From Polycladomyces zharkentensis (GTDB lineage: Bacteria; Bacillota; Bacilli; Thermoactinomycetales; JIR-001): a stretch of DNA of 64,000 nt. Positions 1 to 64,000 of the stretch are shown in pieces. The DNA lies in the NCBI RefSeq assembly GCF_016938855.1, contig NZ_JAFHAP010000006.1, positions 124,001 to 188,000 of the forward strand, written 5' to 3'. Each line of letters starts with the position of its first letter. Position 1 is the stretch's first letter. Below the pieces are notes generated by a model that was not told the origin of the DNA, ran no database searches, and was given only the letters and a program-made list of their open reading frames with translations. Position numbers and translations under genes: made by a program.

Positions 1-562
1 GCGGCCGGACGAGTTGAAGGAACATCAGTTGATCGAAGCGAAGAAACGGTTGGATGACGCGGTTCCCGATGCACGACCCGTTGCCGCCGCATCCGTGGCC
101 CAACAACGGAATGAACGGATTGAGCCGGGAGACGAGGTGATGGTGCTCACCGTCAAACAACGCGGCCGAGTGCTGGAGGACCTCGGCGCTGGGGAATATC
201 AGGTTCAGGTGGGCATTTTGAAAATGAAAGTGCACCGCCGTTATCTGGAAAAGGTGAAGGCAAAGAAGAACGAGTCCGAATCCGGCGTTTCCACTTCGTA
301 TCGAAGCGCTTCAAACCATGTGCGTCCGGAATTGGATTTACGCGGTAAGATGGTGGAGGACGCTCTGGCGGAAATCGATAAGTATCTGGATTCCGCCGTC
401 GTCGCCGGTTATCAGCGGGTTTCGCTCATCCATGGAAAAGGGACGGGTGCCTTGCGTACGGGTGTCCAGCAATTTTTGCGCCGGCATCCGCACGTCAAGG
501 GATTCCGTTTGGGCGGACCGGGAGAAGGAGGCTCCGGCGTGACGGTGGTCGAACTGGCCTAA
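1..562 (+). CDS. mutS2: Endonuclease MutS2, C-terminal part (5' end outside window)
   Basis: Only the last ~187 codons are present; the reading frame is open to the left edge (codons start at base 2), so the TTG at base 14 is not a real start. The visible part has a small beta-rich segment (GDEVMVL...RGRVLE) and then a complete C-terminal Smr domain with the LDLRG motif and the HGKGTG nuclease loop, ending in VTVVEL. MutS2 family proteins bind branched DNA or collided ribosomes and limit recombination; the Smr domain is the nuclease part. Its position ahead of lcfA/fadR/etf matches B. subtilis mutSB. Confidence 0.93.
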   Translation, partial: RPDELKEHQLIEAKKRLDDAVPDARPVAAASVAQQRNERIEPGDEVMVLTVKQRGRVLEDLGAGEYQVQVGILKMKVHRRYLEKVKAKKNESESGVSTSYRSASNHVRPELDLRGKMVEDALAEIDKYLDSAVVAGYQRVSLIHGKGTGALRTGVQQFLRRHPHVKGFRLGGPGEGGSGVTVVELA

Positions 563-754
563 GATGTGAAAAGCGCTTCTCTCAGCAAAGCGTAACCTTG
601 CCCATGTTCCGGCGATCCCCGGTTCCCCGGGCGGCCTTGTTTCACTTCTTTGCAGGGCACAGGCGGGTGGGCCGGGAAAAGCGATGCATGCGATATTCGC
701 CAGAAAGGCCCCGGAGGACGGCTTTTATCATCGGGGACAACGGGAGGTTGGTCT

Positions 755-838
755 ATGGAGCATCTGCCGAAGATTCTCGGTTCGATCGCCTTGGTGTTTT
801 TTGCTGTCGGTTTGATCTGGTTCATGTTACACGCTTAA
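755..838 (+). CDS. Very small single-pass membrane protein (27 aa)
   Basis: A 27-residue ORF begins at ATG 755 behind a clear ribosome site (GGGAGG at 742-747). It encodes a short amphipathic start (MEHLPKI) and one hydrophobic helix (LGSIALVFFAVGLIWFML). The stop lies just ahead of the NfeD-like gene, so the two are probably co-transcribed. Longer upstream extensions in this frame lack a ribosome site. No family recognised; the ribosome site and the clean transmembrane segment are the only support. Confidence 0.5.
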   Translation: MEHLPKILGSIALVFFAVGLIWFMLHA

Positions 839-854
839 AAGGGAGTTGGGATGT

Positions 855-1517
855 GTGATGGGAGCCGGTTCCGCTTTGCTGGTCTTTTTCAGCGCGTTTT
901 TGTTGGCCGCTGAAATGCTCGCCAAGGCTCGGGGTTTGGCCGGGGTGGCGGGGTTGTTGTTGATGGGATGGTATGTGAGCGGACATTGGGGAACGACACC
1001 CGGTTGGTGGTTGGCCGCTGTGCTTGTCGGGATGGGACTGGTGATTCTGGATGGAAAACTGTTGCAGGACGGTACCCTGGCTACCATCGGTGTGATCCTG
1101 GTTTTGGTCGGGTTGGTGATTCCGACGGGGAACTGGCTGACGGGGACACTGGTCGCATTTGCATGGATCACGGGACTCGCTTTGAGTCCGCTGTCGTTGA
1201 AAGTGTTGCCCAAACGCGATTGGCTGGAAAAGATCGTCTTGAAGTTCGCCATGTCCAAAGAGACGGGTTACAGCTCGCTCAACCGCAACTATCGGGAACT
1301 GGTCGGACGCGAGGGGACGGCATTGACCGACATGCGCCCGTCGGGCACCATCCGCATCGGGGATGGTCGCTACAGTGCGGTCACCAACGGTCATTGGGTC
1401 CAAAAGGGAGCACGGGTGCGCGTATTGTCTGTGGATGGTGTCAAAATCCTGGTGGAAACAGTAGAGGAACCCTCTGATCCATCCACCGAAGATAACAGCG
1501 ACACCATACCCGGTTGA
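855..1517 (+). CDS. NfeD-like membrane protein with C-terminal OB-fold domain
   Basis: About 220 residues: four or so hydrophobic helices in the first ~130 residues, then a soluble C-terminal domain with the NfeD signature (REGTALTDMRPSGTIRIGDGR...GARVRVLSVDG). This is the short NfeD form without the ClpP-like serine protease domain. Family members associate with flotillin/SPFH proteins at membranes; no SPFH gene is in this window. Start uncertain: GTG 855 sits 9 nt after GGGAG, ATG 858 is equally possible, and TTG 846 lies on the ribosome site. It ends before a bidirectional terminator shared with the convergent protease gene. Confidence 0.8.
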   Translation: MMGAGSALLVFFSAFLLAAEMLAKARGLAGVAGLLLMGWYVSGHWGTTPGWWLAAVLVGMGLVILDGKLLQDGTLATIGVILVLVGLVIPTGNWLTGTLVAFAWITGLALSPLSLKVLPKRDWLEKIVLKFAMSKETGYSSLNRNYRELVGREGTALTDMRPSGTIRIGDGRYSAVTNGHWVQKGARVRVLSVDGVKILVETVEEPSDPSTEDNSDTIPG

Positions 1518-1582
1518 CTTGGAATACACGAATGAAAATTTCGTTGACCCGGATTCGAAAGCAGGAAAGTCCAGGCAGGATT

Positions 1583-1610
1583 AAGGCAGGAGCCATACAG
1601 CTCCTGCCTT
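1583..1610. terminator. Bidirectional terminator between NfeD-like and thermitase genes
   Basis: Perfect 11-bp inverted repeat AAGGCAGGAGC / GCTCCTGCCTT with a 6-nt loop, followed by GTATTTTT on the plus strand. It lies between convergent genes and can serve both. Confidence 0.75.
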
Positions 1611-1625
1611 GTATTTTTACTGATG

Positions 1626-2798
<1,173 letters not shown>

Positions 2799-3187
2799 AA
2801 AAAAACCTCCTTATTTTAGGAATGATAAAAATATTCGATCTTGATATCCGAATTCCTTCTGATGATTAAAAATTATTTTATAAATATTTATGAAGATGTT
2901 GGTATCTTGTCCATAGAGGGAAAGAACAGGAGAGAACTCCACCATGAATGGTGAATGGAGGGAGGAATCATTTTAAAAAAATAAAAAAATGAATATGGAC
3001 GCTTATTAGCAAGAAAACAGGTGTATACTGGAGTTATTTTCGTCTCAAATGCGTAAAAAAGCGTTTTTCGCCGAATGTTGTCAATGACAGGGGGATGGGA
3101 GAGGGTTCTTGTTGATGGTTGTCGAATACAAAAAGGCTGGAATGCAGCGGTGACCACCTTGATCTTTGTTCGATTTCGAAACGGATC

Positions 3188-3270
3188 ACTGTACGGTGCG
3201 GTGAGTATTGATCCTGTCGCAGGTCCGGCATGTGCCGGTATGGAAATTCGGTCGGCCGTGTGCAATGACG
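3188..3270 (-). pseudogene. Decayed fragment of a third thermitase-like gene (3' end)
   Basis: On the plus strand 3190-3239 aligns without gaps to 1630-1679, the 3' end of the neighbouring thermitase gene, at about 37 of 50 identical bases (shared runs ATTGATCC and ATGTGCCGGT). After a one-base gap the match resumes with GTCGGCCGTGT. The block corresponds to the YWTYGRINAY...VQY end of the protease. No intact frame remains. It is best explained as the relic of a tandem third copy between the two surviving paralogues. Confidence 0.65.
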
Positions 3271-3319
3271 GATAGGATGGGAAGATTGAAAATATACATC
3301 CAACCGAAAAATTGAAGCT

Positions 3320-3350
3320 AAAAAAAGCGGGGAGTCCGCTTTCGGACTCC
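3320..3350 (-). terminator. Terminator of the second thermitase-like gene
   Basis: Perfect 8-bp stem GGAGTCCG / CGGACTCC (3331-3338, 3343-3350) with a CTTT loop. Read on the minus strand it is followed by a T-run (A-run 3320-3326 on plus), just downstream of the protease stop codon. Confidence 0.75.
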
Positions 3351-3388
3351 TCACGCTTGGCATCGATTACTCGCTTTCGGTGATAGTT

Positions 3389-4558
3389 TCAGTAACGGAC
3401 AGCCTTGGAGGCGTTGATTCGACCGTAGGTCCAATACGTGCCGGTACCCACTGTTTTGTCCGCCGTTTTCTGAATGGCCTCCCGAATTGCGCTGTTGCTT
3501 CTTCCTTGCGCGGCCAGCAGCGCCGCCAGCCCCGATACGTGCGGTGTCGCCATCGAAGTGCCCGACATCGTGGCAAATTGGCCGTATGCAGACGGATAGG
3601 TGGAATAGATGTCTACTCCTGGCGCGGCAACGTCCACCCAATTGCCGAAGTTGGAGAAGTTGGCTTTGTTGTCGGATTTGTCGGTGGCTCCCACGGCGAT
3701 GACCGAATCGTAAAAGGCCGGATAGCTGGGTTGGGAACTGTTGCTGTTCCCTGCCGCCGCGACGACAATCGCTCCTTTGCTCCAAGCATATTGAACGGCG
3801 TCTTTCAACGTTTGCGAATCATATCCCGAGCCGAGGCTCAGATTGATCACTTTGGCACCTTGATCAACCGCATGAATGATGCCGTTGGCCACATTTTCCA
3901 ACGTACCGTTGCCGTTGTTGTCCAATACCCGGACGGCATAGATCATCGCATTGGGGGCTACACCCGCGATTCCCTTTTGGTTGTTGGTCGCGGCTGCGAT
4001 CACGCCGGCGACATGGGTGCCATGTCCGTTACCGTCACTGGGGTCCCAATCTTGTCCCACATAATCGTATCCTTTGATGACCTTGCCGTAGAGATCAGGG
4101 TGATTGTACTGAACACCGGTATCCACGACCGCGACGCGGATGCCGTTATTGCTTTTCGTGGCGTTCCAGGCGTCGTTGGCGCGGATTTTCGGCAGTGCCC
4201 ATTGTTTGGACAAAGCGGGGTCGTTGGGTGTCCAGGTCGCGTGAAAGTAATAGTTGGGTTCCGCATATTCCACCAGCGGATTGTTGCGGTAGTTTCGAAG
4301 CAGCTCCGTGACCGGTTTGCCGGAGACACGGATCACATCGAAGCCGATTTCCTTGCTTCGGAACAACAACTTCGCTTGGTTGGTCCGATGCAAAGAAGTA
4401 ATTTGGCTCTGATTGATGTGGGGTTTAAATTTGACGATGATTTCACCGGGAGAATACGGTGCCGTGTCCGCGGGCGCCGCCTGTACATGCGGGGCAATGG
4501 GCAGAACCATGACCAACAGCAGTACAAAGGCGGTCAGCAACGCGAAGCTCCTTTTCAT
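3389..4558 (-). CDS. Second thermitase-like secreted serine protease (subtilase S8)
   Basis: 389 residues, same layout as its neighbour: signal peptide (1-28, HVQAAP), propeptide (~35-108) and catalytic domain with Asp146 (VVDTGV), His179 (NGHGTH), Asn271 (AAGN) and Ser335 (SGTSMATPH). It differs from thermitase more than the first copy does (for example YGKVIKGYDYV, HGTHVAGV instead of HGTHCAGI), so it lacks the Cys next to the active-site His. The ribosome site GGAGGGATT precedes the ATG. The tandem arrangement and the relic between them point to local duplication and divergence. Confidence 0.94.
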   Translation of the reverse strand: MKRSFALLTAFVLLLVMVLPIAPHVQAAPADTAPYSPGEIIVKFKPHINQSQITSLHRTNQAKLLFRSKEIGFDVIRVSGKPVTELLRNYRNNPLVEYAEPNYYFHATWTPNDPALSKQWALPKIRANDAWNATKSNNGIRVAVVDTGVQYNHPDLYGKVIKGYDYVGQDWDPSDGNGHGTHVAGVIAAATNNQKGIAGVAPNAMIYAVRVLDNNGNGTLENVANGIIHAVDQGAKVINLSLGSGYDSQTLKDAVQYAWSKGAIVVAAAGNSNSSQPSYPAFYDSVIAVGATDKSDNKANFSNFGNWVDVAAPGVDIYSTYPSAYGQFATMSGTSMATPHVSGLAALLAAQGRSNSAIREAIQKTADKTVGTGTYWTYGRINASKAVRY

Positions 4559-4782
4559 CCAATCCCTCCTTTTACATGGGACATCACTTTATTCAACGCG
4601 GTACCCAAAAATCCTGCAAAATCGGCGTTTCCAATTGTTGACCATGACCCGGCCTCAATGGATCAATCTTTGTCACAGAAGCAAACAAGCCATTGTCGGG
4701 GCTTCCGCGTAAACAGAGGATGGGAGCGTCTTTGGATCAAATGGTTGGACAGAGAGAAATGAAAGAGGGGGAATCTCCATCG

Positions 4783-5352
4783 ATGGAATCATATCGACAC
4801 TATATTTATCGAGTTTTTGAAAAGGCCATAAAATCATGGGATTACAAAGGGGACGTTTATGCCTTTTCCATTTATTTTTGGCAAGACTTTGAGGACTACA
4901 ATGGATTCGACTTTGAGCAGACATGGGATATTGTCGAGCTGAACTATAACACCATACAGCAATGGGAAAAATCAAAAAATACGTCCTCTTCTTCTTTGGA
5001 GGCGAAATGGAGGTATGCATTCTGGTTACACGATGATCCGATTGTCATCGGCGATTGTCATGATACGGAAGGAAATGCATTGCGTCAAAAATGGATGCAA
5101 TCTTTGGAAATTCCTTCAGACGCGGACCATTTTCAACGTGAGTCTTTCATCTTCAATGCATGGATTCATTTGGTTGTTTCAGTTGTAAAAGAATTACATC
5201 ACAATCGAGTGACAGAAAAACGCTTCGGCAGACCCATCCCGTTTATTTTCTTCATGATCGGGGGTTACAGTCTGGTTGAAGAAACGGTTGAAGCAAACAA
5301 ACCAGACATCCTTGATGATTATTTGGCGTACTGGAGCGCTCCCGATGGTTAA
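4783..5352 (+). CDS. Hypothetical protein, DUF4303-like
   Basis: About 189 residues, soluble. An N-terminal segment (VYAFSIYFW...YNTIQQW) and the EAKWRYAFW block resemble DUF4303-type proteins, whose function is unknown and which often occur near SMI1/KNR4 or polymorphic-toxin immunity genes. No toxin gene is visible here. ATG 4783 follows GAGGGGG at a good distance; ATG 4759 is an alternative in the same frame. The family assignment is from memory of the motif pattern and is tentative; that the ORF is a gene is likely. Confidence 0.6.
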   Translation: MESYRHYIYRVFEKAIKSWDYKGDVYAFSIYFWQDFEDYNGFDFEQTWDIVELNYNTIQQWEKSKNTSSSSLEAKWRYAFWLHDDPIVIGDCHDTEGNALRQKWMQSLEIPSDADHFQRESFIFNAWIHLVVSVVKELHHNRVTEKRFGRPIPFIFFMIGGYSLVEETVEANKPDILDDYLAYWSAPDG

Positions 5353-5414
5353 AGCGTTGGTTGGATGGATTGGGCTTGTCCCATTCAAAAAAAGAGCGGG
5401 GACTTTCAAGCAAA

Positions 5415-5709
5415 TCATTTATCCCGCCGGGCATGTAAACGGATGCGGATCGCAGAAGGGGAGGTTGTGACAGGGGCGGAAGTGAGTACGGGACGGGGTT
5501 GGGGATCCGCATTCGTGGATTCATCTTCACGATCGAAATAATGGTAATACAGCCATTCCGGCTGCAACAATCCCATTGCGCTCATCGTGGGTGGGATGTA
5601 GTGAGGCCATGGTGGTCGGGTCGGTCTGGAAAAGTCGGATATGGTCCGCCACCTCCTTGAAAAATCGTTTTTCATAATCCAAATATATGAGCAATACGGT
5701 TTGTTTCAT
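5415..5709 (-). pseudogene. Possible frameshifted small gene in the 5353-5871 gap
   Basis: This 520-bp gap has no intact convincing gene. On the minus strand, a frame from ATG 5709 gives a protein-like start (KQTVLLIYLDYEKRF, then FKEVADHIRLF). About 40 codons later the natural-looking sequence continues in another frame (LLQPEWLYYHYFDREDES). That pattern fits a small gene broken by a frameshift near 5580. No ribosome site or family is recognisable, so this is a weak call. Confidence 0.25.
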
Positions 5710-5871
5710 GTGGATAATCATGCAATATGAATGATGATCCGAGCAGTACGCACACGATGGGCGAATACTAGCGACCGCCACATTCTTCGCGTTGGACATA
5801 TGGAAGTGATGGATAACCGAATCAGCAGGGGTGAACCGGAAACCCGCCCCTTTTGCGGGGCGGGATTGCAC

Positions 5872-7242
5872 CTAATCCCAACGCAACCACTTGGGATAAT
5901 GGTTTTTCAGCATGCCGCCGGATACTTTGGCCCATCCCAGCGGAAACCGTTCCACCCCCACCAGCGTCCATCCCTTGTCGCCATCGAAGGGGATCGTTTC
6001 ACCCCGCAAGTATTGGTACAGACGGGGATCGTCCACTGCAAACGACACATATCGCTTTACATCGGCCGGCTTCAGGGTCATCGCCCAAGTGTGGGAAGGT
6101 TCCAACCGGTTCCGTTTGACCTGTCCCAAATACAAGCCGGGGCGTTCCACCTTCAGACCTTTCAGCGAAGGCAATTCGTCCGGCACCCGGTAGAGATGTT
6201 CACCGTACAGCGTCAGTGGCCAATCATCCCATTCGCATGTCAATGTGTCCAGGATAAAGGCGCGCAATTGCTTCACCGCATCGGCAGAGACGGGCGGCAT
6301 TTTTCCCGGCCGGCGTTTGGTTCCTTCGGGGCCGTCCGTTTTTTCCAACAACGCCACGAAATGTCCTTCTCCCCGTAGATGGTGAGGCCACAGGCGGGAA
6401 GCCAACCGCAAGCTATCGGATCCGTTTACCCATTCTGGGCGGCCCGGTCGGTAATGAGATGCTTGCGGAACGGGAATGAGCGTAAACTCCGGGTGTTCGG
6501 ACAAAAAGCGGTCGATGACCTGTTCGTTTTCCACCGGATTGAATGTGCAGGTGGAGTACACCAGTATACCGCCCGGCCGGAGCATGGGAGCGGCTGCGGC
6601 CAAAATCTCCGTTTGGACATCCGCGCACAGGTGAGTGGCCCGTACACTCCAGCGCTCACACACTTCCGGGTCTTTGCGGAACATCCCCTCACCCGAACAC
6701 GGAGCGTCGATCAAAATCCGGTCGAAAAACCCGACGAAACGTTCCATCAATCGCTCCGGCCGTTCATTGAGGACGACGGCGTTGGTCACCCCGCACCGCT
6801 CCAAATTTTCCACCAACGCCTTGATGCGTTGAGGGGAAATCTCGTTGGCCACCAGCAATCCTTTTCCTTGCATTTTGGCGGCGATTTGTGTGGTTTTGCC
6901 GCCCGGCGCCGCACACAGGTCCAGCACCCGCTCACCCGGTTGGGGGTCCAGCGCCTCCGCGGGTGCCATGGCGCTGGGGTCCTGAATATAATACAACCCG
7001 GCCGCATGATAAACGTGCTTTCCGGGACGATCCCGTTCGTGATTATAATAAAAACCTTCCGGGCACCACGGGATGGGCTGGAGATCAAACGGACTCCTCT
7101 CTAAAAACGCCTTCGTCTCGATCTTGAGCCGGTTCACCCGCAACCCGCGTGCCGGTACTTCCTCGTAACTGGCGAGAAACGCCGGGAACTCGTCTTGCAA
7201 CCAGGTTTTCATCTGTTCGAGATAATCTGTAGGAAGGTGCAT
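5872..7242 (-). CDS. RsmF/RsmB-type rRNA (cytosine-C5) methyltransferase
   Basis: 456 residues. SAM-dependent RNA m5C methylase of the NOL1/NOP2/Sun family. Motif I DLCAAPGGK is at 108-116. The two family cysteines are Cys182 (DAPCSGEG, catalytic motif IV) and Cys232 (YSTCTF, motif VI). A substrate-recognition N-terminus precedes the fold. The last ~150 residues form the PUA-like extension of RsmF/YebU proteins. GGGAGGA lies ahead of ATG 7242. Likely substrate is a cytosine in 16S rRNA; the exact position cannot be read from sequence. Confidence 0.88.
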   Translation of the reverse strand: MHLPTDYLEQMKTWLQDEFPAFLASYEEVPARGLRVNRLKIETKAFLERSPFDLQPIPWCPEGFYYNHERDRPGKHVYHAAGLYYIQDPSAMAPAEALDPQPGERVLDLCAAPGGKTTQIAAKMQGKGLLVANEISPQRIKALVENLERCGVTNAVVLNERPERLMERFVGFFDRILIDAPCSGEGMFRKDPEVCERWSVRATHLCADVQTEILAAAAPMLRPGGILVYSTCTFNPVENEQVIDRFLSEHPEFTLIPVPQASHYRPGRPEWVNGSDSLRLASRLWPHHLRGEGHFVALLEKTDGPEGTKRRPGKMPPVSADAVKQLRAFILDTLTCEWDDWPLTLYGEHLYRVPDELPSLKGLKVERPGLYLGQVKRNRLEPSHTWAMTLKPADVKRYVSFAVDDPRLYQYLRGETIPFDGDKGWTLVGVERFPLGWAKVSGGMLKNHYPKWLRWD

Positions 7243-7435
7243 GGTTTCAGTTCCTCCCGCGTTTCAGGTACCTCCCCATTGTAACAAAAAAAGCGATGGG
7301 GAGGAAAACGCCCCGTGACTCTTTGGTGCCGCTTTTCCGAGCGGAGTGGTAAATTTAATAAATGAAAAAGTTTGAAAAGTATCTGAATCGGGAAAAGAGC
7401 CGGTGTACACAACTCATTCACGGGAGGAATGAAGG

Positions 7436-7912
7436 ATGAACCGTTGGGTGGAACCTTCGGGAATTTACGAAACACATCTGCATGTGCGGGATTTGGAAAG
7501 ATCAGTCGCTTTTTATCGGGATCAATTGGGGCTGACCCTTTGTTTCACAAATCCCAAAAGGAATCTGGCATTTTTCTGGGTAGGTCAAGCGCGTCAACAA
7601 ATGTTGGGGTTGTGGGAGAAGCCCGAGGATCAGATCGTTCGCAGTCATTTCGCTTTTTCCGTGTCATTGCGAGATTTGGAACAGGCTCCGGCATTTCTGG
7701 CCGAGCGGGGAATAGCCTGTCGCGATTTCTTTGGTAATCCCGAAGGGGAGCCTACCGTCCATACGTGGATGCCCGCCGCGTCACTGTATTTTGAGGACCC
7801 GGACGGGCACAGCCTGGAGTATATCGCCTTGCTGCCGGAAGGGCCGCGCCCCGAGTTGGGATCGATCCCGCTCAGCCGATGGCGGGAACTGCATCGTCAA
7901 ACCGGAAAATAA
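7436..7912 (+). CDS. VOC (glyoxalase/bleomycin-resistance fold) family protein
   Basis: 158 residues: two beta-alpha-beta-beta-beta modules typical of the vicinal oxygen chelate fold, starting with YETHLHVRDLERSVAFY and closing with FEDPDGHSLEYI. The His of ETHLHV and the Glu of SLEYI are the likely metal ligands. It may be a dioxygenase, a thiol transferase of the Fos type or a lyase; nothing here decides. GGGAGGAATGAAGG precedes the ATG. It stands alone between two minus-strand genes. Confidence 0.85.
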   Translation: MNRWVEPSGIYETHLHVRDLERSVAFYRDQLGLTLCFTNPKRNLAFFWVGQARQQMLGLWEKPEDQIVRSHFAFSVSLRDLEQAPAFLAERGIACRDFFGNPEGEPTVHTWMPAASLYFEDPDGHSLEYIALLPEGPRPELGSIPLSRWRELHRQTGK

Positions 7913-7999
7913 AGGACAACTCGAGACAAAAAAGCGGGAACATGCCGCTCACGACGAGAACGATTGCGTTCGTATCCATCATTCCGTCAGGAGGCCATG

Positions 8000-8190
8000 C
8001 TTTCCCAGGTATCGACCATACCAAGCCCAACCGAGCGGAGAACCGGGAAAGGTGCGAGGAATCAACCACAGGCAAATTCCGCTTTAGCGAAGTGCACTTT
8101 GACCAGCGTCCTGCGTCCGGTTCGAAGCGGTCTTGTGCGGCTTCCCTGCCGGACGCAGGTGAGAAGCAGGGAAAGTGATGGACGTTATAT
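8000..8190 (+). repeat. Dispersed ~190-bp repeat, copy A (in the 7913-8300 gap)
   Basis: First of three related non-coding blocks in this window (others near 26.06-26.25 kb, same strand, and 36.14-36.33 kb, opposite strand). Shared landmarks in order: ACC..AAGCCC near 8021-8030, a GGGAAAGGTGCGAGGA stretch, GCGAAG followed by ACTTT, CTGCGTCC, then GCAGGG..GTGATGGAC. No intact frame is shared by all copies. The rest of the 390-bp gap holds nothing else recognisable. Confidence 0.65.
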
Positions 8191-8300
8191 GGATCAGATT
8201 GCTCCGTACTGTGGATGTTCAGCAGGAGACGGGAACGGAACTCGCCGGTTTTGCAACAAATGAGCCGCCTCCTTGGCGGGAGACGGCCCTTTACGATCAA

Positions 8301-9677
8301 TCAACCATGATACAAGAAATTGATGATAAATGCCGCAGTGATCAGGTACAAAAACAGATTCATTTCTTTGTATTTCCCCGTCAATGTTTTCAGCACCGTG
8401 TAGCTGACAAACCCGAAGGCCAATCCTTCCGCGATGCTGGAAGTCAACGGCATCAGGATGATGGTTAAAAACGCCGGGACCGTATCGGTGAAATCATCGA
8501 ACGAAAGGTTCTTGATCTCACTCAGCATCAGCGATCCGACCAGAATCAGTGCCGGTGCAGTGGCCACCGAGGGGATCAGCATGATCAACGGTGTCAAAAA
8601 CAGGCTCAGCAGAAACAGTCCCGCCACCACCACGGCGGTGAGGCCGGTTCGCCCGCCTTCGGAGATGCCGGCGGCATTCTCGATATAGGCGTTGAGTGCG
8701 GTGGAGCCGAACGTGGCGCTCATCATCGTACCCACGGCATCAGCTTGCAGCGCGCGGTTCAAATTGGGGATGTCGCCGTTTTTGTCCATCAGTCCCGCTT
8801 TTTTGGACAAGCCGATCAATGTGGCCAGGTTGTCAAACAGCTCCACGATCGTGAAAGAGAAAATGATGGAAAAGATTCCGTAATGGATGGCGGCCATGAT
8901 GTCCAATTTCCCAAGCGTGGTGGTGATGTCCGGCACGGTGAACGTCATCACGTCGGACAAACGGTGTGGTACCGGAGTCACGCCGAATGCCATCGCCAAC
9001 AGGGTGGTGACCAAAATGCTGATGATCATGGCCCCTTTGATGTTGCGCGCCATCAGGATGACAGCCACCAACAGACCGATCATGGTCAGAATCGGACCGG
9101 GTTTTGTCACTTGACCCAGCGTGACGAAGGTGGCAGGACTCTTTACGATGATGCCGGCGTTTTTCAGCCCGATAAATGCGATAAACAATCCGATGCCCAC
9201 CACGATGGCGGACCGAAGGACATCCGGCACGGCTGCCACCAGTCTACGGCGTATTCCGGTCACCGTCAGCAGGAAAAAGACGAGTCCGGAGATAAAGACG
9301 GCACCGAGAGCGGTCTGCCAACTCAGGCCTTGTCCGAGTACGACGCTGTAGGTGAAAAAGGCATTCAGCCCCATGCCGGGTGCGATGGCAACAGGAAAAT
9401 TGGCCCACAATCCAAACAGCAGCGTACAAAAAACACTGGCGAAAATCGTGGCGGCAATGGCTCCTTCCTTGGGAATGCCGGCGTCGGACAAAATTTGCGG
9501 GTTGACGAAAATGATATAGCACATCGTCATAAAAGTGGTGAGCCCCGCAAAAACTTCCGTTCTGACGTCGGTTTTCCGCTCGGACAATCGGAAAAATCGG
9601 TCCAAGAAGCCTTGCGTGTTTTGCGACATTTCCGTTACCGCCACGGATTGCGGCGTTTCCACTTGTGAATCGGCCAT
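8301..9677 (-). CDS. NCS2-type purine (adenine/guanine/hypoxanthine) permease, AzgA/PbuG-like
   Basis: 458 residues with about 12-14 hydrophobic segments. Family blocks are clear: TEVFAGLTTFMTMCYIIFVNP near the start, ANFPVAIAPGMGLNAFF, then FGSTALNAYIENAAGISEGGRTG and the C-terminal LTSSIAEGLAFGF. These fit the AzgA branch of proton-driven nucleobase carriers. ATG 9677 follows AAAGGAGG directly, so longer N-terminal versions are rejected. The leader carries strong inverted repeats, but I do not see the purine-riboswitch core. The gene stands alone. Confidence 0.88.
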   Translation of the reverse strand: MADSQVETPQSVAVTEMSQNTQGFLDRFFRLSERKTDVRTEVFAGLTTFMTMCYIIFVNPQILSDAGIPKEGAIAATIFASVFCTLLFGLWANFPVAIAPGMGLNAFFTYSVVLGQGLSWQTALGAVFISGLVFFLLTVTGIRRRLVAAVPDVLRSAIVVGIGLFIAFIGLKNAGIIVKSPATFVTLGQVTKPGPILTMIGLLVAVILMARNIKGAMIISILVTTLLAMAFGVTPVPHRLSDVMTFTVPDITTTLGKLDIMAAIHYGIFSIIFSFTIVELFDNLATLIGLSKKAGLMDKNGDIPNLNRALQADAVGTMMSATFGSTALNAYIENAAGISEGGRTGLTAVVVAGLFLLSLFLTPLIMLIPSVATAPALILVGSLMLSEIKNLSFDDFTDTVPAFLTIILMPLTSSIAEGLAFGFVSYTVLKTLTGKYKEMNLFLYLITAAFIINFLYHG

Positions 9678-9741
9678 GGGAAATCCTCCTTTTTGTCCAT
9701 GATGTCCAATCTCTGTCAAGTTTGTTTGCAGATCATCGAGA

Positions 9742-9776
9742 CCGCGGTTTTTCCATTCCCCCGACCGAAACCGCGG
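9742..9776 (-). promoter_or_regulatory. Inverted-repeat leader upstream of the purine permease
   Basis: CCGCGGTTT (9742-9750) and AAACCGCGG (9768-9776) form a perfect 9-bp stem in the permease leader. A second related pair, CGAAACCG and CGGTTTCG-like, lies at about 9805-9837. On the minus strand the arms share sequence, so alternative pairings are possible. Purine-riboswitch landmarks were looked for and not found. The rest of the 9678-10109 region shows only AT-rich promoter-like DNA. Confidence 0.4.
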
Positions 9777-10109
9777 CACCTTCGACAGCTTTTCAGATGG
9801 GAAATCGAAACCGCTGAGGTTGTCGACCGTTTCGGTTTTACTCTGCTATGTTACTACAAAGAACGGAAGGGAATCTACCATTTGGCGTCTGTTTGTCATG
9901 GAAAAATCACGTTTATGCCCCATATATACCCGTGTCTGCTTGCTTAAATGTAATAGATAAAAGAACGAAATGTCTAAATAAGAAATAAAATGGAGAATGA
10001 GATCCCGAGATCAGTGATCTGAAGGAATCGGTGATTCAAAAACAACGGAAATTTCGGTAAAATAGAATTGGACGGAATGGTCAGTTTAATGCTGTAGACT
10101 GCCTGATTA

Positions 10110-10127
10110 TGAATGATTATTCATTCA
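10110..10127 (+). promoter_or_regulatory. FadR operator upstream of lcfA
   Basis: TGAATGATTATTCATTCA matches the B. subtilis FadR box (TGAATGAMTANTCATTCA) at 17 of 18 positions. It lies 24 bp before the lcfA ribosome site, so FadR repression relieved by long-chain acyl-CoA is expected. Confidence 0.9.
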
Positions 10128-10150
10128 TTAATCAAAGGAGGGTGTTTTCA

Positions 10151-11866
10151 ATGACGAAAAATGAACGCATTTGGTGGCGCAGTTATCCTCAGGAAGTTCC
10201 AAAGCATTTGGAAGTTCCCGATGTGACGCTGACCCGGTTGCTGTTGTCGGCGGCAGAGGATTTTCCCGACAGGGAAGCAATATATTTTATGGGGAAACGC
10301 ATTACCTATCGGCGATTGTTGTCGGACGTGTCCCGTTTTGCCCGGGCGCTGCAATCCCTCGGCGTTCAAAAAGGTGATCGTGTGGCGATCATGTTGCCCA
10401 ATTCCCCCCAAGCAGTGGTCGCCTATTACGGGGCTTTGATGATCGGAGCCGTCGTTGTGCAAACCAATCCCATGTACATGGAGCGGGAGTTGGAGCATCA
10501 ACTGCGTGATGCCGGAGCGGAGACCATCGTCTGTCTCGATTTACTCTATCCCAAGGTGGCCCGTGTCAAGGAGCAGACACGCCTTTCCCGCATCATTGTG
10601 ACCCGGATCGATGATTACCTGCCTTGGCCGAAAAATTGGTTGTATCCGCTGAAGGTGTGGAAGGACGGCCAGCGTGTGGATGTGCCGTATCATGAGCAGG
10701 GAGTGTTTCGTTTTTCGCGGCTGTTAAAGAAAGCGCTTGCAAAACCGGTGGAAGATGTCAACGTTGACCCCGATGATTTGGCTTTGTTGCAGTATACCGG
10801 CGGAACGACCGGTTTGCCCAAAGGAGCGATGCTTACGCATCGCAATCTCGTGTTCAATGCGATTCAGTGCGCCCATTGGACACATGAATGCCGACGCGGA
10901 GAGGAAAAGGTGCTGGGACTGCTGCCTTTCTTTCATGTATACGGCATGACCGTGGTGATGAATTTCAGCGTCCACATGGCGGCTACCATGATTCTTGTCC
11001 CCCGATTCGATGTGGATGAGATGTTGAAATTGATCAACAAGGAAAAGCCCACGGTGTTCCCGGGTGCGCCGACGATGTACATCGCGTTGATCAACCATCC
11101 CGACATCAGTCGATACGATCTGTCTTCGATCCGTGCCTGTTTGAGCGGTTCCGCCCCGTTGCCGGTCGAGGTGCAGCAACGGTTCGAAGAGCTGACCGGC
11201 GGTCGTTTGGTGGAAGGCTATGGTTTGACGGAAGCCTCGCCCGTCACCCATGCCAACCCTGTTTGGGGACAGCGAAAAGCAGGCAGCATCGGTTTGCCTT
11301 GGCCCAACACGGATTGCCGGATCGTCGACCCTCATACAGGGGAAGAGCTGCCTTTGGGCAGTGTCGGTGAACTGCAAGTGAAAGGTCCGCAGGTGATGAA
11401 AGGATATTGGAACCGGCCGGAAGAGACGGCTCAAGTGTTGAAGGACGGCTGGCTGTCCACCGGCGACATCGCGACGATGGACGAGGATGGGTATTTCTAC
11501 ATATTGGATCGAAAAAAAGATATGATTATCGCCAGCGGTTACAACATCTATCCGAGGGAAATCGAGGAGGTGTTGTACGAGCACCCGGCAGTAAAGGAGG
11601 CCGCCGTCATCGGCGTACCCGATCCGTATCGCGGAGAGACGGTGAAGGCGTTTCTTGTGTTGAAGGAAGGACATCAGGTGACGGAAGAGGAGTTGACGGA
11701 ATTTTGCCGCGCCAAGCTGGCACGTTACAAAATTCCCAGACAGTACGAGTTTCGTTCCGAATTGCCCAAAAGTGCGGTGGGCAAGGTGCTGCGTCGGGTA
11801 TTGGTTGAGGAGGAGAAGAAAAAAGCCGCATTGTCACTGGAAAAAACCAAAACAGGAAATGATTGA
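10151..11866 (+). CDS. lcfA: Long-chain fatty acid-CoA ligase
   Basis: 571 residues, adenylate-forming (ANL) enzyme activating fatty acids to acyl-CoA for beta-oxidation. The P-loop-like motif YTGGTTGLPKGA (~215-226), the A5 motif EGYGLTEASPV, the hinge/A8 region STGDIATMDEDGYFYILDR and the C-terminal catalytic Lys region (PKSAVGKVLRR) are all present. ATG 10151 follows AAAGGAGGG; the upstream in-frame start at 10109 lies in the FadR operator. It is followed by its own terminator, as a monocistronic FadR-regulated gene. Synteny with B. subtilis lcfA supports the name. Confidence 0.95.
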   Translation: MTKNERIWWRSYPQEVPKHLEVPDVTLTRLLLSAAEDFPDREAIYFMGKRITYRRLLSDVSRFARALQSLGVQKGDRVAIMLPNSPQAVVAYYGALMIGAVVVQTNPMYMERELEHQLRDAGAETIVCLDLLYPKVARVKEQTRLSRIIVTRIDDYLPWPKNWLYPLKVWKDGQRVDVPYHEQGVFRFSRLLKKALAKPVEDVNVDPDDLALLQYTGGTTGLPKGAMLTHRNLVFNAIQCAHWTHECRRGEEKVLGLLPFFHVYGMTVVMNFSVHMAATMILVPRFDVDEMLKLINKEKPTVFPGAPTMYIALINHPDISRYDLSSIRACLSGSAPLPVEVQQRFEELTGGRLVEGYGLTEASPVTHANPVWGQRKAGSIGLPWPNTDCRIVDPHTGEELPLGSVGELQVKGPQVMKGYWNRPEETAQVLKDGWLSTGDIATMDEDGYFYILDRKKDMIIASGYNIYPREIEEVLYEHPAVKEAAVIGVPDPYRGETVKAFLVLKEGHQVTEEELTEFCRAKLARYKIPRQYEFRSELPKSAVGKVLRRVLVEEEKKKAALSLEKTKTGND

Positions 11867-11931
11867 TTTCTGCACGATCCCATCAAGCACTTTTCAAAAA
11901 CCGCTAACCGCTGACTTGGTCGATCATCTCG

Positions 11932-11957
11932 GGCTGTGTTGGAGCACAGCCTTTTTT
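11932..11957 (+). terminator. Terminator of lcfA
   Basis: GGCTGTG / CACAGCC stem (11932-11938, 11945-11951) followed by six T. It lies about 65 bp after the stop codon. Confidence 0.8.
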
Positions 11958-12090
11958 GCTGCACAAATATGCCGATTTGTTGGTATGGATTGAATAAATT
12001 GGATGCCACAGTCGGAAATGGGTTTGCTATAATAGCGGGGTGTTCGAAAACCAAGCGATTTGAGGCGAAAAGTGGGAAGGAGCGGCTTAC

Positions 12091-12774
12091 ATGCCTATCA
12101 TTCGTACTTTCATCGGCATGTCGGCCTGTCTTTTAACCCTTGTGGCAGTGGGATGGCAGAAATCGTCACTCCACAATCCGGTGAAGGATCAAGCAGTGAA
12201 CCTGCAAGCGATACAGATGAAGTCAAATTCCTACCCGATGATGGAACAACCCCGTATGGTTGCAAAGATGGCCGACAAAACCAAACAGCCCGTTCATGCA
12301 ACACATACAGCATCGACCAAAATAACTGCCGCCAAAACAAAGGAAAATAAATCCAAAAAAAAGACTGTGACGCTCAGCAGTCGGTCGACATCCGGTAAAC
12401 GAGCTGTGCGTTACCATCTCTCGGCGCAAGATATCCGGTGGATGGAACGTGTGGTATACAGTGAAGCTCGGGGTGAACCGTTCCAAGGTCAGGTGGCGGT
12501 TGCAGCGGTTGTGCTCAATCGATTGGAATCCCCTCATTTTCCCGATACGATCCGGGGAATCGTGTTCCAGCGCAATGCGTTTACGGCTGTACAGGACGGC
12601 CAGATATGGTTAAAGCCGGACATCGAAGCGCGGCGCGCGGTGATGAAAGCCCTGAAAGGACATGATCCCACTGGAGGGGCGTTGTATTACTATAACCCCG
12701 AAATCGCCACCGCCGAATGGAGCAAAAAACGGCCGATCATCAAACGGATCGGTAATCACGTGTTCACCCGATAA
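12091..12774 (+). CDS. SleB/CwlJ-type cell wall hydrolase with N-terminal anchor
   Basis: 227 residues: a hydrophobic N-terminal anchor or signal (RTFIGMSACLLTLVAVGW), a low-complexity Lys/Thr-rich linker (~30-105), and a Hydrolase_2 domain (~115-227) like SleB/CwlJ, starting WMERVVYSEARGEP with Glu125 as likely catalytic residue. Such enzymes cut spore cortex or vegetative peptidoglycan. The anchor and linker differ from the peptidoglycan-binding N-terminus of classical SleB. GGAAGGAGCGG precedes the ATG. It sits between lcfA and fadR, where B. subtilis has nothing. Confidence 0.85.
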   Translation: MPIIRTFIGMSACLLTLVAVGWQKSSLHNPVKDQAVNLQAIQMKSNSYPMMEQPRMVAKMADKTKQPVHATHTASTKITAAKTKENKSKKKTVTLSSRSTSGKRAVRYHLSAQDIRWMERVVYSEARGEPFQGQVAVAAVVLNRLESPHFPDTIRGIVFQRNAFTAVQDGQIWLKPDIEARRAVMKALKGHDPTGGALYYYNPEIATAEWSKKRPIIKRIGNHVFTR

Positions 12775-12801
12775 TCCCCGCATGAAGGCGGGGATTTTTT
12801 T
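12773..12801 (+). terminator. Terminator of the cell wall hydrolase gene
   Basis: AATCCCCGC / GCGGGGATT perfect 9-bp stem with a 6-nt loop, running into a T-stretch; it overlaps the stop codon region. Confidence 0.85.
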
Positions 12802-12860
12802 GCGAAATTGATGTATAATGACGTTTGAATGCGCTTACATCCAACGCGGGCGGAAAAAAG

Positions 12861-12889
12861 TTGACAGATGATCCCTTTGTGACATAAAC
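12861..12889 (+). promoter_or_regulatory. Sigma-A-type promoter of fadR
   Basis: TTGACA (12861-12866), 17-bp spacer, ATAAAC (12884-12889). A FadR box begins 8 bp downstream. Confidence 0.6.
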
Positions 12890-12896
12890 TAAAAAT

Positions 12897-12914
12897 TGAA
12901 TGAACAATCATTCA
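12897..12914 (+). promoter_or_regulatory. FadR operator upstream of fadR (autoregulation)
   Basis: TGAATGAACAATCATTCA, perfect palindromic arms and 17 of 18 matches to the FadR consensus, located right after the -10 box, where bound repressor would block initiation. Confidence 0.9.
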
Positions 12915-12945
12915 TTTCGTCGATTTTATGATGGGAAGGGAAACA

Positions 12946-13536
12946 ATGATGGCAAAACGGACGGGGGAAAAATATGAAGCGATCATCGACGCGGCGGTGC
13001 GTGTGATTGCGGAACACGGTTACCACAACGCGCAAGTCTCCAAGATCGCCCGCGAGGCCAAGGTCGCCGACGGGACGATCTATCTATATTTTGAAAATAA
13101 GGATGATGTCCTCATTTCATTGTTTAACGAAAAAATGGGGACATTCGTCCAGCAAGCGGAAGAAGCCATGAAAGGGATCTCGTCGCCCGCCGATCAGCTT
13201 CGCGAGCTGATCCGTCTCCATTTCAAATCCATGGAGGAAAATCGGCATTTGGCGATCGTGACGCAGATTGAATTGCGACAGTCCAATCCTGCCGTGCGCA
13301 AAGCAATCGGGGAGATTTTGAAAAAATATCTCAATCTGATCGACCGAATCATCTTGGACGGGATCGAACAGGGGATCTTCCGCAACGATCTGGATGTCCG
13401 CATCACACGGAAGATGATTTTCGGCGCGATCGACGAAATGGTCACTTCCTGGATTATGAAGGATTGCAAATACAGCTTGGTGGATCAGGTGGAGCCGATC
13501 GTGTCGCTGTTTTTGCAGGGGATCGCATTGCGCTGA
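12946..13536 (+). CDS. fadR: TetR-family fatty acid degradation repressor
   Basis: 196 residues (one fewer if ATG 12949 is used): TetR N-terminal helix-turn-helix (VSKIAREAKVADGTIYLYF) and ligand domain with the IVTQIELRQSN block seen in B. subtilis FadR. GGGAAGGG at 12933-12940 supports 12946/12949 over the ATG at 12928, which lies ahead of it. It represses acyl-CoA ligase and the etf genes until long-chain acyl-CoA binds. Both FadR boxes in the window are ideal targets. In B. subtilis fadB follows; here etfB follows directly. Confidence 0.93.
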   Translation: MMAKRTGEKYEAIIDAAVRVIAEHGYHNAQVSKIAREAKVADGTIYLYFENKDDVLISLFNEKMGTFVQQAEEAMKGISSPADQLRELIRLHFKSMEENRHLAIVTQIELRQSNPAVRKAIGEILKKYLNLIDRIILDGIEQGIFRNDLDVRITRKMIFGAIDEMVTSWIMKDCKYSLVDQVEPIVSLFLQGIALR

Positions 13537-13568
13537 TGCGGCGGAGCCATTGGTGGAAGTCGCCATAG

Positions 13569-13603
13569 ACGGAACCCGCTCCCAAAAGGAGGGGGCGGTC
13601 CGT
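13569..13603 (+). other. Hairpin between fadR and etfB
   Basis: ACGGAACCCGCTCC pairs imperfectly with GGAGGGGGCGGTCCGT. No T-run follows. It may attenuate or process read-through from fadR into etfBA rather than end transcription. Confidence 0.4.
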
Positions 13604-13659
13604 TCTCATATTTATATTCCCTTTATTCAAACTAGTCTCCAAAGGGGGAACAGGACGTC

Positions 13660-14433
13660 ATGAATATCCTGGTTTGCCTGAAACAAACCTTTGACACGGA
13701 AGAAAAAATCGTCTTGGAAGACGGGCGCATCAGCGAGGAGGGCGTAGAGTTCGTCATCAATCCATATGACGAATATGCGGTGGAGGAAGCCATCAAGCTG
13801 AAAGAGCAACACGGCGGAGAGGTGACCGTGATCACGGTAGGGCCGGAACGGGCGGAACAAGCACTGCGCACCGCCATGGCGATGGGCGCGGATAAAGGGA
13901 TCATCGTCGATATGGAAGATTTTGAGGGGGAAGCGGATGAGTACACAGTCGCCCACATACTGGCCGGTGTGATCCGGGATTTGGAATACGATATCATTCT
14001 CACGGGATATATGGCCGTGGACGACGGCTCGGCCCAGGTAGGTCCCCGATTGGCAGAATTGTTGGGCATTCCCCATATTTCCACGATTACAAAATTGACG
14101 ATCGACGGTGACACGGTGGAAGTGGAAAAAGACGTCGAAGGGGATGTGGAATACATCCAATCCAAACTGCCGATCCTGGTGACCGCGCAGCAAGGATTGA
14201 ACGAGCCTCGTTACCCTTCGCTGCCGGGCATTATGAAAGCGAAAAAGAAACCGCTGGAGCGGTTGGACGTGGATGATCTTGATCTGGACGAAGAACTGTT
14301 GGAAGCGAAAACGGAAACATTGGAAGTGTTCCTGCCCCCGAAAAAGGAAGCAGGCAAAATCCTTGAAGGTGATCTGTCCGATCAGGTTCAAGAATTGGTC
14401 CGCTTGCTTCAGCACGAAGCGAAAGTGATCTGA
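13660..14433 (+). CDS. etfB: Electron transfer flavoprotein beta subunit
   Basis: 257 residues, ETF beta/FixA family. Opens NILVCLKQTFDTE and contains the AMP-binding/signature stretch near MAVDDGSAQVGPRLAELLGIP and VTAQQGLNEPRYPSLPGIMKAKKK. With EtfA it carries electrons from acyl-CoA dehydrogenases to the quinone pool. AAAGGGGGAACAGG precedes the ATG. It is 16 bp from etfA and so in the same operon, probably within the FadR regulon. Confidence 0.95.
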   Translation: MNILVCLKQTFDTEEKIVLEDGRISEEGVEFVINPYDEYAVEEAIKLKEQHGGEVTVITVGPERAEQALRTAMAMGADKGIIVDMEDFEGEADEYTVAHILAGVIRDLEYDIILTGYMAVDDGSAQVGPRLAELLGIPHISTITKLTIDGDTVEVEKDVEGDVEYIQSKLPILVTAQQGLNEPRYPSLPGIMKAKKKPLERLDVDDLDLDEELLEAKTETLEVFLPPKKEAGKILEGDLSDQVQELVRLLQHEAKVI

Positions 14434-14449
14434 GGGAGGAGCGACGAGG

Positions 14450-15436
14450 ATGAGCAGAAACGTATTGGTATTGGCGGATGTGCGTGATGGCGCGTTGCGG
14501 AACGTATCATTGGAATGCTTGGCTGCTGCGGGACGCGTGGCCGAAGGCGGCAAAGTGACGGCGACCGTGTTTGGAAGCAAAGCGAAATCGCTCGCGGAAA
14601 CCCTCGCTCATTACGGTGCCGATGAAGTGATCGTGGTGGAGAATGATCAGTTGGATCAATATACAACGGATGCATACTTCCAGGCCTTCAAACAGGTGAT
14701 CGACACCGTCGGACCCGATGTGATCTTTACCGGGCATACTGCGGTGGGACGGGACGTCAGCCCGCGAATTGCGGCTCGTTTGGGAGTGGGACTCATTTCC
14801 GACTGCACCGACGTGCAACTGATCGATGGACGGATCGTGTTCACCCGACCGATTTATGCCGGAAAAGCTTTTGTCAAAAAAGTGGTGAAGTCCGGGATGG
14901 TGTTTGCCACCCTGCGCCCCAACAACATCCCGGCCCGTGAACCAGACCCGTCGCGAACGGCGGAAGTGAAGACGTTGGATGTGACATTTGCACCGGAAAC
15001 ACTGCGCACGATTGTCAAAGAAGTGGTGAAAAAGACGGCGGAAGGGGTCGACCTCTCCGAAGCGCGCATCATCGTTTCCGGCGGTCGGGGTGTGAAGAGC
15101 GCCGATGGCTTCAAACCGCTGAAAGAGTTGGCGGACGTACTCGGCGGGGCCGTGGGGGCATCCCGTGGAGCATGTGACGCCGGTTATTGCGATTATGCCC
15201 TGCAAATCGGGCAAACCGGAAAAGTGGTCACCCCTGACTTGTACATCGCTTGCGGCATTTCCGGTGCTATCCAGCATTTGGCGGGCATGTCCAATTCCAA
15301 AGTGATCGTCGCCATCAATAAGGACCCGGAAGCCAACATTTTCAACGTCGCCGACTACGGGATTGTCGGAGATTTGTTTGAAGTGGTACCGATGTTGACG
15401 GAAGAGTTCAAAAAAGTGCTGGCGCAAAAGGTGTGA
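14450..15436 (+). CDS. etfA: Electron transfer flavoprotein alpha subunit
   Basis: 328 residues, ETF alpha/FixB. The C-terminal FAD domain is complete: [44 protein letters not shown], and the end motif [32 protein letters not shown] precedes the ATG, 16 bp after etfB. It forms the heterodimer that reoxidises FAD-linked acyl-CoA dehydrogenases; no dehydrogenase gene is in this window. Confidence 0.95.
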
Positions 15437-15564
15437 CGAATTGCCTCAACCGAATGAATCTGAAGGAACAATGAAAGAAGTTTACCCGGTACTGCGAGTG
15501 GGAGGCGGCTCTTTGCGAGATTTTGCCGGCCGTTTCCCCATCTCGCTTCATCGCTCGGGCTACA

Positions 15565-15588
15565 GGCGGTCAGGAGTATCCTGCCGCC
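15565..15588 (+). terminator. Probable weak terminator after etfA
   Basis: GGCGGTCAGGA and TCCTGCCGCC form a stable hairpin with one mismatch or bulge; only a short T-rich tail (CTCTTTC) follows. The surrounding 260 bp carries no convincing gene. Confidence 0.45.
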
Positions 15589-15629
15589 CTCTTTCATACG
15601 TCTTCTCAATATTTCGCTACCCGAAAGGG

Positions 15630-15659
15630 TTGGAAGTTCGTCGGGTTCGGTGGTATACT
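15630..15659 (+). promoter_or_regulatory. Promoter of trxA
   Basis: TTGGAA, 18-bp spacer, TATACT (15654-15659), 41 bp ahead of the trxA start. Confidence 0.65.
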
Positions 15660-15699
15660 GATTAATATCTGACGAACCAATGGATAAGGAGGGCTAGGT

Positions 15700-16017
15700 A
15701 TGGCCATTGTGGACGTGACGGATCAAACCTTTGCCAACGAAGTAGAATCCGGCGGCACCGTACTGGTGGACTTTTGGGCTCCGTGGTGCGGACCGTGCAA
15801 AATGATTGCGCCGGTTTTGGAAGAAGTGGATGGAGAAATCGGCGATAAATTGAAAATCGCCAAAGTGAATGTGGACAACAACCCGGACACCGCCAGCCGT
15901 TTTGGTGTGATGAGCATTCCGACTCTGATGGTGTTCAAAAACGGCGAAATGGTGGCCAAAATGTCCGGTTATCAACCCAAAGAGCAATTGATGCAGTGGT
16001 TGAATCAATATTTGTGA
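15700..16017 (+). CDS. trxA: Thioredoxin
   Basis: 105 residues, the usual thioredoxin length. Active site WCGPCK at ~28-33, the cis-Pro loop (MSIPTL) and the FKNGEMV strand are intact. It reduces cytosolic disulfides using thioredoxin reductase. AAGGAGGGC precedes the ATG. It has its own promoter and terminator. The position between etfA and uvrC is as in B. subtilis. Confidence 0.97.
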
Positions 16018-16027
16018 CATCATGCCA

Positions 16028-16058
16028 AAACCCGGCAACCGATTCCGTTGCCGGGTTT
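16028..16058. terminator. Bidirectional terminator, trxA / membrane protein
   Basis: AAACCCGGCAAC / GTTGCCGGGTTT, perfect 12-bp stem, between convergent genes; T or A tracts flank both sides. Confidence 0.8.
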
Positions 16059-16065
16059 GATATTC

Positions 16066-16995
16066 TCAAGCGGTGACGGTTTGACCGTCCTTTTTCATTT
16101 GACGGCCGTTTGTTGACTTTTCCGGTGCTTGATTGTCCGTTTTGCTTTCAAACAGTTTATTGCGGATCAGATGGACATACCGGGTGTACAGCGTACCAAT
16201 CATCAACATGGCGGGGATCATGTGCAACAACGCGAAGGACAGTCCCCCGAACCCGCCGCCGATGATATTGGCAATGGTTTGGTCACCGAAAAATTGGAGA
16301 ACAAACCAGGGGCAAACGATGAGCATGGTTAGCACGGTCACACATACCGTTCCCAGAATCAAGGAGTAGAGAAAAGAAAGAACGGCTGGTCCGGCCTGGA
16401 GCCATAACAGGCGAAAGCTGTGTCTCACAGCTGAAAACACTCCTGTTTTCTCCACCATCAAGATGACAGGGCTGTGGACAGCCGCCACTGTCAAACCGAG
16501 CAATACCAGTCCGCCCACGGTACAAACCACTGTTTGTCCCGGTCCCGGTGGCATTGCCTCCGCAATTTGCGCAACGCCCCAACCCGTCAAACCGATCAGG
16601 ATGGCGTGGATCAACGCCATCGGAATCATCCGCAAGGGATAGCGTATCCCGTAGTAAAAGAAATGGCCGACGGAAAAACGGTCATGCAACGTGACTTCCC
16701 GCATGGCTCCCATCAGGCCGCACAACAAAAACAACATCAAAAAGAGCAACAAAGTGGATAACAATCCCAGCCCCGTTTGCCATACGGGCGACAGTCGCGT
16801 CAAGATCCGGGGCAGTACATCCGCTTGCAGTACGGACATGGTTTCAACAGGACGAGAGAAGAAAGACGGCGCGACCATCCATATAAATATCACCGTGAAC
16901 GTAAACATGACACAAAACGAGAAAAAGCCGCCCACCAACATGCTGAACCAAAGTTTGATGCCGTGACGGTTCAGGACAATCAGTGTTTCACGCAA
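16066..16995 (-). CDS. Polytopic membrane protein, member 1 of a tandem paralogous trio
   Basis: 309 residues, about six hydrophobic segments, Lys-rich polar tail. It begins RETLIVLNRHGIKLWFSMLVGG and contains VFSAVRHSFRLLW, matching equivalent blocks in the next two upstream genes (SLKVWLSTLLG and VFRSISQSFRLL; SLMVWLSYLVG and VFRSIKLAWL). The start is TTG 16995 behind AAGGGAGA. The fold resembles uncharacterised GlpQ-membrane-domain-like proteins. Function unknown. Confidence 0.75.
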   Translation of the reverse strand: MRETLIVLNRHGIKLWFSMLVGGFFSFCVMFTFTVIFIWMVAPSFFSRPVETMSVLQADVLPRILTRLSPVWQTGLGLLSTLLLFLMLFLLCGLMGAMREVTLHDRFSVGHFFYYGIRYPLRMIPMALIHAILIGLTGWGVAQIAEAMPPGPGQTVVCTVGGLVLLGLTVAAVHSPVILMVEKTGVFSAVRHSFRLLWLQAGPAVLSFLYSLILGTVCVTVLTMLIVCPWFVLQFFGDQTIANIIGGGFGGLSFALLHMIPAMLMIGTLYTRYVHLIRNKLFESKTDNQAPEKSTNGRQMKKDGQTVTA

Positions 16996-17102
16996 TCCGA
17001 TCTCCCTTTCATCAATTGATCATGGCCCCCTTTGACACTCCATACGTAACGTACACCGGCACTCCCTATGGTCGCCGTGAGCTTTCAGGCGACTTTTTCT
17101 GT

Positions 17103-17125
17103 AAAAAAAGACGCCCGTAGGCGTC
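17103..17125 (-). terminator. Terminator of the second membrane paralogue
   Basis: GACGCC / GGCGTC hairpin with a 4-nt loop (17110-17125); on the minus strand it runs into seven T (A-run 17103-17109). Confidence 0.8.
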
Positions 17126-17145
17126 CGTTTGTTGTAGGGAATTTT

Positions 17146-18456
17146 TTACTGTTGCCGGGGATAGCGCGGCGGTTGGCTCGGTTTTTCCGGTTGAGGTTGT
17201 TGAGACGGTTGCGTTAATTGCGATTGTGACGGTTGCGGCATCTGCCAAGACGGTTTCACCTGCTGTTGGGTCGGATTGAAGGTAAAGGACGGTTGGAACG
17301 GCGATTGGAACTGCGGTCCCGATGATGGCTGTTGCGAAGGTTGTTGCGGTTGGGACCCACCCGTCTGAGCGCCGGAACCACCGGATGTTGTCGACGGTTG
17401 ATGGGATTGCCCCCACGCACCCGATTGACTTCCTGTTGGCGGCTGGTTGGGTTGACTCCATGAAACCGAGGGGCTTCCCATTGGCGGTTGCGCCGGTTGA
17501 CTTGGTTGCTGCCACGTTTGTCCCTGCGGATTCAAGCCCGGGTTGTACCCGCTGCCGAAACCGGTGGCAGGACCCTGTTGACGGGAAGCATCGCTGTAGC
17601 CGTGTCCTTGCCCTTGCCAATTGGCGTCCGCAGTCGGTCTGCTTCCCGGATACAGTTCGCCGCGCAGCCGGTTTTGGTAGCGATGGGCGATAAAGAGATT
17701 ATTCACCGTGATCACATATACCCAAAAGGGAATGATGAGCAAAAAAACAAAGAATGCGATGATGGAGCTGGTCTCGGCAAGGAACCCCAAGATCAGATCG
17801 ATAATGGAAGCGACCACCCAGATTCCCAATACGCCCAAAAACGTAAGGAACACAGAACCAAATTGCTGGCGGAGCAGACGGAAAGATTGACTGATGGAAC
17901 GAAACACTTTTTCGTTTTCAGCGATAAGAATAATCGGTGCATTCATAAACGCCAGGACAGGGACAAAATAAGCCGCCAATGCTAAGATGGACAGAATCGA
18001 CCCGATAACCAAACTTTTGTTCGCAAATGAAATAATGGCCCCAAAAAAGAACAGCAGAAACGGAATATAGGTCAGGGACATCAAAAAAGTGAGTCCGAGC
18101 ATCTTGAAAGCGTATCGGAATCCCGTACGGAAGAACGAACCGATTGATGATTGACCATGGCAAACCGCCTCAACGGCAGATCCGATTGCTCCCGAACCCC
18201 AGATGGATGCGAACAAAAAGGTAATCGCATAATAAATGATCACACTGAAGCCGAAAATTCCCAAGATTTGTGCCGGATCAAAGTTGCCGCCTTGCAGTTT
18301 GTCCATGGCGCCTGAACCCAATATCGATCCAAACGTGACGAACAACAAAATCCCCATCACGAACGAAAGCAATAGCAAAAGTGCCAGCGATCCCAACAAG
18401 GTGCTTAACCAAACTTTCAGCGAATGCCGGCTCAAAACCGTTGAGAATGATGGCAT
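17146..18456 (-). CDS. Polytopic membrane protein with long Gln/Pro/Ser-rich tail, member 2 of the trio
   Basis: 436 residues: six hydrophobic helices in the first ~270 residues, then ~165 residues of Gln/Pro/Ser/Gly-rich low-complexity sequence (repeated SQQPS, QPSQP and GSQ-type units) likely to be disordered and cytoplasmic. The helix region is homologous to its two neighbours. ATG 18456 follows a G-run ribosome site (GGGGGGG). The tail is rich in PxxP-like motifs and could be a binding scaffold. Function unknown. Confidence 0.78.
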   Translation of the reverse strand: MPSFSTVLSRHSLKVWLSTLLGSLALLLLLSFVMGILLFVTFGSILGSGAMDKLQGGNFDPAQILGIFGFSVIIYYAITFLFASIWGSGAIGSAVEAVCHGQSSIGSFFRTGFRYAFKMLGLTFLMSLTYIPFLLFFFGAIISFANKSLVIGSILSILALAAYFVPVLAFMNAPIILIAENEKVFRSISQSFRLLRQQFGSVFLTFLGVLGIWVVASIIDLILGFLAETSSIIAFFVFLLIIPFWVYVITVNNLFIAHRYQNRLRGELYPGSRPTADANWQGQGHGYSDASRQQGPATGFGSGYNPGLNPQGQTWQQPSQPAQPPMGSPSVSWSQPNQPPTGSQSGAWGQSHQPSTTSGGSGAQTGGSQPQQPSQQPSSGPQFQSPFQPSFTFNPTQQQVKPSWQMPQPSQSQLTQPSQQPQPEKPSQPPRYPRQQ

Positions 18457-18631
18457 GCAAACCCCCCCATTTCTTTATGTAAATGGTTGATGGCGTCAGG
18501 CGTTTCACAGACAAGATATTTTGTGAAACCCATGTGGTCGATCTCTATTTTACCTTTTTTTATGCCGATTTGAAGAGGATTTTTCATATTTTCTCATTTT
18601 CAAGCGCCCCGGGTCCCCGAGGCGCTTGTTC

Positions 18632-19684
18632 TCAATAACGAGGTGGGTGATTCGGATTTGAATGGGTCGGCGAATGAGGGTGATAAGGAAACGACGGCTG
18701 ATATCCGGTTTGCGGTTGATAGGGCTGGTTTTGCGCAGGATACGGCCCACCTGGGGTTCCCCGGTCAGTTGTTCCGGGTCGGGGACCATATGGTGACGGT
18801 CCTGTCCCATAGGGTCCGCCATGATGCCCCATAGGTGAACTGTCACCGGAAGGACCGGGAGGCGGTGTCGGAATGATGGCCGGCCGGATTTTCATCTTGT
18901 ATCGCCAGACGATCAACAAGGGAATCACTGCGATCAAGTAAATGTAGTAAAGCACGGTGAGAACAACCAAAATCCCCATGATCACCTTCAGAGCCAGGTT
19001 GTTCTCTGACAGCGGGATCAAGGGAAGCAAGAGTGCAAACGGAGCGGCGAACCATGCCAGTATCATGAGAAACGTCAGCAGTGACTGCCCCCATTTCCGC
19101 CAACTTGCCAACCACGCAAGTTTGATGGAACGAAACACTTTTTCATTTTCGGCGATCATGATCACATGAGAATGGCCCATCCAAATGGTGAGGAACACAT
19201 AGACAAGGAGATACCAGATAACGCCGATGCCTTTCACCCAATCGGACTGACCCGCTGCCATGAAAAGAACAGAGGGCAACATCAACAACAAGCTGAGAAT
19301 CAGGATGATGACATATTTCCCGGCGAAACGAAAGGCAAATCGGTATCCATATCGGAAGAATGAACCGATCGTCACGCGATCTTCAAAGACGGCTTGTACG
19401 GCAGGACCGTAATACCCTCCAACAAAAAATGAAATAATGGCCAAATAGAAAAGAAAATACAGTACAATTGCCGTCAGCCCCACAATTATGGCCTGAACTG
19501 AATTCAAATGCTCCAACATGTACTTGATTTCTGATCCCCAGCCCGTCACCGCCGCGACGCCGAAGATCAACATGAGCAACCCAAGGAGAACAACGGAAGC
19601 AATGGAAGTTAACATGAAACCGACCAAATAGCTCAACCATACCATCAATGAGTGTTTTTTGAGGACTGATCCGAATGACTGCAT
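18632..19684 (-). CDS. Polytopic membrane protein with Pro/Gly-rich tail, member 3 of the trio
   Basis: 350 residues: six hydrophobic helices then a ~70-residue Pro/Gly/Tyr/His-rich tail (PPPGPSGD, YGPRPG, PYHPHSP). The N-terminus QSFGSVLKKHSLMVWLSYLVG aligns with PSFSTVLSRHSLKVWLSTLLG of member 2. ATG 19684 is preceded by GGGAGGC; the ATG 18 bases upstream lies before that site and is rejected. The stem CAAGCGCC / GGCGCTTG after the stop may be a weak terminator. Only member 1 lacks the low-complexity tail. Confidence 0.78.
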   Translation of the reverse strand: MQSFGSVLKKHSLMVWLSYLVGFMLTSIASVVLLGLLMLIFGVAAVTGWGSEIKYMLEHLNSVQAIIVGLTAIVLYFLFYLAIISFFVGGYYGPAVQAVFEDRVTIGSFFRYGYRFAFRFAGKYVIILILSLLLMLPSVLFMAAGQSDWVKGIGVIWYLLVYVFLTIWMGHSHVIMIAENEKVFRSIKLAWLASWRKWGQSLLTFLMILAWFAAPFALLLPLIPLSENNLALKVIMGILVVLTVLYYIYLIAVIPLLIVWRYKMKIRPAIIPTPPPGPSGDSSPMGHHGGPYGTGPSPYGPRPGTTDRGTPGGPYPAQNQPYQPQTGYQPSFPYHPHSPTHSNPNHPPRY

Positions 19685-19970
19685 ATCCAGCCTCCCATCC
19701 ATTTTTGACCCCTATTATACCGCTTTTGATCTTCACATTGTTTCATTTTCGAAAAAAATATTGTAAAAGATCTTGTAAAAGGAAAATGGGTTGTTCTTGC
19801 AGAGGAAAAAGTGTTCTCTCCATCGATCTCCCGTGTATCCAGGATTAAAACAATAGTCGCTCAGATCGGGAGGTTTTTGCGGCAGTTTGACAGGCGAGCC
19901 GACGATCCAATCGATTTGGTGTAAAATATTTGGTGTAGCCAGTCAGCCAGGAGCGGAAGGGAGGAAACCA

Positions 19971-21773
19971 ATGCGTCAAACCATCAAGGAAAAACTGCCG
20001 CTCCTACCCGATCAGCCCGGTTGTTATTTGATGAAAAATGAAGCCGGTGACATCATCTATGTCGGCAAGGCCAAAAGCCTGAAAAACCGGGTGCGGTCGT
20101 ATTTCACCGGCAGTCATGATGCCAAGACCCAACGGTTGGTCTCGGAGATCGCCGACTTTGAATACATCGTGACGGGGAGTCCGATCGAGGCGCTGATCTT
20201 GGAATGCAACCTCATCAAAAAACATCGTCCCCGTTACAACGTCATGCTCAAAGACGACAAATCCTATCCGTATATCCGGTTGACGAAGGAACGACATCCC
20301 CGTTTGGAAGTCACACGCCGGGTGCGGAAAGACGGGTCCAAATATTTCGGCCCGTATCCGAACGCGGGAGCGGCACAGCAGACGAAAAAGCTGCTGGATA
20401 AGTTGTATCCGCTCAGAAAATGCAAAACGCTGCCCAAGCGTGTCTGTCTGTATTACCATCTGGGGCAATGTCTGGCGCCTTGTGAATACCCTGTCGACCG
20501 TCAGCGGTATGAGGAGATGACGGCACAGATTGTCCGCTTCTTAAACGGTGGATACCAAGAGGTACAGCGTGATCTGCGGCGCAAAATGGAAGAGGCGGCT
20601 GAATCACTGGATTTCGAGCGGGCCAAGGAGTACCGGGATCTGATCCGTCATATCGAGACGATCATGGAGAAACAGACGATTACGTTCCACGACAACGTGG
20701 ATCGGGATGTGTTCGGATACGCCCATGACAAAGGGTGGATGTGCATACAGGTGTTTTTTGTCCGACAAGGCAAACTGATCGAACGGGATGTATCCGTTTT
20801 CCCGCATTACAACGACCCGGTAGAGGATTTTCTCTCGTTTGTCACGCAGTTTTACCACGACAATCCGGCACTTCCCAGGGAGATTTTCCTGCCGTTCGAG
20901 GTCAATCCGGAGTGGTTGCGTGAGTGGCTGGAGGGCGTTCATATCCATGTTCCGCAAAGGGGACTGAAGCGAAAGCTGGTTGAGATGGCACAGGAGAATG
21001 CCCGAATCGCCCTGGAAGAGCGGTTCCGACTGATGGAACGGGATGAAGAGCGAACGCAGCGAGCCATCCGACAGTTGGGAGAAGCGCTCGGTATCGGCGT
21101 GCCGCGACGGATCGAAGCGTTTGACAACTCCAACATCCAGGGGACCGATCCCGTTTCGGCGATGGTGGTGTTTCTTGACGGCAAACCTGCCAAGCAGGAG
21201 TATCGCAAATTCAAGATCCGTACGGTGGACAGACCGGATGACTACGAAACGATGCGTGAGGTGATTCGCCGCCGTTACACGCGCGTGTTGAAAGAAGACT
21301 TGCCGTTGCCCGATTTGATCCTCGTCGACGGCGGTCGCGGGCAGATGGCGGCGGCTCGGGACGTGTTGGAAAATGAGCTGGGTTTGTATATCCCCGTCGG
21401 CGGCATGGTAAAAGACGATCGGCATCGGACCGCGAGATTGTTGGCGGGCGATCCTCCGGAGACGGTGGATTTGCCCAGAGGCAGCCAGGAATTTTATTTG
21501 CTGCAACGAATTCAGGAAGAGGTTCATCGGTTTGCTGTCGCGTTTCACCGGAAAACCCGTACCAAGACAGCATTCCGCTCCAAACTGGACGACATTCCGG
21601 GTGTGGGGGAAAAACGGAAACAGATGCTGTTCCGTCATTTCGGTTCGATTGAAAACATGAAAAATGCCACGGTCGAAGAATACCGAAAAGCGGGGATCGG
21701 CGACAAACTGGCGCGCACCATCATCCAGGCGTTGCGGCAACACGGGGAATCGGAACATGATGCGATTCCGTGA
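19971..21773 (+). CDS. uvrC: Excinuclease ABC subunit C
   Basis: 600 residues, full-length. GIY-YIG nuclease domain (~14-90, [24 protein letters not shown]), the UVR motif (~190-230, [14 protein letters not shown]), the C-terminal RNase H-like nuclease region ([20 protein letters not shown] and [10 protein letters not shown] with its Asp), and a C-terminal double helix-hairpin-helix ([10 protein letters not shown]). It makes both incisions in nucleotide excision repair with UvrAB. ATG 19971 follows AAGGGAGG; extension to 19887 lacks a ribosome site. It overlaps mobA by 17 bp. Confidence 0.97.
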
Positions 21774-22407
21774 TGACCGAGGTACGGGCGTGATCGTGCT
21801 TGCCGGCGGCGCATCCTCCCGCATGGGAACGGACAAAGCGATGCTGCCGATCGGGGGAGTCCCCGTCATCCGTCACATCGTGGAGAAAATGAGTCCCATC
21901 GGGCCGGTGATGGTGGTGACGAACCATCCTGAGCGGTATCATTGGCTGGGGGTTCCCATGGTGAAGGATCGTGAACCGGGCCGCGGGCCGCTCGCGGGTT
22001 TGCATGCCGGTCTGTCCGCGGCTTTGAGCGAAACCAACCTTGTCGTGGCTTGCGACATGCCGTTCGTCTCGCTGAAGACAGCGGTGTGGTTGTTGTCCAG
22101 TCTGGGCAACGCCTTCGCTTGCGTTCCCACGCTGGGCGGACGGCCGCATCCGTTGTTTGCGGTGTATCGAAAAGCATGCTTGCCCGTGTTGGCGCGACAT
22201 CTTCGCGAGGGACAATTGCAGGTTCGTCGGTTTTTGGCGGAGGTGCCCACCCGTTTTGTTTCCCTGGAAGAAGCGGGTCTGGGTGAGGAGGCCGAACGGT
22301 GCGTATGGAACATGAACCGGCCGGAGGATTACCGTCAGGCGTTGCGTATGGCGGAAGCAGACCGCACCTCCCCGGATAAACGGGACAACGGCTCGTCCGA
22401 AGAGTAA
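21757..22407 (+). CDS. mobA: Molybdenum cofactor guanylyltransferase MobA
   Basis: 216 residues, nucleotidyltransferase fold. The N-terminal signature [14 protein letters not shown] binds GTP, CDMPFVS carries the Mg-binding Asp, and GGRPHPL fits MobA substrate binding. It attaches GMP to molybdopterin. The start ATG 21757 lies inside the end of uvrC (17-bp overlap, different frame), indicating translational coupling. No other Mo-cofactor gene is nearby, and the B. subtilis locus has no mobA here, so this is an insertion into the conserved order. Confidence 0.88.
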
Positions 22408-22479
22408 CCTTTCCCCGCACGGCGTGTCCGACAATGGGGTGACTTTTGACGGGAAGCGGCTTTGCCCAGATCCACCCGC

Positions 22480-23286
22480 TCATTCCGTACGGGGTTTTCC
22501 GGGATCGCATGCGGGCGGCTCGGCACGGGTTTCTTGGGCCAATTTGTGGAGATAGTAGCATTCTTCCCGGAACATGTGATCCGGGATCAGTGCCGGTATG
22601 GCATCCAGTACGGTATGATGAAGTTCCATCTCTTCCAATTCAAGCAAGAAAGCTTGAAACAGGCGCATCTCCATCTCCACTTCGTGATTGAACCGGGATA
22701 GTGCGGGGAAATCGCGAAGACCTGTCCGTAAATAGCCGGCCATCTCCAACGCTTTGAGATAATAGGCGTCAAAATGTCGGACAAAGGCCCGGCTTTTTTT
22801 CTTCAGTCGCCGTTCCACCCCGTCCAGTCTTCCGTCCAACGCATTTGCGTGTCCTGAGGCATCCGGCAACCATATAAGATGGTGATGGATCGGGTGGAGC
22901 GGGGGAGGTGGTTCGTTTTTTTGGAGATAATGGAGAATGCGGAGGTATTCCTCCACTTCATTCACCATGTGATTGAGAAATGTGGGGGTAAAGCCCAGTG
23001 CGATTTCGCCGATCAGGAGCCGTTGGAGCAAATGCAGTTTAAACGCGCGGATATCCGAAGCGGCCCGACAAGCCAAGCGGCTGAATTCGGCAGGGTCTGT
23101 TTTCCCCGGACGGCGAGCCTGGTTCAACAAAGCGTCCATCCGTTGGATAAAGCCCTCTGCCCGGCGCACTTCTTTTTTCTCCCGTGGGGACAAGTTGTCC
23201 AACAGGAAGCGGGCGTGATCCCCCAGCACCTGCAGCCAAAAACGATGTTCCCACCAGGCTGATCTCGTCCGTTCTCCATGACCCAT
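22480..23286 (-). CDS. DUF2935 family protein
   Basis: 268 residues, all-helical. The start SAWWEHRFWLQVLGDHARFL and the repeat-like second half (AFVRHFDAYYLKALEMA..., FNHEVEMEMRLFQAFLLELEEMELHHTVLDAI) are characteristic of DUF2935, which contains two ferritin-like helical repeats with Glu/His pairs that could bind metal. Function unknown. AAAGGAGGG precedes ATG 23286; the longer version starting at 23352 has no such site. Monocistronic between plus-strand genes. Confidence 0.8.
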   Translation of the reverse strand: MGHGERTRSAWWEHRFWLQVLGDHARFLLDNLSPREKKEVRRAEGFIQRMDALLNQARRPGKTDPAEFSRLACRAASDIRAFKLHLLQRLLIGEIALGFTPTFLNHMVNEVEEYLRILHYLQKNEPPPPLHPIHHHLIWLPDASGHANALDGRLDGVERRLKKKSRAFVRHFDAYYLKALEMAGYLRTGLRDFPALSRFNHEVEMEMRLFQAFLLELEEMELHHTVLDAIPALIPDHMFREECYYLHKLAQETRAEPPACDPGKPRTE

Positions 23287-23411
23287 CTGAAACCCTCCTT
23301 TCTCAGCCAACATATGTGCTTGAAGGCTTGGGTCATGCCGGAGCGGTTTCATCCAGGTGGAAGATCCGGTACAATCAGAGTACTTGGTCCGAAATGATGG
23401 GGGGATGCAGG

Positions 23412-24158
23412 ATGGCAGAACGGAAACGCCAACGTTTGGACAAAATCTTGTCCAACATGGGATATGGCACGCGCAAAGAAATCAAGAAACTGATCAAAGC
23501 GGGATATGTGACCGTGAACGGCGAATGGGCGGATGACCCCGGCATGCATGTTGATCCGGACATGGATGTCATCGAGGTGGATGGCGAACGTGTCATCTAT
23601 CGCCGATATATCTATTTGATGATGAACAAACCGCAGGGGGTGCTGTCCGCCACCGAGGATCGGGAAAGTGCGGTGGTGGTGGATTTGTTGCATCCCGAGC
23701 ACGCCTTCTTTGAGCCGTTTCCGGTCGGCAGGCTGGACAGGGACACGGAGGGCCTGCTGTTGTTGACCAATGACGGCAAACTGGCGCACCGGCTGTTGTC
23801 CCCCAAGAAACATGTACCGAAGACGTATTACGCAGAAGTGGAGGGGGCGGTGACTGAAGCGGATGCCGAAGCGTTTGCCCGAGGCGTAACATTGGACGAC
23901 GGTTACCGCACCCTGCCAGCCGAACTGAAGGTGTTGCAATCGGGGCCGAAATCCGAAGTGGAACTGACCATATATGAAGGCAAATACCATCAGGTGAAAC
24001 GCATGTTCCGGTCGGTGGGGAAGCGCGTCACCTATTTGAAGCGCATCGCCATGGGACCGTTGCCGTTGGACCCGAGTCTGGAGCCGGGAGCGTACCGCGA
24101 GTTGACCGAAGAGGAAGTGGCGGCGCTGAAAGGAGCCGGCTCCGGCTCTCAGGCGTGA
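23412..24158 (+). CDS. RsuA-family 16S rRNA pseudouridine synthase
   Basis: 248 residues: N-terminal S4 RNA-binding domain (RQRLDKILSNMGYGTRKEIKKLI) then the RsuA/RluB/E/F catalytic domain with the motif GRLDRDTEGLLLLTNDG (catalytic Asp) and GKYHQVKRMF. It converts a uridine in ribosomal RNA, probably 16S as for RsuA. ATG 23412 is preceded by a G-run; ATG 23394 in frame is possible. Family is certain; the modified base is not. Confidence 0.9.
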   Translation: MAERKRQRLDKILSNMGYGTRKEIKKLIKAGYVTVNGEWADDPGMHVDPDMDVIEVDGERVIYRRYIYLMMNKPQGVLSATEDRESAVVVDLLHPEHAFFEPFPVGRLDRDTEGLLLLTNDGKLAHRLLSPKKHVPKTYYAEVEGAVTEADAEAFARGVTLDDGYRTLPAELKVLQSGPKSEVELTIYEGKYHQVKRMFRSVGKRVTYLKRIAMGPLPLDPSLEPGAYRELTEEEVAALKGAGSGSQA

Positions 24159-24176
24159 TTGAAGGGAGGCGCGGCG

Positions 24177-24209
24177 ATGGGATGGTTTGGCCGCGGAGAT
24201 ATCAGGTAA
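24177..24209 (+). CDS. Possible 10-residue micro-ORF after the pseudouridine synthase
   Basis: GAAGGGAGG then ATG 24177 and ten codons (MGWFGRGDIR) to TAA, just ahead of a hairpin with T-run. The ribosome site is as good as those of real genes nearby, but ten codons are too few to judge. Confidence 0.2.
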   Translation: MGWFGRGDIR

Positions 24210-24246
24210 TTGCCCATACCGAATGGGTATTTGCGGGCGATTTTTT
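24210..24246 (+). terminator. Probable terminator after the pseudouridine synthase
   Basis: GCCC-ATACC / GGTAT-TTGC-GGGC interrupted stem followed by GATTTTTTC. Confidence 0.5.
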
Positions 24247-24330
24247 CAGTGTAGGGGCACAGGCTGGATGAGGGAATGGGAATCAAAACCGTTTCACCAA
24301 AAGAGTTTGTATAAACATGCAACGAAGTGA

Positions 24331-24359
24331 TTGGCAAAATCCCCGTTTTGTGTTACAAT
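24331..24359 (+). promoter_or_regulatory. Promoter of the lysC leader
   Basis: TTGGCA (24331-24336), 17-bp spacer, TACAAT (24354-24359), about 55 bp ahead of the riboswitch. Confidence 0.7.
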
Positions 24360-24411
24360 GCATGAAAACCTTGAAAACAACTGAATCAAAGTTTTCCTCA
24401 CTGCACACATG

Positions 24412-24600
24412 TGGAGTAGAGGTCGCGGAGCTTCAAGAGTACCTGTCGGGAGGGCCGGTCCCCGACGATCGGCAGGGAAAGGGGAGTCCGCCGAAGTTTC
24501 TCTCCTTGCCGGAAGGGGAGGAGCTGGGGTTGTCGCCGAACAGGGGCAACACTGTCACGGGAACGTATCGCGTCCCGTGGAGCACTATCTCACAGGGGAC
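24412..24600 (+). promoter_or_regulatory. Lysine riboswitch (L box)
   Basis: P1 strands GTAGAGGTCGC (from 24415) and GGAGCACTATC (from 24579) enclose L-box landmarks in order: AAGAGTA, a GGCAGGGAAAGGGG segment, GCCGAAG, GGAGCTGGGG, and ACTGTCACGGGAAC before P1 closes. The aptamer lies between a promoter and a strong terminator in front of aspartokinase, the family's standard target. Lysine binding should favour termination, giving feedback on lysine and diaminopimelate synthesis. Confidence 0.92.
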
Positions 24601-24630
24601 AGGTGAGGCTGACGAGCCGCGTGCATACAC

Positions 24631-24664
24631 AAGGCGACAGCTGTCATCTCCGCTGTCGCCTTTT
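24631..24664 (+). terminator. Riboswitch-controlled terminator of lysC
   Basis: AAGGCGACAGC / GCTGTCGCCTT, perfect 11-bp stem with a 10-nt loop followed by TTTT. It is the expression platform of the lysine riboswitch. Confidence 0.88.
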
Positions 24665-24720
24665 CGTATACCGCGCATCCCCTGCAATCACGAAGGGCGG
24701 GAGAGGAGCCGATTGAACCG

Positions 24721-25971
24721 ATGGGTATCGTAGTACAAAAATTTGGCGGGACATCTGTAGGCAGTATCGAACGGATTCGCAATGTGGCAAGAAGGATCAG
24801 GGATGTACATGCCCAGGGGCACCAGGTGGTCGTCACCGTCTCAGCGATGGGCAAACAAACGGACGAGCTGGTGGCGATGGCGGGACAGATCAGTGACGAC
24901 CCGTCCCCGCGGGAAATGGACATGTTGCTGACGACGGGAGAGCAGATCTCGATCGCGCTTTTGACCATGGCGTTGCACGAGATGGGGTTGCCCGCACGTT
25001 CTTTCACCGGATGGCAGGCGGGCATGGTGACGGATGACGTACATGGCAAAGCGCGTATCAAGCGGATCGATACGGAGAAGATACGTCAATGTCTGGATCG
25101 CGGTGAAATCGTCGTCGTTGCCGGATTTCAGGGGATCAGTGAGGACGGGGAGATCACCACGCTGGGGCGCGGAGGATCGGATACGACCGCTGTGGCGTTG
25201 GCCGCGGCGTTGTCTGCCGATTATTGCGAGATCAATACGGATGTACCCGGTGTGTTTACGACCGATCCGCGTATTGTCCCGCAAGCGCGGAAATTGGACG
25301 AAATCTCGTTCGATGAAATGTTGGAGCTGGCCAATCTGGGAGCGGCGGTTCTCCATCCCCGCTCCGTCGAGTGTGCCATGAAACACAATGTGCCGTTGGT
25401 GGTCCGTTCCAGCTTTACCGAGGAGCCGGGAACTTGGGTAAAGGAGAGTGTCACGATGGAAGATACGTTGCATGTGCGCGGCATTGCTTACGATCTCAAC
25501 GTCGCCCGGATCAAGGTGCTGGGCTTGCCCAACCGGGTGGAGACGTTGTCCCGGTTGTTCTGTCTCTTGGCCGACGCCCATATCAATGTGGATATGATTG
25601 TGCAGAGCGAACATGACGCTGAAGTGATCGATGTGGCTTTCAGTGTGGGCGAAGACGAGTGGAAGCAGGCACGGAACGTAATCGAGCAAAACCGCGAGAC
25701 GCTCGGATACGTCAAAGTGATCTCGGAAACGGGATTGGCCAAAGTTTCCGCCGTGGGTGCAGGCATGGTCACCAACCCGGGTGTGGCGGCACGAATGTTT
25801 ACGGCTTTGACGGATGCGGGAATCCGGATCAAAATGGTGAGCACATCCGAAATCAAAATCTCTTGCGCGATTGCGCGGGAACGCGCGAAAGATGCGGTTC
25901 GTGCATTGCATACCGCATTTGGTTTGGATGTAAATATACAACAAGAGGTACCGTTGACCGCAGGTGTGTGA
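24721..25971 (+). CDS. lysC: Aspartokinase II (lysine-sensitive type), alpha and internal beta products
   Basis: 416 residues. N-terminal amino acid kinase domain (VVQKFGGTSVGS at the start, TTLGRGGSDTTAVALAAAL mid-domain) and two C-terminal ACT domains (~265-410; VSAVGAGMVTNPGVAARMF, IKMVSTSEIKISC). It makes aspartyl phosphate, the first step to lysine, threonine, methionine and diaminopimelate. GAGAGGAG lies 15 bp before ATG 24721. An in-frame internal start at codon 246 would give the beta subunit, as known for B. subtilis LysC. Expression is set by the upstream lysine riboswitch. Confidence 0.95.
   Translation: MGIVVQKFGGTSVGSIERIRNVARRIRDVHAQGHQVVVTVSAMGKQTDELVAMAGQISDDPSPREMDMLLTTGEQISIALLTMALHEMGLPARSFTGWQAGMVTDDVHGKARIKRIDTEKIRQCLDRGEIVVVAGFQGISEDGEITTLGRGGSDTTAVALAAALSADYCEINTDVPGVFTTDPRIVPQARKLDEISFDEMLELANLGAAVLHPRSVECAMKHNVPLVVRSSFTEEPGTWVKESVTMEDTLHVRGIAYDLNVARIKVLGLPNRVETLSRLFCLLADAHINVDMIVQSEHDAEVIDVAFSVGEDEWKQARNVIEQNRETLGYVKVISETGLAKVSAVGAGMVTNPGVAARMFTALTDAGIRIKMVSTSEIKISCAIARERAKDAVRALHTAFGLDVNIQQEVPLTAGV
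25441..25458 (+). promoter_or_regulatory. Internal ribosome site and in-frame start for the LysC beta subunit
   Basis: AAGGAGAG at 25441-25448, then 7 nt, then ATG 25456. This ATG is codon 246 of lysC. B. subtilis aspartokinase II has its beta-subunit start at the same residue number. Confidence 0.8.
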
Positions 25972-26057
25972 TGCATTCGGACGGAGTGCCCCCTTGCATT
26001 CGGTGAACAGGTAACGGACGGTGTCGGATGTCTGCCCGACTCCGGGGTGTGTCCGGT

Positions 26058-26245
26058 GATGGCGGGGGGCAAAGCTTACCCGGCTTGACCGAGCATCGAT
26101 GCAGAGAGTGCGAGGATGAAAATCACGGGCCTCCTCCGTGCGAAGCATACTTACCCTGCGTCCTGCGTTCCGGGTCGGAGCGGCCATGCCCTGCTTCCTT
26201 GAGGGCGCAGATGGAGCGAGCAGGGAAGGCGATGGACAGTATTCA
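26058..26245 (+). repeat. Dispersed ~190-bp repeat, copy B (in the 25972-26594 gap)
   Basis: Same block and orientation as the copy near 8.1 kb. Landmarks: AAGCTTACCCGG, GAGTGCGAGGATGAAAATC, GTGCGAAGCATACTT, CCTGCGTCCTGCG, GGCGCAGATGGAGCGAGC and CAGGGAAGGCGATGGAC. The reverse complement of the copy at 36.2 kb matches over the whole block, and a little beyond it (CACCAG...GCC). The rest of the 620-bp gap is AT-rich leader of the transporter operon with no recognisable gene. Confidence 0.7.
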
Positions 26246-26594
26246 CCAGGCACGCCCTGGTCGGCATCCATGACTTGCAATCAAAAACATCACGATTTTC
26301 CACTGACATCCCAACGAAACAGGGATCGGAGGTTCGTTTGATCACGGGGCGTTTCCCGTAGGTCTCTCCACCTATCCGGTTCCTACTTTTGTTGGGATGT
26401 ATTCATTTGTGAAATAAATTGAAAATTGGGGAGAAGGGAAGGATTTTTTCTATTGGGACGGAATATAGTTAAAGGGACAGTGCAGGTTACTCGCCCGTGC
26501 GCGGACAGGTTGTCCATTGTTTTTGTTTTACTTATTTCATCCTAAATGGAACGGGTGATCCGTTCGCAATCGCAAAATTCAAGGGGGTTTGTCT

Positions 26595-28217
26595 ATGAAA
26601 AAATGGGTGGCAACAACAACCGCAATCCTCATGGTGCTCAGCATGGTGTTGCTGGCCGCTTGCGGTAAGGACGGCAGCAACGCCATGGCTGAAAAACAGG
26701 TACTGAATGTGGGTTTTATTTCAAGTGAACCACCAGCATTGGATCCGTTGAAAGGTACGGATGAAATATCCAGTCTGATTATGCGTCATGTCTTAGAGGG
26801 ATTGGTTCGTTTGGATGAAAAGGGAAACCCCATTCCCGGTATGGCCACCAAATGGGATGTGATGGACGGTGGCAAAAAGATTATTTTCCACTTGCGTGAC
26901 GCCAAATGGTCCAACGGCGATCCGGTGACGGCGCAGGATTTCGAATATCAATGGAAACGGATGCTCGATCCGAAAAACGCGTCCGAGTACGCTTACCAGT
27001 TGTTCTACCTGAAAAACGGGGAAGCGTACAACCAAGGTAAGGCAAAAGCGGAAGATGTGGGCGTCAAGGCGTTGGATCCCAAAACGTTGGAGGTCACCCT
27101 CGAATCTCCGACTCCGTATTTCATTTCGCTTACAGCTTTTCATGCCCTTTTCCCGGTCAATAAGAAGGTGGCCGAAAAGAACCCGAAATGGGGGACGGAT
27201 GCCAAGACGTATGTCGGCAATGGACCCTTCCTGCTCAAAACATGGATACATGACAAGAAAATTGAATTGGTCAAGAACCCGAAATATTGGGATGCAAAGA
27301 ACGTCAAGTTGACTCAGATCAACTTCCCGTTCATCGGTGACGAGCAAACGGAATACCAAATGTATGTGTCCGGCTCGCTGGACATGAACCGGAATGTCCC
27401 CACCGATTTGGCAGCTAAGTTACTTCAAGAAAAGAAAGCCAAGGTGATCCATCAACCTTCATTGTATTTCTACATCTTCAACACCAAGAAAAAACCGTTT
27501 GACAACGCCAAAATCCGGAAGGCCTTCTCCATGGCCATTGACCGGGAAGCGATCGTGAAAAATGTTCTCGGTCAGGGACAAACGCCGGCCACGGGTTGGG
27601 TGCCGTGGGGCATTCCTGACTTTGCGCAAAACAAGGAGTGGGTCCAAACCCATCCCTCGTACATTCAGCCCAAAGCCAATCCGGCCGAGGCCAAAAAATT
27701 GTTGCAAGAGGGTATGAAAGAAGCGGGGCTCTCGCAGTTGCCGGAGATCTCCATCATGTACAACACCCATGAGGGGCACAAAAAGATCGCGGAAGCCATC
27801 CAACAAATGTGGAAGAAAAATCTGGGTGTCGACGTGAAACTGACCAACCTGGAGTGGAAGGTGTTCCTCGATAACCAGACCCAAGGCAACTTCTTGGTGT
27901 CCCGTTTGGGCTGGATTCCCGATTATATGGACCCGATGACGTTCCTGGATTTATGGGTGACCGGCGGCGGGAACAACCATGCCAAATACAGCAACCCGCA
28001 ATACGATGCGTTGATCAAGCAGGCCAAATCGACAGCGGACCAAAAGGTGCGGATGGAAGCGATGCACAAGGCGGAAGAGATTCTCGCCCGTGATGTGCCG
28101 GTTACTCCGATTTACAACTACACTCAGGTATATCAGTTGAAGGATTATGTCAAAGGAGTCAAGATTGAAGCTGACGGTTCGTTCACCTTCACTTACGCTT
28201 ACCTGACGGAAAAATAA
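26595..28217 (+). CDS. Peptide ABC transporter substrate-binding lipoprotein (OppA/DppE family)
   Basis: 540 residues. Lipoprotein signal peptide with lipobox LLAAC (Cys ~23) followed by the SBP_bac_5 domain: LNVGFISSEPPALDPLKGTD, ILEGLVR-type block, FHLRDAKWSNGDPVTAQDFEYQWKR, and KKPFDNAKIRKAFSMAIDRE. It captures oligopeptides outside the membrane for the permeases encoded next. AAGGGGG precedes ATG 26595. A weak hairpin between this gene and the permeases would explain higher expression of the binding protein. Substrate range cannot be read from sequence. Confidence 0.93.
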   Translation: MKKWVATTTAILMVLSMVLLAACGKDGSNAMAEKQVLNVGFISSEPPALDPLKGTDEISSLIMRHVLEGLVRLDEKGNPIPGMATKWDVMDGGKKIIFHLRDAKWSNGDPVTAQDFEYQWKRMLDPKNASEYAYQLFYLKNGEAYNQGKAKAEDVGVKALDPKTLEVTLESPTPYFISLTAFHALFPVNKKVAEKNPKWGTDAKTYVGNGPFLLKTWIHDKKIELVKNPKYWDAKNVKLTQINFPFIGDEQTEYQMYVSGSLDMNRNVPTDLAAKLLQEKKAKVIHQPSLYFYIFNTKKKPFDNAKIRKAFSMAIDREAIVKNVLGQGQTPATGWVPWGIPDFAQNKEWVQTHPSYIQPKANPAEAKKLLQEGMKEAGLSQLPEISIMYNTHEGHKKIAEAIQQMWKKNLGVDVKLTNLEWKVFLDNQTQGNFLVSRLGWIPDYMDPMTFLDLWVTGGGNNHAKYSNPQYDALIKQAKSTADQKVRMEAMHKAEEILARDVPVTPIYNYTQVYQLKDYVKGVKIEADGSFTFTYAYLTEK

Positions 28218-28242
28218 GGCGAAGGGGACCACGGTCCGGAGG

Positions 28243-28263
28243 GTCACCTGCTATGGGTGGCCT
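28243..28263 (+). other. Intra-operon hairpin after the binding-protein gene
   Basis: GGTCACC / GGTGGCC 7-bp stem (one G-T pair) with a 7-nt loop; T-rich sequence follows only 10 bp later. Likely a partial terminator or 3' stabiliser. Confidence 0.45.
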
Positions 28264-28308
28264 TCCTCATGTCCTTTTTTCATACCGGACTCTAGAGGTG
28301 GTGGATGC

Positions 28309-29241
28309 ATGCTTCGCTATCTGGGACAACGCTTTGTGATGATGTTGGTTTCCCTGTGGCTGATCGCGACGTTTACATTCATGATGATGCTGGCAGTACC
28401 GGGCGACCCGTTCACCGGTGAGAAAAAATTGCCGCCGGAAACCCTGAAAAATCTCAGGGCGGCGTACCATTTGGACAAGTCTTACCCGGAGCAGTATCTC
28501 TACTATATGAAAAACTTGGTGATGTTGGACCTCGGTCCCTCGATCAAATACACCACCCGCACGGTCAACCAGATTATCAGCGAGGGATTTCCCGCATCCG
28601 CCCAGTTGGGAGTGCAAGCGATCATCCTGTCGCTCATCCTCGGTTTGACGTTGGGTGTGATTGCCGCGCTCCGGCAAAACCGCATCCCGGATTATACGGC
28701 CACCGTAATCGCCGTATTGGGTGTATCGGTTCCCAGTTTCGTGATGGCGCCGATTTTACAAAAATATTTGGGGCTGGAGTGGGAACTGCTCCCGATCGCA
28801 ACCTGGGAGGGATTTGAATACAGCATCATGCCGACGATCGCGTTGGCCGTACTGCCGTTGGCGATGGTGACACGGCTGATGCGTTCCAGCATGCTGGAGG
28901 TGCTGAGCCAAGACTATATCCGAACCGCCCGGTCCAAAGGATTGTCCCCGAGCCGCGTCATCATGCGCCACACATTGCGCAACGCCATCTTGCCGGTGGT
29001 GACCATCATGGGGCCGCTGACCGCGGGCATTTTGACCGGGAGTTTCGTCATCGAGAAGATCTTCTCGATCCCCGGCATCGGGAAATACTTTGTCGACAGC
29101 GTGACCAACCGGGATTATCCGGTGATCATGGGGATCACGATCTTTTATTCCGCCTTCCTGATCCTGATGAACTTTCTCGTCGATATGATTTACAGCTGGA
29201 TTGATCCACGGATCAAAGTCGGACACAAGGAGGCGAGCTGA
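28309..29241 (+). CDS. Peptide ABC transporter permease (OppB/DppB type)
   Basis: 310 residues, six transmembrane helices with the N-terminal helix typical of OppB/DppB (RYLGQRFVMMLVSLWLIATFTF, followed by PGDPF). The EAA loop is RTARSKGLSPSRVIMRHTLRN. The ribosome site GAGGTGGTGG precedes ATG 28309. It forms the membrane channel with the next gene, 1 bp downstream of its stop. Confidence 0.92.
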   Translation: MLRYLGQRFVMMLVSLWLIATFTFMMMLAVPGDPFTGEKKLPPETLKNLRAAYHLDKSYPEQYLYYMKNLVMLDLGPSIKYTTRTVNQIISEGFPASAQLGVQAIILSLILGLTLGVIAALRQNRIPDYTATVIAVLGVSVPSFVMAPILQKYLGLEWELLPIATWEGFEYSIMPTIALAVLPLAMVTRLMRSSMLEVLSQDYIRTARSKGLSPSRVIMRHTLRNAILPVVTIMGPLTAGILTGSFVIEKIFSIPGIGKYFVDSVTNRDYPVIMGITIFYSAFLILMNFLVDMIYSWIDPRIKVGHKEAS

Positions 29242-29242
29242 G

Positions 29243-30160
29243 ATGGCGATTCCGGCACAACGATTTGAACGGGTACCCAAACGGTCCCAAGAGGCGGAAA
29301 CGATCAAGCGGCCCAGCGTCACCTATACCCAGGACGTCTGGCGACGGCTGAAGCAGAACAAGCTGGCGATGGCGGGGCTGGTGATCATCATACTGCTGGC
29401 GGTCATGTCGATCATTGGTCCGCATTTATCTTCCTATTCGTACTATGAGCAGGATTTGGACGGGAAAAATATGGCGCCTTCGGGCGAACACTGGTTTGGT
29501 ACCGATGATTTGGGCAGGGATGTCTTTGTCCGCACCTGGTACGGTGGACGCATTTCACTGGAGATCGGACTGGCCGCCGCTTTGATCGATTTGTGCATCG
29601 GCGTATTGTACGGGGGCATCGCCGGTTATCGCGGCGGCAAGGTGGACGAAGTGATGATGCGGATCGTGGATATTTTGTGGGGATTGCCGTATCTGCTCAC
29701 CGTCGTGTTGCTTCTGGTCGTGCTGGAGCCGGGTTTGGGCACGATCATCATCGCTTTGACCGCGACGGGATGGCTCAATATGGCACGGCTGGTACGGGGT
29801 CAAGTGCTGCAACTGAAACAACAGGAGTTCGTGTTGGCCGCGCGTACCCTGGGCGCCGATACCAAACGCCTCCTGTTCAAACATCTGATTCCCAATGCCA
29901 TGGGACCCATCATCGTCATGCTGACGTTCACGGTACCCAATGCCATTTTCGCCGAGGCGTTTCTCAGCTTTTTGGGGTTGGGGGTGCAGGCCCCGCAAGC
30001 CAGTTGGGGTACGATGATCAACGACTCGTTGGTCGTCATTTTTTCGGAAGATTGGTGGCGGCTGTTTTTCCCCGCCTTTTTCCTCAGCTTGACGATGTTG
30101 GCATTCAACGTGTTCGGAGACGGTCTGCGTGACGCGCTCGATCCCAAGATGCGGAAGTGA
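29243..30160 (+). CDS. Peptide ABC transporter permease (OppC/DppC type)
   Basis: 305 residues with the OppC/DppC layout: cytoplasmic N-terminus, first helix (NKLAMAGLVIIILLAVMSIIGP), periplasmic-type loop with HWFGTDDLGRDVF, then five helices with the EAA loop AARTLGADTKRLLFKHLIPNA. AAGGAGGCGAGC precedes ATG 29243, directly after the oppB-type stop. It partners the preceding permease. Confidence 0.92.
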   Translation: MAIPAQRFERVPKRSQEAETIKRPSVTYTQDVWRRLKQNKLAMAGLVIIILLAVMSIIGPHLSSYSYYEQDLDGKNMAPSGEHWFGTDDLGRDVFVRTWYGGRISLEIGLAAALIDLCIGVLYGGIAGYRGGKVDEVMMRIVDILWGLPYLLTVVLLLVVLEPGLGTIIIALTATGWLNMARLVRGQVLQLKQQEFVLAARTLGADTKRLLFKHLIPNAMGPIIVMLTFTVPNAIFAEAFLSFLGLGVQAPQASWGTMINDSLVVIFSEDWWRLFFPAFFLSLTMLAFNVFGDGLRDALDPKMRK

Positions 30161-30171
30161 GGTGGACAGAC

Positions 30172-31188
<1,017 letters not shown>

Positions 31189-31191
31189 ACA

Positions 31192-31220
31192 TTGACAGAA
31201 ATTTCGATCCATCGTATCAT
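31192..31220 (+). promoter_or_regulatory. Promoter of the metX riboswitch leader
   Basis: TTGACA (31192-31197), 17-bp spacer, TATCAT (31215-31220), ~33 bp before the SAM aptamer. Confidence 0.75.
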
Positions 31221-31250
31221 AAGCTTCAAATACGAATATCAGGAAACACC

Positions 31251-31392
31251 TTCTTATCCAGAGCGGCGGAGGGACTGGCCCGATGAAGCCCGGCAACCAC
31301 CCCGTTTACCGCGTGCATCCACGCACACGTCAAACGGCGGGGAATGGTGCCAATTCCTGCAGAACCGACAGGTTCTGAGAGATGAGAAGGGG
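31251..31392 (+). promoter_or_regulatory. SAM-I riboswitch (S box)
   Basis: All S-box core elements are present in order: CTTATCCAGAG, GGAGGGACTGGCCC, ATGAAGCCCGGCAACC, AATGGTGCCAATTCCTGCAG, and closing GAGAGATGAGAAGG. It lies between a promoter and the terminator ahead of metX. SAM binding should promote termination. Confidence 0.96.
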
Positions 31393-31421
31393 GACGGACT
31401 GCGATGGCATGGGAGCAGACG

Positions 31422-31448
31422 ACACCCTCTTCTGATCGAAGAGGGTGT
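31422..31448 (+). terminator. Riboswitch-controlled terminator of metX
   Basis: ACACCCTCTT / AAGAGGGTGT, perfect 10-bp stem and 7-nt loop, then TTCCTTTT. Confidence 0.88.
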
Positions 31449-31475
31449 TTCCTTTTGAAAAAGGAGAGAAAACGC

Positions 31476-32567
31476 GTGGTAGCCAGCGTCGATACGGTGA
31501 CAAAGAAAACGGTGGCCGTGGGGCCGGTAACATTGGAATGCGGTGAAACACTTCGGGATGTGTGCATTGCGGTGGAGACAGTGGGCAGCCTGTCGGCGAA
31601 CCGGGACAACGTGGTATTGGTTTGTCACGCATTGACGGGGGATGCGCATGCCGTCGGGGATGAACGGGAACCGGGCTGGTGGGACGGTTTGATCGGACCC
31701 GGTCGTTACATCGACACCAATCGGTATTTTGTCGTCACCACCAATGTACTCGGCGGCTGTAATGGCAGTACGGGTCCGTCATCCATCAATCCGGATACGG
31801 GGCGACCCTATGGTTCGGCTTTTCCTCCGGTCACCATTCGCGATATGGTCCACGTGCAGTATCGTACGCTTCAGAAAATGGGCATCGATCGGGTTCATAC
31901 CGTCATCGGCGGTTCCATGGGGGGAATGCAGGTACTGGAATGGGGCATCTTATACCCTGAAGCGGTGGAGAATTTGATCCCCATCGCCACCACGGCCGCG
32001 TTGTCCCCCATGGCCATCGCCTACAACGACATCGGGCGCCAAGCCATCATGTCCGATCCGGACTGGCAGGGAGGCGATTACTATCCGGGGCCGGGGCCGA
32101 AAAAAGGGCTGGCCATCGCCCGAATGGTCGGGATGGTCACCTACCGGACGGACACATTGTTTCACCAGCGGTTCCAACGCCGTTTGCAGACCGATGTGCC
32201 GGAATGGTCCCGGGACGCGACGTTTCAGGTGGAAAGCTATCTGCGATACCAGGGAGAAAAACTGGTCAACCGGTTTGATGCCAACAGTTATTTGTGTCTG
32301 CTCAAAGCGATGGACACGCATGATGTGGGCAGGGGACGTGGCGGAATGGCGGCCGCGCTGTCGAAAATCCGCTCCCGCGTGCTGATCATCGGCATTGAGG
32401 AGGATCGGTTGTTTCAAATTGAGGAGCAACGGACATTGTTTCGGGAATTACGGGCGCAGGGAAAAGATGCGCAGCTGTGGGAATTCCGGTCCCCGTACGG
32501 CCATGATGCGTTTTTGATCGAATACGAACAGATGGGACCGGTCATCCGGCAATTTTTGGAGGGGTAG
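31476..32567 (+). CDS. metX: Homoserine O-acetyltransferase (MetX/Met2 family)
   Basis: 363 residues, alpha/beta-hydrolase fold. LVCHALTGDAHAVG forms the oxyanion region, GGSMGGMQVLEW carries the nucleophile Ser, GIEEDRLF the Asp and YGHDAFLIE the His of the triad. It acylates homoserine in methionine synthesis; acetyl versus succinyl donor cannot be fully decided from sequence. Start GTG 31476 follows AAAGGAGAG; upstream codons in the frame fall inside the terminator. SAM control through the riboswitch fits the pathway. Confidence 0.93.
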   Translation: MVASVDTVTKKTVAVGPVTLECGETLRDVCIAVETVGSLSANRDNVVLVCHALTGDAHAVGDEREPGWWDGLIGPGRYIDTNRYFVVTTNVLGGCNGSTGPSSINPDTGRPYGSAFPPVTIRDMVHVQYRTLQKMGIDRVHTVIGGSMGGMQVLEWGILYPEAVENLIPIATTAALSPMAIAYNDIGRQAIMSDPDWQGGDYYPGPGPKKGLAIARMVGMVTYRTDTLFHQRFQRRLQTDVPEWSRDATFQVESYLRYQGEKLVNRFDANSYLCLLKAMDTHDVGRGRGGMAAALSKIRSRVLIIGIEEDRLFQIEEQRTLFRELRAQGKDAQLWEFRSPYGHDAFLIEYEQMGPVIRQFLEG

Positions 32568-32788
32568 CGCCGGAGAGGTGCTGACCCCCTTTCCTTGACG
32601 CTGTTGAATGATTGGGAGTAAAATAAGGATGTTCACAAAGTTGAAACCCCTTTCTAACCACAGGGCTGCTCTTGCTGGCGGTCCGAGGGATTCGACACAC
32701 TTGTCGAAACCTTTGGGAAGCGGTTTGACATCACGGCTTGATCGTACTATCAAAGTCCAATTTACAAGGGGTTATTGGAGGGCGCAAG

Positions 32789-33439
32789 ATGAGCAATCAC
32801 AGCAGTTTCTTCAACCGTCGGCTGCACTCGTTGCTGGGTGTCATTCCGGTGGGCTTTTTTTTGGTCGAGCACTTGTTGACGAACTATTTTGCGACCAGAG
32901 GCCCCGCTGTTTTCCAAGAAAAGGTGGAGTGGATCTGGGATCTGCCGTTCCTGCTCGCCTTGGAAACGGTGTTTATCTACCTGCCGCTTTTGTACCATGC
33001 GCTGTACGGTCTGCACATCGCGTTCCAAGCGAAAAACAACGTGGTGAATCACGGCACGTTCCGCAACTACATGTTTATGTTGCAACGTGTCACCGGCGTC
33101 ATCACGCTCGTTTTCGTGGGATGGCACGTATGGGAAACGCGGGTTCAGGTGGCCTTGCGTGATTTGAACCCGCATGAGTTGACAGTGATGATGCACCAGA
33201 TCCTCAGCAGTGACGTCAATTTTGCGTTGTATTTGATCGGAGTCTTGGCTGCTGTCTTCCACTTCAGCAACGGGCTCTGGTCGTTTTTGGTCAGCTGGGG
33301 CATTACGGTCGGGCCGCGTGCGCAATATGTATCCACTTGGGTGTGCATGGCCCTTTTCGTGGTTGTGTCGTACATCGGCGTCAGTGCCCTGTTCGCATTC
33401 CACAATCCGGAGTTTTTGAACCAGTTGGCGCAGCGTTAA
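32789..33439 (+). CDS. sdhC: Succinate dehydrogenase cytochrome b558 subunit
   Basis: 216 residues with five transmembrane helices, the B. subtilis-type di-haem membrane anchor. Conserved His residues occur at the helix ends (RRLHSLLG, VEHLLTNYF, YHALYGLHI, VGWHVWET, FHFSNGLW) and serve as haem ligands. It anchors SdhAB and passes electrons to menaquinone. TTGGAGGGCGC precedes ATG 32789. First gene of sdhCAB. A TTGACA at 32725 may be the operon's -35 element, but its -10 is poor. Confidence 0.93.
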   Translation: MSNHSSFFNRRLHSLLGVIPVGFFLVEHLLTNYFATRGPAVFQEKVEWIWDLPFLLALETVFIYLPLLYHALYGLHIAFQAKNNVVNHGTFRNYMFMLQRVTGVITLVFVGWHVWETRVQVALRDLNPHELTVMMHQILSSDVNFALYLIGVLAAVFHFSNGLWSFLVSWGITVGPRAQYVSTWVCMALFVVVSYIGVSALFAFHNPEFLNQLAQR

Positions 33440-33455
33440 AAGGGGGCAGTGTTCA

Positions 33456-35216
33456 ATGAACGAAAAAATCATTATCGTGGGTGGCGGATTGGCCGGTCTG
33501 ATGGCCGCCATCAAGACGGCGGAAGCGGGTGCCAATGTCGAGTTGTTTTCGCTCGTGCCCGTGAAACGTTCCCACTCGGTGTGCGCGCAGGGCGGCATCA
33601 ACGGTGCGGTCAACACCAAAGGGGAAGGCGACTCGCCGTGGGAACACTTTGACGACACGATCTACGGCGGGGACTTTTTGGCCAACCAACCCCCGGTCAA
33701 AGCAATGTGTGAAGCGGCGCCGGGCATCATTTACCTGATGGACCGGATGGGAGTGCCGTTCAACCGGACGCCGGAGGGATTGATCGACTTCCGCCGTTTC
33801 GGAGGGACCAAGCATCACCGTACCGCTTACGCCGGCGCCACCACCGGGCAACAATTGCTCTATGCGTTGGACGAGCAAGTCCGCCGCTGGGAAGTGGCCG
33901 GTCGGGTCACCAAGTACGAGCACTGGGAATTCCTGAAGGTGATCTTGGACGATGAAGGCCGTTGCCGCGGGATCGTGGCGCAAAACCTGCGCAATCACGA
34001 GATCAAGGCTTTCCTGGCCGACGCCGTGATCCTGGCGACGGGCGGCTTGGGCATGATTTTCGGCAAATCGACCAACTCGATGATCAACACCGGATCGGCG
34101 GCGAGTGCCGTATATCAACAAGGTGCTTATTACGCCAACGGGGAGTTCATCCAAGTACACCCGACCGCCATCCCGGGCGATGATAAATTGCGCCTGATGT
34201 CCGAGTCCGCACGGGGAGAAGGCGGGCGTGTCTGGACCTATAAAGACGGCAAACCGTGGTACTTCCTCGAGGAAATGTACCCGGCTTACGGCAACTTGGT
34301 GCCGCGGGATATCGCCACGCGGGCCATCTTCAAAGTGTGCGTGGACATGAAGCTCGGGATCAACGGAGAAAACATGGTTTACCTCGATCTGTCCCACAAA
34401 GATCCCAAAGAGCTGGATATCAAATTGGGTGGTATCATCGAGATTTACGAGAAGTTCATGGGTGAAGACCCGCGCAAGGTGCCGATGAAAATCTTCCCGG
34501 CCGTGCACTACTCGATGGGCGGACTGTGGGTCGACTACAACCAAATGACCAACATCCCCGGTCTTTTTGCCGCAGGCGAGTGCGAATATCAGTATCACGG
34601 CGCCAACCGTCTCGGGGCCAACTCGCTCCTGTCGTGTATTTTCGGTGGCATGGTGGCCGGACCGAAAGCGATCGAATATGTGCGCGGATTGGAAAAATCA
34701 GCGGAAGACCTGCCGTCGACGCTGTATGAGTCCGTTGTCAAGGATGAAGAGGCCAAATACGAACAGCTGCTCAAGATGGACGGCACCGAAAATGCCTACA
34801 AACTGCATCAGGAGCTGGGTCAATGGATGACCGACAATGTGACGGTCGTTCGGTACAATGACCGCCTGTTGAAAACGGACGAGAAAATTCAAGAGCTGAT
34901 GGAACGCTATCAAAACATCAATATGAGTGACACCGGCAAATGGAGCAACCAAGCCGTCTCCTTCACCCGCCAGTTGTGGAACATGCTGCAATTGGCCCGG
35001 GTGATTACGCTGGGAGCTTACCATCGAAATGAAAGCCGCGGTGCACACTACAAACCCGAGTTCCCGGAACGGAACGACGAAGAGTGGCTGAAAACGACCA
35101 AGGCCAAATTCACCGAGGACGGACCGGCGTTCGAATACGAACCGGTTGACATCTCGTTGATCAAACCGCGTCCGCGCCGGTATGACGTGGCGAAAGAGGA
35201 GGCGGCGAAACAATGA
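33456..35216 (+). CDS. sdhA: Succinate dehydrogenase flavoprotein subunit
   Basis: 586 residues. FAD-binding GxGxxG (IVGGGLAGLMAAIKTAEAG), flavinylation His in the RSHSVCAQGGINGAVN block, dicarboxylate site HPTAIPGDDKL and active-site region GEGGRVWTY; C-terminal Arg/His-rich end. It oxidises succinate to fumarate in the TCA cycle. AAAGGGGGCAG precedes ATG 33456. It overlaps sdhB by 4 bp (ATGA), consistent with translational coupling. Confidence 0.96.
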   Translation: MNEKIIIVGGGLAGLMAAIKTAEAGANVELFSLVPVKRSHSVCAQGGINGAVNTKGEGDSPWEHFDDTIYGGDFLANQPPVKAMCEAAPGIIYLMDRMGVPFNRTPEGLIDFRRFGGTKHHRTAYAGATTGQQLLYALDEQVRRWEVAGRVTKYEHWEFLKVILDDEGRCRGIVAQNLRNHEIKAFLADAVILATGGLGMIFGKSTNSMINTGSAASAVYQQGAYYANGEFIQVHPTAIPGDDKLRLMSESARGEGGRVWTYKDGKPWYFLEEMYPAYGNLVPRDIATRAIFKVCVDMKLGINGENMVYLDLSHKDPKELDIKLGGIIEIYEKFMGEDPRKVPMKIFPAVHYSMGGLWVDYNQMTNIPGLFAAGECEYQYHGANRLGANSLLSCIFGGMVAGPKAIEYVRGLEKSAEDLPSTLYESVVKDEEAKYEQLLKMDGTENAYKLHQELGQWMTDNVTVVRYNDRLLKTDEKIQELMERYQNINMSDTGKWSNQAVSFTRQLWNMLQLARVITLGAYHRNESRGAHYKPEFPERNDEEWLKTTKAKFTEDGPAFEYEPVDISLIKPRPRRYDVAKEEAAKQ

Positions 35217-35965
35217 GCGAACAACAAACCGTACACCTGATCATCACCCGGCAAGACGGACCTGGTTCCAAACCGTACAAAGAAGAGTTCCGCATCCCAT
35301 ACCGGAAAAACATGAACGTCATTTCGGCGTTGATGGAAATCCAACGCAACCCGGTCAACGCGAAAGGCGAGGAAACCACACCGGTCGTATGGGAATCCAA
35401 CTGTTTGGAAGAGGTGTGCGGGGCCTGCTCCATGGTGATCAACGGGCGACCCCGGCAAGCCTGTACCGCTTTGATCGATCATCTGAAACAACCGATCCGG
35501 ATTGAGCCGATGCGCACCTTCCCGGTCGTTCGAGACCTGATCGTCGACCGGAGCCGCATGTTTGACGCATTGAAACGGGTGAAAGCGTGGATCCCGATCG
35601 ACGGTACTTACGACTTGGGGCCGGGACCGCGCATCCCGGAAACGGTACGCCAATGGCGATATGAGCTGTCCAAATGTATGACGTGTGGTGTCTGTTTGGA
35701 GGCGTGCCCCAACGTCAACAGCAAATCCAAGTTTATGGGACCGTTTGTGGCCGGTCAGGTGGCATTGTTCAACTCGCATCCGACGGGCGAGATGAACAAG
35801 GACGAACGTCTGGAAGCGCTGATGGGCGAAGGCGGATTGCAGGAATGCGGCAACTCGCAAAACTGCGTGCAATCCTGCCCCAAAGGCATTCCATTGACCA
35901 CCGCCATCGCCAAAATGAACCGCGAAGGAACCAAAATGCTGTTTCGCAAATGGTTGTCGCTATAA
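35213..35965 (+). CDS. sdhB: Succinate dehydrogenase iron-sulfur subunit
   Basis: 250 residues. N-terminal 2Fe-2S ferredoxin domain (CLEEVCGACSMVINGRPRQAC) and C-terminal domain with cysteines for the 4Fe-4S and 3Fe-4S clusters (CMTCGVCLEACP and CGNSQNCVQSCPKG). It passes electrons from FAD to the haem subunit. Start overlaps the sdhA stop. Followed by a strong terminator. Confidence 0.96.
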   Translation: MSEQQTVHLIITRQDGPGSKPYKEEFRIPYRKNMNVISALMEIQRNPVNAKGEETTPVVWESNCLEEVCGACSMVINGRPRQACTALIDHLKQPIRIEPMRTFPVVRDLIVDRSRMFDALKRVKAWIPIDGTYDLGPGPRIPETVRQWRYELSKCMTCGVCLEACPNVNSKSKFMGPFVAGQVALFNSHPTGEMNKDERLEALMGEGGLQECGNSQNCVQSCPKGIPLTTAIAKMNREGTKMLFRKWLSL

Positions 35966-35970
35966 CACAG

Positions 35971-36001
35971 AACCACGGATCATCTGATCCGTGGTTTTTT
36001 G
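35971..36001 (+). terminator. Terminator of sdhCAB
   Basis: AACCACGGATCA / TGATCCGTGGTT, perfect 12-bp stem with 2-nt loop then a T-run. Confidence 0.9.
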
Positions 36002-36139
36002 TTGAGCGTATGAAACACCAGCAAGAGGGATGTTTGAATTCCTGGAAAACGATTTTCATGCATGTCATTGGAGCGAGCGAGAAACGACGCACCGGGAATC
36101 GAGAGTGGGTCAACCGCTTGCTCATGAGGCGTTGTCTGG

Positions 36140-36330
36140 TGCCCAAGGGTCACATTGCTTTCCCGGCTCGTTCCACCTGCGCCCTGCAGGACGCAGATGA
36201 TAACCGTTCAGACCCGGTCAGCGCAGAGTGCGGGCAAAGTACGCTTCGCTTTGAGGAAATTGCCCGCGATTTCATCCTGCGCTTTCCGGGTCTGCGCTCA
36301 GCCGGGGCTTGGTAAGTCGCTCGCCTGGGG
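36140..36330 (-). repeat. Dispersed ~190-bp repeat, copy C (in the 35966-36421 gap)
   Basis: Opposite orientation to copies A and B. Read on the plus strand: CATTGCTTTCCCGGCTCG, CACCTGCGCCCTGC, GACCCGGTCAGCGCAGAG, AGTACGCTTCGC, TTGCCCGCGATTTCATCCTGC, then CCGGGGCTTGGTAAGTCGC. Each has a reverse-complement counterpart in copy B in the same order. Frames differ, so the conservation is not protein-driven. Nothing else is recognised in this gap. Confidence 0.7.
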
Positions 36331-36381
36331 AAACATTGCTCTCTTACTGAATGTCGAGACACCCTGGACTCCGGAATACGC

Positions 36382-36415
36382 AAAACCCCCCTTGACTGTA
36401 TCAAGTCAAGGGGGG
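36382..36415 (-). terminator. Terminator of the DUF1002 gene
   Basis: CCCCCCTTGAC / GTCAAGGGGGG 11-bp stem; the minus-strand product continues into TTTT. Confidence 0.8.
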
Positions 36416-36421
36416 TGGGTT

Positions 36422-37306
36422 TCACCGGAACAGAGATTTGATCCATTCGATCAACTGCGTGAACCATTCAACCAACATTGCGAAGAAGCCTTCCGCTTCC
36501 TTGGAGTTCAGGACCTGCTGGAATTGATCCTGGAAGTTTTTCAGTTGGTTGGTTACGTTGTCCCAGTTGATGTTCAGGTTGGACAAGTTTTGCGTAAACT
36601 GTGTCAGTTGGGTGATCTGTTGGTTGGTCAGATTGATATTGAGATCACCCGCCACATTGATGACGATGTCGCGGAATTCTTCCGGTGTCTGCGGTTGCTG
36701 TTTGGCTACCTCTTCCTTCAATCTCAACATGAATTCGGTCGCTTTTTCACTGCCGATCTGTTTGGCCAGTTCCGCAGTGCGCACGATTTCCTCGTTGGCG
36801 ACCTGTTTTTGCTCTTCGCTGATCTTGGTACCGGTGGCCGCCTCAAACGCCTTCAGGATACCGGTCAGCCCGGCCGTGCCCGATACCGGTTTCGGTGCGG
36901 TGACGTACACGTCCGCATCTTTGACGCCGGCGGTGATCAAGGCATTGGCATACATCGTGTTGGTAATGGTTGTGATGTTGTGCGTTTGCACTTTGATACC
37001 CGACCCGGCGTCCGTCAACGTGATTTTCGCGGATGAGAGCGCCCGCGAACCGATGGTCGCCTTGCTCAAGTATTTTCCGAGGTATTGATGCTCTTCCGCA
37101 TTGGTGACTTCGATGATCTTCACATCATTGGACACGTTCATTTCATTGAGAATGGCCTGGCGCTCCTGTTGGGTGAGGTCTTGTCCCAGCGTGACCACCG
37201 TCTCTCCCACCACGGCGTCGGCGGACGCGACGGACGGGAGAAACCAGGTGAATAAGAATATGCTCAGGATGCCAAGGCCGATGTTTCTCAGCCAAGTTTT
37301 CTTCAT
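36422..37306 (-). CDS. DUF1002 family secreted protein (YpuA-like)
   Basis: 294 residues: signal peptide (1-30, FLPSVASADA) and a DUF1002 domain starting VVTLGQDLTQQERQAILNEM, with KIIEVTNAEEHQYLG and GLTGILKAFEAATG. The C-terminus is helical with Asn/Gln-rich segments and ends in a short amphipathic helix (LVEWFTQLIEWIKSLF). YpuA of B. subtilis is in this family; function unknown, cell-envelope location expected. GAAGGGGG precedes the ATG. It follows the PBP gene in the same direction with an 88-bp gap. Confidence 0.88.
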   Translation of the reverse strand: MKKTWLRNIGLGILSIFLFTWFLPSVASADAVVGETVVTLGQDLTQQERQAILNEMNVSNDVKIIEVTNAEEHQYLGKYLSKATIGSRALSSAKITLTDAGSGIKVQTHNITTITNTMYANALITAGVKDADVYVTAPKPVSGTAGLTGILKAFEAATGTKISEEQKQVANEEIVRTAELAKQIGSEKATEFMLRLKEEVAKQQPQTPEEFRDIVINVAGDLNINLTNQQITQLTQFTQNLSNLNINWDNVTNQLKNFQDQFQQVLNSKEAEGFFAMLVEWFTQLIEWIKSLFR

Positions 37307-37394
37307 TTGCGTATAACCCCCTTCTCGTTATATATAGACGTAGTTTTCCCCGAAGATGTTTCGCTCATGGATGATTTTACATGGAAAGGAATAA

Positions 37395-39404
37395 TCAAGA
37401 GCCGCCGGACGCATAATGTTGCTGAATAAATGTTTTCATCATCGGCTGGAGATAATGACTGCCGCCGCGATCCTTTACATCCTCCACAAACATGGTGGTG
37501 ACGAGATCGGGTTGTTTGCCGGGTTTGCCGGTGATGGTGCACAACCATCCGTATTCCGTTCCGTTTTTGTCGTCTTTGCTTTTTTTCAATTCGGCCGTTC
37601 CTGTTTTGGCGGCGATACGTACCCCTGAAACGGACATACTGTGGGCGGTTCCGTGCGGATCGGTGACGACGGAAGTCAAGAGATCACTCACTTGCTGGGC
37701 CACCTGCGGCTTGATGACACCCGCTTTCCACACTTTGGGCCGGACGGGCTGTTTACCGTCCATTATCAATACGGGCTGCATGATGTTCCCCTTGTTGGCA
37801 AATGCCGTGTACATCATGGCCAGATGGAACGGACTCACTTCGATTTGCGCCTGTCCGTAGGAACTGTTGGCCAATTGCACCTCATTGTCGATTTTGCCGT
37901 TGGCGGCGATCTGAGAAGGCTCGATCGGGTAAGGGAAAGGGATCTCCTTTTCAAAGCCGAATTTTTTCAGGTACAGGTTCATGTTGCGTACGCCGATCAT
38001 CAAGCCTGCCCGCGCGAAATAGATGTTGTCGGACCAGGCCAATCCTTTGCGAAGATCGATGGGGCCGCCCGGATTGTCAACCCGCGTGATATAAAAATCG
38101 CCCCAGCCGGGCTTTTGCCATTTGCCGGCGGAAGTATCAAAGGTGGTGTTGGGCTTTACTTTCCCCGTATCCAACCCGATGGCCGCCACGATGCTTTTCA
38201 TCGTGGAACCGGGCGTGTAGGTGTATTTGAACCGGCTCATCAGCGGCATGGTCGGACCGTTGACCCGCTTCCATTCGGAAGAAGGAAACCCGTTGATGAA
38301 CATATTGGGATCGTAGGAAGGTGCGCTCACCATGGCCAGCACTTCGCCCGTTTTCGGGTTGATGGCGACGGCGGCGCCTTTGTCCTTCCGAATACCGTTG
38401 TACAATCGGCGTTGTGTGTTCACATCGATGGTAAGACGAAAACTTTCGCCGTCTTGTCCCGGTCGTTGTGCCAACACTTTTTTCGTTTGTCCGTTCGCAT
38501 CGACGATCAGCAAACGATGTCCGTGGCGGGGACGCAAACGTTCTTCCCACACTTGCTCCAAACCGCGTTGACCGACCCAGTCCCCTTGCTCATATCCCTG
38601 GTTTTTGAGTTTCTTCAACTGTTCGGAGGAGATGGGGCGTATGTAACCGATCAAATGGGCGGTCGCCTCTTTTTGCGGGTAAACACGCTTGCTCTCCATA
38701 CGGATATCCACACCGGGGATTGCTTTCAACGCCGGAATTTTTCCGCGGTCTGCCAAGTCCAACGTGCCCACTTCCACCCGGTCCGATTGCTTCGACTTCA
38801 GTTTTCCGGCCAACCGGGCTGGACTCAATCCCAACAGTTGGGCCAACTTTTGCTGGGTTTTGGTGTCCGTGATTTGTTTCGGAAGAACCGAAACATGGTA
38901 TTTGACTTCGTTGATGGCGAGCGGTTCACCATTGCGGTCGTGGATTTCTCCTCGTAGGTTTTCATTGGTGCGCTCGATTTTGATCAGGTCGTTTTCGCCG
39001 AGTCCGGGGAGGAGGACAGCGGTTGTCCACTGAATTCGCCATCCGGCCTCTTTTTCTTTCACCCATTGCGCAGCCGATTGAAACGTCAGATCACCGAACG
39101 CCTTGGTGGACCGGACCATCCGGAAGGGGATGACGTGTCCTTTCGGTTTGGCGGGTTCCAGTTGGATCTTTGTCTGACCGATCGAGGAAGCAACTTGACG
39201 GTGCTGCTTGACGAAATCCTGTTTGCTGATGCGCTTTTTGGATGTGGCACTCAGCAGGTCGTACATTTTTTCATATTGTCCTTGTTCCCACAATGATAGA
39301 TAGTCTTCCATCGCAGGCATGGGTCCCGGGTCCGTTTCACAACCGAAAAGGAAACCGAAAGATAAGATACAAACGATAATGACAGAAAGCATGCTGGTAC
39401 GCAT
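37395..39404 (-). CDS. Class B penicillin-binding protein, PBP3/MecA type lipoprotein
   Basis: 669 residues. Lipoprotein signal with lipobox LFGC (Cys22), NTF2-like MecA_N domain (~30-135), PBP dimer domain (~150-310), transpeptidase domain (~335-665). Active-site motifs: STMK (Ser400), SDN (458-460) and KTGTAE near the C-terminus. Length and layout match B. subtilis PbpC (PBP3); enzymes of this architecture include low-affinity PBPs. It cross-links peptidoglycan. GGAGGTGA precedes ATG 39404. Confidence 0.92.
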   Translation of the reverse strand: MRTSMLSVIIVCILSFGFLFGCETDPGPMPAMEDYLSLWEQGQYEKMYDLLSATSKKRISKQDFVKQHRQVASSIGQTKIQLEPAKPKGHVIPFRMVRSTKAFGDLTFQSAAQWVKEKEAGWRIQWTTAVLLPGLGENDLIKIERTNENLRGEIHDRNGEPLAINEVKYHVSVLPKQITDTKTQQKLAQLLGLSPARLAGKLKSKQSDRVEVGTLDLADRGKIPALKAIPGVDIRMESKRVYPQKEATAHLIGYIRPISSEQLKKLKNQGYEQGDWVGQRGLEQVWEERLRPRHGHRLLIVDANGQTKKVLAQRPGQDGESFRLTIDVNTQRRLYNGIRKDKGAAVAINPKTGEVLAMVSAPSYDPNMFINGFPSSEWKRVNGPTMPLMSRFKYTYTPGSTMKSIVAAIGLDTGKVKPNTTFDTSAGKWQKPGWGDFYITRVDNPGGPIDLRKGLAWSDNIYFARAGLMIGVRNMNLYLKKFGFEKEIPFPYPIEPSQIAANGKIDNEVQLANSSYGQAQIEVSPFHLAMMYTAFANKGNIMQPVLIMDGKQPVRPKVWKAGVIKPQVAQQVSDLLTSVVTDPHGTAHSMSVSGVRIAAKTGTAELKKSKDDKNGTEYGWLCTITGKPGKQPDLVTTMFVEDVKDRGGSHYLQPMMKTFIQQHYASGGS

Positions 39405-39447
39405 GTGTGCTGTTCACCTCCGTCAGATGAAAATCGGGAAAGAGAAA

Positions 39448-39469
39448 GGGCGGCCGATTGGAACCGCCC
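39448..39469 (-). terminator. Probable terminator of the fumarase gene
   Basis: GGGCGG / CCGCCC stem with a 10-nt loop; on the minus strand it continues CTTTCTCTTT. Confidence 0.55.
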
Positions 39470-39483
39470 TGGTTTGTACGAGG

Positions 39484-41025
39484 TCAGACGAAAACGGGGT
39501 CTTTGAATTGCGCCAGTTTCTCCAGTGCGCTTTTCTCCACGTCTTTATGCAGGCTGTTGCCGTGGGCATCCATCGTGACGATGGCGGCAAAGTTTCGCAC
39601 ACGAAGATGCCACATGGCTTCCGGTATGCCGAACTCCAGAAAATCGACGCCTTCAACGCCGGTGATGCAGTCCGCATAGTATTGAGCGGCGCCGCCGATG
39701 GCATTCAGGTAGACCGCCCCGTGTTCCTTCAGTGCGGACAGTGTTTTTTCACCCATGCCACCTTTCCCGATGACCGCGCGGATGCCGAATTTGCGGATGA
39801 TATCCGCCTGATAGGGCTCCTCCCGGATGCTTGTGGTCGGTCCGGCGGCCTTCACTTGCCAATTGCCGTCCTTGTCTTTGAGCATCACCGGGCCGCAATG
39901 GTAGATCACGCCGCCGTTGAGATCCACCGGCGAATCGTGGTCAATCAGGTATTTGTGCAAGGCGTCCCGGCCGGTATGGATCAGCCCGTTGAGAATGACG
40001 ATGTCACCTACACGCAGTTGCCGGATTTGTTCTTCCGTGATCGGCGTGGTGAGGGTGATTTCGCGGTTGCCCTTCTTTTCGCCGACCCATTCGCTCATTT
40101 CGGGTGCAGGAATATCCTCCACCTTCGGTGCGTCGGTATACAGCCATCGTTTGATCTCGCCGGTTTCGGGGTCCAGAACGACGCCTTGCCGACGAAACGC
40201 CCAACAGTTGTAAGCGACGGAGACGAAGAAGCTGGCCGGAATCCGGTTGATGGCACCGATCTTGCAGCCCAACAGTGTGACATCGCCACCGAATCCCATC
40301 GTACCGATGCCCAGCTGGTTGGCCGCTTCCATGATGTACGCTTCCAGTTTGGCCAACTCTGGATTGGGGTTGACGTCGTGCACCGGACGGAACAGTTGCT
40401 CTTTGGCCAGTTGATATCCGGTCGTCCGGTCTCCGCCGATGCCCACTCCGATAAAACCGGCACTGCAACCTTGGCCTTGGGCTTGGTAGACGGCGTGCAG
40501 GATGCATTTGCGGATTCCATCCAAATCCCGTCCCGCTCGACCCAATCCTTCCAGTTCACAGGGGAGGCTGTATTGGATGTTTTTGTTTTCACAACCGCCG
40601 CCCTTCAGGATCAGGCGCACCTCGATTTCGTCTTTTTCCCACTGCTCAAAATGAATCACCGGAATCCCCGGCCCCAGGTTGTCGCCGCTGTTTTTCCCGG
40701 TAAGTGAGTCCACGGAGTTGGGACGCAGTTTGCCCAAGCGGGTTGCTTCGGCAATCGCTTCGTGGATCGCTTCCTTCATGCGGATTTGGTTGATACCGAC
40801 GGGGACCCGAATCTCAAACGTCGGCATCCCGGTGTCCTGACAAATCGGGGAAACGTTTTCTTCCGCCATCCGAATGTTGTCCGAGATGGTGGATAGCGCC
40901 AAACCTGCCCGTGTGCCCGCGTTTTCACGCATTTTGGCGCGTTGGATGGCGGCACGCACATCCGGGGGCAGATTGGTCGAGGTTTCCGTGATCAATTTCA
41001 GCATGGATTCCTTGAGCGCGCGCAT
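39484..41025 (-). CDS. Class I fumarate hydratase (fused alpha-beta)
   Basis: 513 residues, iron-sulfur (oxygen-sensitive) fumarase with alpha (~1-285) and beta (~300-510) parts in one chain. Cluster and substrate motifs: ICQDTGMP (Cys62), GGGCENKN (Cys145), GQGCSAGF (Cys187), GDVTLLGCKIG, and beta-domain GGVIYHCGPV and GKGGMG. Two-subunit fumarases and tartrate dehydratases are relatives, but the fused length fits fumarase. It complements sdhCAB 4 kb away in the TCA cycle. AAGGGG lies ahead of ATG 41025. Confidence 0.92.
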   Translation of the reverse strand: MRALKESMLKLITETSTNLPPDVRAAIQRAKMRENAGTRAGLALSTISDNIRMAEENVSPICQDTGMPTFEIRVPVGINQIRMKEAIHEAIAEATRLGKLRPNSVDSLTGKNSGDNLGPGIPVIHFEQWEKDEIEVRLILKGGGCENKNIQYSLPCELEGLGRAGRDLDGIRKCILHAVYQAQGQGCSAGFIGVGIGGDRTTGYQLAKEQLFRPVHDVNPNPELAKLEAYIMEAANQLGIGTMGFGGDVTLLGCKIGAINRIPASFFVSVAYNCWAFRRQGVVLDPETGEIKRWLYTDAPKVEDIPAPEMSEWVGEKKGNREITLTTPITEEQIRQLRVGDIVILNGLIHTGRDALHKYLIDHDSPVDLNGGVIYHCGPVMLKDKDGNWQVKAAGPTTSIREEPYQADIIRKFGIRAVIGKGGMGEKTLSALKEHGAVYLNAIGGAAQYYADCITGVEGVDFLEFGIPEAMWHLRVRNFAAIVTMDAHGNSLHKDVEKSALEKLAQFKDPVFV

Positions 41026-41497
41026 GTTCGAAACCCCTTTTGCCTTGGATTTCTGTATCCTTTGATCCTATACTATCTTGACTTGCTCTGCACGGCAACG
41101 GCGCCAAAAGCACTCCTTGCCGCGGGCTTCTCGCTTCATCCGGTGTGGCAGATCCACATCCATCCACGAAGGCTTCGCCCAAGCCTTCTTCCGTTTCTCT
41201 CACGAAATCTCACCAGCATCGTGGTTTTCAGTGTTTCCGCATTCCACAGATTGATTGTATCAAAATTCGGTCGGACTGACGAGAGGGCCAAGGCCCATCA
41301 TATTCGACGATTATTTATCATCCCGACCAGAATAGAGTGAACCGGATCGTGTCAGGTTGTCCCGCCAGCACCCAATCACACGAGCCGGATTTTCTTATGC
41401 AAATGAAAGAGGACGCGTTTCTTCCCTTTTCACACAGGGAGATGACGCGCCCCGTTACATGATCATCCTCTCAACGCTATGGCGGGCAGTTAACCGA
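41026..41497. other. 472-bp intergenic stretch upstream of fumarase
   Basis: No convincing gene. It contains a perfect hairpin GAAGGCTT / AAGCCTTC (41168-41175, 41181-41188) followed by a T/C-rich run (terminator-like, plus strand) and presumably the fumarase promoter near its left end. ORFs crossing it have no ribosome sites. Confidence 0.4.
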
Positions 41498-41743
41498 TTA
41501 CATCAGTCGGTTCCGTTCAGCGGCTTTGATAAACTGCTGTTCCGATTCGATCAATCCGCACACACCGCACTGCACGCGGACTTTTTCGCCACTATAGGGA
41601 ATGTACAACGGATCGTCGGGATTGATGCTGCCCACGATCTCCCCCGTTTTCGGGTCCTTTCTCACCGAATGCGCCACTTGTTCGATCACATGAAACCGAC
41701 TGCGGTTGGTCCCGCACGAGGGACAAAGGTAGGGAGTTTCCAT
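41498..41743 (-). CDS. Small zinc-ribbon-like protein
   Basis: 81 residues with two CxxC pairs (YLCPSCGTN near the start and VQCGVCGLIES near the end) that can bind one zinc ion. GGAGGTG lies 9 nt before ATG 41743; the GTG upstream sits on that site. It is 45 bp downstream of the HxlR regulator and probably co-transcribed. No enzymatic motif; a nucleic-acid-binding or chaperone-like role is guesswork. Confidence 0.65.
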   Translation of the reverse strand: METPYLCPSCGTNRSRFHVIEQVAHSVRKDPKTGEIVGSINPDDPLYIPYSGEKVRVQCGVCGLIESEQQFIKAAERNRLM

Positions 41744-41788
41744 CCCCAACACCTCCTGTCCCTAGTAGGCTGCCCGCTTTGTCGACGA

Positions 41789-42121
41789 TCATACCTGTTC
41801 GGCTTCTTTGAACTCCACCCATTGATCAGCCCATTTTTCGATGGACTGGATGACGGGAGACAGGTCTTCCCCTTTGGGAGTCAGACTGTACTCGATCCTG
41901 ACAGGTGTCTCCGGATACACTTTGCGTTCCAGAATACCGTGTGCCTCCAGCTCCTTTAACCGTTCGGCCAGCATCCGTTCGCTCATTTGCGGAATCTGTT
42001 CACGGATGTCGCGAAAGCGGCGCGGGGCGTCCAACAATACGCGGATGATCAAACCGGTCCACTTCTTGGCCAGGATCTCCATCGCCGCTTCATATTTCGG
42101 ACAGATGCAACGGTCTGCCAT
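41789..42121 (-). CDS. HxlR-family winged-helix regulator
   Basis: 110 residues: HxlR domain with FRDIREQIPQMSERMLAERLKELEAHGILERKVYPETPVRIEYSLTP, the usual winged helix plus wing. The N-terminal RCICPKYE cysteines resemble thiol-sensing HxlR proteins such as HypR. Strong GAGGTGAG before ATG 42121. It probably controls itself and the following zinc-ribbon gene. Confidence 0.88.
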   Translation of the reverse strand: MADRCICPKYEAAMEILAKKWTGLIIRVLLDAPRRFRDIREQIPQMSERMLAERLKELEAHGILERKVYPETPVRIEYSLTPKGEDLSPVIQSIEKWADQWVEFKEAEQV

Positions 42122-42415
42122 GGTTGGCTCACCTCACTTCTATTATTGTAACAAAGAGAAGCGAAAACGTCATTATATCGCGGTTTGTTTCAGTTTATAT
42201 AAAGAAGTAACATATTTAATTTAAGTATAGCCAGTTATCCCCCTCGCTTACCCACGTCCGGTTAAAAAGGGAAATACAAGAGAGGGCGAGAACTAAGTTT
42301 ACTGGGTGTGACTGCTCATCTGTCAGTCCGACATCAGAGATGCGGAGCAAAGTTGGCAGATTGCACATCGTGGATTGAAACCATTGAAAGGGCAACAGCT
42401 GAGAGGAGAGAGAGG

Positions 42416-44029
42416 ATGGACCAAGAGGCAAAAGCTTTTTTGCAGGAATGGGTTCCGCAATGGGAGCAGGCGGATCGACGCCTGAATAAAGCATATTGGA
42501 ATGCAAATACGACCGGCGAAAAAAAGCATGAGGAGGCGCTTGCCGAAGCATTGCGGGAACGCATGCGGATGATGGCCGACCCTGAGCGGTTGGACCGGCT
42601 GGCAACGTTGCGGGAAGCGGAGATCGTCGATCCGTTGCTTCGCCGACAGTTGACCCTGTTATATAACGAAATGGCCATGAGCCCGAGCGATCCCCGGCAA
42701 ATTGAAGAGATGGCCCGTCTGCAAACGGAAATCGAGGGGGCGTTTGTCAGGTTTCGTTCTGAGGTGGCGGGAAAAACGGTCACCGAAAATGAGATCAGGG
42801 AAATCCTTCGCACCGAAAAAGATCCGTACAAACGAAAAAAGGCGTGGCGCGCCAGTAAGCAGATTGGTGTGGTGGTGGCTGATTCCATCCGCAGATTGGC
42901 CGAACTGCGTAACGAACTGGCGGCAGAGAGAGGGTTCCGCGATTACTATCATATGTCGCTCACATTGAACGAGATAGAGGAAGAGGAACTGTTTGCGGCT
43001 TTGGAAGCGATTCGTTCCCGGACGGATGGGCCGTACGCCGACCTGAAAAAGGAGATGGACGCTGTATTGGCCAAACAGTATCCCAACCTGCGGCCGGAAG
43101 GGTTGCGTCCATGGCATTATACTGACCCGTTTTTTCAGGAAGCGCCGCCGGTGTTTGACGTGGATTTGGATTCCCATTTCCGTGAGCGGAAGCTGGAAGA
43201 GCTGGCGGTTCAAACCTTCCGCGGAATGGGATTGGACGTGGAGGACATCCTCAGGCGCAGCGATTTGTACGAGCGGGACGGAAAAAGCCAGCATGCGTTT
43301 TGTTTGGATATGGACCGGCGCGGGGATGTGCGGGTGCTGTGCAATTTGCGGCCCAACGCGAAATGGATGGAAATTTTGTTGCACGAGCTGGGCCATGCCG
43401 TCTACGATGCCAATCTGGATCGTAAGTTGCCCTATCTGCTCCGGCGTTATGCCCATATCGCGACAACGGAAGCGGTTGCCATGATGATGGGCCGGCTGAT
43501 CCACGACCCGGTGTGGTTGATCGAAGTGGCCGGCATTCCTGAATCATGGGTTGCGGAGAAAGAGGCGTCACTTCGCAAACAATCTGCATTGTCCATGCTG
43601 GTGTTCATTCGTTGGTGCTTGGTGATGATCCATTTTGAACGGGACCTCTATCGTGATCCGACGGGTGATCTGGACACGTTGTGGTGGGATTACGTCGAGC
43701 GGTTTCAATTTGTCCCCCGTCCGGAGGGACGCCGTGCTCCGGACTGGGCGGCCAAGATTCATCTGGGCACCTCTCCGGTGTATTATCAGAACTATTTGTT
43801 GGGAGAATGGATGGCATCACAATTTTTCCATGCCTTGCAATCAAACGGGGGAGCGTCCCATCCACTGGTCAACAACGCTCATGCGGGTTCATTTTTGAGA
43901 GAGCGAATTTTTCTCCCCGGTGCACGGTATCATTGGCAGGACCTGCTGGAGCAGGCAACCGGTGAACGGTTGAACGTCGAACGGTTCCTGGAGCCCTTTG
44001 TGGCTTCGGACGGGTCTGTGAGGAAATAG
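42416..44029 (+). CDS. M3/M2-type zinc metallopeptidase
   Basis: 537 residues, helical. The zinc site is HELGH (His323, Glu324, His327) with the third ligand Glu352 in TTEAVAMMMG. Layout and the EAVAM block fit the M3/M2 (thimet oligopeptidase / peptidyl-dipeptidase) clan. No signal peptide, so a cytoplasmic oligopeptidase that could finish peptides imported by the ABC transporter. GAGGAGAGAGAGG precedes ATG 42416; upstream codons in the frame (from 42308) lack a ribosome site. The 294 bp upstream show only AT-rich promoter-like sequence. Confidence 0.87.
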   Translation: MDQEAKAFLQEWVPQWEQADRRLNKAYWNANTTGEKKHEEALAEALRERMRMMADPERLDRLATLREAEIVDPLLRRQLTLLYNEMAMSPSDPRQIEEMARLQTEIEGAFVRFRSEVAGKTVTENEIREILRTEKDPYKRKKAWRASKQIGVVVADSIRRLAELRNELAAERGFRDYYHMSLTLNEIEEEELFAALEAIRSRTDGPYADLKKEMDAVLAKQYPNLRPEGLRPWHYTDPFFQEAPPVFDVDLDSHFRERKLEELAVQTFRGMGLDVEDILRRSDLYERDGKSQHAFCLDMDRRGDVRVLCNLRPNAKWMEILLHELGHAVYDANLDRKLPYLLRRYAHIATTEAVAMMMGRLIHDPVWLIEVAGIPESWVAEKEASLRKQSALSMLVFIRWCLVMIHFERDLYRDPTGDLDTLWWDYVERFQFVPRPEGRRAPDWAAKIHLGTSPVYYQNYLLGEWMASQFFHALQSNGGASHPLVNNAHAGSFLRERIFLPGARYHWQDLLEQATGERLNVERFLEPFVASDGSVRK

Positions 44030-44077
44030 AGAACATGACTGGATGATTCAAGGGACCTTTGGATCATCGGTTTACCA

Positions 44078-44812
44078 TCACATTTTCTCGTCGCTTCCTT
44101 GTTCAGACTGAATCAACTTGTGATATCGTTGTTTCACATGTTGAAAGTGTTCGCGGATTTGGGTTTTGGACCATCCCTTTTCCATATATAACAGCAGATG
44201 GTCCAACAGGGTGGGATACCAGGACAAACCCAATGAACGCTGGGCAAAGGCATGGGCGGCGATTTCCCTGGTCTTCCCTACATAGTCCCTCCGCGTGAAC
44301 GGTCCCCAACGTTTGACAGGGACTTTGGGCAGGGTGCGATCCGTACGGCCGATGGTGTGTATTTCCAGATGATGAAACCACTCGTGAGTGAGATGCAATG
44401 CCACCAGATCATCTGATGAGACACGGTATTCGAAGCGTTCAAAAAAATGAGCCAACTGCTTGATGGAAGGACGATAGATGTCGATGGTCGGGGGTTTGCC
44501 GCGATATTGGGCGCGCGTTTCGATGCGAGGAGAAGCATGGTCGAGAAAGCGCACCCGGATTCCGCCGGCGATCAGGCGATTGATCAGATCGATGAGCTGA
44601 CCATCATAGGGATTTTTTTGGGCGGCCTGTTCACCCCATTCCATGGATGAACGAATATACATACGCACGTCCGAGGGGGAGAGTTGGGAGAAGTATGCAT
44701 CTTGTTCCAACTCCATGAAGGCCAAAACGGGTGCAGGAGGCACAGGCCAGTGTTGTTCCAGGGGGACGGAAGCGAGAGAAATGGTCGACAATCCGGGTGT
44801 TTGGCGGATCAT
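44078..44812 (-). CDS. Hypothetical protein with HEWFH metallopeptidase-like motif
   Basis: 244 residues, no signal peptide. It carries LHLTHEWFHHLEI, an HExxH zinc-site pattern, followed ~45 residues later by REIAAHAFA, where Glu could be the third ligand. The N-terminal half is unlike any family I know. A cytoplasmic or spore-associated protease-like role is inferred. GGAGGAAT precedes ATG 44812. It ends convergently with the M3 peptidase gene. Confidence 0.7.
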   Translation of the reverse strand: MIRQTPGLSTISLASVPLEQHWPVPPAPVLAFMELEQDAYFSQLSPSDVRMYIRSSMEWGEQAAQKNPYDGQLIDLINRLIAGGIRVRFLDHASPRIETRAQYRGKPPTIDIYRPSIKQLAHFFERFEYRVSSDDLVALHLTHEWFHHLEIHTIGRTDRTLPKVPVKRWGPFTRRDYVGKTREIAAHAFAQRSLGLSWYPTLLDHLLLYMEKGWSKTQIREHFQHVKQRYHKLIQSEQGSDEKM

Positions 44813-44890
44813 GGCGATTCCTCCGTCGAATGAGCTGAGCGTTCACTGCAACGTTATGTCGAATACGGCTTGGTTCATTCGCACAAACGA

Positions 44891-44915
44891 ACAACCCCCT
44901 GTAACAGGGGGTTGT
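44891..44915. terminator. Terminator of the SASP gene
   Basis: ACAACCCCCTG / CAGGGGGTTGT, perfect 11-bp stem with a 3-nt loop, directly after the minus-strand SASP stop codon. Confidence 0.75.
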
Positions 44916-44938
44916 GTGGAAGAAAGAACCATGATTGT

Positions 44939-45148
44939 TTATCGGCGAACCGCCGCAGCAGCTTGTCCGCTCATTTGTTGTTCAGCCAAAGCGACCAGAC
45001 GTTTCGTGATTTCTCCACCAACGGAACCGTTGGCACGGGACGTTGTGTCGGGCCCCAGCTGAACACCAAATTCCTGGGCGATTTCGGCTTTCATCTGGTC
45101 CAGGGCTTGACGGGCCCCGGGAGCCAAAATACGGTTGTTACGTGGCAT
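44939..45148 (-). CDS. Alpha/beta-type small acid-soluble spore protein
   Basis: 69 residues, the typical length. Contains the conserved helices and motifs: [22 protein letters not shown] (with the GPR cleavage region EIAQEFGV) and [22 protein letters not shown]. It coats spore DNA and is degraded at germination. GAGGTGGAAAG precedes ATG 45148; longer N-terminal extension to 45229 is rejected. Expected to be sigma-G controlled. It proves the host sporulates. Confidence 0.95.
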
Positions 45149-45333
45149 TCTTTCCACCTCTTCGTTATGGATTGGCTTGCAAGCTCTGTTTGTAGTTTGT
45201 GATACAAAGTCCGAATTATACCAATCCATCCGAAAAAATCCGATGAGTAGACGAGTCTGTTGACAAAGTCGGAAAAACCCGTGTGAGACGGCTTTTCTCG
45301 GGTATGATAAACCGAGAGGAGTGATCGATACCC

Positions 45334-45747
45334 ATGTTTTTCCACGGGATTCCCTTTGTCCATCTGGTCAAGCAATTTCCGGTATTGCAAGCTTCCGATG
45401 GTCCGCGCAAATCTCCTGACAAACGGCAAGATGCCCGGCGTCTCATACGGCGTATCGGGTTTGAGCCGGTTCATCTGTTGCGGTCTTCGCCGGTATACTC
45501 GATCAGGCGTTGTTTGGAGGAATGTTTGCAGTACGGTGACACGGTGTTTGCTTTTTCAACCGTACCATTTCCCCGTGTGCAGCTGAGTCAGCACGAATGG
45601 GGCGTTCGCCGTTTACCTCTTCACGCGGCGGATTGGGCCGTCACGACGGACCGGCGGGCCATCAGATGGACGCGGGAGCATATTCCTTCCCTGCCCGTTC
45701 TGTTTTGTCAAGCAGGGAAGCCACCGTTTTTTCGCGAAAGGGGATAA
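45334..45747 (+). CDS. Hypothetical protein, 137 aa
   Basis: A Pro/Arg-rich soluble ORF directly ahead of the M24 peptidase (27-bp gap). GAGAGGAG lies 14 nt before ATG 45334 and TATGAT at 45303-45308 could be a -10 element. The C-terminus ([23 protein letters not shown]) looks protein-like. I recognise no family; codon use matches neighbours. Confidence 0.5.
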
Positions 45748-45774
45748 AGACAAGAAGGATTGGGAGGGATCGGG

Positions 45775-46977
45775 ATGGACAACCAACTACCACTTGTACC
45801 AGTGGAAGAGATCGAACGGCGTTACCGACGGTTTCAGCAGACGTTGGACCGGATGGAACTGGACGGCGCCCTGATCGCTCAAAATATCGATTTGTACTAT
45901 TTGACTGGAACGATGCAAAACGGTTTGCTTTTCGTTCCCCGGAAAGGTGAGCCGTGTCTATATGTGAAAAAAAGTGTCGCCCGTGCGAAGCGTGAATCTT
46001 CCGTGCCGGTGGAGCAGATGGGACGAATGCGGGAATTGCCGCAACGGATGGCGGAGCGCTTCGGACCTGTTCAACGCGTGGGAATGGAATTGGATGTACT
46101 GCCGTATGCACAGGCGACGTTCTACGCCGATAAATTGTTCCCGAAAGCCGAATTGACGGACATTTCATTTCCGCTTCGGCTGCAGCGGGCCGTCAAATCA
46201 GATTACGAACTGAACCAATTAAAACGAGCAGCGGGTTGTGTGCGGGAGATCGTGGAAGCGCTTCCGGAGATGTTGAAACCCGGTATGCGGGAAGTAGAGC
46301 TGGTTGCCGAAATCGAACGGCGTTTGCGGATGAAGGGGAATATCAATCTATACCGTATGCGCGCCTTCAATCAAGAGCTTGTATTGGGTATGGTTGCCTC
46401 AGGAGCGGCTGCTGCTGCTCCCACTTACTTCGACGGGCCCGCTGGTGGGATGGGATTGAGTACCGCCAGCCCGCAGGGAGCCGGTTGGAAAGAAATCCGG
46501 GTGGGTGAGCCGATTCTGGTGGATATCAGCGCGGTGATCGAAGGATACATCATTGATCAAACGAGGCTGGCGGTCATCGGCGAGCTGGAAGACGATCTGG
46601 AACATGCCTACGGGGTTGCGCGTCAGATCCTGAAAGCAACGGAAGAAAAGGCGAAACCGGGAGTAACATGGGAATCGTTGTACATGGATGCGCTGAAAAT
46701 GGCGGAAGAAGCCGGATTGGCGGATCATTTCATGGGATACGGCGAAGATCAGGCCAAATTTTTGGGACATGGCGTCGGATTGGAGCTGGATGAACTCCCG
46801 GTTTTGGCACGCGGGTTCGATCAACCGTTGGAAGAAGGCATGGTGATCGCGGTGGAGCCGAAATTCACCTTTCCCGGACGGGGTGTGATCGGTATCGAAA
46901 ACACGTACGTCGTAACGGCGGATGGCTTGAAGTCGTTGACCACCGCTTCCGAAGAGATTGTTCGGGTGCGGGCATGA
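45775..46977 (+). CDS. M24-family aminopeptidase (Xaa-Pro dipeptidase type)
   Basis: 400 residues: creatinase-like N-terminal domain (~1-140) and pita-bread catalytic domain. Metal ligands are recognisable: Asp in PILVDISAVIEGYIIDQTR (two Asp), His in GHGVGLELDE, Glu in AVEPKF and Glu in IGIENTY. It removes N-terminal residues ahead of proline. TTGGGAGGGATCGGG precedes ATG 45775. A terminator follows. It may act with the M3-type peptidase on imported peptides. Confidence 0.9.
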   Translation: MDNQLPLVPVEEIERRYRRFQQTLDRMELDGALIAQNIDLYYLTGTMQNGLLFVPRKGEPCLYVKKSVARAKRESSVPVEQMGRMRELPQRMAERFGPVQRVGMELDVLPYAQATFYADKLFPKAELTDISFPLRLQRAVKSDYELNQLKRAAGCVREIVEALPEMLKPGMREVELVAEIERRLRMKGNINLYRMRAFNQELVLGMVASGAAAAAPTYFDGPAGGMGLSTASPQGAGWKEIRVGEPILVDISAVIEGYIIDQTRLAVIGELEDDLEHAYGVARQILKATEEKAKPGVTWESLYMDALKMAEEAGLADHFMGYGEDQAKFLGHGVGLELDELPVLARGFDQPLEEGMVIAVEPKFTFPGRGVIGIENTYVVTADGLKSLTTASEEIVRVRA

Positions 46978-47141
46978 CACGCCATCAGGATCATGTCCCT
47001 GAGGGACACTGCAACAGGTTGTTCCCGGATTGACCGTTCGAGGGAACAGGACACCCTCTTATGGGGGAACAAGTTCAAATTCCCCGTCGAATGCGGAGCT
47101 TCAGACGGAAAAATCAGGAGACACCAGACTTGGTCAGCAAG

Positions 47142-47169
47142 AGCCCTTCGTCTGTCACGAAGGGCTTTT
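47142..47169 (+). terminator. Terminator of the M24 peptidase gene
   Basis: AGCCCTTCG / CGAAGGGCT, perfect 9-bp stem and 7-nt loop followed by TTTT. Confidence 0.85.
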
Positions 47170-47340
47170 GTGATGCTGCCGCAGGGAAAAGGAGTTGCAA
47201 TGGGTGACAGAGTGTTAAAAAATCGCTTGACAATGGGTTTTTATCACTCACGGAAAGAAGACGATATGCATACGATGACACCGTGTCGAGGGTTTCAGGC
47301 TGAACAACCGGATGATCGCCTATTTTAACCTCTCCCCATC

Positions 47341-47368
47341 ACCCGCGAATAAGCCTGTTCATACAATA
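47341..47368 (+). promoter_or_regulatory. Sigma-K-type promoter of gerE
   Basis: AC (47341-47342), 17-bp spacer, CATACAATA (47360-47368), exactly the sigma-K pattern AC-N16/17-CATAnnnTA. It lies 60 bp ahead of the gerE start codon. In B. subtilis gerE is transcribed by sigma-K in the mother cell. Confidence 0.75.
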
Positions 47369-47427
47369 ATCTGACTGAGTCCCGACCCTCGTGTTCTAAG
47401 AGCTCGAGCAAAGAGGGGTGGCATATT

Positions 47428-47616
47428 TTGACCAACCAGAAGGGGAAGCCCCTGTTGACCAACAGGGAGAGGGAAGTGTTCGAGTTACTGGTCCAAGACA
47501 AGACCACCAAGGACATTGCTCAACAACTGTTTATCAGCGAAAAAACCGTCCGCAATCATATTTCGAACCTCATATGTACCTATTGCAGAAAAGTGTTTAT
47601 GTTCTTCAACAAGTGA
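47428..47616 (+). pseudogene. gerE: gerE, 5' portion, interrupted by the prophage
   Basis: TTG 47428 behind GAGGGGTG starts a LuxR/FixJ-type helix-turn-helix protein nearly identical to B. subtilis GerE: KPLLT.REREVFELLVQDKTTK.IA...LFISEKTVRNHISN. Family GerE continues ~25 residues with AMQKLGV... and the dimerisation helix. Here the frame switches after HISN (codon ending 47568) to unrelated residues (LICTYCRKVFMFFNK) and stops at 47616. So the recognition helix is kept and the last helix is lost. GerE is the final mother-cell regulator of coat genes. Phage genes follow at once, so this is best read as an element-interrupted gene whose 3' part lies beyond the window. Confidence 0.9.
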
Positions 47617-47690
47617 CCTTGAGCGCGATGGTGACACACTATATATGACTTAAGAATGGGGACAAAAATGCGCTTTTCAAAAAGCACAGT

Positions 47691-47716
47691 AAGAAACCAC
47701 CGGCAGGTGGTTTCTT
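47691..47716. terminator. Terminator-like hairpin at the prophage left end
   Basis: AAGAAACCACC / GGTGGTTTCTT, perfect 11-bp stem with 4-nt loop (GGCA), followed by TTAC. It would end transcripts entering from gerE. Confidence 0.65.
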
Positions 47717-48464
47717 TTACGATGCTCCAGAGTGGCTCCAAATTCCGCGAATCGTTGCCGGCCCCCTAAATAAAGCTGAATGCTGTATATGAAAAGAAAT
47801 GAACAAAATCACTTTGCTAAAATATTCGTTAATCGAACATTTTCAATCTCAAAACTCCCATTCGCTAGGTCTTCATTGGTAGTTGCGGCTAGTGCTTCGT
47901 CGGAAAGTCTCAAAAAGGATCGTTTTTGAGACTAAGGTCTACTGTGGTCAGGCATACTGTCAAACAAAAAACGCCATCTCGGTGGGATAAGGTAGTTTGC
48001 GGTGAGGCTCGGTTGTTCTGATAAGAAAGCCGGTATCAGAAGTTAGACGGATTCACGAAAAGTCCCATCAATAACGATTACAAAAGGGAAGTAACCGAGG
48101 AAGAGGGGGATACCAGAGCCGAGTTGGATTTTTTTACCCAGCGTTTTGTAGGGTTTTTCTTTTTGGCGAGTTTTATTTCCAATAATTTACAGTATATAAT
48201 GTGTGAAGAAGCACGCCGACGGGGTGTGGTTCCCACACCAGATTACGCATTACGCAAAACTCCTTCAAGCTTACCATTTGGATATTTTACACATACGAAA
48301 GGATATCTAGTTTGTGTTTACACTGTACGTTGCAATTCCTTAATCACGATTTCCCCAGGTTCATTCCTACTAAAATAATATCTCTTTATAGCTACCTCCT
48401 CTTAACAAATTTATATCATCGCCGTGATTCCCTTTGTAGTCCATCTTTCCCTCCCAAGTGACGG

Positions 48465-48494
48465 ATGACAATTTTATAAGACGTAGGTTATAAT
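48465..48494 (+). promoter_or_regulatory. Promoter of the first prophage gene
   Basis: ATGACA (48465-48470), 18-bp spacer, TATAAT (48489-48494), 60 bp before the start codon of the 89-aa ORF. Confidence 0.55.
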
Positions 48495-48553
48495 GAGAAC
48501 ATACATTCGCATTAATACGAAATTCCTAAAAACACGAAAGGGGGGAGGGTATA

Positions 48554-48823
48554 TTGGGGGAAACAAGAAAAAACCACCCGGCGGCGGGTGGTTCTGTGGA
48601 ACATTATAGAAAGGATATATCCGCACTAAGTCTACTACATATTGATACGTGTGCCAATAGTGAAGATGAAGAAACGCTAGAAGAAACCTTGGAAAGGGCA
48701 GCGCGTTACTTTGGGTTCGGTCCAACAATGGATGCATATAAAGTATGTGTATGGTTACGGGACAACAAGAAATTGACCGATCATGATATTCAAGAAATTG
48801 AACGGGTTATTCGGTATGAGTAG
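48554..48823 (+). CDS. Small phage protein of unknown function (89 aa)
   Basis: TTG 48554 follows a very strong purine-rich site (GGGGGGAGGG). Acidic, helical protein (DEETLEETLERAARYFGFG, LTDHDIQEIERVI). Its 3' end overlaps the convergent repressor gene by 17 bp. A His-Asp-rich N-terminal part and no membrane segment. No family recognised; position next to the repressor suggests a lysogeny or immunity role. Confidence 0.6.
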   Translation: MGETRKNHPAAGGSVEHYRKDISALSLLHIDTCANSEDEETLEETLERAARYFGFGPTMDAYKVCVWLRDNKKLTDHDIQEIERVIRYE

Positions 48824-49199
48824 CCGATTCTTCCCGTTCAATGGCAGCTTGGATAATTCTTTGGATAAGCTTCCGTTCTTCCTCGGTTAGCTCACGCCCA
48901 CCCCAATGGGCCCTTTTTTTGTTTAACACTTCTTTTAAGTCAGCGTATTCGGTTTCACTGGTGTTTTCATTGATTTTTACATTTGGATCATCAATTCGAC
49001 CTAGAAGATAGTCAGTGGTGGTGTGAAGTTCGTCTGCCAGTTTCAGTAGCATCTCATTGGAAGGTGTACTGTATCCATTCTCATAGTTTGAGATCGTTCC
49101 CTTTGTCGTATTTACTCGTCTTGCCAATTCTTCTTGAGAAAGCCCTCGTGCTTTTCTAATAGATCTTAGACGAACCTTTATCATCGACGTCTTTGACAT
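48807..49199 (-). CDS. CI-like phage repressor (XRE family)
   Basis: 130 residues: N-terminal XRE helix-turn-helix (LRSIRKARGLSQEELARRVNTTKGTISNYENGYSTPS) and an acidic C-terminal helix region without a LexA-type protease fold. ATG 49199 follows AAGGGGGG. It faces a divergent Cro-like gene across 180 bp containing palindromic operators. The lack of a self-cleavage domain implies induction by an antirepressor or a separate protease. Confidence 0.88.
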   Translation of the reverse strand: MSKTSMIKVRLRSIRKARGLSQEELARRVNTTKGTISNYENGYSTPSNEMLLKLADELHTTTDYLLGRIDDPNVKINENTSETEYADLKEVLNKKRAHWGGRELTEEERKLIQRIIQAAIEREESATHTE

Positions 49200-49235
49200 T
49201 TTTGTTCCCCCCTTTTGTGGGGCGGTTTGTCCCAA

Positions 49236-49365
49236 TGTACAAGTAAATTGTACACATAATCGGATTTGAATAAAACAATCGTACAAGAAAAACATACAAA
49301 AAGGGTTGACGTACAAGAAACTTGTATGTTACAGTTGGGTTGTGGTTGTTCAAGAAACTTGTACC
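49236..49365. promoter_or_regulatory. CI/Cro operator region and early promoter
   Basis: Four related sites: TGTACAAGTAAATTGTACA (49236-49254), GTACAAGAAAAACATAC (49281-49297), GTACAAGAAACTTGTATG (49311-49328) and TCAAGAAACTTGTACC (49350-49365). The best fits TACAAG-N3-CTTGTA. The third lies in the 17-bp spacer of a promoter for the Cro-like gene (TTGACG 49306-49311, TTACAG 49329-49334). Confidence 0.8.
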
Positions 49366-49379
49366 GAGAGGTGAAGCTG

Positions 49380-49667
49380 ATGAAAAACATTGCTCTAAGA
49401 TCAGCACGTCTTGAAAAGGGATTGACTCAAGACGAATTAGCCAAAATGCTTGGATACAAGGGAAGACAGTCGATTTCAAACTGGGAAAACGGTTATGTAG
49501 AACCACCACTAAAAGTCGCAATCAAAGTGTCAAAAATCCTTGGAAAAGATCTAGAGTATCTTTTTTCATGCTACAAAGTACAAGAAACTCATACAAATAA
49601 TGTGACTCAGGATGAATCCCTCGATAGTGGTCCCGTACAACTGTCCAACGTGCATAGCATACCTTGA
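49380..49667 (+). CDS. Cro-like phage regulator (XRE family)
   Basis: 95 residues: XRE helix-turn-helix (LRSARLEKGLTQDELAKMLGYKGRQSISNWENGYVEPP) then a short polar tail. ATG 49380 follows GAGAGGTGAAGC; extension to 49266 would run through the operators and is rejected. First gene of the early rightward operon. A further TACAAG half-site lies within its 3' end (~49577). Confidence 0.85.
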   Translation: MKNIALRSARLEKGLTQDELAKMLGYKGRQSISNWENGYVEPPLKVAIKVSKILGKDLEYLFSCYKVQETHTNNVTQDESLDSGPVQLSNVHSIP

Positions 49668-49677
49668 GGTGGTCTAT

Positions 49678-49812
49678 ATGCCATCGACTAAGCGGGCCAT
49701 CCTCCGGATCGGCAAGGAGACATACGGGACGAAAAAGCTGGAGGAAGCATTCCGCGAAGCGCTCGCACCTTACTTCTCCGAAGCCGAGAAGGAGAATGAG
49801 TCCAAGAACTAA
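49678..49812 (+). CDS. Small phage protein (44 aa)
   Basis: ATG 49678 follows TTGAGGTGG. Basic start then amphipathic helix (TKKLEEAFREALAPYFSEAEKE). It follows the Cro-like gene by 10 bp, same operon. No family recognised. Confidence 0.55.
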   Translation: MPSTKRAILRIGKETYGTKKLEEAFREALAPYFSEAEKENESKN

Positions 49813-49965
49813 CACGGGCATCACCTGCGAGGCGGGTTGGTTCCCGCCTGGAGGAAAGACAAGCCCGAAGTGGGACAAGTAGTACTCATTTTATCCATTA
49901 GAACCGTACCACAAAAGTCAGTGACACAGAACAATGTGAATGTCACAAGGAGGCGACATGATGAC

Positions 49966-50481
49966 ATGAGTGTGGGGATTGTCCAGAGAGAAGCCAGAAT
50001 GGGAGCGGGAGTGACACAAAAAGAGCTCGGACGAAGACTGCATCTAAGTCGATCGATGATTGCAGAGATCGAAGCTGGAAGGAAGCGATTACCACGGGAT
50101 GTTGCTAAAAAAGCGGTTGAGACCCTCAACTGTGGATTCTACGCCTTGGAGGTTGCAGCGGAACTCACCGGGATAGGTATCGGAAAGTTGGACGGCGACA
50201 GTATCGACCTACATCGATCCGCATTAAAGGAAAAGTCTTTGGAAGAGCTTCAGGAAGCAATATCCCAAATCTCCGCAACCAGCTTGTCAAGAAAACCCGA
50301 CCGTTTGGACCAAATGGCCCGCAACGAGATTTCCAAAGTTATTGAGGAGTCAATGGATGCGGTGGTGGTGTTGATGAACTTCATCGCTTCCATCTGTCAG
50401 GAGTACGGCTTTAGCTGGAATGATGTGTGGCAAAAAGAACGCCGAAAGCTGGAGGCGAAGGGCTACAAAAAAGCCCGCTGA
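49966..50481 (+). CDS. Phage XRE-family regulator with long C-terminal domain
   Basis: 171 residues: helix-turn-helix at ~5-55 (ARMGAGVTQKELGRRLHLSRSMIAEIEAGRKRLP) and a helical C-terminal half (QMARNEISKVIEESMDAVVVLMNF). AGGAGG is at 49948-49953; ATG 49966 is 12 nt on, and the neighbouring GTG 49972 is possible. The third XRE regulator in 1.7 kb. It may control early genes or act as an antirepressor. Confidence 0.8.
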   Translation: MSVGIVQREARMGAGVTQKELGRRLHLSRSMIAEIEAGRKRLPRDVAKKAVETLNCGFYALEVAAELTGIGIGKLDGDSIDLHRSALKEKSLEELQEAISQISATSLSRKPDRLDQMARNEISKVIEESMDAVVVLMNFIASICQEYGFSWNDVWQKERRKLEAKGYKKAR

Positions 50482-50493
50482 GGAGGTGAAACG

Positions 50494-50607
50494 ATGAAGG
50501 TCAAGGTTGGTGACTGGCTTAAAAAACCGTTGTTAAGCCGATGGATTATCCTTCTTAACTGTGCAGCGGTGCAAAAGCATCAGAGACAAATAAAAAAAGC
50601 CCATTAA
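50494..50607 (+). CDS. Small basic phage protein (37 aa)
   Basis: GAGGAGGTGA then ATG 50494; 37 residues, Lys/Arg-rich at both ends around a short hydrophobic stretch (WIILLNCAAV). Directly after the XRE regulator (12-bp gap). The ribosome site is the main support. Confidence 0.5.
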   Translation: MKVKVGDWLKKPLLSRWIILLNCAAVQKHQRQIKKAH

Positions 50608-50678
50608 TAGGGCCAAATCACTCACTACCCTCAGCTTACCAGATCGGGAGGCTGAGGGCAACCAGGAGGATACCAAAA

Positions 50679-51044
50679 GTGAAACCATACCATAAGCGAT
50701 TGGCGGAGCTTTACGCCAAATACAAACAAGGTCACTGGTTGTCAGTAATGGAGATCCGGGATTGGAAGGAATCACTTGATGCTATTTACCACCAGTCCCC
50801 TAAAAGCTTCGAGTTTGAACAGCGACTCGCCGACGTTTGGAAGGTGATTAAGGATAATGGGCAAATGACCGGGAACATCATGACCGCTCTACGGAAAGCA
50901 CTGGATGACAATCTGGACCACTGTTTCCGGATGAGTATGTTGGGTGAGATATCCTTTATCGCCTATGAGATGCAAGATATCGACTGGCAACACGAGATCT
51001 GTACGAAGATCGACAAAACCCTGGGAGGAACGATCCCATCATGA
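50679..51044 (+). CDS. Phage protein, 121 aa (DUF7667-like?)
   Basis: GTG 50679 behind AGGAGG (50664-50669). Helical protein with Trp/Cys-rich blocks (LDDNLDHCFRMSMLGEISFIAYEM, DIDWQHEICTKID) reminiscent of a small family common in Bacillales phages. Function unknown; early operon position suggests DNA metabolism or host takeover. Confidence 0.7.
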   Translation: MKPYHKRLAELYAKYKQGHWLSVMEIRDWKESLDAIYHQSPKSFEFEQRLADVWKVIKDNGQMTGNIMTALRKALDDNLDHCFRMSMLGEISFIAYEMQDIDWQHEICTKIDKTLGGTIPS

Positions 51045-51295
51045 TGGTGGATGTGATAAAGGTTCTTGACCACGAAAAAAGTCGGGACACCTTGTCATAC
51101 AGTCACCGAGCAACGGTGGAGATGAAAAATCCAGTGAATCTGGCTGATCCGCAGGCAGTTTCTCGCTTTGCGTTTGAGACGGCGATCCGGGTGCATTATC
51201 ATCCTGCCGGCTACGGGATGTGGCACGTGGGTGTAAAACAAGTTGCCGATGGGTTGTATGAGGTCAGTTGGTGTTCAATGACATCCTGCGATTAA
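51041..51295 (+). CDS. Small phage protein (84 aa)
   Basis: ATG 51041 overlaps the previous stop by 4 bp; GGGAGGAA lies 10 nt upstream. Residues 40-75 (AFETAIRVHYHPAGYGMWHVGVKQV) suggest a small beta-rich fold. Unknown function. Confidence 0.6.
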   Translation: MMVDVIKVLDHEKSRDTLSYSHRATVEMKNPVNLADPQAVSRFAFETAIRVHYHPAGYGMWHVGVKQVADGLYEVSWCSMTSCD

Positions 51296-51305
51296 GGGGT
51301 GACCA

Positions 51306-52133
51306 ATGATGAAAATCACTGATAGCATTGCAAACATCTCCATGGCACTCAGTAAGTTTCAGGCTGCCGTAACCAATCCAAAAAAAGAATCGGTGAACCC
51401 TCATTTCAAATCCAAGTATGCCGATCTTGACTCCATTATCAACGCCATTCGGCCGGCATTGAATGAGTGTGATCTAGCGTTTATACAAAACCCCGTCAAA
51501 GATGAAAACGGAATAGGCGTCTATACAATCCTCCTTCACAAATCAGGCGAGTACATTCAATTCGATCCGGTATATATCCCGATCAAAGCGGAGACACCCC
51601 ACCAAGTAGGAGCCGCGATGACATACGCCCGCCGTTACTCATTGGGTGCAGCTCTCGGGATCGCCACAGATGAAGACGATGATGCAAACTCTATCCAACC
51701 GATGACCGGAAGAGAGACGACTCAACAAGCGAAACGGCCAGTCAGACAGGAAACGAAAGGTCACCAGGCTGGACAACGAGCGGAACGGAACCTGAATCAG
51801 TGGAAGCAGTTGGCCAAGGCCAATGAACACACCCAATCGGAAGACAGCGAACGTAAACGGTTTTTCGCCATATGCGCCAAGAAGAAAATCACTGAAAAGG
51901 CACAAAAGGCTTTAGTCTTCGGTTTCACTGGAAAAGAGAGCCGGAAAGATGTCACGAACGAGGAGTTTAAGGTGATCTCTGATTTCTTAGAAAAAGCCAC
52001 AAGGCAAGAGATCGAAAAAGCGATCAATGAAGCGATTGAGTCAGTAAAGAGACAAAACACTCCAGACATGAGTGGTATCTCCGATGAAGAGATCATGAAT
52101 CTTTTGGGTGATCCTGATAAACAAGCGGTATAA
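51306..52133 (+). CDS. ERF-family single-strand annealing recombinase
   Basis: 275 residues. The N-terminal ERF domain is clear: ISMALSKFQAAVTNPKKESVNPHFKSKYADLDSI, IRPALNECDLAFIQNP and QVGAAMTYARRYSLGAALGIATDEDDDAN. The C-terminal part (~150-275) is charged and variable. ERF proteins promote annealing for phage recombination-dependent replication. GGGGTGA precedes the double ATG. The RusA resolvase downstream completes a phage recombination pathway. Confidence 0.92.
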   Translation: MMKITDSIANISMALSKFQAAVTNPKKESVNPHFKSKYADLDSIINAIRPALNECDLAFIQNPVKDENGIGVYTILLHKSGEYIQFDPVYIPIKAETPHQVGAAMTYARRYSLGAALGIATDEDDDANSIQPMTGRETTQQAKRPVRQETKGHQAGQRAERNLNQWKQLAKANEHTQSEDSERKRFFAICAKKKITEKAQKALVFGFTGKESRKDVTNEEFKVISDFLEKATRQEIEKAINEAIESVKRQNTPDMSGISDEEIMNLLGDPDKQAV

Positions 52134-52150
52134 CAGGAGGATGATTTCCG

Positions 52151-52342
52151 ATGGCATTGGAGGCAAAACGGTTGCAGAAATTGTGGCCGATTAAGGAACG
52201 GATCGACTTCCACCTGGATGATCTGGAGAACGATTTGCGTGGGTTGAACCAAGCAATTGAGTTGGGGCACTACGAAGCTGTTCGGCAGATTGCGAACGAT
52301 ATGAGCTGGACCATTGAGAAACTGAGAGAGCTGAATGGATAA
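52151..52342 (+). CDS. Small phage protein (63 aa)
   Basis: CAGGAGGATG precedes ATG 52151. Acidic helical protein (IDFHLDDLENDLRGLNQAIEL). It follows the ERF gene by 17 bp. No family recognised. Confidence 0.6.
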   Translation: MALEAKRLQKLWPIKERIDFHLDDLENDLRGLNQAIELGHYEAVRQIANDMSWTIEKLRELNG

Positions 52343-52414
52343 AGGCACTCCGGGCCAGACAAAAAACATCTCTCTGGGAACTGGCAGAACTCACTCTTGA
52401 ATGAGGTGATAACG

Positions 52415-52609
52415 ATGGCGGTATATCAAGCGGAGTATTTCTTTGAAGGCAATTATGGCATGGACTATTTGAATCATGGTGATTTGGTGCAACTTCCAAA
52501 CGGAACACGGTTCCGTGTTCTTTGGACCAAGAAGCACGGCAAAGAGTTAGTTTACAACACCGATACCTTAGGTCTGATCTACGCACGTGAATTGAAACGA
52601 ATTGGCTAA
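52415..52609 (+). CDS. Small phage protein (64 aa)
   Basis: GAGGTGA precedes ATG 52415; upstream codons from 52397 lie in the ribosome site. Aromatic-rich beta-type protein (YFFEGNYGMDYLNHGDLVQL, GTRFRVLW). A hairpin GGGCGG / CCGCCC follows at 52611-52628. Function unknown. Confidence 0.6.
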   Translation: MAVYQAEYFFEGNYGMDYLNHGDLVQLPNGTRFRVLWTKKHGKELVYNTDTLGLIYARELKRIG

Positions 52610-52656
52610 CGGGCGGCCACTGCCGCCCATCCAAACCAACAGGGGAGTGATTGAAT

Positions 52657-53595
52657 ATGGCAAGACGCCGGATGGTTGACCCAAATTTTTGGGAGTCCGA
52701 GGATGTAGCCGCATTGACCCATCGCCAACGGTTGCTGTTGATTGGCCTTTTTTCTAATGCTGATGACCACGGGCGTGGTCGTGCCCATCCCTCCTATGTT
52801 CGGTCGAAGGTATTTCCCTATGATGACATCACTTTACGGGAGATCCAGCAAGACCTTGATTGTATTGCTCAACGAATCAATATTCGTTTCTACACCGTAA
52901 ATGAAAGCCGCTATTACGCCTTCATGAACTGGGATAAATGGCAGACCGTCCAGAAACCGCAACCCAGTAAGATTCCGGAGCCACCAACTGAAGTAGTCCA
53001 AGAGATTAAACAAGATGAGACCGAGGGCGTACCAGAACCAGAACCTTTTGAGAATCATTCCGGAACGAGTCTGGAACAAGTCGAGAATGATTCCGGAATG
53101 GGTCAAGAATCATTCCGGAACGATTCTCTCCTAAAAGAAAAGAAAGGAAAAGAAGTAGTAGTAGTAAACGCTGCTGCTACTGACGGTGATGATTGGTTCG
53201 AGAATGATTACTCCCCTGAACAACAGGAAGATATCAAGAGAGTGTCCGATCACTGGAGAAAGAAACGGGCGATCCTTCACATCTCTCCTGATGATCTTAC
53301 CGCCATTGAGGACTTGGTGGTAAGGGAAAAGGTTCCGGCTGACGAGATCATCCAGGGTATTGATCGGATCTTTGATGAGTTTGCCAAGCGAAAGAAATAC
53401 CGTGGTCAGAAGATCAACACTTTCCGGTATTGTGTACCAGCGATTCTGGAGGGCTTTGATCGTAAGCAGGCGGGGGCTAATGTCCGACCATTCCGCAATG
53501 CGTATCCTGAGCCGGCACGGCCTAATGTGATTGATGAAGGTGCGGTGGCTAAATACCGGGCGATCCTTGACAAGCAGAAAAAACAACGCGCTTAG
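52657..53595 (+). CDS. Phage replication initiator (DnaD/helicase-loader type)
   Basis: 312 residues. Residues 1-95 (RRMVDPNFWESEDVAALTHRQRLLLIGLFSNADDHGRGRA) resemble winged-helix start domains of phage replication proteins. A low-complexity Glu/Pro/Ser linker follows (~105-165), then a helical C-terminal domain (~180-270) like DnaD-type primosome proteins. It immediately precedes DnaB, the classic initiator-helicase pair. The linker DNA contains direct repeats that may be the phage origin. AGGGGAGTGA precedes ATG 52657. Confidence 0.8.
   Translation: MARRRMVDPNFWESEDVAALTHRQRLLLIGLFSNADDHGRGRAHPSYVRSKVFPYDDITLREIQQDLDCIAQRINIRFYTVNESRYYAFMNWDKWQTVQKPQPSKIPEPPTEVVQEIKQDETEGVPEPEPFENHSGTSLEQVENDSGMGQESFRNDSLLKEKKGKEVVVVNAAATDGDDWFENDYSPEQQEDIKRVSDHWRKKRAILHISPDDLTAIEDLVVREKVPADEIIQGIDRIFDEFAKRKKYRGQKINTFRYCVPAILEGFDRKQAGANVRPFRNAYPEPARPNVIDEGAVAKYRAILDKQKKQRA
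53051..53123 (+). other. Iterons inside the initiator gene: candidate phage replication origin
   Basis: Three copies of AGAATSATTCCGGAAYG at 53051-53068, 53084-53100 and 53106-53123, each with palindromic core TTCCGGAA. The third extends to a near-perfect 22-bp palindrome (AGAATC...GATTCT). An A/G-rich tract follows (53130-53165). Iterons within the initiator gene followed by A-rich DNA recall the lambda O origin. Confidence 0.6.
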
Positions 53596-53609
53596 TGGGA
53601 GGGGCCACA

Positions 53610-54926
53610 GTGGAGGAGTTCGTGCCTTACGATGCCCGTTTGGAGCAGGAAATTATCGGGTGCATGATCTACGAGCCCACTTGTGTAGCGGATGTAATCG
53701 AAATGGTCAAACCACAGCACTTTTATATCCAGAAACACCGGGTACTTTGTCAGGAGATCTATCGATTATGGCAGCAGGATGAGAGCTTGGTCAATCTCAC
53801 AGAGTTGGCTCCTTTCCTGCAGAAAGAGGGCATCAAAGTCAGCGATGTGGTAGCCATGGTTGATCTGGTGACCTCAACCAGGACTGTACGTCATCATGCT
53901 GAGCGCTTGAAGCTGATTGCCTCACTTCGGGCAGCCACGGAATTGGGCCGGGAGATGGCATCCAACGTACACCTTCGGGATCGGACAGAGATCCGGGAGA
54001 CGCTCAACCGGTTTGAGCAGCGCCTTTCGCAAATCACGGAATCATCGACGAATATGCAGACGATGACCTGTATCAACGATGCCCTATTGCGGTTTAACGA
54101 TTGGTTTGAACGCGTATGCGATCGAGGTGCAGGTGTAACGGGTATACCGACCGGATTTGATGACCTGGATGCTATCACGGCCGGATACCAGAAGCAGGAC
54201 CTGATCATTTTGGCTGCTCGGCCATCCATGGGGAAAACAGCCTTTGCTCTTGCCTCCGCTATTCATATGGGCCAGAAAGTACCAGAACCCATCCTGTTCT
54301 TCGAGCTGGAGATGAAAGAAGAGGATTTGATCAAGCGAATGATCGCAAACAAGGGTATGGTCGACATTCACCGGATCACGATGGGGGACGTGGATGAGGA
54401 ATTGCTGGAGAAGGTCACCTTTGCCCAATCGGAGCTGTCCAAGTTGAATCTGGTGCTGGATACACAACCTAGCATCACGATCCAGGAGATGAAGGCCAAG
54501 GCACGGCGGTTGAAACGGGAACAGGGTCTTTCCTGTGTCATCGTGGACTATATTGGCCTAATCCCTGGGGAACGCGGAATGTCTCGATATGAGACGGTGT
54601 CCGAGAACACGCGGCAACTGAAAAACATGGCCCGGGAGTTGAATGTTCCAGTAATTGCTCTTGCGCAATTGTCGCGTGGGGTGGAACAACGGCAGGACAA
54701 GCGACCGATGCTCTCTGATCTCAGGGAGTCTGGAGAGATCGAACAGACGGCGGATTTGGTGATGTTCCTGTACCGGGACGATTACTATCATGCGGAATCT
54801 GAGAAGAAAAACGTTGCGGAAGTCATTGTGGCCAAGCATCGCAACGGGCCGACGGGCAAGGTGGAAATGTTGTTCCTGAAGGAATACGGGCAGTTTTTAC
54901 CGCTCACATGGAGGGATGAACGGTGA
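53610..54926 (+). CDS. Replicative DNA helicase, DnaB type
   Basis: 438 residues: DnaB N-terminal domain (~1-105, YDARLEQEIIGCMIYEP) and RecA-like domain with Walker A ARPSMGKTA, Walker B VIVDYIGLI, and the DnaB signature LSRGVEQRQDKRPMLSDLRESGEIEQTADLV. GTG 53610 follows GGGAGGGG; an in-frame start at 53595 overlaps the previous stop. It unwinds phage DNA and is loaded by the preceding protein. The chromosome's own dnaB is elsewhere. Confidence 0.94.
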   Translation: MEEFVPYDARLEQEIIGCMIYEPTCVADVIEMVKPQHFYIQKHRVLCQEIYRLWQQDESLVNLTELAPFLQKEGIKVSDVVAMVDLVTSTRTVRHHAERLKLIASLRAATELGREMASNVHLRDRTEIRETLNRFEQRLSQITESSTNMQTMTCINDALLRFNDWFERVCDRGAGVTGIPTGFDDLDAITAGYQKQDLIILAARPSMGKTAFALASAIHMGQKVPEPILFFELEMKEEDLIKRMIANKGMVDIHRITMGDVDEELLEKVTFAQSELSKLNLVLDTQPSITIQEMKAKARRLKREQGLSCVIVDYIGLIPGERGMSRYETVSENTRQLKNMARELNVPVIALAQLSRGVEQRQDKRPMLSDLRESGEIEQTADLVMFLYRDDYYHAESEKKNVAEVIVAKHRNGPTGKVEMLFLKEYGQFLPLTWRDER

Positions 54927-55087
54927 GAAACCGCTGGCACGTCTATGAGTTTATGAAGGCCGTCACCTTGGAAACCGGCAAGCCACCGCGCTGGGAGGAC
55001 GTATTCGCGGCTTTCCCAGATGTATCCCGTGAGGAGATCGGCGAGGGAGTAGCCGAGTTTGAGGCGGTGATGACATGGGGGATGTAG
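54923..55087 (+). CDS. Small phage protein (54 aa)
   Basis: GTG 54923 overlaps the helicase stop by 4 bp (GTGA). It encodes RNRWHVYEFMKAVTLETGK then PPRWEDVFAAFPDV, and its stop overlaps the next gene's start by 13 bp. The tight overlaps on both sides are strong evidence of a gene despite its size. No family recognised. Confidence 0.65.
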   Translation: MRNRWHVYEFMKAVTLETGKPPRWEDVFAAFPDVSREEIGEGVAEFEAVMTWGM

Positions 55088-55374
55088 TCAAGGTTAAGAA
55101 GTGGGCATATGATCCGGAAGTCTTGATCGAACGGATGCATATGACCAGGAGGCGCCGGAAAGTATACGTTGCCCTGGAGGATCTGGACCTCATTTTTGAT
55201 GAGCGGGATTTACCAGAGATTATCCGGATGTGGGAGGACGGTTTAGCTCTGACTGACATTGCACGTTCATTCAAGAGGGATCCCGATGAGATTACATGCC
55301 TGATCATGAGTCTTGCGAGAGAGAATCGAATCCGCCCACGAATTGTCGGGGCATATGGGAGGCGGAGAAGATGA
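55075..55374 (+). CDS. Phage protein with HTH-like C-terminal half (99 aa)
   Basis: ATG 55075. Residues ~55-90 (LPEIIRMWEDGLALTDIARSFKRDPDEITCLIMSLARENRI) have the spacing of a helix-turn-helix. Overlaps neighbours on both sides (13 bp and ATGA). A small phage regulator or DNA-binding accessory protein is inferred. Confidence 0.7.
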   Translation: MGDVVKVKKWAYDPEVLIERMHMTRRRRKVYVALEDLDLIFDERDLPEIIRMWEDGLALTDIARSFKRDPDEITCLIMSLARENRIRPRIVGAYGRRRR

Positions 55375-55748
55375 TCTGTTTCAGTGTACCAGGTCGACCG
55401 GTGCCGGCGGTGAGGATGACCCAGCGTAGTAAGTGGGTGAGTAAACAAGCTGGTCGGTACCTGGCATACAAAAATCAGGTAGCCTGGGCAGCTAAGGCGG
55501 CACGGATTCAGCGGATTGACGGACCGGTTGAGGTGGAGGCAGCGGCATATCTGTACGGCCGGCGAGAACCGGACGCGGACAACCTGGCAAAGGCTTTTCT
55601 AGATGGATTAAACGGTATTGCTTGGACAGATGATCGGCAAGTGAGGAAGCTAACAATTGAAAAGGTGAAAGTGGCCACTAGAGAAGAGGAACGAGCGGAA
55701 ATCATCATCAAGAAGGCGGCCCAGGTTAGTGGAGGGATGCATGAATGA
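55371..55748 (+). CDS. RusA-family Holliday junction resolvase
   Basis: 125 residues. Starts with SVPGRPVPAVRMTQRSKWVS and has the RusA active-site block EPDADNLAKAFLDGLNGIAWTDDRQV with three conserved Asp. It cuts four-way junctions made during phage recombination with ERF. ATG 55371 overlaps the previous stop; GGCGGAGAAG precedes it. Confidence 0.93.
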   Translation: MICFSVPGRPVPAVRMTQRSKWVSKQAGRYLAYKNQVAWAAKAARIQRIDGPVEVEAAAYLYGRREPDADNLAKAFLDGLNGIAWTDDRQVRKLTIEKVKVATREEERAEIIIKKAAQVSGGMHE

Positions 55749-55966
55749 CGAGATGGGAATACAGGATCATTCAAAGAGAGCTGACTGAAGTGGAGTTGAA
55801 CCGATTGGGAGAAGAGGGGTGGGAGCTTGTTGCAAAAGAGCGGTTCGTACAGAGAAAAATCCATCACAAATGGTATTTCAAACGACCAAAGGAAGAGTCG
55901 GAGGAGCGTGTCCGGGTAGAAGTCACCAATTACACACCCGAAAAAGAGGTGGCCGGAAGTGCTTAA
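55745..55966 (+). CDS. DUF4177-like small phage protein
   Basis: 73 residues, DUF4177 pattern: WEYRIIQRELTEVELNRLGEEGWELVAKE, the usual short beta-alpha-beta. Function unknown. ATG 55745 overlaps the RusA stop by 4 bp. Confidence 0.75.
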   Translation: MTRWEYRIIQRELTEVELNRLGEEGWELVAKERFVQRKIHHKWYFKRPKEESEERVRVEVTNYTPEKEVAGSA

Positions 55967-56081
55967 AGTCTTGTCCCTTTTGGTTTTCATTGGTGGAGCG
56001 TTGATGTGGATCAACAATGATGTTGAATTAGCAGCTACTCTGATGGCTTTCGGGTATTTGTTCGCGATGCTTGCAGATTAA
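55959..56081 (+). CDS. Small membrane protein (40 aa)
   Basis: GTG 55959 overlaps the previous stop by 8 bp and follows AGAGGTGG. Two short hydrophobic helices (LSLLVFIGGALMWI, LAATLMAFGYLFAML) around a polar turn. Compatible with a small phage membrane protein; no family recognised. Confidence 0.6.
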   Translation: MLKVLSLLVFIGGALMWINNDVELAATLMAFGYLFAMLAD

Positions 56082-56093
56082 GGAGGCCACTGG

Positions 56094-56300
56094 ATGAAGG
56101 ACAGATACCCATGTCAAAAACTTATGCAGTTGATGGGACGGCGGCGGTATCTGGAAGAGTTCCTGCTTGAACCGATTCGGATTAGACGGGGGTTGTCCCG
56201 ACGTGAATTTTTGGACCAAGCAACCGAAGGGCTTTTTAAAGAGATGAGGCGGAAAGTGGCAGAAAGGCATAAGAAATATTTTGGGAAGGAAATTTTGTGA
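56094..56300 (+). CDS. Small basic phage protein (68 aa)
   Basis: AAGGAGGCCACTGG precedes ATG 56094. Arg/Lys-rich helices (RRRYLEEFLLEPIRIRRGLSRREFLDQ). Last gene of the early operon. No family recognised. Confidence 0.6.
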   Translation: MKDRYPCQKLMQLMGRRRYLEEFLLEPIRIRRGLSRREFLDQATEGLFKEMRRKVAERHKKYFGKEIL

Positions 56301-56571
56301 TCAAGCGAGGGGGCAGCGAAATGAGTAAGAGCGCGAACGAAGAAGGTAGGAGGCAGGTATGATGAAAAAAACCTACCGAGGATGGTAGGCGAGGGGTTGT
56401 CATGGGCCATACAACAGGATATGTGGTGAAAAGATGTTGTTGATAAAAATAAAAAGTTTCCCCCGCCAATCGGGCAGGGGGTCGCCTTTACATCGAGGCC
56501 TTAACAATGTACTTTTAGCCCCGTTAATGTGTTGCCCAATTCAATGAAAAAAAATTCATTACCACAGAAAA

Positions 56572-56617
56572 AACCGATCGTCGAGATCGGCTCATAGAAG
56601 CTATAGGGAAGCACCGG
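56572..56617 (+). repeat. ACCGATC hairpin plus GAAGCACC module, copy 1
   Basis: ACCGATCG...CGAGATCGG hairpin, then AGAAGC and GGGAAGCACCGGGG. Related units with the same order lie at 59254-59297 and 59917-59983. Confidence 0.55.
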
Positions 56618-56765
56618 GGGTTACTAGCCCTGAGAATAAAGTATTCATCCTATGCTCTAATTAGTACAAAGCTGTATATAAAATGTGAATAATTTGTGGA
56701 TAAGCTCACCTAAAGGTGAGCAAAAAGAGGTGTGACCGTATGTGACAATATATATGTTGGTTTGG

Positions 56766-56903
56766 ATCATGGGATGACAAAAATGGGCTTAGCCTAAGGT
56801 AAGAATAACTGACGAGACCACACATTAGTGTAGCCTCGTCCTCAAGAAGGTGAAACTAGCGGCACTACCCAGGTAGGTGGGTAACCTAGGTGTGCATTAT
56901 TAT
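56766..56903 (+). repeat. CACAC-hairpin module, copy 1
   Basis: Shared with 60005-60118. Order: CATG..ATGACAA, hairpin GACGAGACCACAC / GTGTAGCCTCGTC (56811-56840, two mismatches), CCTCAAGAAGGTG, AGGT-GGTGGGTA-ACCT, GTGCATTAT. The second copy has the same order and a perfect hairpin, so the fold appears conserved. Confidence 0.6.
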
Positions 56904-56995
56904 CATATATTAAACCCCTTTTGGAGATTCGTGTCGCAAAGGCTGAAATCGATGTGCTAGGTGAAAGCATGAGCCAGAAAGGGCTTTATAGCAAA

Positions 56996-57029
56996 AAAAT
57001 GGACCCGCATCTCGTGGGTCCATCAATCG
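56996..57029 (-). terminator. Minus-direction terminator-like hairpin
   Basis: ATGGACCCGC / GTGGGTCCAT 10-bp stem with one G-T pair. An A-run (56992-56998) precedes it on plus, giving a T-run on minus. The nearest genes are both plus-strand, so it implies an unannotated leftward RNA or a non-terminator role. Confidence 0.5.
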
Positions 57030-57179
57030 GCAGAACGTGAAACAAGTTATGGAGTGAACATCACGTATTATTTTACAAATAATGTAAATCTAGATCAAGG
57101 TACATGATTCAATTTCACCGTTACGTAAAAAATGGCTGGTCATGTAGCCAGTAGCCAATCACAAAAAGGAGTGAGAGAA

Positions 57180-57629
57180 GTGGGAGCAGTACCAAAGAAC
57201 GTGCCTGTTATTAAATATAAAAAGCCGTCTTACCGGCGTCAGGTAGAGCATTTGTTACGGGAGTACCCGGTCCTAAAAGCGGCTATTGAAAACGAACGAC
57301 AATTGGAGCGGGAGGGCCTTGGGAATCTGTTCCCCACCTGCACTCCGATGTATGAGGAGTCGGTGAGCCGTGGGCATAGCGAGTACCAATCCACCACGGA
57401 ACGATATGCCATCATCCGGGCTACCAAGATGGTCAGACTCCAACAGATTGAGCGGGCATTGTTGGTTTTGAATCTGGATGAGCGGTATTTAATCGAAAAG
57501 CGGTACATGGATCAATCTCCTGCAGACGATATGATTGTTTGTGATGAACTTGGGTGGAGTAAGCGAACCTATTACCGGATCAAAAGACGGGCATTGGATA
57601 AACTGGCTATAGCGTTGAATTTAATTTAA
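57180..57629 (+). CDS. ArpU-family late transcription regulator
   Basis: 149 residues. The C-terminal LIEKRYMDQSPADDMIVCDELGWSKRTYYRIKRRALDKLA is the sigma-like helix-turn-helix of ArpU/RinA-type phage proteins, which activate the late (packaging and structural) genes. AAGGAGTGAG precedes GTG 57180. It lies, as usual, between the replication genes and the terminase, but here the terminase is 5.5 kb away because of the intervening accessory block. Confidence 0.88.
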   Translation: MGAVPKNVPVIKYKKPSYRRQVEHLLREYPVLKAAIENERQLEREGLGNLFPTCTPMYEESVSRGHSEYQSTTERYAIIRATKMVRLQQIERALLVLNLDERYLIEKRYMDQSPADDMIVCDELGWSKRTYYRIKRRALDKLAIALNLI

Positions 57630-57877
57630 ACGGCCGGGCACTACTTCCCGTACTTAGTTAGGAAAGAAAATCGCATATCCCGCGATTAGAAAAAAACCTA
57701 AGTTGGAAAAGGAAAATCACCAATTCAAAAAATCTACTTTTACCCTAGTTAAGAAACCTAATCAGGTGTTGATTCACCGAATAGAATATAGCACAAGATA
57801 CAGGAGTTCACTTTGTTGTTGTTTCTTTGAAGAGAATACTAGTAAATCTAGTTCAAAAACGACTAGGAGGTGATATC

Positions 57878-58087
57878 ATGGAATTTTGGAATACTGATTG
57901 GAAAAAAGATGATGATCGGAAAGATCATGATCGGAAAGATCATGATAGGAAAGATCGGAGAAAAGATTTTTTCAAAAGACACGATGATGACAATGACAAC
58001 AAAAACAAAAACACCAACATTATTGACATTGAAATTGATATTGATGTCAGAAAAAAACATGATCACAGAAAGAAAAAAGACGACTAA
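57878..58087 (+). CDS. Asp/Lys/His-rich low-complexity protein (69 aa), spore-coat-like
   Basis: TAGGAGGTGATATC precedes ATG 57878. After FWNTDWKK come tandem DRKDH units (encoded by 15-bp DNA repeats at ~57909-57955), then DDDNDNKNKN, IDIEIDIDV and a KKHDHRKKKDD end. Charge-patterned repeats of this kind resemble coat proteins such as CotG or CotB tails rather than virion proteins; this is composition only. A terminator follows at 58124. A GerE-box-like AGAAACCTAATC (reverse strand GATTAGGTTTCT) is at 57752-57763. Confidence 0.7.
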   Translation: MEFWNTDWKKDDDRKDHDRKDHDRKDRRKDFFKRHDDDNDNKNKNTNIIDIEIDIDVRKKHDHRKKKDD

Positions 58088-58123
58088 GACTAATTAAGGT
58101 TTCACCAATCTCCTGTATCTAAC

Positions 58124-58147
58124 GACCGCAATTAGCGGTCTTTTTTT
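58124..58147 (+). terminator. Terminator after the Asp/Lys/His-rich gene
   Basis: GACCGC / GCGGTC stem, 5-nt loop, then seven T. Confidence 0.85.
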
Positions 58148-58162
58148 AGTAATAAAGACCGT

Positions 58163-58260
58163 TTGGCAACTTTTTGGCAACCTTATGGCACCAATTGACC
58201 GTTTTTCGGTGTTAACATGGTATTGGGGTTAGTTGCAACACCATCGCAATATGTAGGTGG
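58163..58260 (+). repeat. CACCAATTGACCG module, copy 1 (long form)
   Basis: TTTGGCAAC..., GGCACCAATTGACCGTTT, then CATCGCAATATGTAGGTG. The same blocks recur at 59859-59910 with the ~37-bp middle part (58206-58242) missing. Confidence 0.55.
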
Positions 58261-58264
58261 TTGG

Positions 58265-58398
58265 AGCGGGGACAAATCAAATTATCAACGGAGGTGAAAT
58301 CCTCCGTTACTGACGCTCATCACTTCCCCGCTTCATTCTAAAGTTCGGAGTTTCCCGGAAGAGGGTGCAACCGAGTGAACAACACCTATTACACCCTC
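58265..58398 (+). ncRNA. Structured RNA: long nested hairpin plus pseudoknot (copy 3 of the pseudoknot)
   Basis: AGCGGGGA (58265-58272) pairs with TCCCCGCT (58325-58332) around an inner hairpin AACGGAGG / CCTCCGTT (58287-58294, 58301-58308). It is followed by an H-type pseudoknot: CCCGG (58354) with CCGAG (58371, one mismatch) and loop GAGGGTG (58361-58367) with CACCCTC (58392-58398). The pseudoknot has two better copies at 58.9 and 60.8 kb. No protein frame fits. Confidence 0.5.
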
Positions 58399-58414
58399 AT
58401 TTGATTCTTTACAA

Positions 58415-58567
58415 TTACTCGTTTTGATTGTCCATGTTCTCAAAGTGGTCAGTAGGTTGGATGATTGTTCCACAGTTAGGGCATTGGATTAAGCTGTTAA
58501 GATACTGTTTTTTGTCGACTTGAAATACATTACCACATTGACAGGCTATGGTTACGATTTCGTCCAA
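58415..58567 (-). CDS. Small zinc-ribbon protein (about 50 aa)
   Basis: Two Cys pairs, ACQCGNVF and IQCPNCGTII, form a rubredoxin-like zinc knuckle. Start uncertain: TTG 58567 follows AAGGTGG at 9 nt and gives a compact domain. The frame is open to 58657, but that part overlaps the upstream gene and lacks a ribosome site. Second gene of a leftward pair. Confidence 0.6.
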   Translation of the reverse strand: MDEIVTIACQCGNVFQVDKKQYLNSLIQCPNCGTIIQPTDHFENMDNQNE

Positions 58568-58592
58568 TGGCTTCACCCACCTTACGCCTACT

Positions 58593-58763
58593 TTAGTTTT
58601 TTGTCTCTTTAAAGTCAGAAGTAGAAGATAACTGTTTGATAAAATTGATAATCCCATTTTTTGTTTGTGGATCTAGGTACTTCTCATATAAATTGATATT
58701 AACCGGAGGATAATTATGTTGCTCTTCTTTGTTGTTTGAATAACTTATTTGTTGAGCTTTCAT
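58593..58763 (-). CDS. Small polar protein (56 aa)
   Basis: TATAGGAGGACACACATT then ATG 58763: one of the best ribosome sites in the element. The product (start KAQQISYSNNKEEQHNYPP) is Asn/Gln/Lys-rich with one helix (NGIINFIKQLSS). Stop is 25 bp before the zinc-ribbon start, so the two form an operon against the phage direction. No family recognised. Confidence 0.6.
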   Translation of the reverse strand: MKAQQISYSNNKEEQHNYPPVNINLYEKYLDPQTKNGIINFIKQLSSTSDFKETKN

Positions 58764-58933
58764 AATGTGTGTCCTCCTATATAGTATAGTTAATATAAAA
58801 GTGTATAAGCGGTGTATCTAATTAGACGTGAAAATCCTTATCCCTTTTTTGGTTTTTGAACACTTTATAAATCCAGTGTAATCCAAACATATTAATAGAT
58901 TGTCATTTCTATTAGTGATTAGAAAGATTACTT

Positions 58934-59104
58934 CCCGGATGAGGGTACAACCGGGTAAACAACACCCTCCCAGGGCAACATGCCCAAAATACTACGCCGA
59001 TCCAATCTCAAATGACCCGGACTTAGGTTGATGATCTGGATTGTTGGCACAAAACCACGGAGCGACGGTGAGCCATGATTGCGGACCCATAGGGGTCTTT
59101 TTTT
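58934..59104 (+). ncRNA. Structured pseudoknot RNA, copy 1
   Basis: H-type pseudoknot: CCCGG (58934-58938) / CCGGG (58951-58955), loop GAGGGT (58941-58946) / ACCCTC (58964-58969). Then hairpin GGGC / GCCC (58973, 58982), the conserved block CAAAATACTAYGCC, an irregular stem (ATCCA / TGGAT), conserved CAAAACCAC, GTGAGCCATGATT and TGCGGACCCATAGG; GACCC / GGGTC with T7 forms a terminator. Copy 2 at 60.8 kb keeps these elements with base changes on both sides of the second pseudoknot stem (GAGAGG / CCTCTC) and the hairpin (GGGT / GCTC). No coding frame is shared. Confidence 0.6.
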
Positions 59105-59109
59105 ATTAT

Positions 59110-59171
59110 GGGTTGCATGGAGGGGTAAAGATGCCCAACGATCACAGGTTCGAATCCCGTGCAACCCACCA
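59110..59171 (+). tRNA. tRNA-like element missing one arm (62 nt)
   Basis: GGGTTGC (59110-59116) pairs perfectly with GCAACCC (59161-59167). A T-arm ACAGG-TTCGAAT-CCCGT (one mismatch) lies at 59144-59160, and ACCA follows the acceptor. Only 27 nt separate position 8 from the T-arm, too short for both D and anticodon arms, and I see no anticodon loop. So it is not a normal tRNA: a truncated tRNA, tRNA mimic or old attachment site. It starts 6 nt after the T-run of the preceding RNA. Confidence 0.5.
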
Positions 59172-59253
59172 AAAAGAAATGGCCTAAAAAGTTAATCCCC
59201 GACTATGGGCAAGGGGTTTTGCCTTTGCAATGAGGCACAAACAAAAACGAAAA

Positions 59254-59297
59254 AACCGATCGTCTGATCGGTTAATTGAAGCTTATAGAGAAGCACC
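59254..59297 (+). repeat. ACCGATC hairpin plus GAAGCACC module, copy 2
   Basis: AACCGATC / GATCGGTT perfect hairpin (59254-59273), then GAAGCTTATAGAGAAGCACC. The remaining 59172-59706 stretch is AT-rich with one doubtful small ORF. Confidence 0.5.
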
Positions 59298-59419
59298 AAG
59301 AGCTGACAAGCCGGATTTAACTCCATTTAAAAAAGCTAAGGAACCTCTTACATATATTCCATATCGGTTGGATTTTTTTCCAAAAACCCATTATCGATTG
59401 AATCGCCTTGGGCATGGGA

Positions 59420-59590
59420 ATGAAATTCAACAATTGTGCCATTAAACCGCTGATATTAATTCCTCTCAAAGTAGGCAAAGAAGTGGTGGACATTTTTTTA
59501 AAAATCCCCCTTTCGTTTTCTGAGGATAAGTTATTCCGATGTTCTATTTGTGGAAGGGCAATAGTTTACAGTCATATGTGCATTTTTTGA
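59420..59590 (+). CDS. Doubtful small ORF with Cys motifs (56 aa)
   Basis: ATG 59420 (or 59414) opens a frame ending FRCSICGRAIVYSHMCIF, a possible zinc knuckle. The ribosome site is poor (GGGCATGGGA). It could be a remnant of a larger gene. Low confidence. Confidence 0.3.
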   Translation: MKFNNCAIKPLILIPLKVGKEVVDIFLKIPLSFSEDKLFRCSICGRAIVYSHMCIF

Positions 59591-59706
59591 AAAGGTAAAT
59601 ATCCTAAACATAATTATGTACTTGACTATTTAAAAATAATGACATTAGCGGTTTCCTAAAGAAAAGAAGATGAATAATGTGTTTTGGAGGAAAGGAGGGA
59701 GATGGG

Positions 59707-59820
59707 ATGAGCTTTGGTTTCGGTGGTGGTTTTAGTAGTATTGGGCTGCGTCGTCTTTTGATTTTCCTGCTGGTCATCGCTACGATCTTTGTCTTTGCTG
59801 GAGTTGGATTTGGTTACTAG
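59707..59820 (+). CDS. YjcZ-like small sporulation-type membrane protein (37 aa)
   Basis: GGAAAGGAGGGAGATGGG precedes ATG 59707. Gly/Phe-rich start (SFGFGGGFSSIGLRR), then one hydrophobic helix (LLIFLLVIATIFVFAGVGF) ending GY. This is the build of YjcZ/YuaG-type small proteins made in sporulating Bacillales. Assignment rests on composition and size. It lies among other spore-like cargo genes of the prophage. Confidence 0.7.
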   Translation: MSFGFGGGFSSIGLRRLLIFLLVIATIFVFAGVGFGY

Positions 59821-59858
59821 GGTGTGTCTTACAAATTAGGAGCACATAATGGCCCTAT

Positions 59859-59940
59859 TTGGCCAACTTTGTGACACCAATTGACCGTTTCATCGCAGTA
59901 TGTAGGTGTTAGTATGAAAACCGATCATCCGATCGGTTTT
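59859..59940 (+). repeat. CACCAATTGACCG module copy 2 fused to ACCGATC hairpin copy 3
   Basis: GACACCAATTGACCGTTTCATCGCAGTATGTAGGTG (59872-59907, read as two blocks) matches 58187-58257 minus its middle. It is followed by AAAACCGATC / GATCGGTTTT (59917-59940), a perfect 10-bp terminator-like hairpin with T-run, and then GGAAGCACCGGG at 59972-59983. Confidence 0.55.
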
Positions 59941-60004
59941 TCAAATAGCCCTGAGGCGAAATAGGAAGCACCGGGATAGTTCATCCAAATAGGTTAGACA
60001 CGTT

Positions 60005-60118
60005 ACCATGACAATGCTGGATTAACCGTTAAGAGGGAGGCCACACATCAGTGTGGCCTCTACCTCAATAAGGTGCTCAATCAAGGTATGGTGGGGATAA
60101 CCTGGCTTGTGCATTATA
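60005..60118 (+). repeat. CACAC-hairpin module, copy 2
   Basis: CATGACAATG, perfect hairpin GAGGCCACAC / GTGTGGCCTC (60037-60060), CCTCAATAAGGTG, AGGT...GGGGATAACCT, GTGCATTATAAT; same order as 56766-56903. Confidence 0.6.
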
Positions 60119-60213
60119 ATTGTTTTCTAATCGTTTTGCAAAGCTGTACAGAGTAAACATTTGATTCAGATTATAGGGATAATTGGGTAACAGTTTCACA
60201 ACGTAGCTGTTGA

Positions 60214-60471
60214 TCAGGAACTACTATCCCTCCAATAAGAACTGCTAGAGGAACTATCCCAATGTGCGCTGTCCCAGTAATGGCGATGATGATGCTTTAG
60301 CATGTGTTTCAAAATCTTGCTGGCTTTTTTACAATGTCGATGCGCTTTGCGCAATTTGTGGTAATCCATCATTGTGTGATCCGGATAATCAAACATCGGA
60401 TACATAGGAGACATTGGGTCCGTAGGCATTGGATACATAGGAATTGGCATTGGAGGTATTACGTGTTCCAT
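60214..60471 (-). CDS. Met/Pro/Tyr- and His-rich small protein (85 aa), spore-coat-like
   Basis: AAAAGGAGTGG precedes ATG 60471. Layout: MEHVIPPMPIPMYPMPTDP (Met-Pro repeats), a Lys/His-rich middle (KASKILKHMLKHHHRH) and a WDSSSSSSYWRDSSS end. Tyr/Met/Pro/His-rich compositions are typical of coat or crust proteins that become cross-linked; no phage structural family fits. Upstream is a sigma-K-type -10 and a GerE-like box. Orientation opposes the phage operons. Confidence 0.7.
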   Translation of the reverse strand: MEHVIPPMPIPMYPMPTDPMSPMYPMFDYPDHTMMDYHKLRKAHRHCKKASKILKHMLKHHHRHYWDSAHWDSSSSSSYWRDSSS

Positions 60472-60504
60472 AAAATCCACTCCTTTTAAGCCGGTTAGCA
60501 ATGA

Positions 60505-60552
60505 TATCGTATGACCGTCTATCCGCATTGGAACTAGGTTATTTGCCTAAAT
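60505..60552 (-). promoter_or_regulatory. Candidate sigma-K promoter with GerE-like box
   Basis: On the minus strand CATACGATA (60505-60513) matches the sigma-K -10 CATAnnnTA; the -35 AC is not clear. ATTTAGGCAAAT (60541-60552) matches the GerE site RWWTRGGYNNYY at 11 of 12 positions and lies just upstream of where -35 would be. Confidence 0.4.
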
Positions 60553-60791
60553 TTCGTGTCTTAACGAAATTTTGGAGTCACCATTATTAATCAGGGAATA
60601 ATATGCTGACAAATTGGTCTGGAGGTTATTCACATGGGTTATTTGTTCTACTGATGTTATTTCCCAAGACCTCCTTGGTTATTGGTGGTATATGTTTTAA
60701 GGAAATCCTGTAGGACCGGTCGTGGTTGTCGTAACCTCAAGGACTCCAACGGCTTCCATATACCGATAAGGTGATTCTATGCAAATCACCG

Positions 60792-60979
60792 CCCGGATGA
60801 GAGGAAAACCGGGTAAACAACCCTCTCCCAGGGTCACAGGCTCAAAATACTATGCCAATTTCTCTGATAACGACCAAGTGCCATCGAGTTTCTCCTCGAA
60901 TGACGGTGATTGAGGATGTACTCAAAACCACAAGACGTGAGCCATGATTTCATGATTTGCGGACCCATAGGAGTTTTTT
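60792..60979 (+). ncRNA. Structured pseudoknot RNA, copy 2
   Basis: CCCGG (60792-60796) / CCGGG (60809-60813) with loop GAGAGG (60799-60804) / CCTCTC (60822-60827); hairpin GGGT / GCTC (60831, 60840); CAAAATACTATGCC; a longer middle with CGAG / CTCG hairpin (~60884-60898); CAAAACCAC; GTGAGCCATGATT (60937-60949); TGCGGACCCATAGG (60958-60971) and a T-run. The final hairpin is weaker than in copy 1 although its sequence is kept, implying that GCGGACCCATAGG matters for more than termination. Confidence 0.6.
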
Positions 60980-61046
60980 TATTGCCAGTGACCTAAAATT
61001 TGTCACCCTAAAGCAGTAAGGGATATGTGTTATTGGACGTTTTCTT

Positions 61047-61074
61047 TTGACAAATGAATGAAAAAAGCTATTAA
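61047..61074 (+). promoter_or_regulatory. Promoter of the GNAT-PUA / ASCH pair
   Basis: TTGACA (61047-61052), 16-bp spacer, TATTAA (61069-61074), ~105 bp before the gene. Confidence 0.6.
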
Positions 61075-61180
61075 ATACATTTACACGAACAAGAGTTCGG
61101 ACTATAATAAAACCATCACCTATGTTCAGGTACAGGAAAATAAATACTTCCCACGAATATTAAAGTGGGAGGTGTTTTTT

Positions 61181-62263
61181 ATGGATTCTATTATCAAATT
61201 AAAAAGATTTTCCGAAATAGACCTAAATGATCCATTTTTTGATTCGTTAAAGGAAGATTATCAAGGGTTTGTCAATTGGTTTAATAAAAAAAGTGAAAAA
61301 GGAGAAAAAGCTTATGTATTAGAGGATAATGGGATTCAAGCTTTTTTATACTTGAAAATAGAAAAGGAAAAAGATGACCAAATTAAGCCTCCTCTTGAGA
61401 GTGGGACTAGAGTAAAAATAGGTACTATGAAAGTTAATCCACATGGAACTAGATTAGGAGAAAGGTTCATTAAAAAAGCTTTTGATTACGCCTTGTCAAA
61501 CAATATTCCAGAATTATATGTTACCGTATTTCCTAAGCATGTGGCTTTGATCAATCTATATAAAAGATATGGGTTTAAATTACATGGGAAGAAAATTACA
61601 AGTGATGGCGAAGAATTTGTTTTTAAAAAATCATTTTTAGAAAAGCAAAATGATGTTTTGTTAGATTATCCAGTTGTCAATCATTTAGGTCGAAAAAAAT
61701 ACCTTTTGGGCATTTACCCAGTATTTCATACTAAACTATTCCCTGATTCAAAACTACATAATGAAAGCTTTGATATGATCGAAGATGTCTCGCATACTAA
61801 TAGTATTCATAAAATCTATGTATGCAGAATGAAAGACGTATCAAAATTAGACAAAGGTGATGTTCTAGTTATTTACAGAACATCAGATGGTCGAGGCCCT
61901 GCATATTATAGATCCGTCGCAACATCAGTTTGTGTGGTTGAAGAAATTAGGGATATTCGCCAGTTCAGTAACTTAAAAGATTACCTGAAATATTGTGAAC
62001 CCTATAGTGTCTTCGATACAAATGATTTGCGGCGTTTTTACTATAACAAAAAGTATAAATATATAATTAAAATGACATATAATATTGCCTTGCGTAAAAG
62101 ACTAAATAGGAAAACGTTGATTGAGGAAGTTGGTCTAAATAGGTCTGAGTATTGGGGATTCATAAAATTGAATGATGATCATTTCGAGAAGATACTAAAG
62201 TTAGGTGGTATTTATGAAAGTCTTGCTATCAATCAAACCAGAGTTCGTGAAAAAAATCTTTAG
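61181..62263 (+). CDS. GNAT acetyltransferase fused to a PUA/EVE-like domain (360 aa)
   Basis: Residues ~1-150 are a GNAT fold: KVNPHGTRLGERFIKKAFDYAL is the acetyl-CoA-binding beta4-alpha3 region and NLYKRYGFKLHGK the closing motif. Residues ~160-350 (LLGIYPVFHTKLFPDSKL, DKGDVLVIYRTSDGRGPAYYRSVATSVCVVEEI) look like an EVE/PUA-type nucleic-acid-binding barrel. GGGAGGTG precedes ATG 61181. DNA is markedly AT-rich compared with neighbours, a sign of recent acquisition. It overlaps the ASCH gene by 50 bp. A moron with defence, counter-defence or RNA-modification role is inferred. Confidence 0.75.
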   Translation: MDSIIKLKRFSEIDLNDPFFDSLKEDYQGFVNWFNKKSEKGEKAYVLEDNGIQAFLYLKIEKEKDDQIKPPLESGTRVKIGTMKVNPHGTRLGERFIKKAFDYALSNNIPELYVTVFPKHVALINLYKRYGFKLHGKKITSDGEEFVFKKSFLEKQNDVLLDYPVVNHLGRKKYLLGIYPVFHTKLFPDSKLHNESFDMIEDVSHTNSIHKIYVCRMKDVSKLDKGDVLVIYRTSDGRGPAYYRSVATSVCVVEEIRDIRQFSNLKDYLKYCEPYSVFDTNDLRRFYYNKKYKYIIKMTYNIALRKRLNRKTLIEEVGLNRSEYWGFIKLNDDHFEKILKLGGIYESLAINQTRVREKNL

Positions 62264-62642
62264 TGGTGAGAAGAAATATGAATATAGAAAGGTGATATTT
62301 AAAAAAGCAGTAAGCAAAATCGTTGTTTATTCAACTAAACCCGAAGCAAAATTAATCGGAGAATTTAGTATAGAGGATATTCTGTGTGATACCCCTGAAG
62401 AAATATGGAAGGAAACCAAAAAGGAATCTGGGATTAGTTATTCATTTTTTAAATCTTACTTCCAAAACCATGATGAAGGATATGCAATTAAAATTGGGGA
62501 TATTCACTTATATAGCGAACCTATCGACCCGAAACTAATTGACCATAATTTTAGACCTCCTCAGTCGTTTTGTTATGTTGATGATGATTTTGGTGAACAG
62601 AAAATTAGAAGTCGGTTGGGTGTGTCGTCTTGTATTAATTAA
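62214..62642 (+). CDS. ASCH-domain protein (142 aa)
   Basis: Starts KVLLSIKPEFVKKIFSGEKKYEYRK, the characteristic ASCH opening (LLSIKPEYAEKILSGEKKxExRR), then VVYSTKPEAKLIGEFSIEDI. ASCH domains are PUA-like RNA-binding folds, some with RNase activity. ATG 62214 follows AGGTGG and lies in the end of the GNAT-PUA gene, so the two are translationally coupled. Same AT-rich composition. Confidence 0.85.
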   Translation: MKVLLSIKPEFVKKIFSGEKKYEYRKVIFKKAVSKIVVYSTKPEAKLIGEFSIEDILCDTPEEIWKETKKESGISYSFFKSYFQNHDEGYAIKIGDIHLYSEPIDPKLIDHNFRPPQSFCYVDDDFGEQKIRSRLGVSSCIN

Positions 62643-62705
62643 GCAGTTTGCAATCTTTTATAACAAAAACATCTCACACAGGATCTTTTTCTTTTGACGA
62701 CATAG

Positions 62706-62736
62706 AAAACCGGTGGGGTTGAAACCTACCGGTTTT
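62706..62736 (+). terminator. Terminator after the ASCH gene
   Basis: AAAACCGGT / ACCGGTTTT stem (62706-62714, 62728-62736) followed by CTTTC; separates the accessory block from the packaging genes. Confidence 0.75.
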
Positions 62737-62748
62737 CTTTCATTCTTA

Positions 62749-63078
62749 ATGACGCTTGGAGGTGGGGGAAATGGGAAGAAGGCATTGCCATTCTACAACA
62801 GTCCATCATGGAGAAAAACAAGGAAAGCAGTATTAGCAAGGGATCATTACCTATGCCAGATATGCCTGAAACGTGGTGTCTTGGAACCTGCCGTAATCGT
62901 TCACCACATCGACCATCTGAAGGAAAGACCGGACAAAGCATTGGATGAGGATAACTTGCAAAGCGTATGCGCTGTATGCCATAACCGATTACATCCGGAA
63001 AAGGGGAAACAGCAGGAAGAACTCAAGCAAAGGAAAGCGCGCGTCATCCAGGCGAGGGCGAATCCTGAGATCATATAG
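62749..63078 (+). CDS. Phage HNH endonuclease
   Basis: About 109 residues: FYNSPSWRKTRKAVLARDHYLCQIC, then VHHIDHLKERP and NLQSVCAVCHNRLHP. These give the HNH His residues and two CxxC zinc pairs. Start uncertain: ATG 62749 is in frame just after the terminator but has no clear ribosome site; TTG 62788 would match the shorter family start. Position directly before TerS/TerL is that of HNH proteins needed for cos cleavage in HK97-type phages. Confidence 0.88.
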   Translation: MTLGGGGNGKKALPFYNSPSWRKTRKAVLARDHYLCQICLKRGVLEPAVIVHHIDHLKERPDKALDEDNLQSVCAVCHNRLHPEKGKQQEELKQRKARVIQARANPEII

Positions 63079-63175
63079 CCCCCCTACCCTGAAAGTTGGA
63101 AGGAGGGGGCTGGTGACCGGCGCGGCCCCTTCGTTTACAGCGCGGGGCAATTTCATACGCGAGGGGGGGTGCAAG
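63079..63175. other. HNH-terS intergenic region, candidate cos site
   Basis: Contains AGCCCCC / GGGGGCT inverted repeat (63079-63085, 63105-63111) and a GC-rich GCGCGGCCCC / GCGCGGGGC stretch. Cos sites of HNH-TerS-TerL phages are found here; no cleavage sequence can be proven. Confidence 0.35.
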
Positions 63176-63529
63176 GTGTACAAACCAAAGAAGATAATCA
63201 AGCACAAAGAAGCCAAGAAACTGTTCCAGATCATCACGCAGGAACTGGAAAAAGAGGGGAACCTCAATGACCGGACGATGATCATCGTTGATAATATGGT
63301 GTTGCTGGAACAGTTGAAACAGGAACACATGGACGATATCAAGGAACGTGGCGTGGTGGAACTGTTCAAAAACGGCTCCCAGGAGATGTTTCGGGAAAAC
63401 AAATCGGTTGACAAAATCCTGAAGATCGTGGAGCAACAACGGAAATTGCAAGCTGAGCTGAAACTAACACCCGCCTCTGACAAGCGGATCGCGGAGGTGG
63501 TGACAGTGGATGAGTTCGAAGCGTTCTGA
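63176..63529 (+). CDS. Phage terminase small subunit, P27 family
   Basis: 117 residues: helical, with TMIIVDNMVLLEQLKQEHMDDI and the P27-type C-terminal LQAELKLTPASDKRIAEV. GTG 63176 follows GAGGGGGGTG. It recognises cos DNA for packaging. Overlaps the large subunit start by 20 bp. Confidence 0.85.
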   Translation: MYKPKKIIKHKEAKKLFQIITQELEKEGNLNDRTMIIVDNMVLLEQLKQEHMDDIKERGVVELFKNGSQEMFRENKSVDKILKIVEQQRKLQAELKLTPASDKRIAEVVTVDEFEAF

Positions 63530-64000
63530 TCTGCTTACCACCCCATACGCCAAGGATGTCATTGCCGGCCGAATTATCGTTTCCAGGAAGGTCCGGCAGG
63601 CTTGTGAACGCCATTTAAGAGATTTGCAGCGCCAAGGAACAGATGATTTTCCCTATGTATTCGATGAGGAAAAAGCCTTGCGGCCGATTACGTTCATCCA
63701 ACGGTTTTGCAAGCCATCCAAAGGTAACTACAAGCGCTTGGAGCTTCAGTCGTGGCAACACTTCGTGATCGGCTCCCTATACGGTTGGGTTCATAAAGAC
63801 ACCAAGCTCCGTCGATTCAAAGAGGGGCTTATTTTTGTTGCTAGGAAAAACGGTAAAAGTACCATGGTTAGCGGTCTGGCCAACTATGGATGTTCCAAGG
63901 ATGGTGAGAAAGGCGCAGATGTTTACCTTTTGGCCAACAGTATGAAGCAGGCACGGGTCATCTTTGACGAGTGCCAAAAGATGATAAAGTCATCTCCACT
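63510..64000 (+). CDS. Phage terminase large subunit (3' end outside window)
   Basis: ATG 63510 follows GGAGGTGG at 9 nt and opens a frame that runs off the window (163 codons seen). RPITFIQRFCKPSKGNYKRLELQSWQ, GLIFVARKNGKST (Walker A with KNGKS) and ANSMKQARVIFDECQKMI are typical of YmfN-like, HK97-type terminases. It is the packaging ATPase and nuclease. Confidence 0.93.
   Translation, partial: MSSKRSDLLTTPYAKDVIAGRIIVSRKVRQACERHLRDLQRQGTDDFPYVFDEEKALRPITFIQRFCKPSKGNYKRLELQSWQHFVIGSLYGWVHKDTKLRRFKEGLIFVARKNGKSTMVSGLANYGCSKDGEKGADVYLLANSMKQARVIFDECQKMIKSSP

What the first reader, a model, noticed from the sequence alone, without database searches (positions are those of the whole stretch)
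58265..58398. Third, diverged pseudoknot attached to a long nested hairpin
The same CCCGG / GAGGGTG / CCGAG / CACCCTC order recurs at 58354-58398, but the second strand is further away and the downstream conserved blocks are absent. A 68-nt nested hairpin (AGCGGGGA...TCCCCGCT with inner AACGGAGG/CCTCCGTT) precedes it. The pseudoknot may be a movable module used in different RNA contexts.
Basis: seen in the sequence. Interest (0 to 1): 0.6.

Follow-up and report, generated by a model that had tools for sequence, protein, structure and literature searches.

The report
Split leader RNA of prophage late-genes
The hairpin and pseudoknot are the front half of a longer structured RNA that starts at a prophage's late-gene promoter; a small gene pair lying between its two halves has cut it in two, and the complete RNA, ending in a terminator and a tRNA-like fold, exists in related prophages and matches no known RNA family as a whole.

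Summary
The nested hairpin (58265-58332) and pseudoknot (58354-58398) are real. They are not a separate module: they are the 5' half of a roughly 600-bp element (promoter included), found whole in an IMG/VR phage contig and nearly whole in related prophages. Its order is ArpU-type late promoter, nested hairpin, small hairpin, pseudoknot, hairpin, conserved body, intrinsic terminator, tRNA-like fold. In the window two antisense genes (58415-58763) lie between the 5' half and a second pseudoknot plus the 3' half (58934-59171). A second element (59858-60980) is likewise split by an antisense gene.

Evidence: compensatory changes in pseudoknot stem 2 and in the hairpin across loci; 7 G-U to 0 A-C pairs in the nested hairpin, which points to plus-strand RNA; the same promoter directly after the ArpU gene in two other families. 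A Rfam RNA (DUF3800-VIII) sits inside the leader in one relative, above its cutoff.

Most likely it acts in cis on late transcription, because a terminator follows the late promoter in every context examined; that step is inferred. Rivals: a free late non-coding RNA, or a decaying remnant. Only one genus, one locus in another family and one phage contig carry it.

The parts
57132..57629 (+). ArpU-family late regulator gene (TIGR01637), the presumed activator of the late promoter
   Evidence: NCBIfam phage_arpU 52.2 bits over cutoff 43.1; PHROG transcriptional activator
58162..58223 (+). Late promoter: three 11-bp tandem repeats (58162 TTTGGCAAC, 58173 TTTGGCAAC, 58184 TATGGCACC), then TTGACC (58195-58200), 17 nt, TGGTAT (58218-58223)
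   Evidence: Sequence; repeats; same motif directly after the ArpU stop codon in G035 and G027
58242..58259 (+). Conserved 5' end of the leader, CATCGCAATATGTAGGTG
   Evidence: Ten places in the window and oriented loci, mostly at a similar distance from the promoter
58265..58332 (+). Nested hairpin of the finding (outer AGCGGGGA/TCCCCGCT, inner AACGGAGG/CCTCCGTT)
   Evidence: Fold z -5.5; nine sequences compared; 7 G-U, 0 A-C pairs
58342..58359 (+). Truncated remnant of the small hairpin GGTTCGGAGTTAGTCCGAAC (hp2), running into pseudoknot stem 1
   Evidence: Intact in L037, G002:C17, G000:C21 and G001
58354..58398 (+). Pseudoknot copy A of the finding; distal 3' strand CACCCTC at 58392-58398
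   Evidence: covariation count
58415..58763 (-). Two overlapping small genes (zinc-ribbon protein; 56-aa protein) between the two halves of the leader
   Evidence: ORFs; same pair between pseudoknot copies in G001, G002, G009; weak Zn_ribbon_CSL match
58934..59082 (+). Pseudoknot copy B, hairpin GGGCAACATGCCC and conserved leader body
59083..59106 (+). Intrinsic terminator GGACCCATAGGGGTCTTTTTTT
   Evidence: conserved in the relatives
59109..59171 (+). tRNA-like fold without a D arm or a regular anticodon arm, ends in ACCA
   Evidence: ARAGORN finds no tRNA
59858..59908 (+). Second, damaged promoter and leader 5' end (minus-10 region lost)
60214..60528 (-). Antisense gene (His/Met/Pro-rich product) splitting the second leader copy
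   Evidence: ORF; no family match
60785..60980 (+). Second 3' half: pseudoknot (diverged copy), body, weaker terminator; no tRNA-like fold

Best explanation
The finding is the 5' half of a structured leader RNA transcribed from the ArpU-activated late promoter of an otherwise intact-looking prophage. The complete leader runs promoter, nested hairpin, small hairpin, pseudoknot, hairpin, body, intrinsic terminator, tRNA-like fold, late region. In this prophage a two-gene antisense cassette sits between the 5' half and a second pseudoknot plus the 3' half. SHOWN by comparison: the anatomy, the duplication, the position between the ArpU gene and the packaging genes, and the conserved stems. INFERRED: ArpU activates the promoter through the repeats. 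INFERRED, about 0.35 on its own: the leader works in cis like the lambda pR'-leader-tR' segment or a put/EAR-type antiterminator, so that polymerase stops at the terminator unless the folded leader (or a factor bound to it) lets it pass into the late genes. The tRNA-like fold would then be an RNase P-type processing point on read-through RNA. In the copy of the finding, with the pseudoknot detached from body and terminator and stem 1 imperfect, this control is probably weakened or lost.
For: Complete copy in phage contig L037 downstream of ArpU, near-complete copies in G002:C17 and G000:C16. The promoter motif directly follows the ArpU gene in two other families and precedes a small terminase gene in a further contig; in a scan of 399 genomes of the class 8 sites match, 6 of them of this kind. 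A published Ltr-type late regulator needs direct repeats upstream of its promoter, and Ltr genes lie just upstream of the promoter they control (PMC13123087). Pseudoknot stem 2: 12 two-sided changed cells against 4.7 in shuffles; 92.5% of cells paired against at most 60% for slid pairings. Nested hairpin: 7 G-U, 0 A-C pairs. T arm of the tRNA-like fold: compensatory A-U to U-A change. An intrinsic terminator or a strong hairpin with a T-rich tail follows the late promoter in this genus, in G035 (two loci) and in G027.
Against: No transcription data. No antitermination factor identified. In G000:C16 and G035 a second regulator gene stands further downstream, so late genes may use another promoter there. 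Stem 2 covariation rests on two linked pairs that could be one or two events; the number of covarying pairs is not above shuffles. Several copies are degenerate. Terminators after the promoter could simply end early transcripts.
Confidence: 0.5

Rival explanations
1. A free-standing late non-coding RNA that ends at the terminator and acts in trans, in the manner of GOLLD or ROOL (large phage RNAs often near tRNAs), with the tRNA-like fold as a neighbouring relic of a tRNA.
For: Own promoter and own terminator in the complete copies, several ordered domains, tRNA-like neighbour. ROOL and GOLLD are phage-encoded, often near tRNAs, and GOLLD rises during lysis (PMC12286853).
Against: No Rfam match to GOLLD or ROOL in the window or in L037. 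The position directly after the late promoter fits a leader as well. About 460 nt of RNA in L037, smaller than GOLLD.
Confidence: 0.28
2. A decaying remnant: the leader was duplicated and broken by inserted genes, and the hairpin-pseudoknot of the finding no longer does anything beyond, on the minus strand, helping to end the zinc-ribbon transcript.
For: Copy A lacks body, terminator and an intact hp2. In a related locus the minus-strand inner hairpin is followed by a T run that looks like a terminator of the zinc-ribbon gene (G002:C51, GCGAAGGTATTTACCTTCGCTTTTTT). Several copies are clearly degenerate.
Against: Promoter and nested hairpin of copy A are intact. G-U pairs outnumber A-C pairs 7 to 0 on the plus strand, which argues that plus-strand RNA was selected. 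The hairpin-pseudoknot pair persists at several diverged loci.
Confidence: 0.22
3. A DNA-level feature: a packaging (cos) site or a recombination linker that recurs because phages exchange genes at it.
For: Antisense genes repeatedly lie between copies. phi105 has the same slot, with HicAB between ArpU and HNH and cos a little further on.
Against: Stem changes are compensatory and include G-U pairs, and there is a promoter and a T-tailed terminator; all fit RNA better.
Confidence: 0.1

Closest known systems
Phage lambda pR'-6S leader-tR' segment (own knowledge; Q antitermination)
   Same: Late promoter, leader, intrinsic terminator before the late genes
   Different: Here activation looks ArpU/Ltr-type, the leader is longer and has a pseudoknot and a tRNA-like fold; no Q-like factor was identified
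put RNA (HK022) and EAR RNA (Bacillus eps operon), RNA-based processive antiterminators (own knowledge)
   Same: Structured leader RNA upstream of terminators; EAR also holds a pseudoknot
   Different: No Rfam match of that kind; activity not tested
GOLLD and ROOL phage RNAs (PMC12286853)
   Same: Large structured RNA in prophages, near tRNA-like sequence
   Different: Different sequence, no Rfam match, and it follows an ArpU-type late promoter
DUF3800-VIII RNA (Rfam RF03075)
   Same: Present as a domain inside the leader in G001 (43.2 bits, cutoff 40.2) and weakly in L037
   Different: Absent from the window copies; elsewhere it stands alone, twice next to a gene that looks like DUF3800
Ltr/RinA/ArpU late promoters (PMC13123087)
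   Same: Regulator gene just upstream, direct repeats before the promoter
   Different: Repeat is TTTGGCAAC with 11-bp period; a long structured leader follows

Membership tests
Ltr/ArpU-type late promoter | Regulator gene of the ArpU family upstream | tested here: met
   TIGR01637 over cutoff; 57132-57629
Ltr/ArpU-type late promoter | Direct repeats before the promoter | tested here: met
   Three 11-bp-spaced repeats 58162-58192; same motif after ArpU in G035 and G027
Ltr/ArpU-type late promoter | Activation by the regulator | not testable with these tools
   Needs a reporter assay
RNA-based antiterminator (put, EAR) | Sequence/structure match to a known family | tested here: not met
   No Rfam match at E 1 in 57800-61100; none of that kind in L037
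RNA-based antiterminator (put, EAR) | Read-through of downstream terminators | not testable with these tools
   Terminators present but read-through not measured
GOLLD / ROOL | Covariance model match | tested here: not met
DUF3800-VIII RNA | Covariance model match over cutoff | tested here: inconclusive
   Met in relative G001 (43.2 bits), below cutoff in L037 (29.3), no match in the window
tRNA / tmRNA | Complete cloverleaf or tmRNA call | tested here: not met
   ARAGORN finds none; acceptor and T arm conserved, D arm and a 7-base anticodon loop lacking

The most novel reading that the evidence does not exclude
A new class of phage late-leader RNA in which a pseudoknot domain controls polymerase passage through a built-in terminator, and a tRNA-like fold without D and anticodon arms serves as a processing or protection element, in an ArpU-type Gram-positive phage.
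Probability: 0.25. Interest if true: 0.75.

Novelty: new variant of a known kind. Interest (0 to 1): 0.48.

Why it matters
RNA-based processive antitermination is known from very few systems, and none that I know of is tied to ArpU/Ltr-type late promoters of Gram-positive phages. The regular pairing of late promoter and terminator seen here would make that testable. The element also combines a pseudoknot, a terminator and a tRNA-like fold, contains a Rfam RNA of unknown role in one relative, and marks a slot where phages accumulate antisense cargo genes.

Tried and rejected
Type III toxin-antitoxin RNA: no tandem short pseudoknot repeats and no toxin neighbour; judged from anatomy only. Group I/II intron or riboswitch: no Rfam match at E 1. 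Complete tRNA: ARAGORN negative. Integron-like attC sites: the element has promoter, terminator and a plus-strand G-U bias instead. Exact-pattern scans of genome contigs and searches of phage and plasmid records found nothing; near relatives of the window genome may be left out of those collections. Three further viral scans only returned L037 again. The hp2 pattern at 1-2 mismatches gives hits at about the level of the reversed control, so only the exact ones are used. The G069 and G105 promoter-pattern hits look like chance. The automatic alignment of the nested hairpin's outer stem was poor, so helices for the G-U count were delimited by hand; the pseudoknot stems alone give no strand signal (stem 1: 2 G-U, 2 A-C; stem 2: 0 and 1). 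No structure or literature search gave a described homologue of the whole leader.

Full report
Observation. The order pattern occurs only twice in the window and nowhere else in the genome, none being expected by chance; a diverged copy lies at 60785. The region folds far better than shuffles (z -4.25; hairpin alone z -5.5). In this copy the distal strand CACCCTC is preceded by a truncated strand CACC five bases before it, and stem 1 has one C.A mismatch.

The larger element. Searches of relatives found copies in two genomes of the same genus and a reduced one in another family. IMG/VR contig L037 holds the whole thing downstream of an ArpU gene: promoter repeats, the 5' end CATCGCAATATGTAGGTG, nested hairpin, a linker, hairpin GGTTCGGAGTTAGTCCGAAC, pseudoknot, hairpin GGGCCACAGGCCC, conserved body, terminator GGACCCATAGGGGTC plus a T run, and a fold with tRNA acceptor and T arms ending in CCA. 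Dissection by module shows that the window holds two such elements, each split. The first has its 5' half at 58162-58398 and its 3' half, beginning with a second pseudoknot, at 58934-59171, with two antisense genes between them. The second runs from a damaged promoter at 59858 to 60980, with an antisense gene at 60214-60528 between.

Place in the prophage. DnaB-like helicase, RusA and ArpU precede it; HNH, large terminase, portal-like and capsid-like genes follow (portal and capsid judged by position and sequence only). In G000:C16 a complete element also lies between ArpU and an HNH gene. In G002:C12 the element and the zinc-ribbon genes remain next to the same M24-type peptidase gene that flanks the window's prophage, with only a scrap of the DnaB gene left.

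Promoter. The 5' motif, three TTGGCA repeats of 11-bp period followed by TTGACC-17-TGGTAT, stands directly behind the ArpU stop codon in G035 and G027, two other families, and before a small terminase gene in another G035 contig. Published Ltr regulators sit just upstream of the promoter they control and need direct repeats in it (PMC13123087). I infer an ArpU-dependent late promoter.

Structure. Pseudoknot: on 15 sequences stem 2 switches between GAGGGTG/CACCCTC and GAGAGGG/CCCTCTC; 12 cells change on both sides against 4.7 in shuffles, and 92.5% of cells pair against at most 60% for slid pairings, but the number of covarying pairs (2) is not above shuffles, so few events may be involved. G002:C51 adds a stem 1 change CCTGG/CCAGG, although its stem 2 partner is not seen. 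Nested hairpin: outer and inner stems are kept with quite different letters in G009, G002:C51 and G000:C17, with 7 G-U and no A-C pairs on the plus strand (hand-delimited helices). The tRNA-like fold shows compensatory changes in the T arm and the middle stem, though weakly against shuffles.

Known RNA families. The window region has no Rfam match. In G001 the linker between nested hairpin and hp2 is a DUF3800-VIII RNA above its cutoff, and in L037 a weaker one. That family occurs alone elsewhere, twice beside a gene that looks like DUF3800. The window copies lack this stretch.

How it may work. In every late-promoter context examined an intrinsic terminator, or a strong hairpin with a T-rich tail, follows the promoter: the leader's own terminator in this genus and in L037, and others in G035 and G027 (the first G035 one was missed by the scan because of a bulge but folds at -19.1 kcal/mol). 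This layout resembles lambda pR'-tR' and suggests that polymerase passage is controlled. I give that step about 0.35. A trans-acting RNA of the GOLLD/ROOL kind, or a remnant, are serious rivals.

The zinc-ribbon neighbour. The gene pair has paralogs outside prophages in all three genomes of the genus, near an MFS-type transporter gene; in two of them, and in G009, the hairpin-pseudoknot lies convergently behind the gene. So the pair travels with the gene as well as with the late leader; which was first is not settled.

Verdict. Observation confirmed; interpretation partly supported. The element is a new structured phage leader of narrow distribution; its mechanism is inferred, not shown.

Noticed in passing
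window 59109-59171; L037 1802-1865 (-); L059 1502-1565: tRNA-like fold with acceptor and T arm and encoded CCA but no D arm or regular anticodon arm; at L059 it stands without the leader, between an ArpU remnant and a papain-type protease gene.
   Followed up: partly
L029 12293-12357 (-); L109, L110, L112: DUF3800-VIII RNA inside a prophage leader, and alone in intergenic regions of three other genomes, twice next to a gene that looks like DUF3800.
   Followed up: partly
window 58415-58763; L076, L077, L078, L079: Zinc-ribbon plus 55-56-aa gene pair, with paralogs outside prophages beside an MFS-type transporter gene in three genomes; function unknown.
   Followed up: partly
window 57827-58087, 59708-59821, 60214-60528; L037 reverse complement 9553-10125: Small genes with a sporulation or coat-protein look (YjcZ-like, Asp/His/Lys-rich, GerP-like; my own reading, no family match) clustered between ArpU and the packaging genes: a cargo slot.
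   Followed up: no
L036 9790-9898 (window coordinate about 97790): Lone terminator plus tRNA-like remnant far beyond the prophage, about 4 kb past an intact-looking large serine recombinase gene.
   Followed up: no
L032 reverse complement 8087-8711; L106 7768-8277: Second late-regulator-like gene downstream of the element, in C16 followed by another copy of the leader 5' end and a shortened nested hairpin before HNH.
   Followed up: partly
window 62704-62738: Strong inverted repeat with T-rich tail inside the presumed late operon, just before the HNH open frame.
   Followed up: no
window 24409-24595 and 31251-31388: Lysine and SAM riboswitches over their Rfam cutoffs; ordinary host features.
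   Followed up: no
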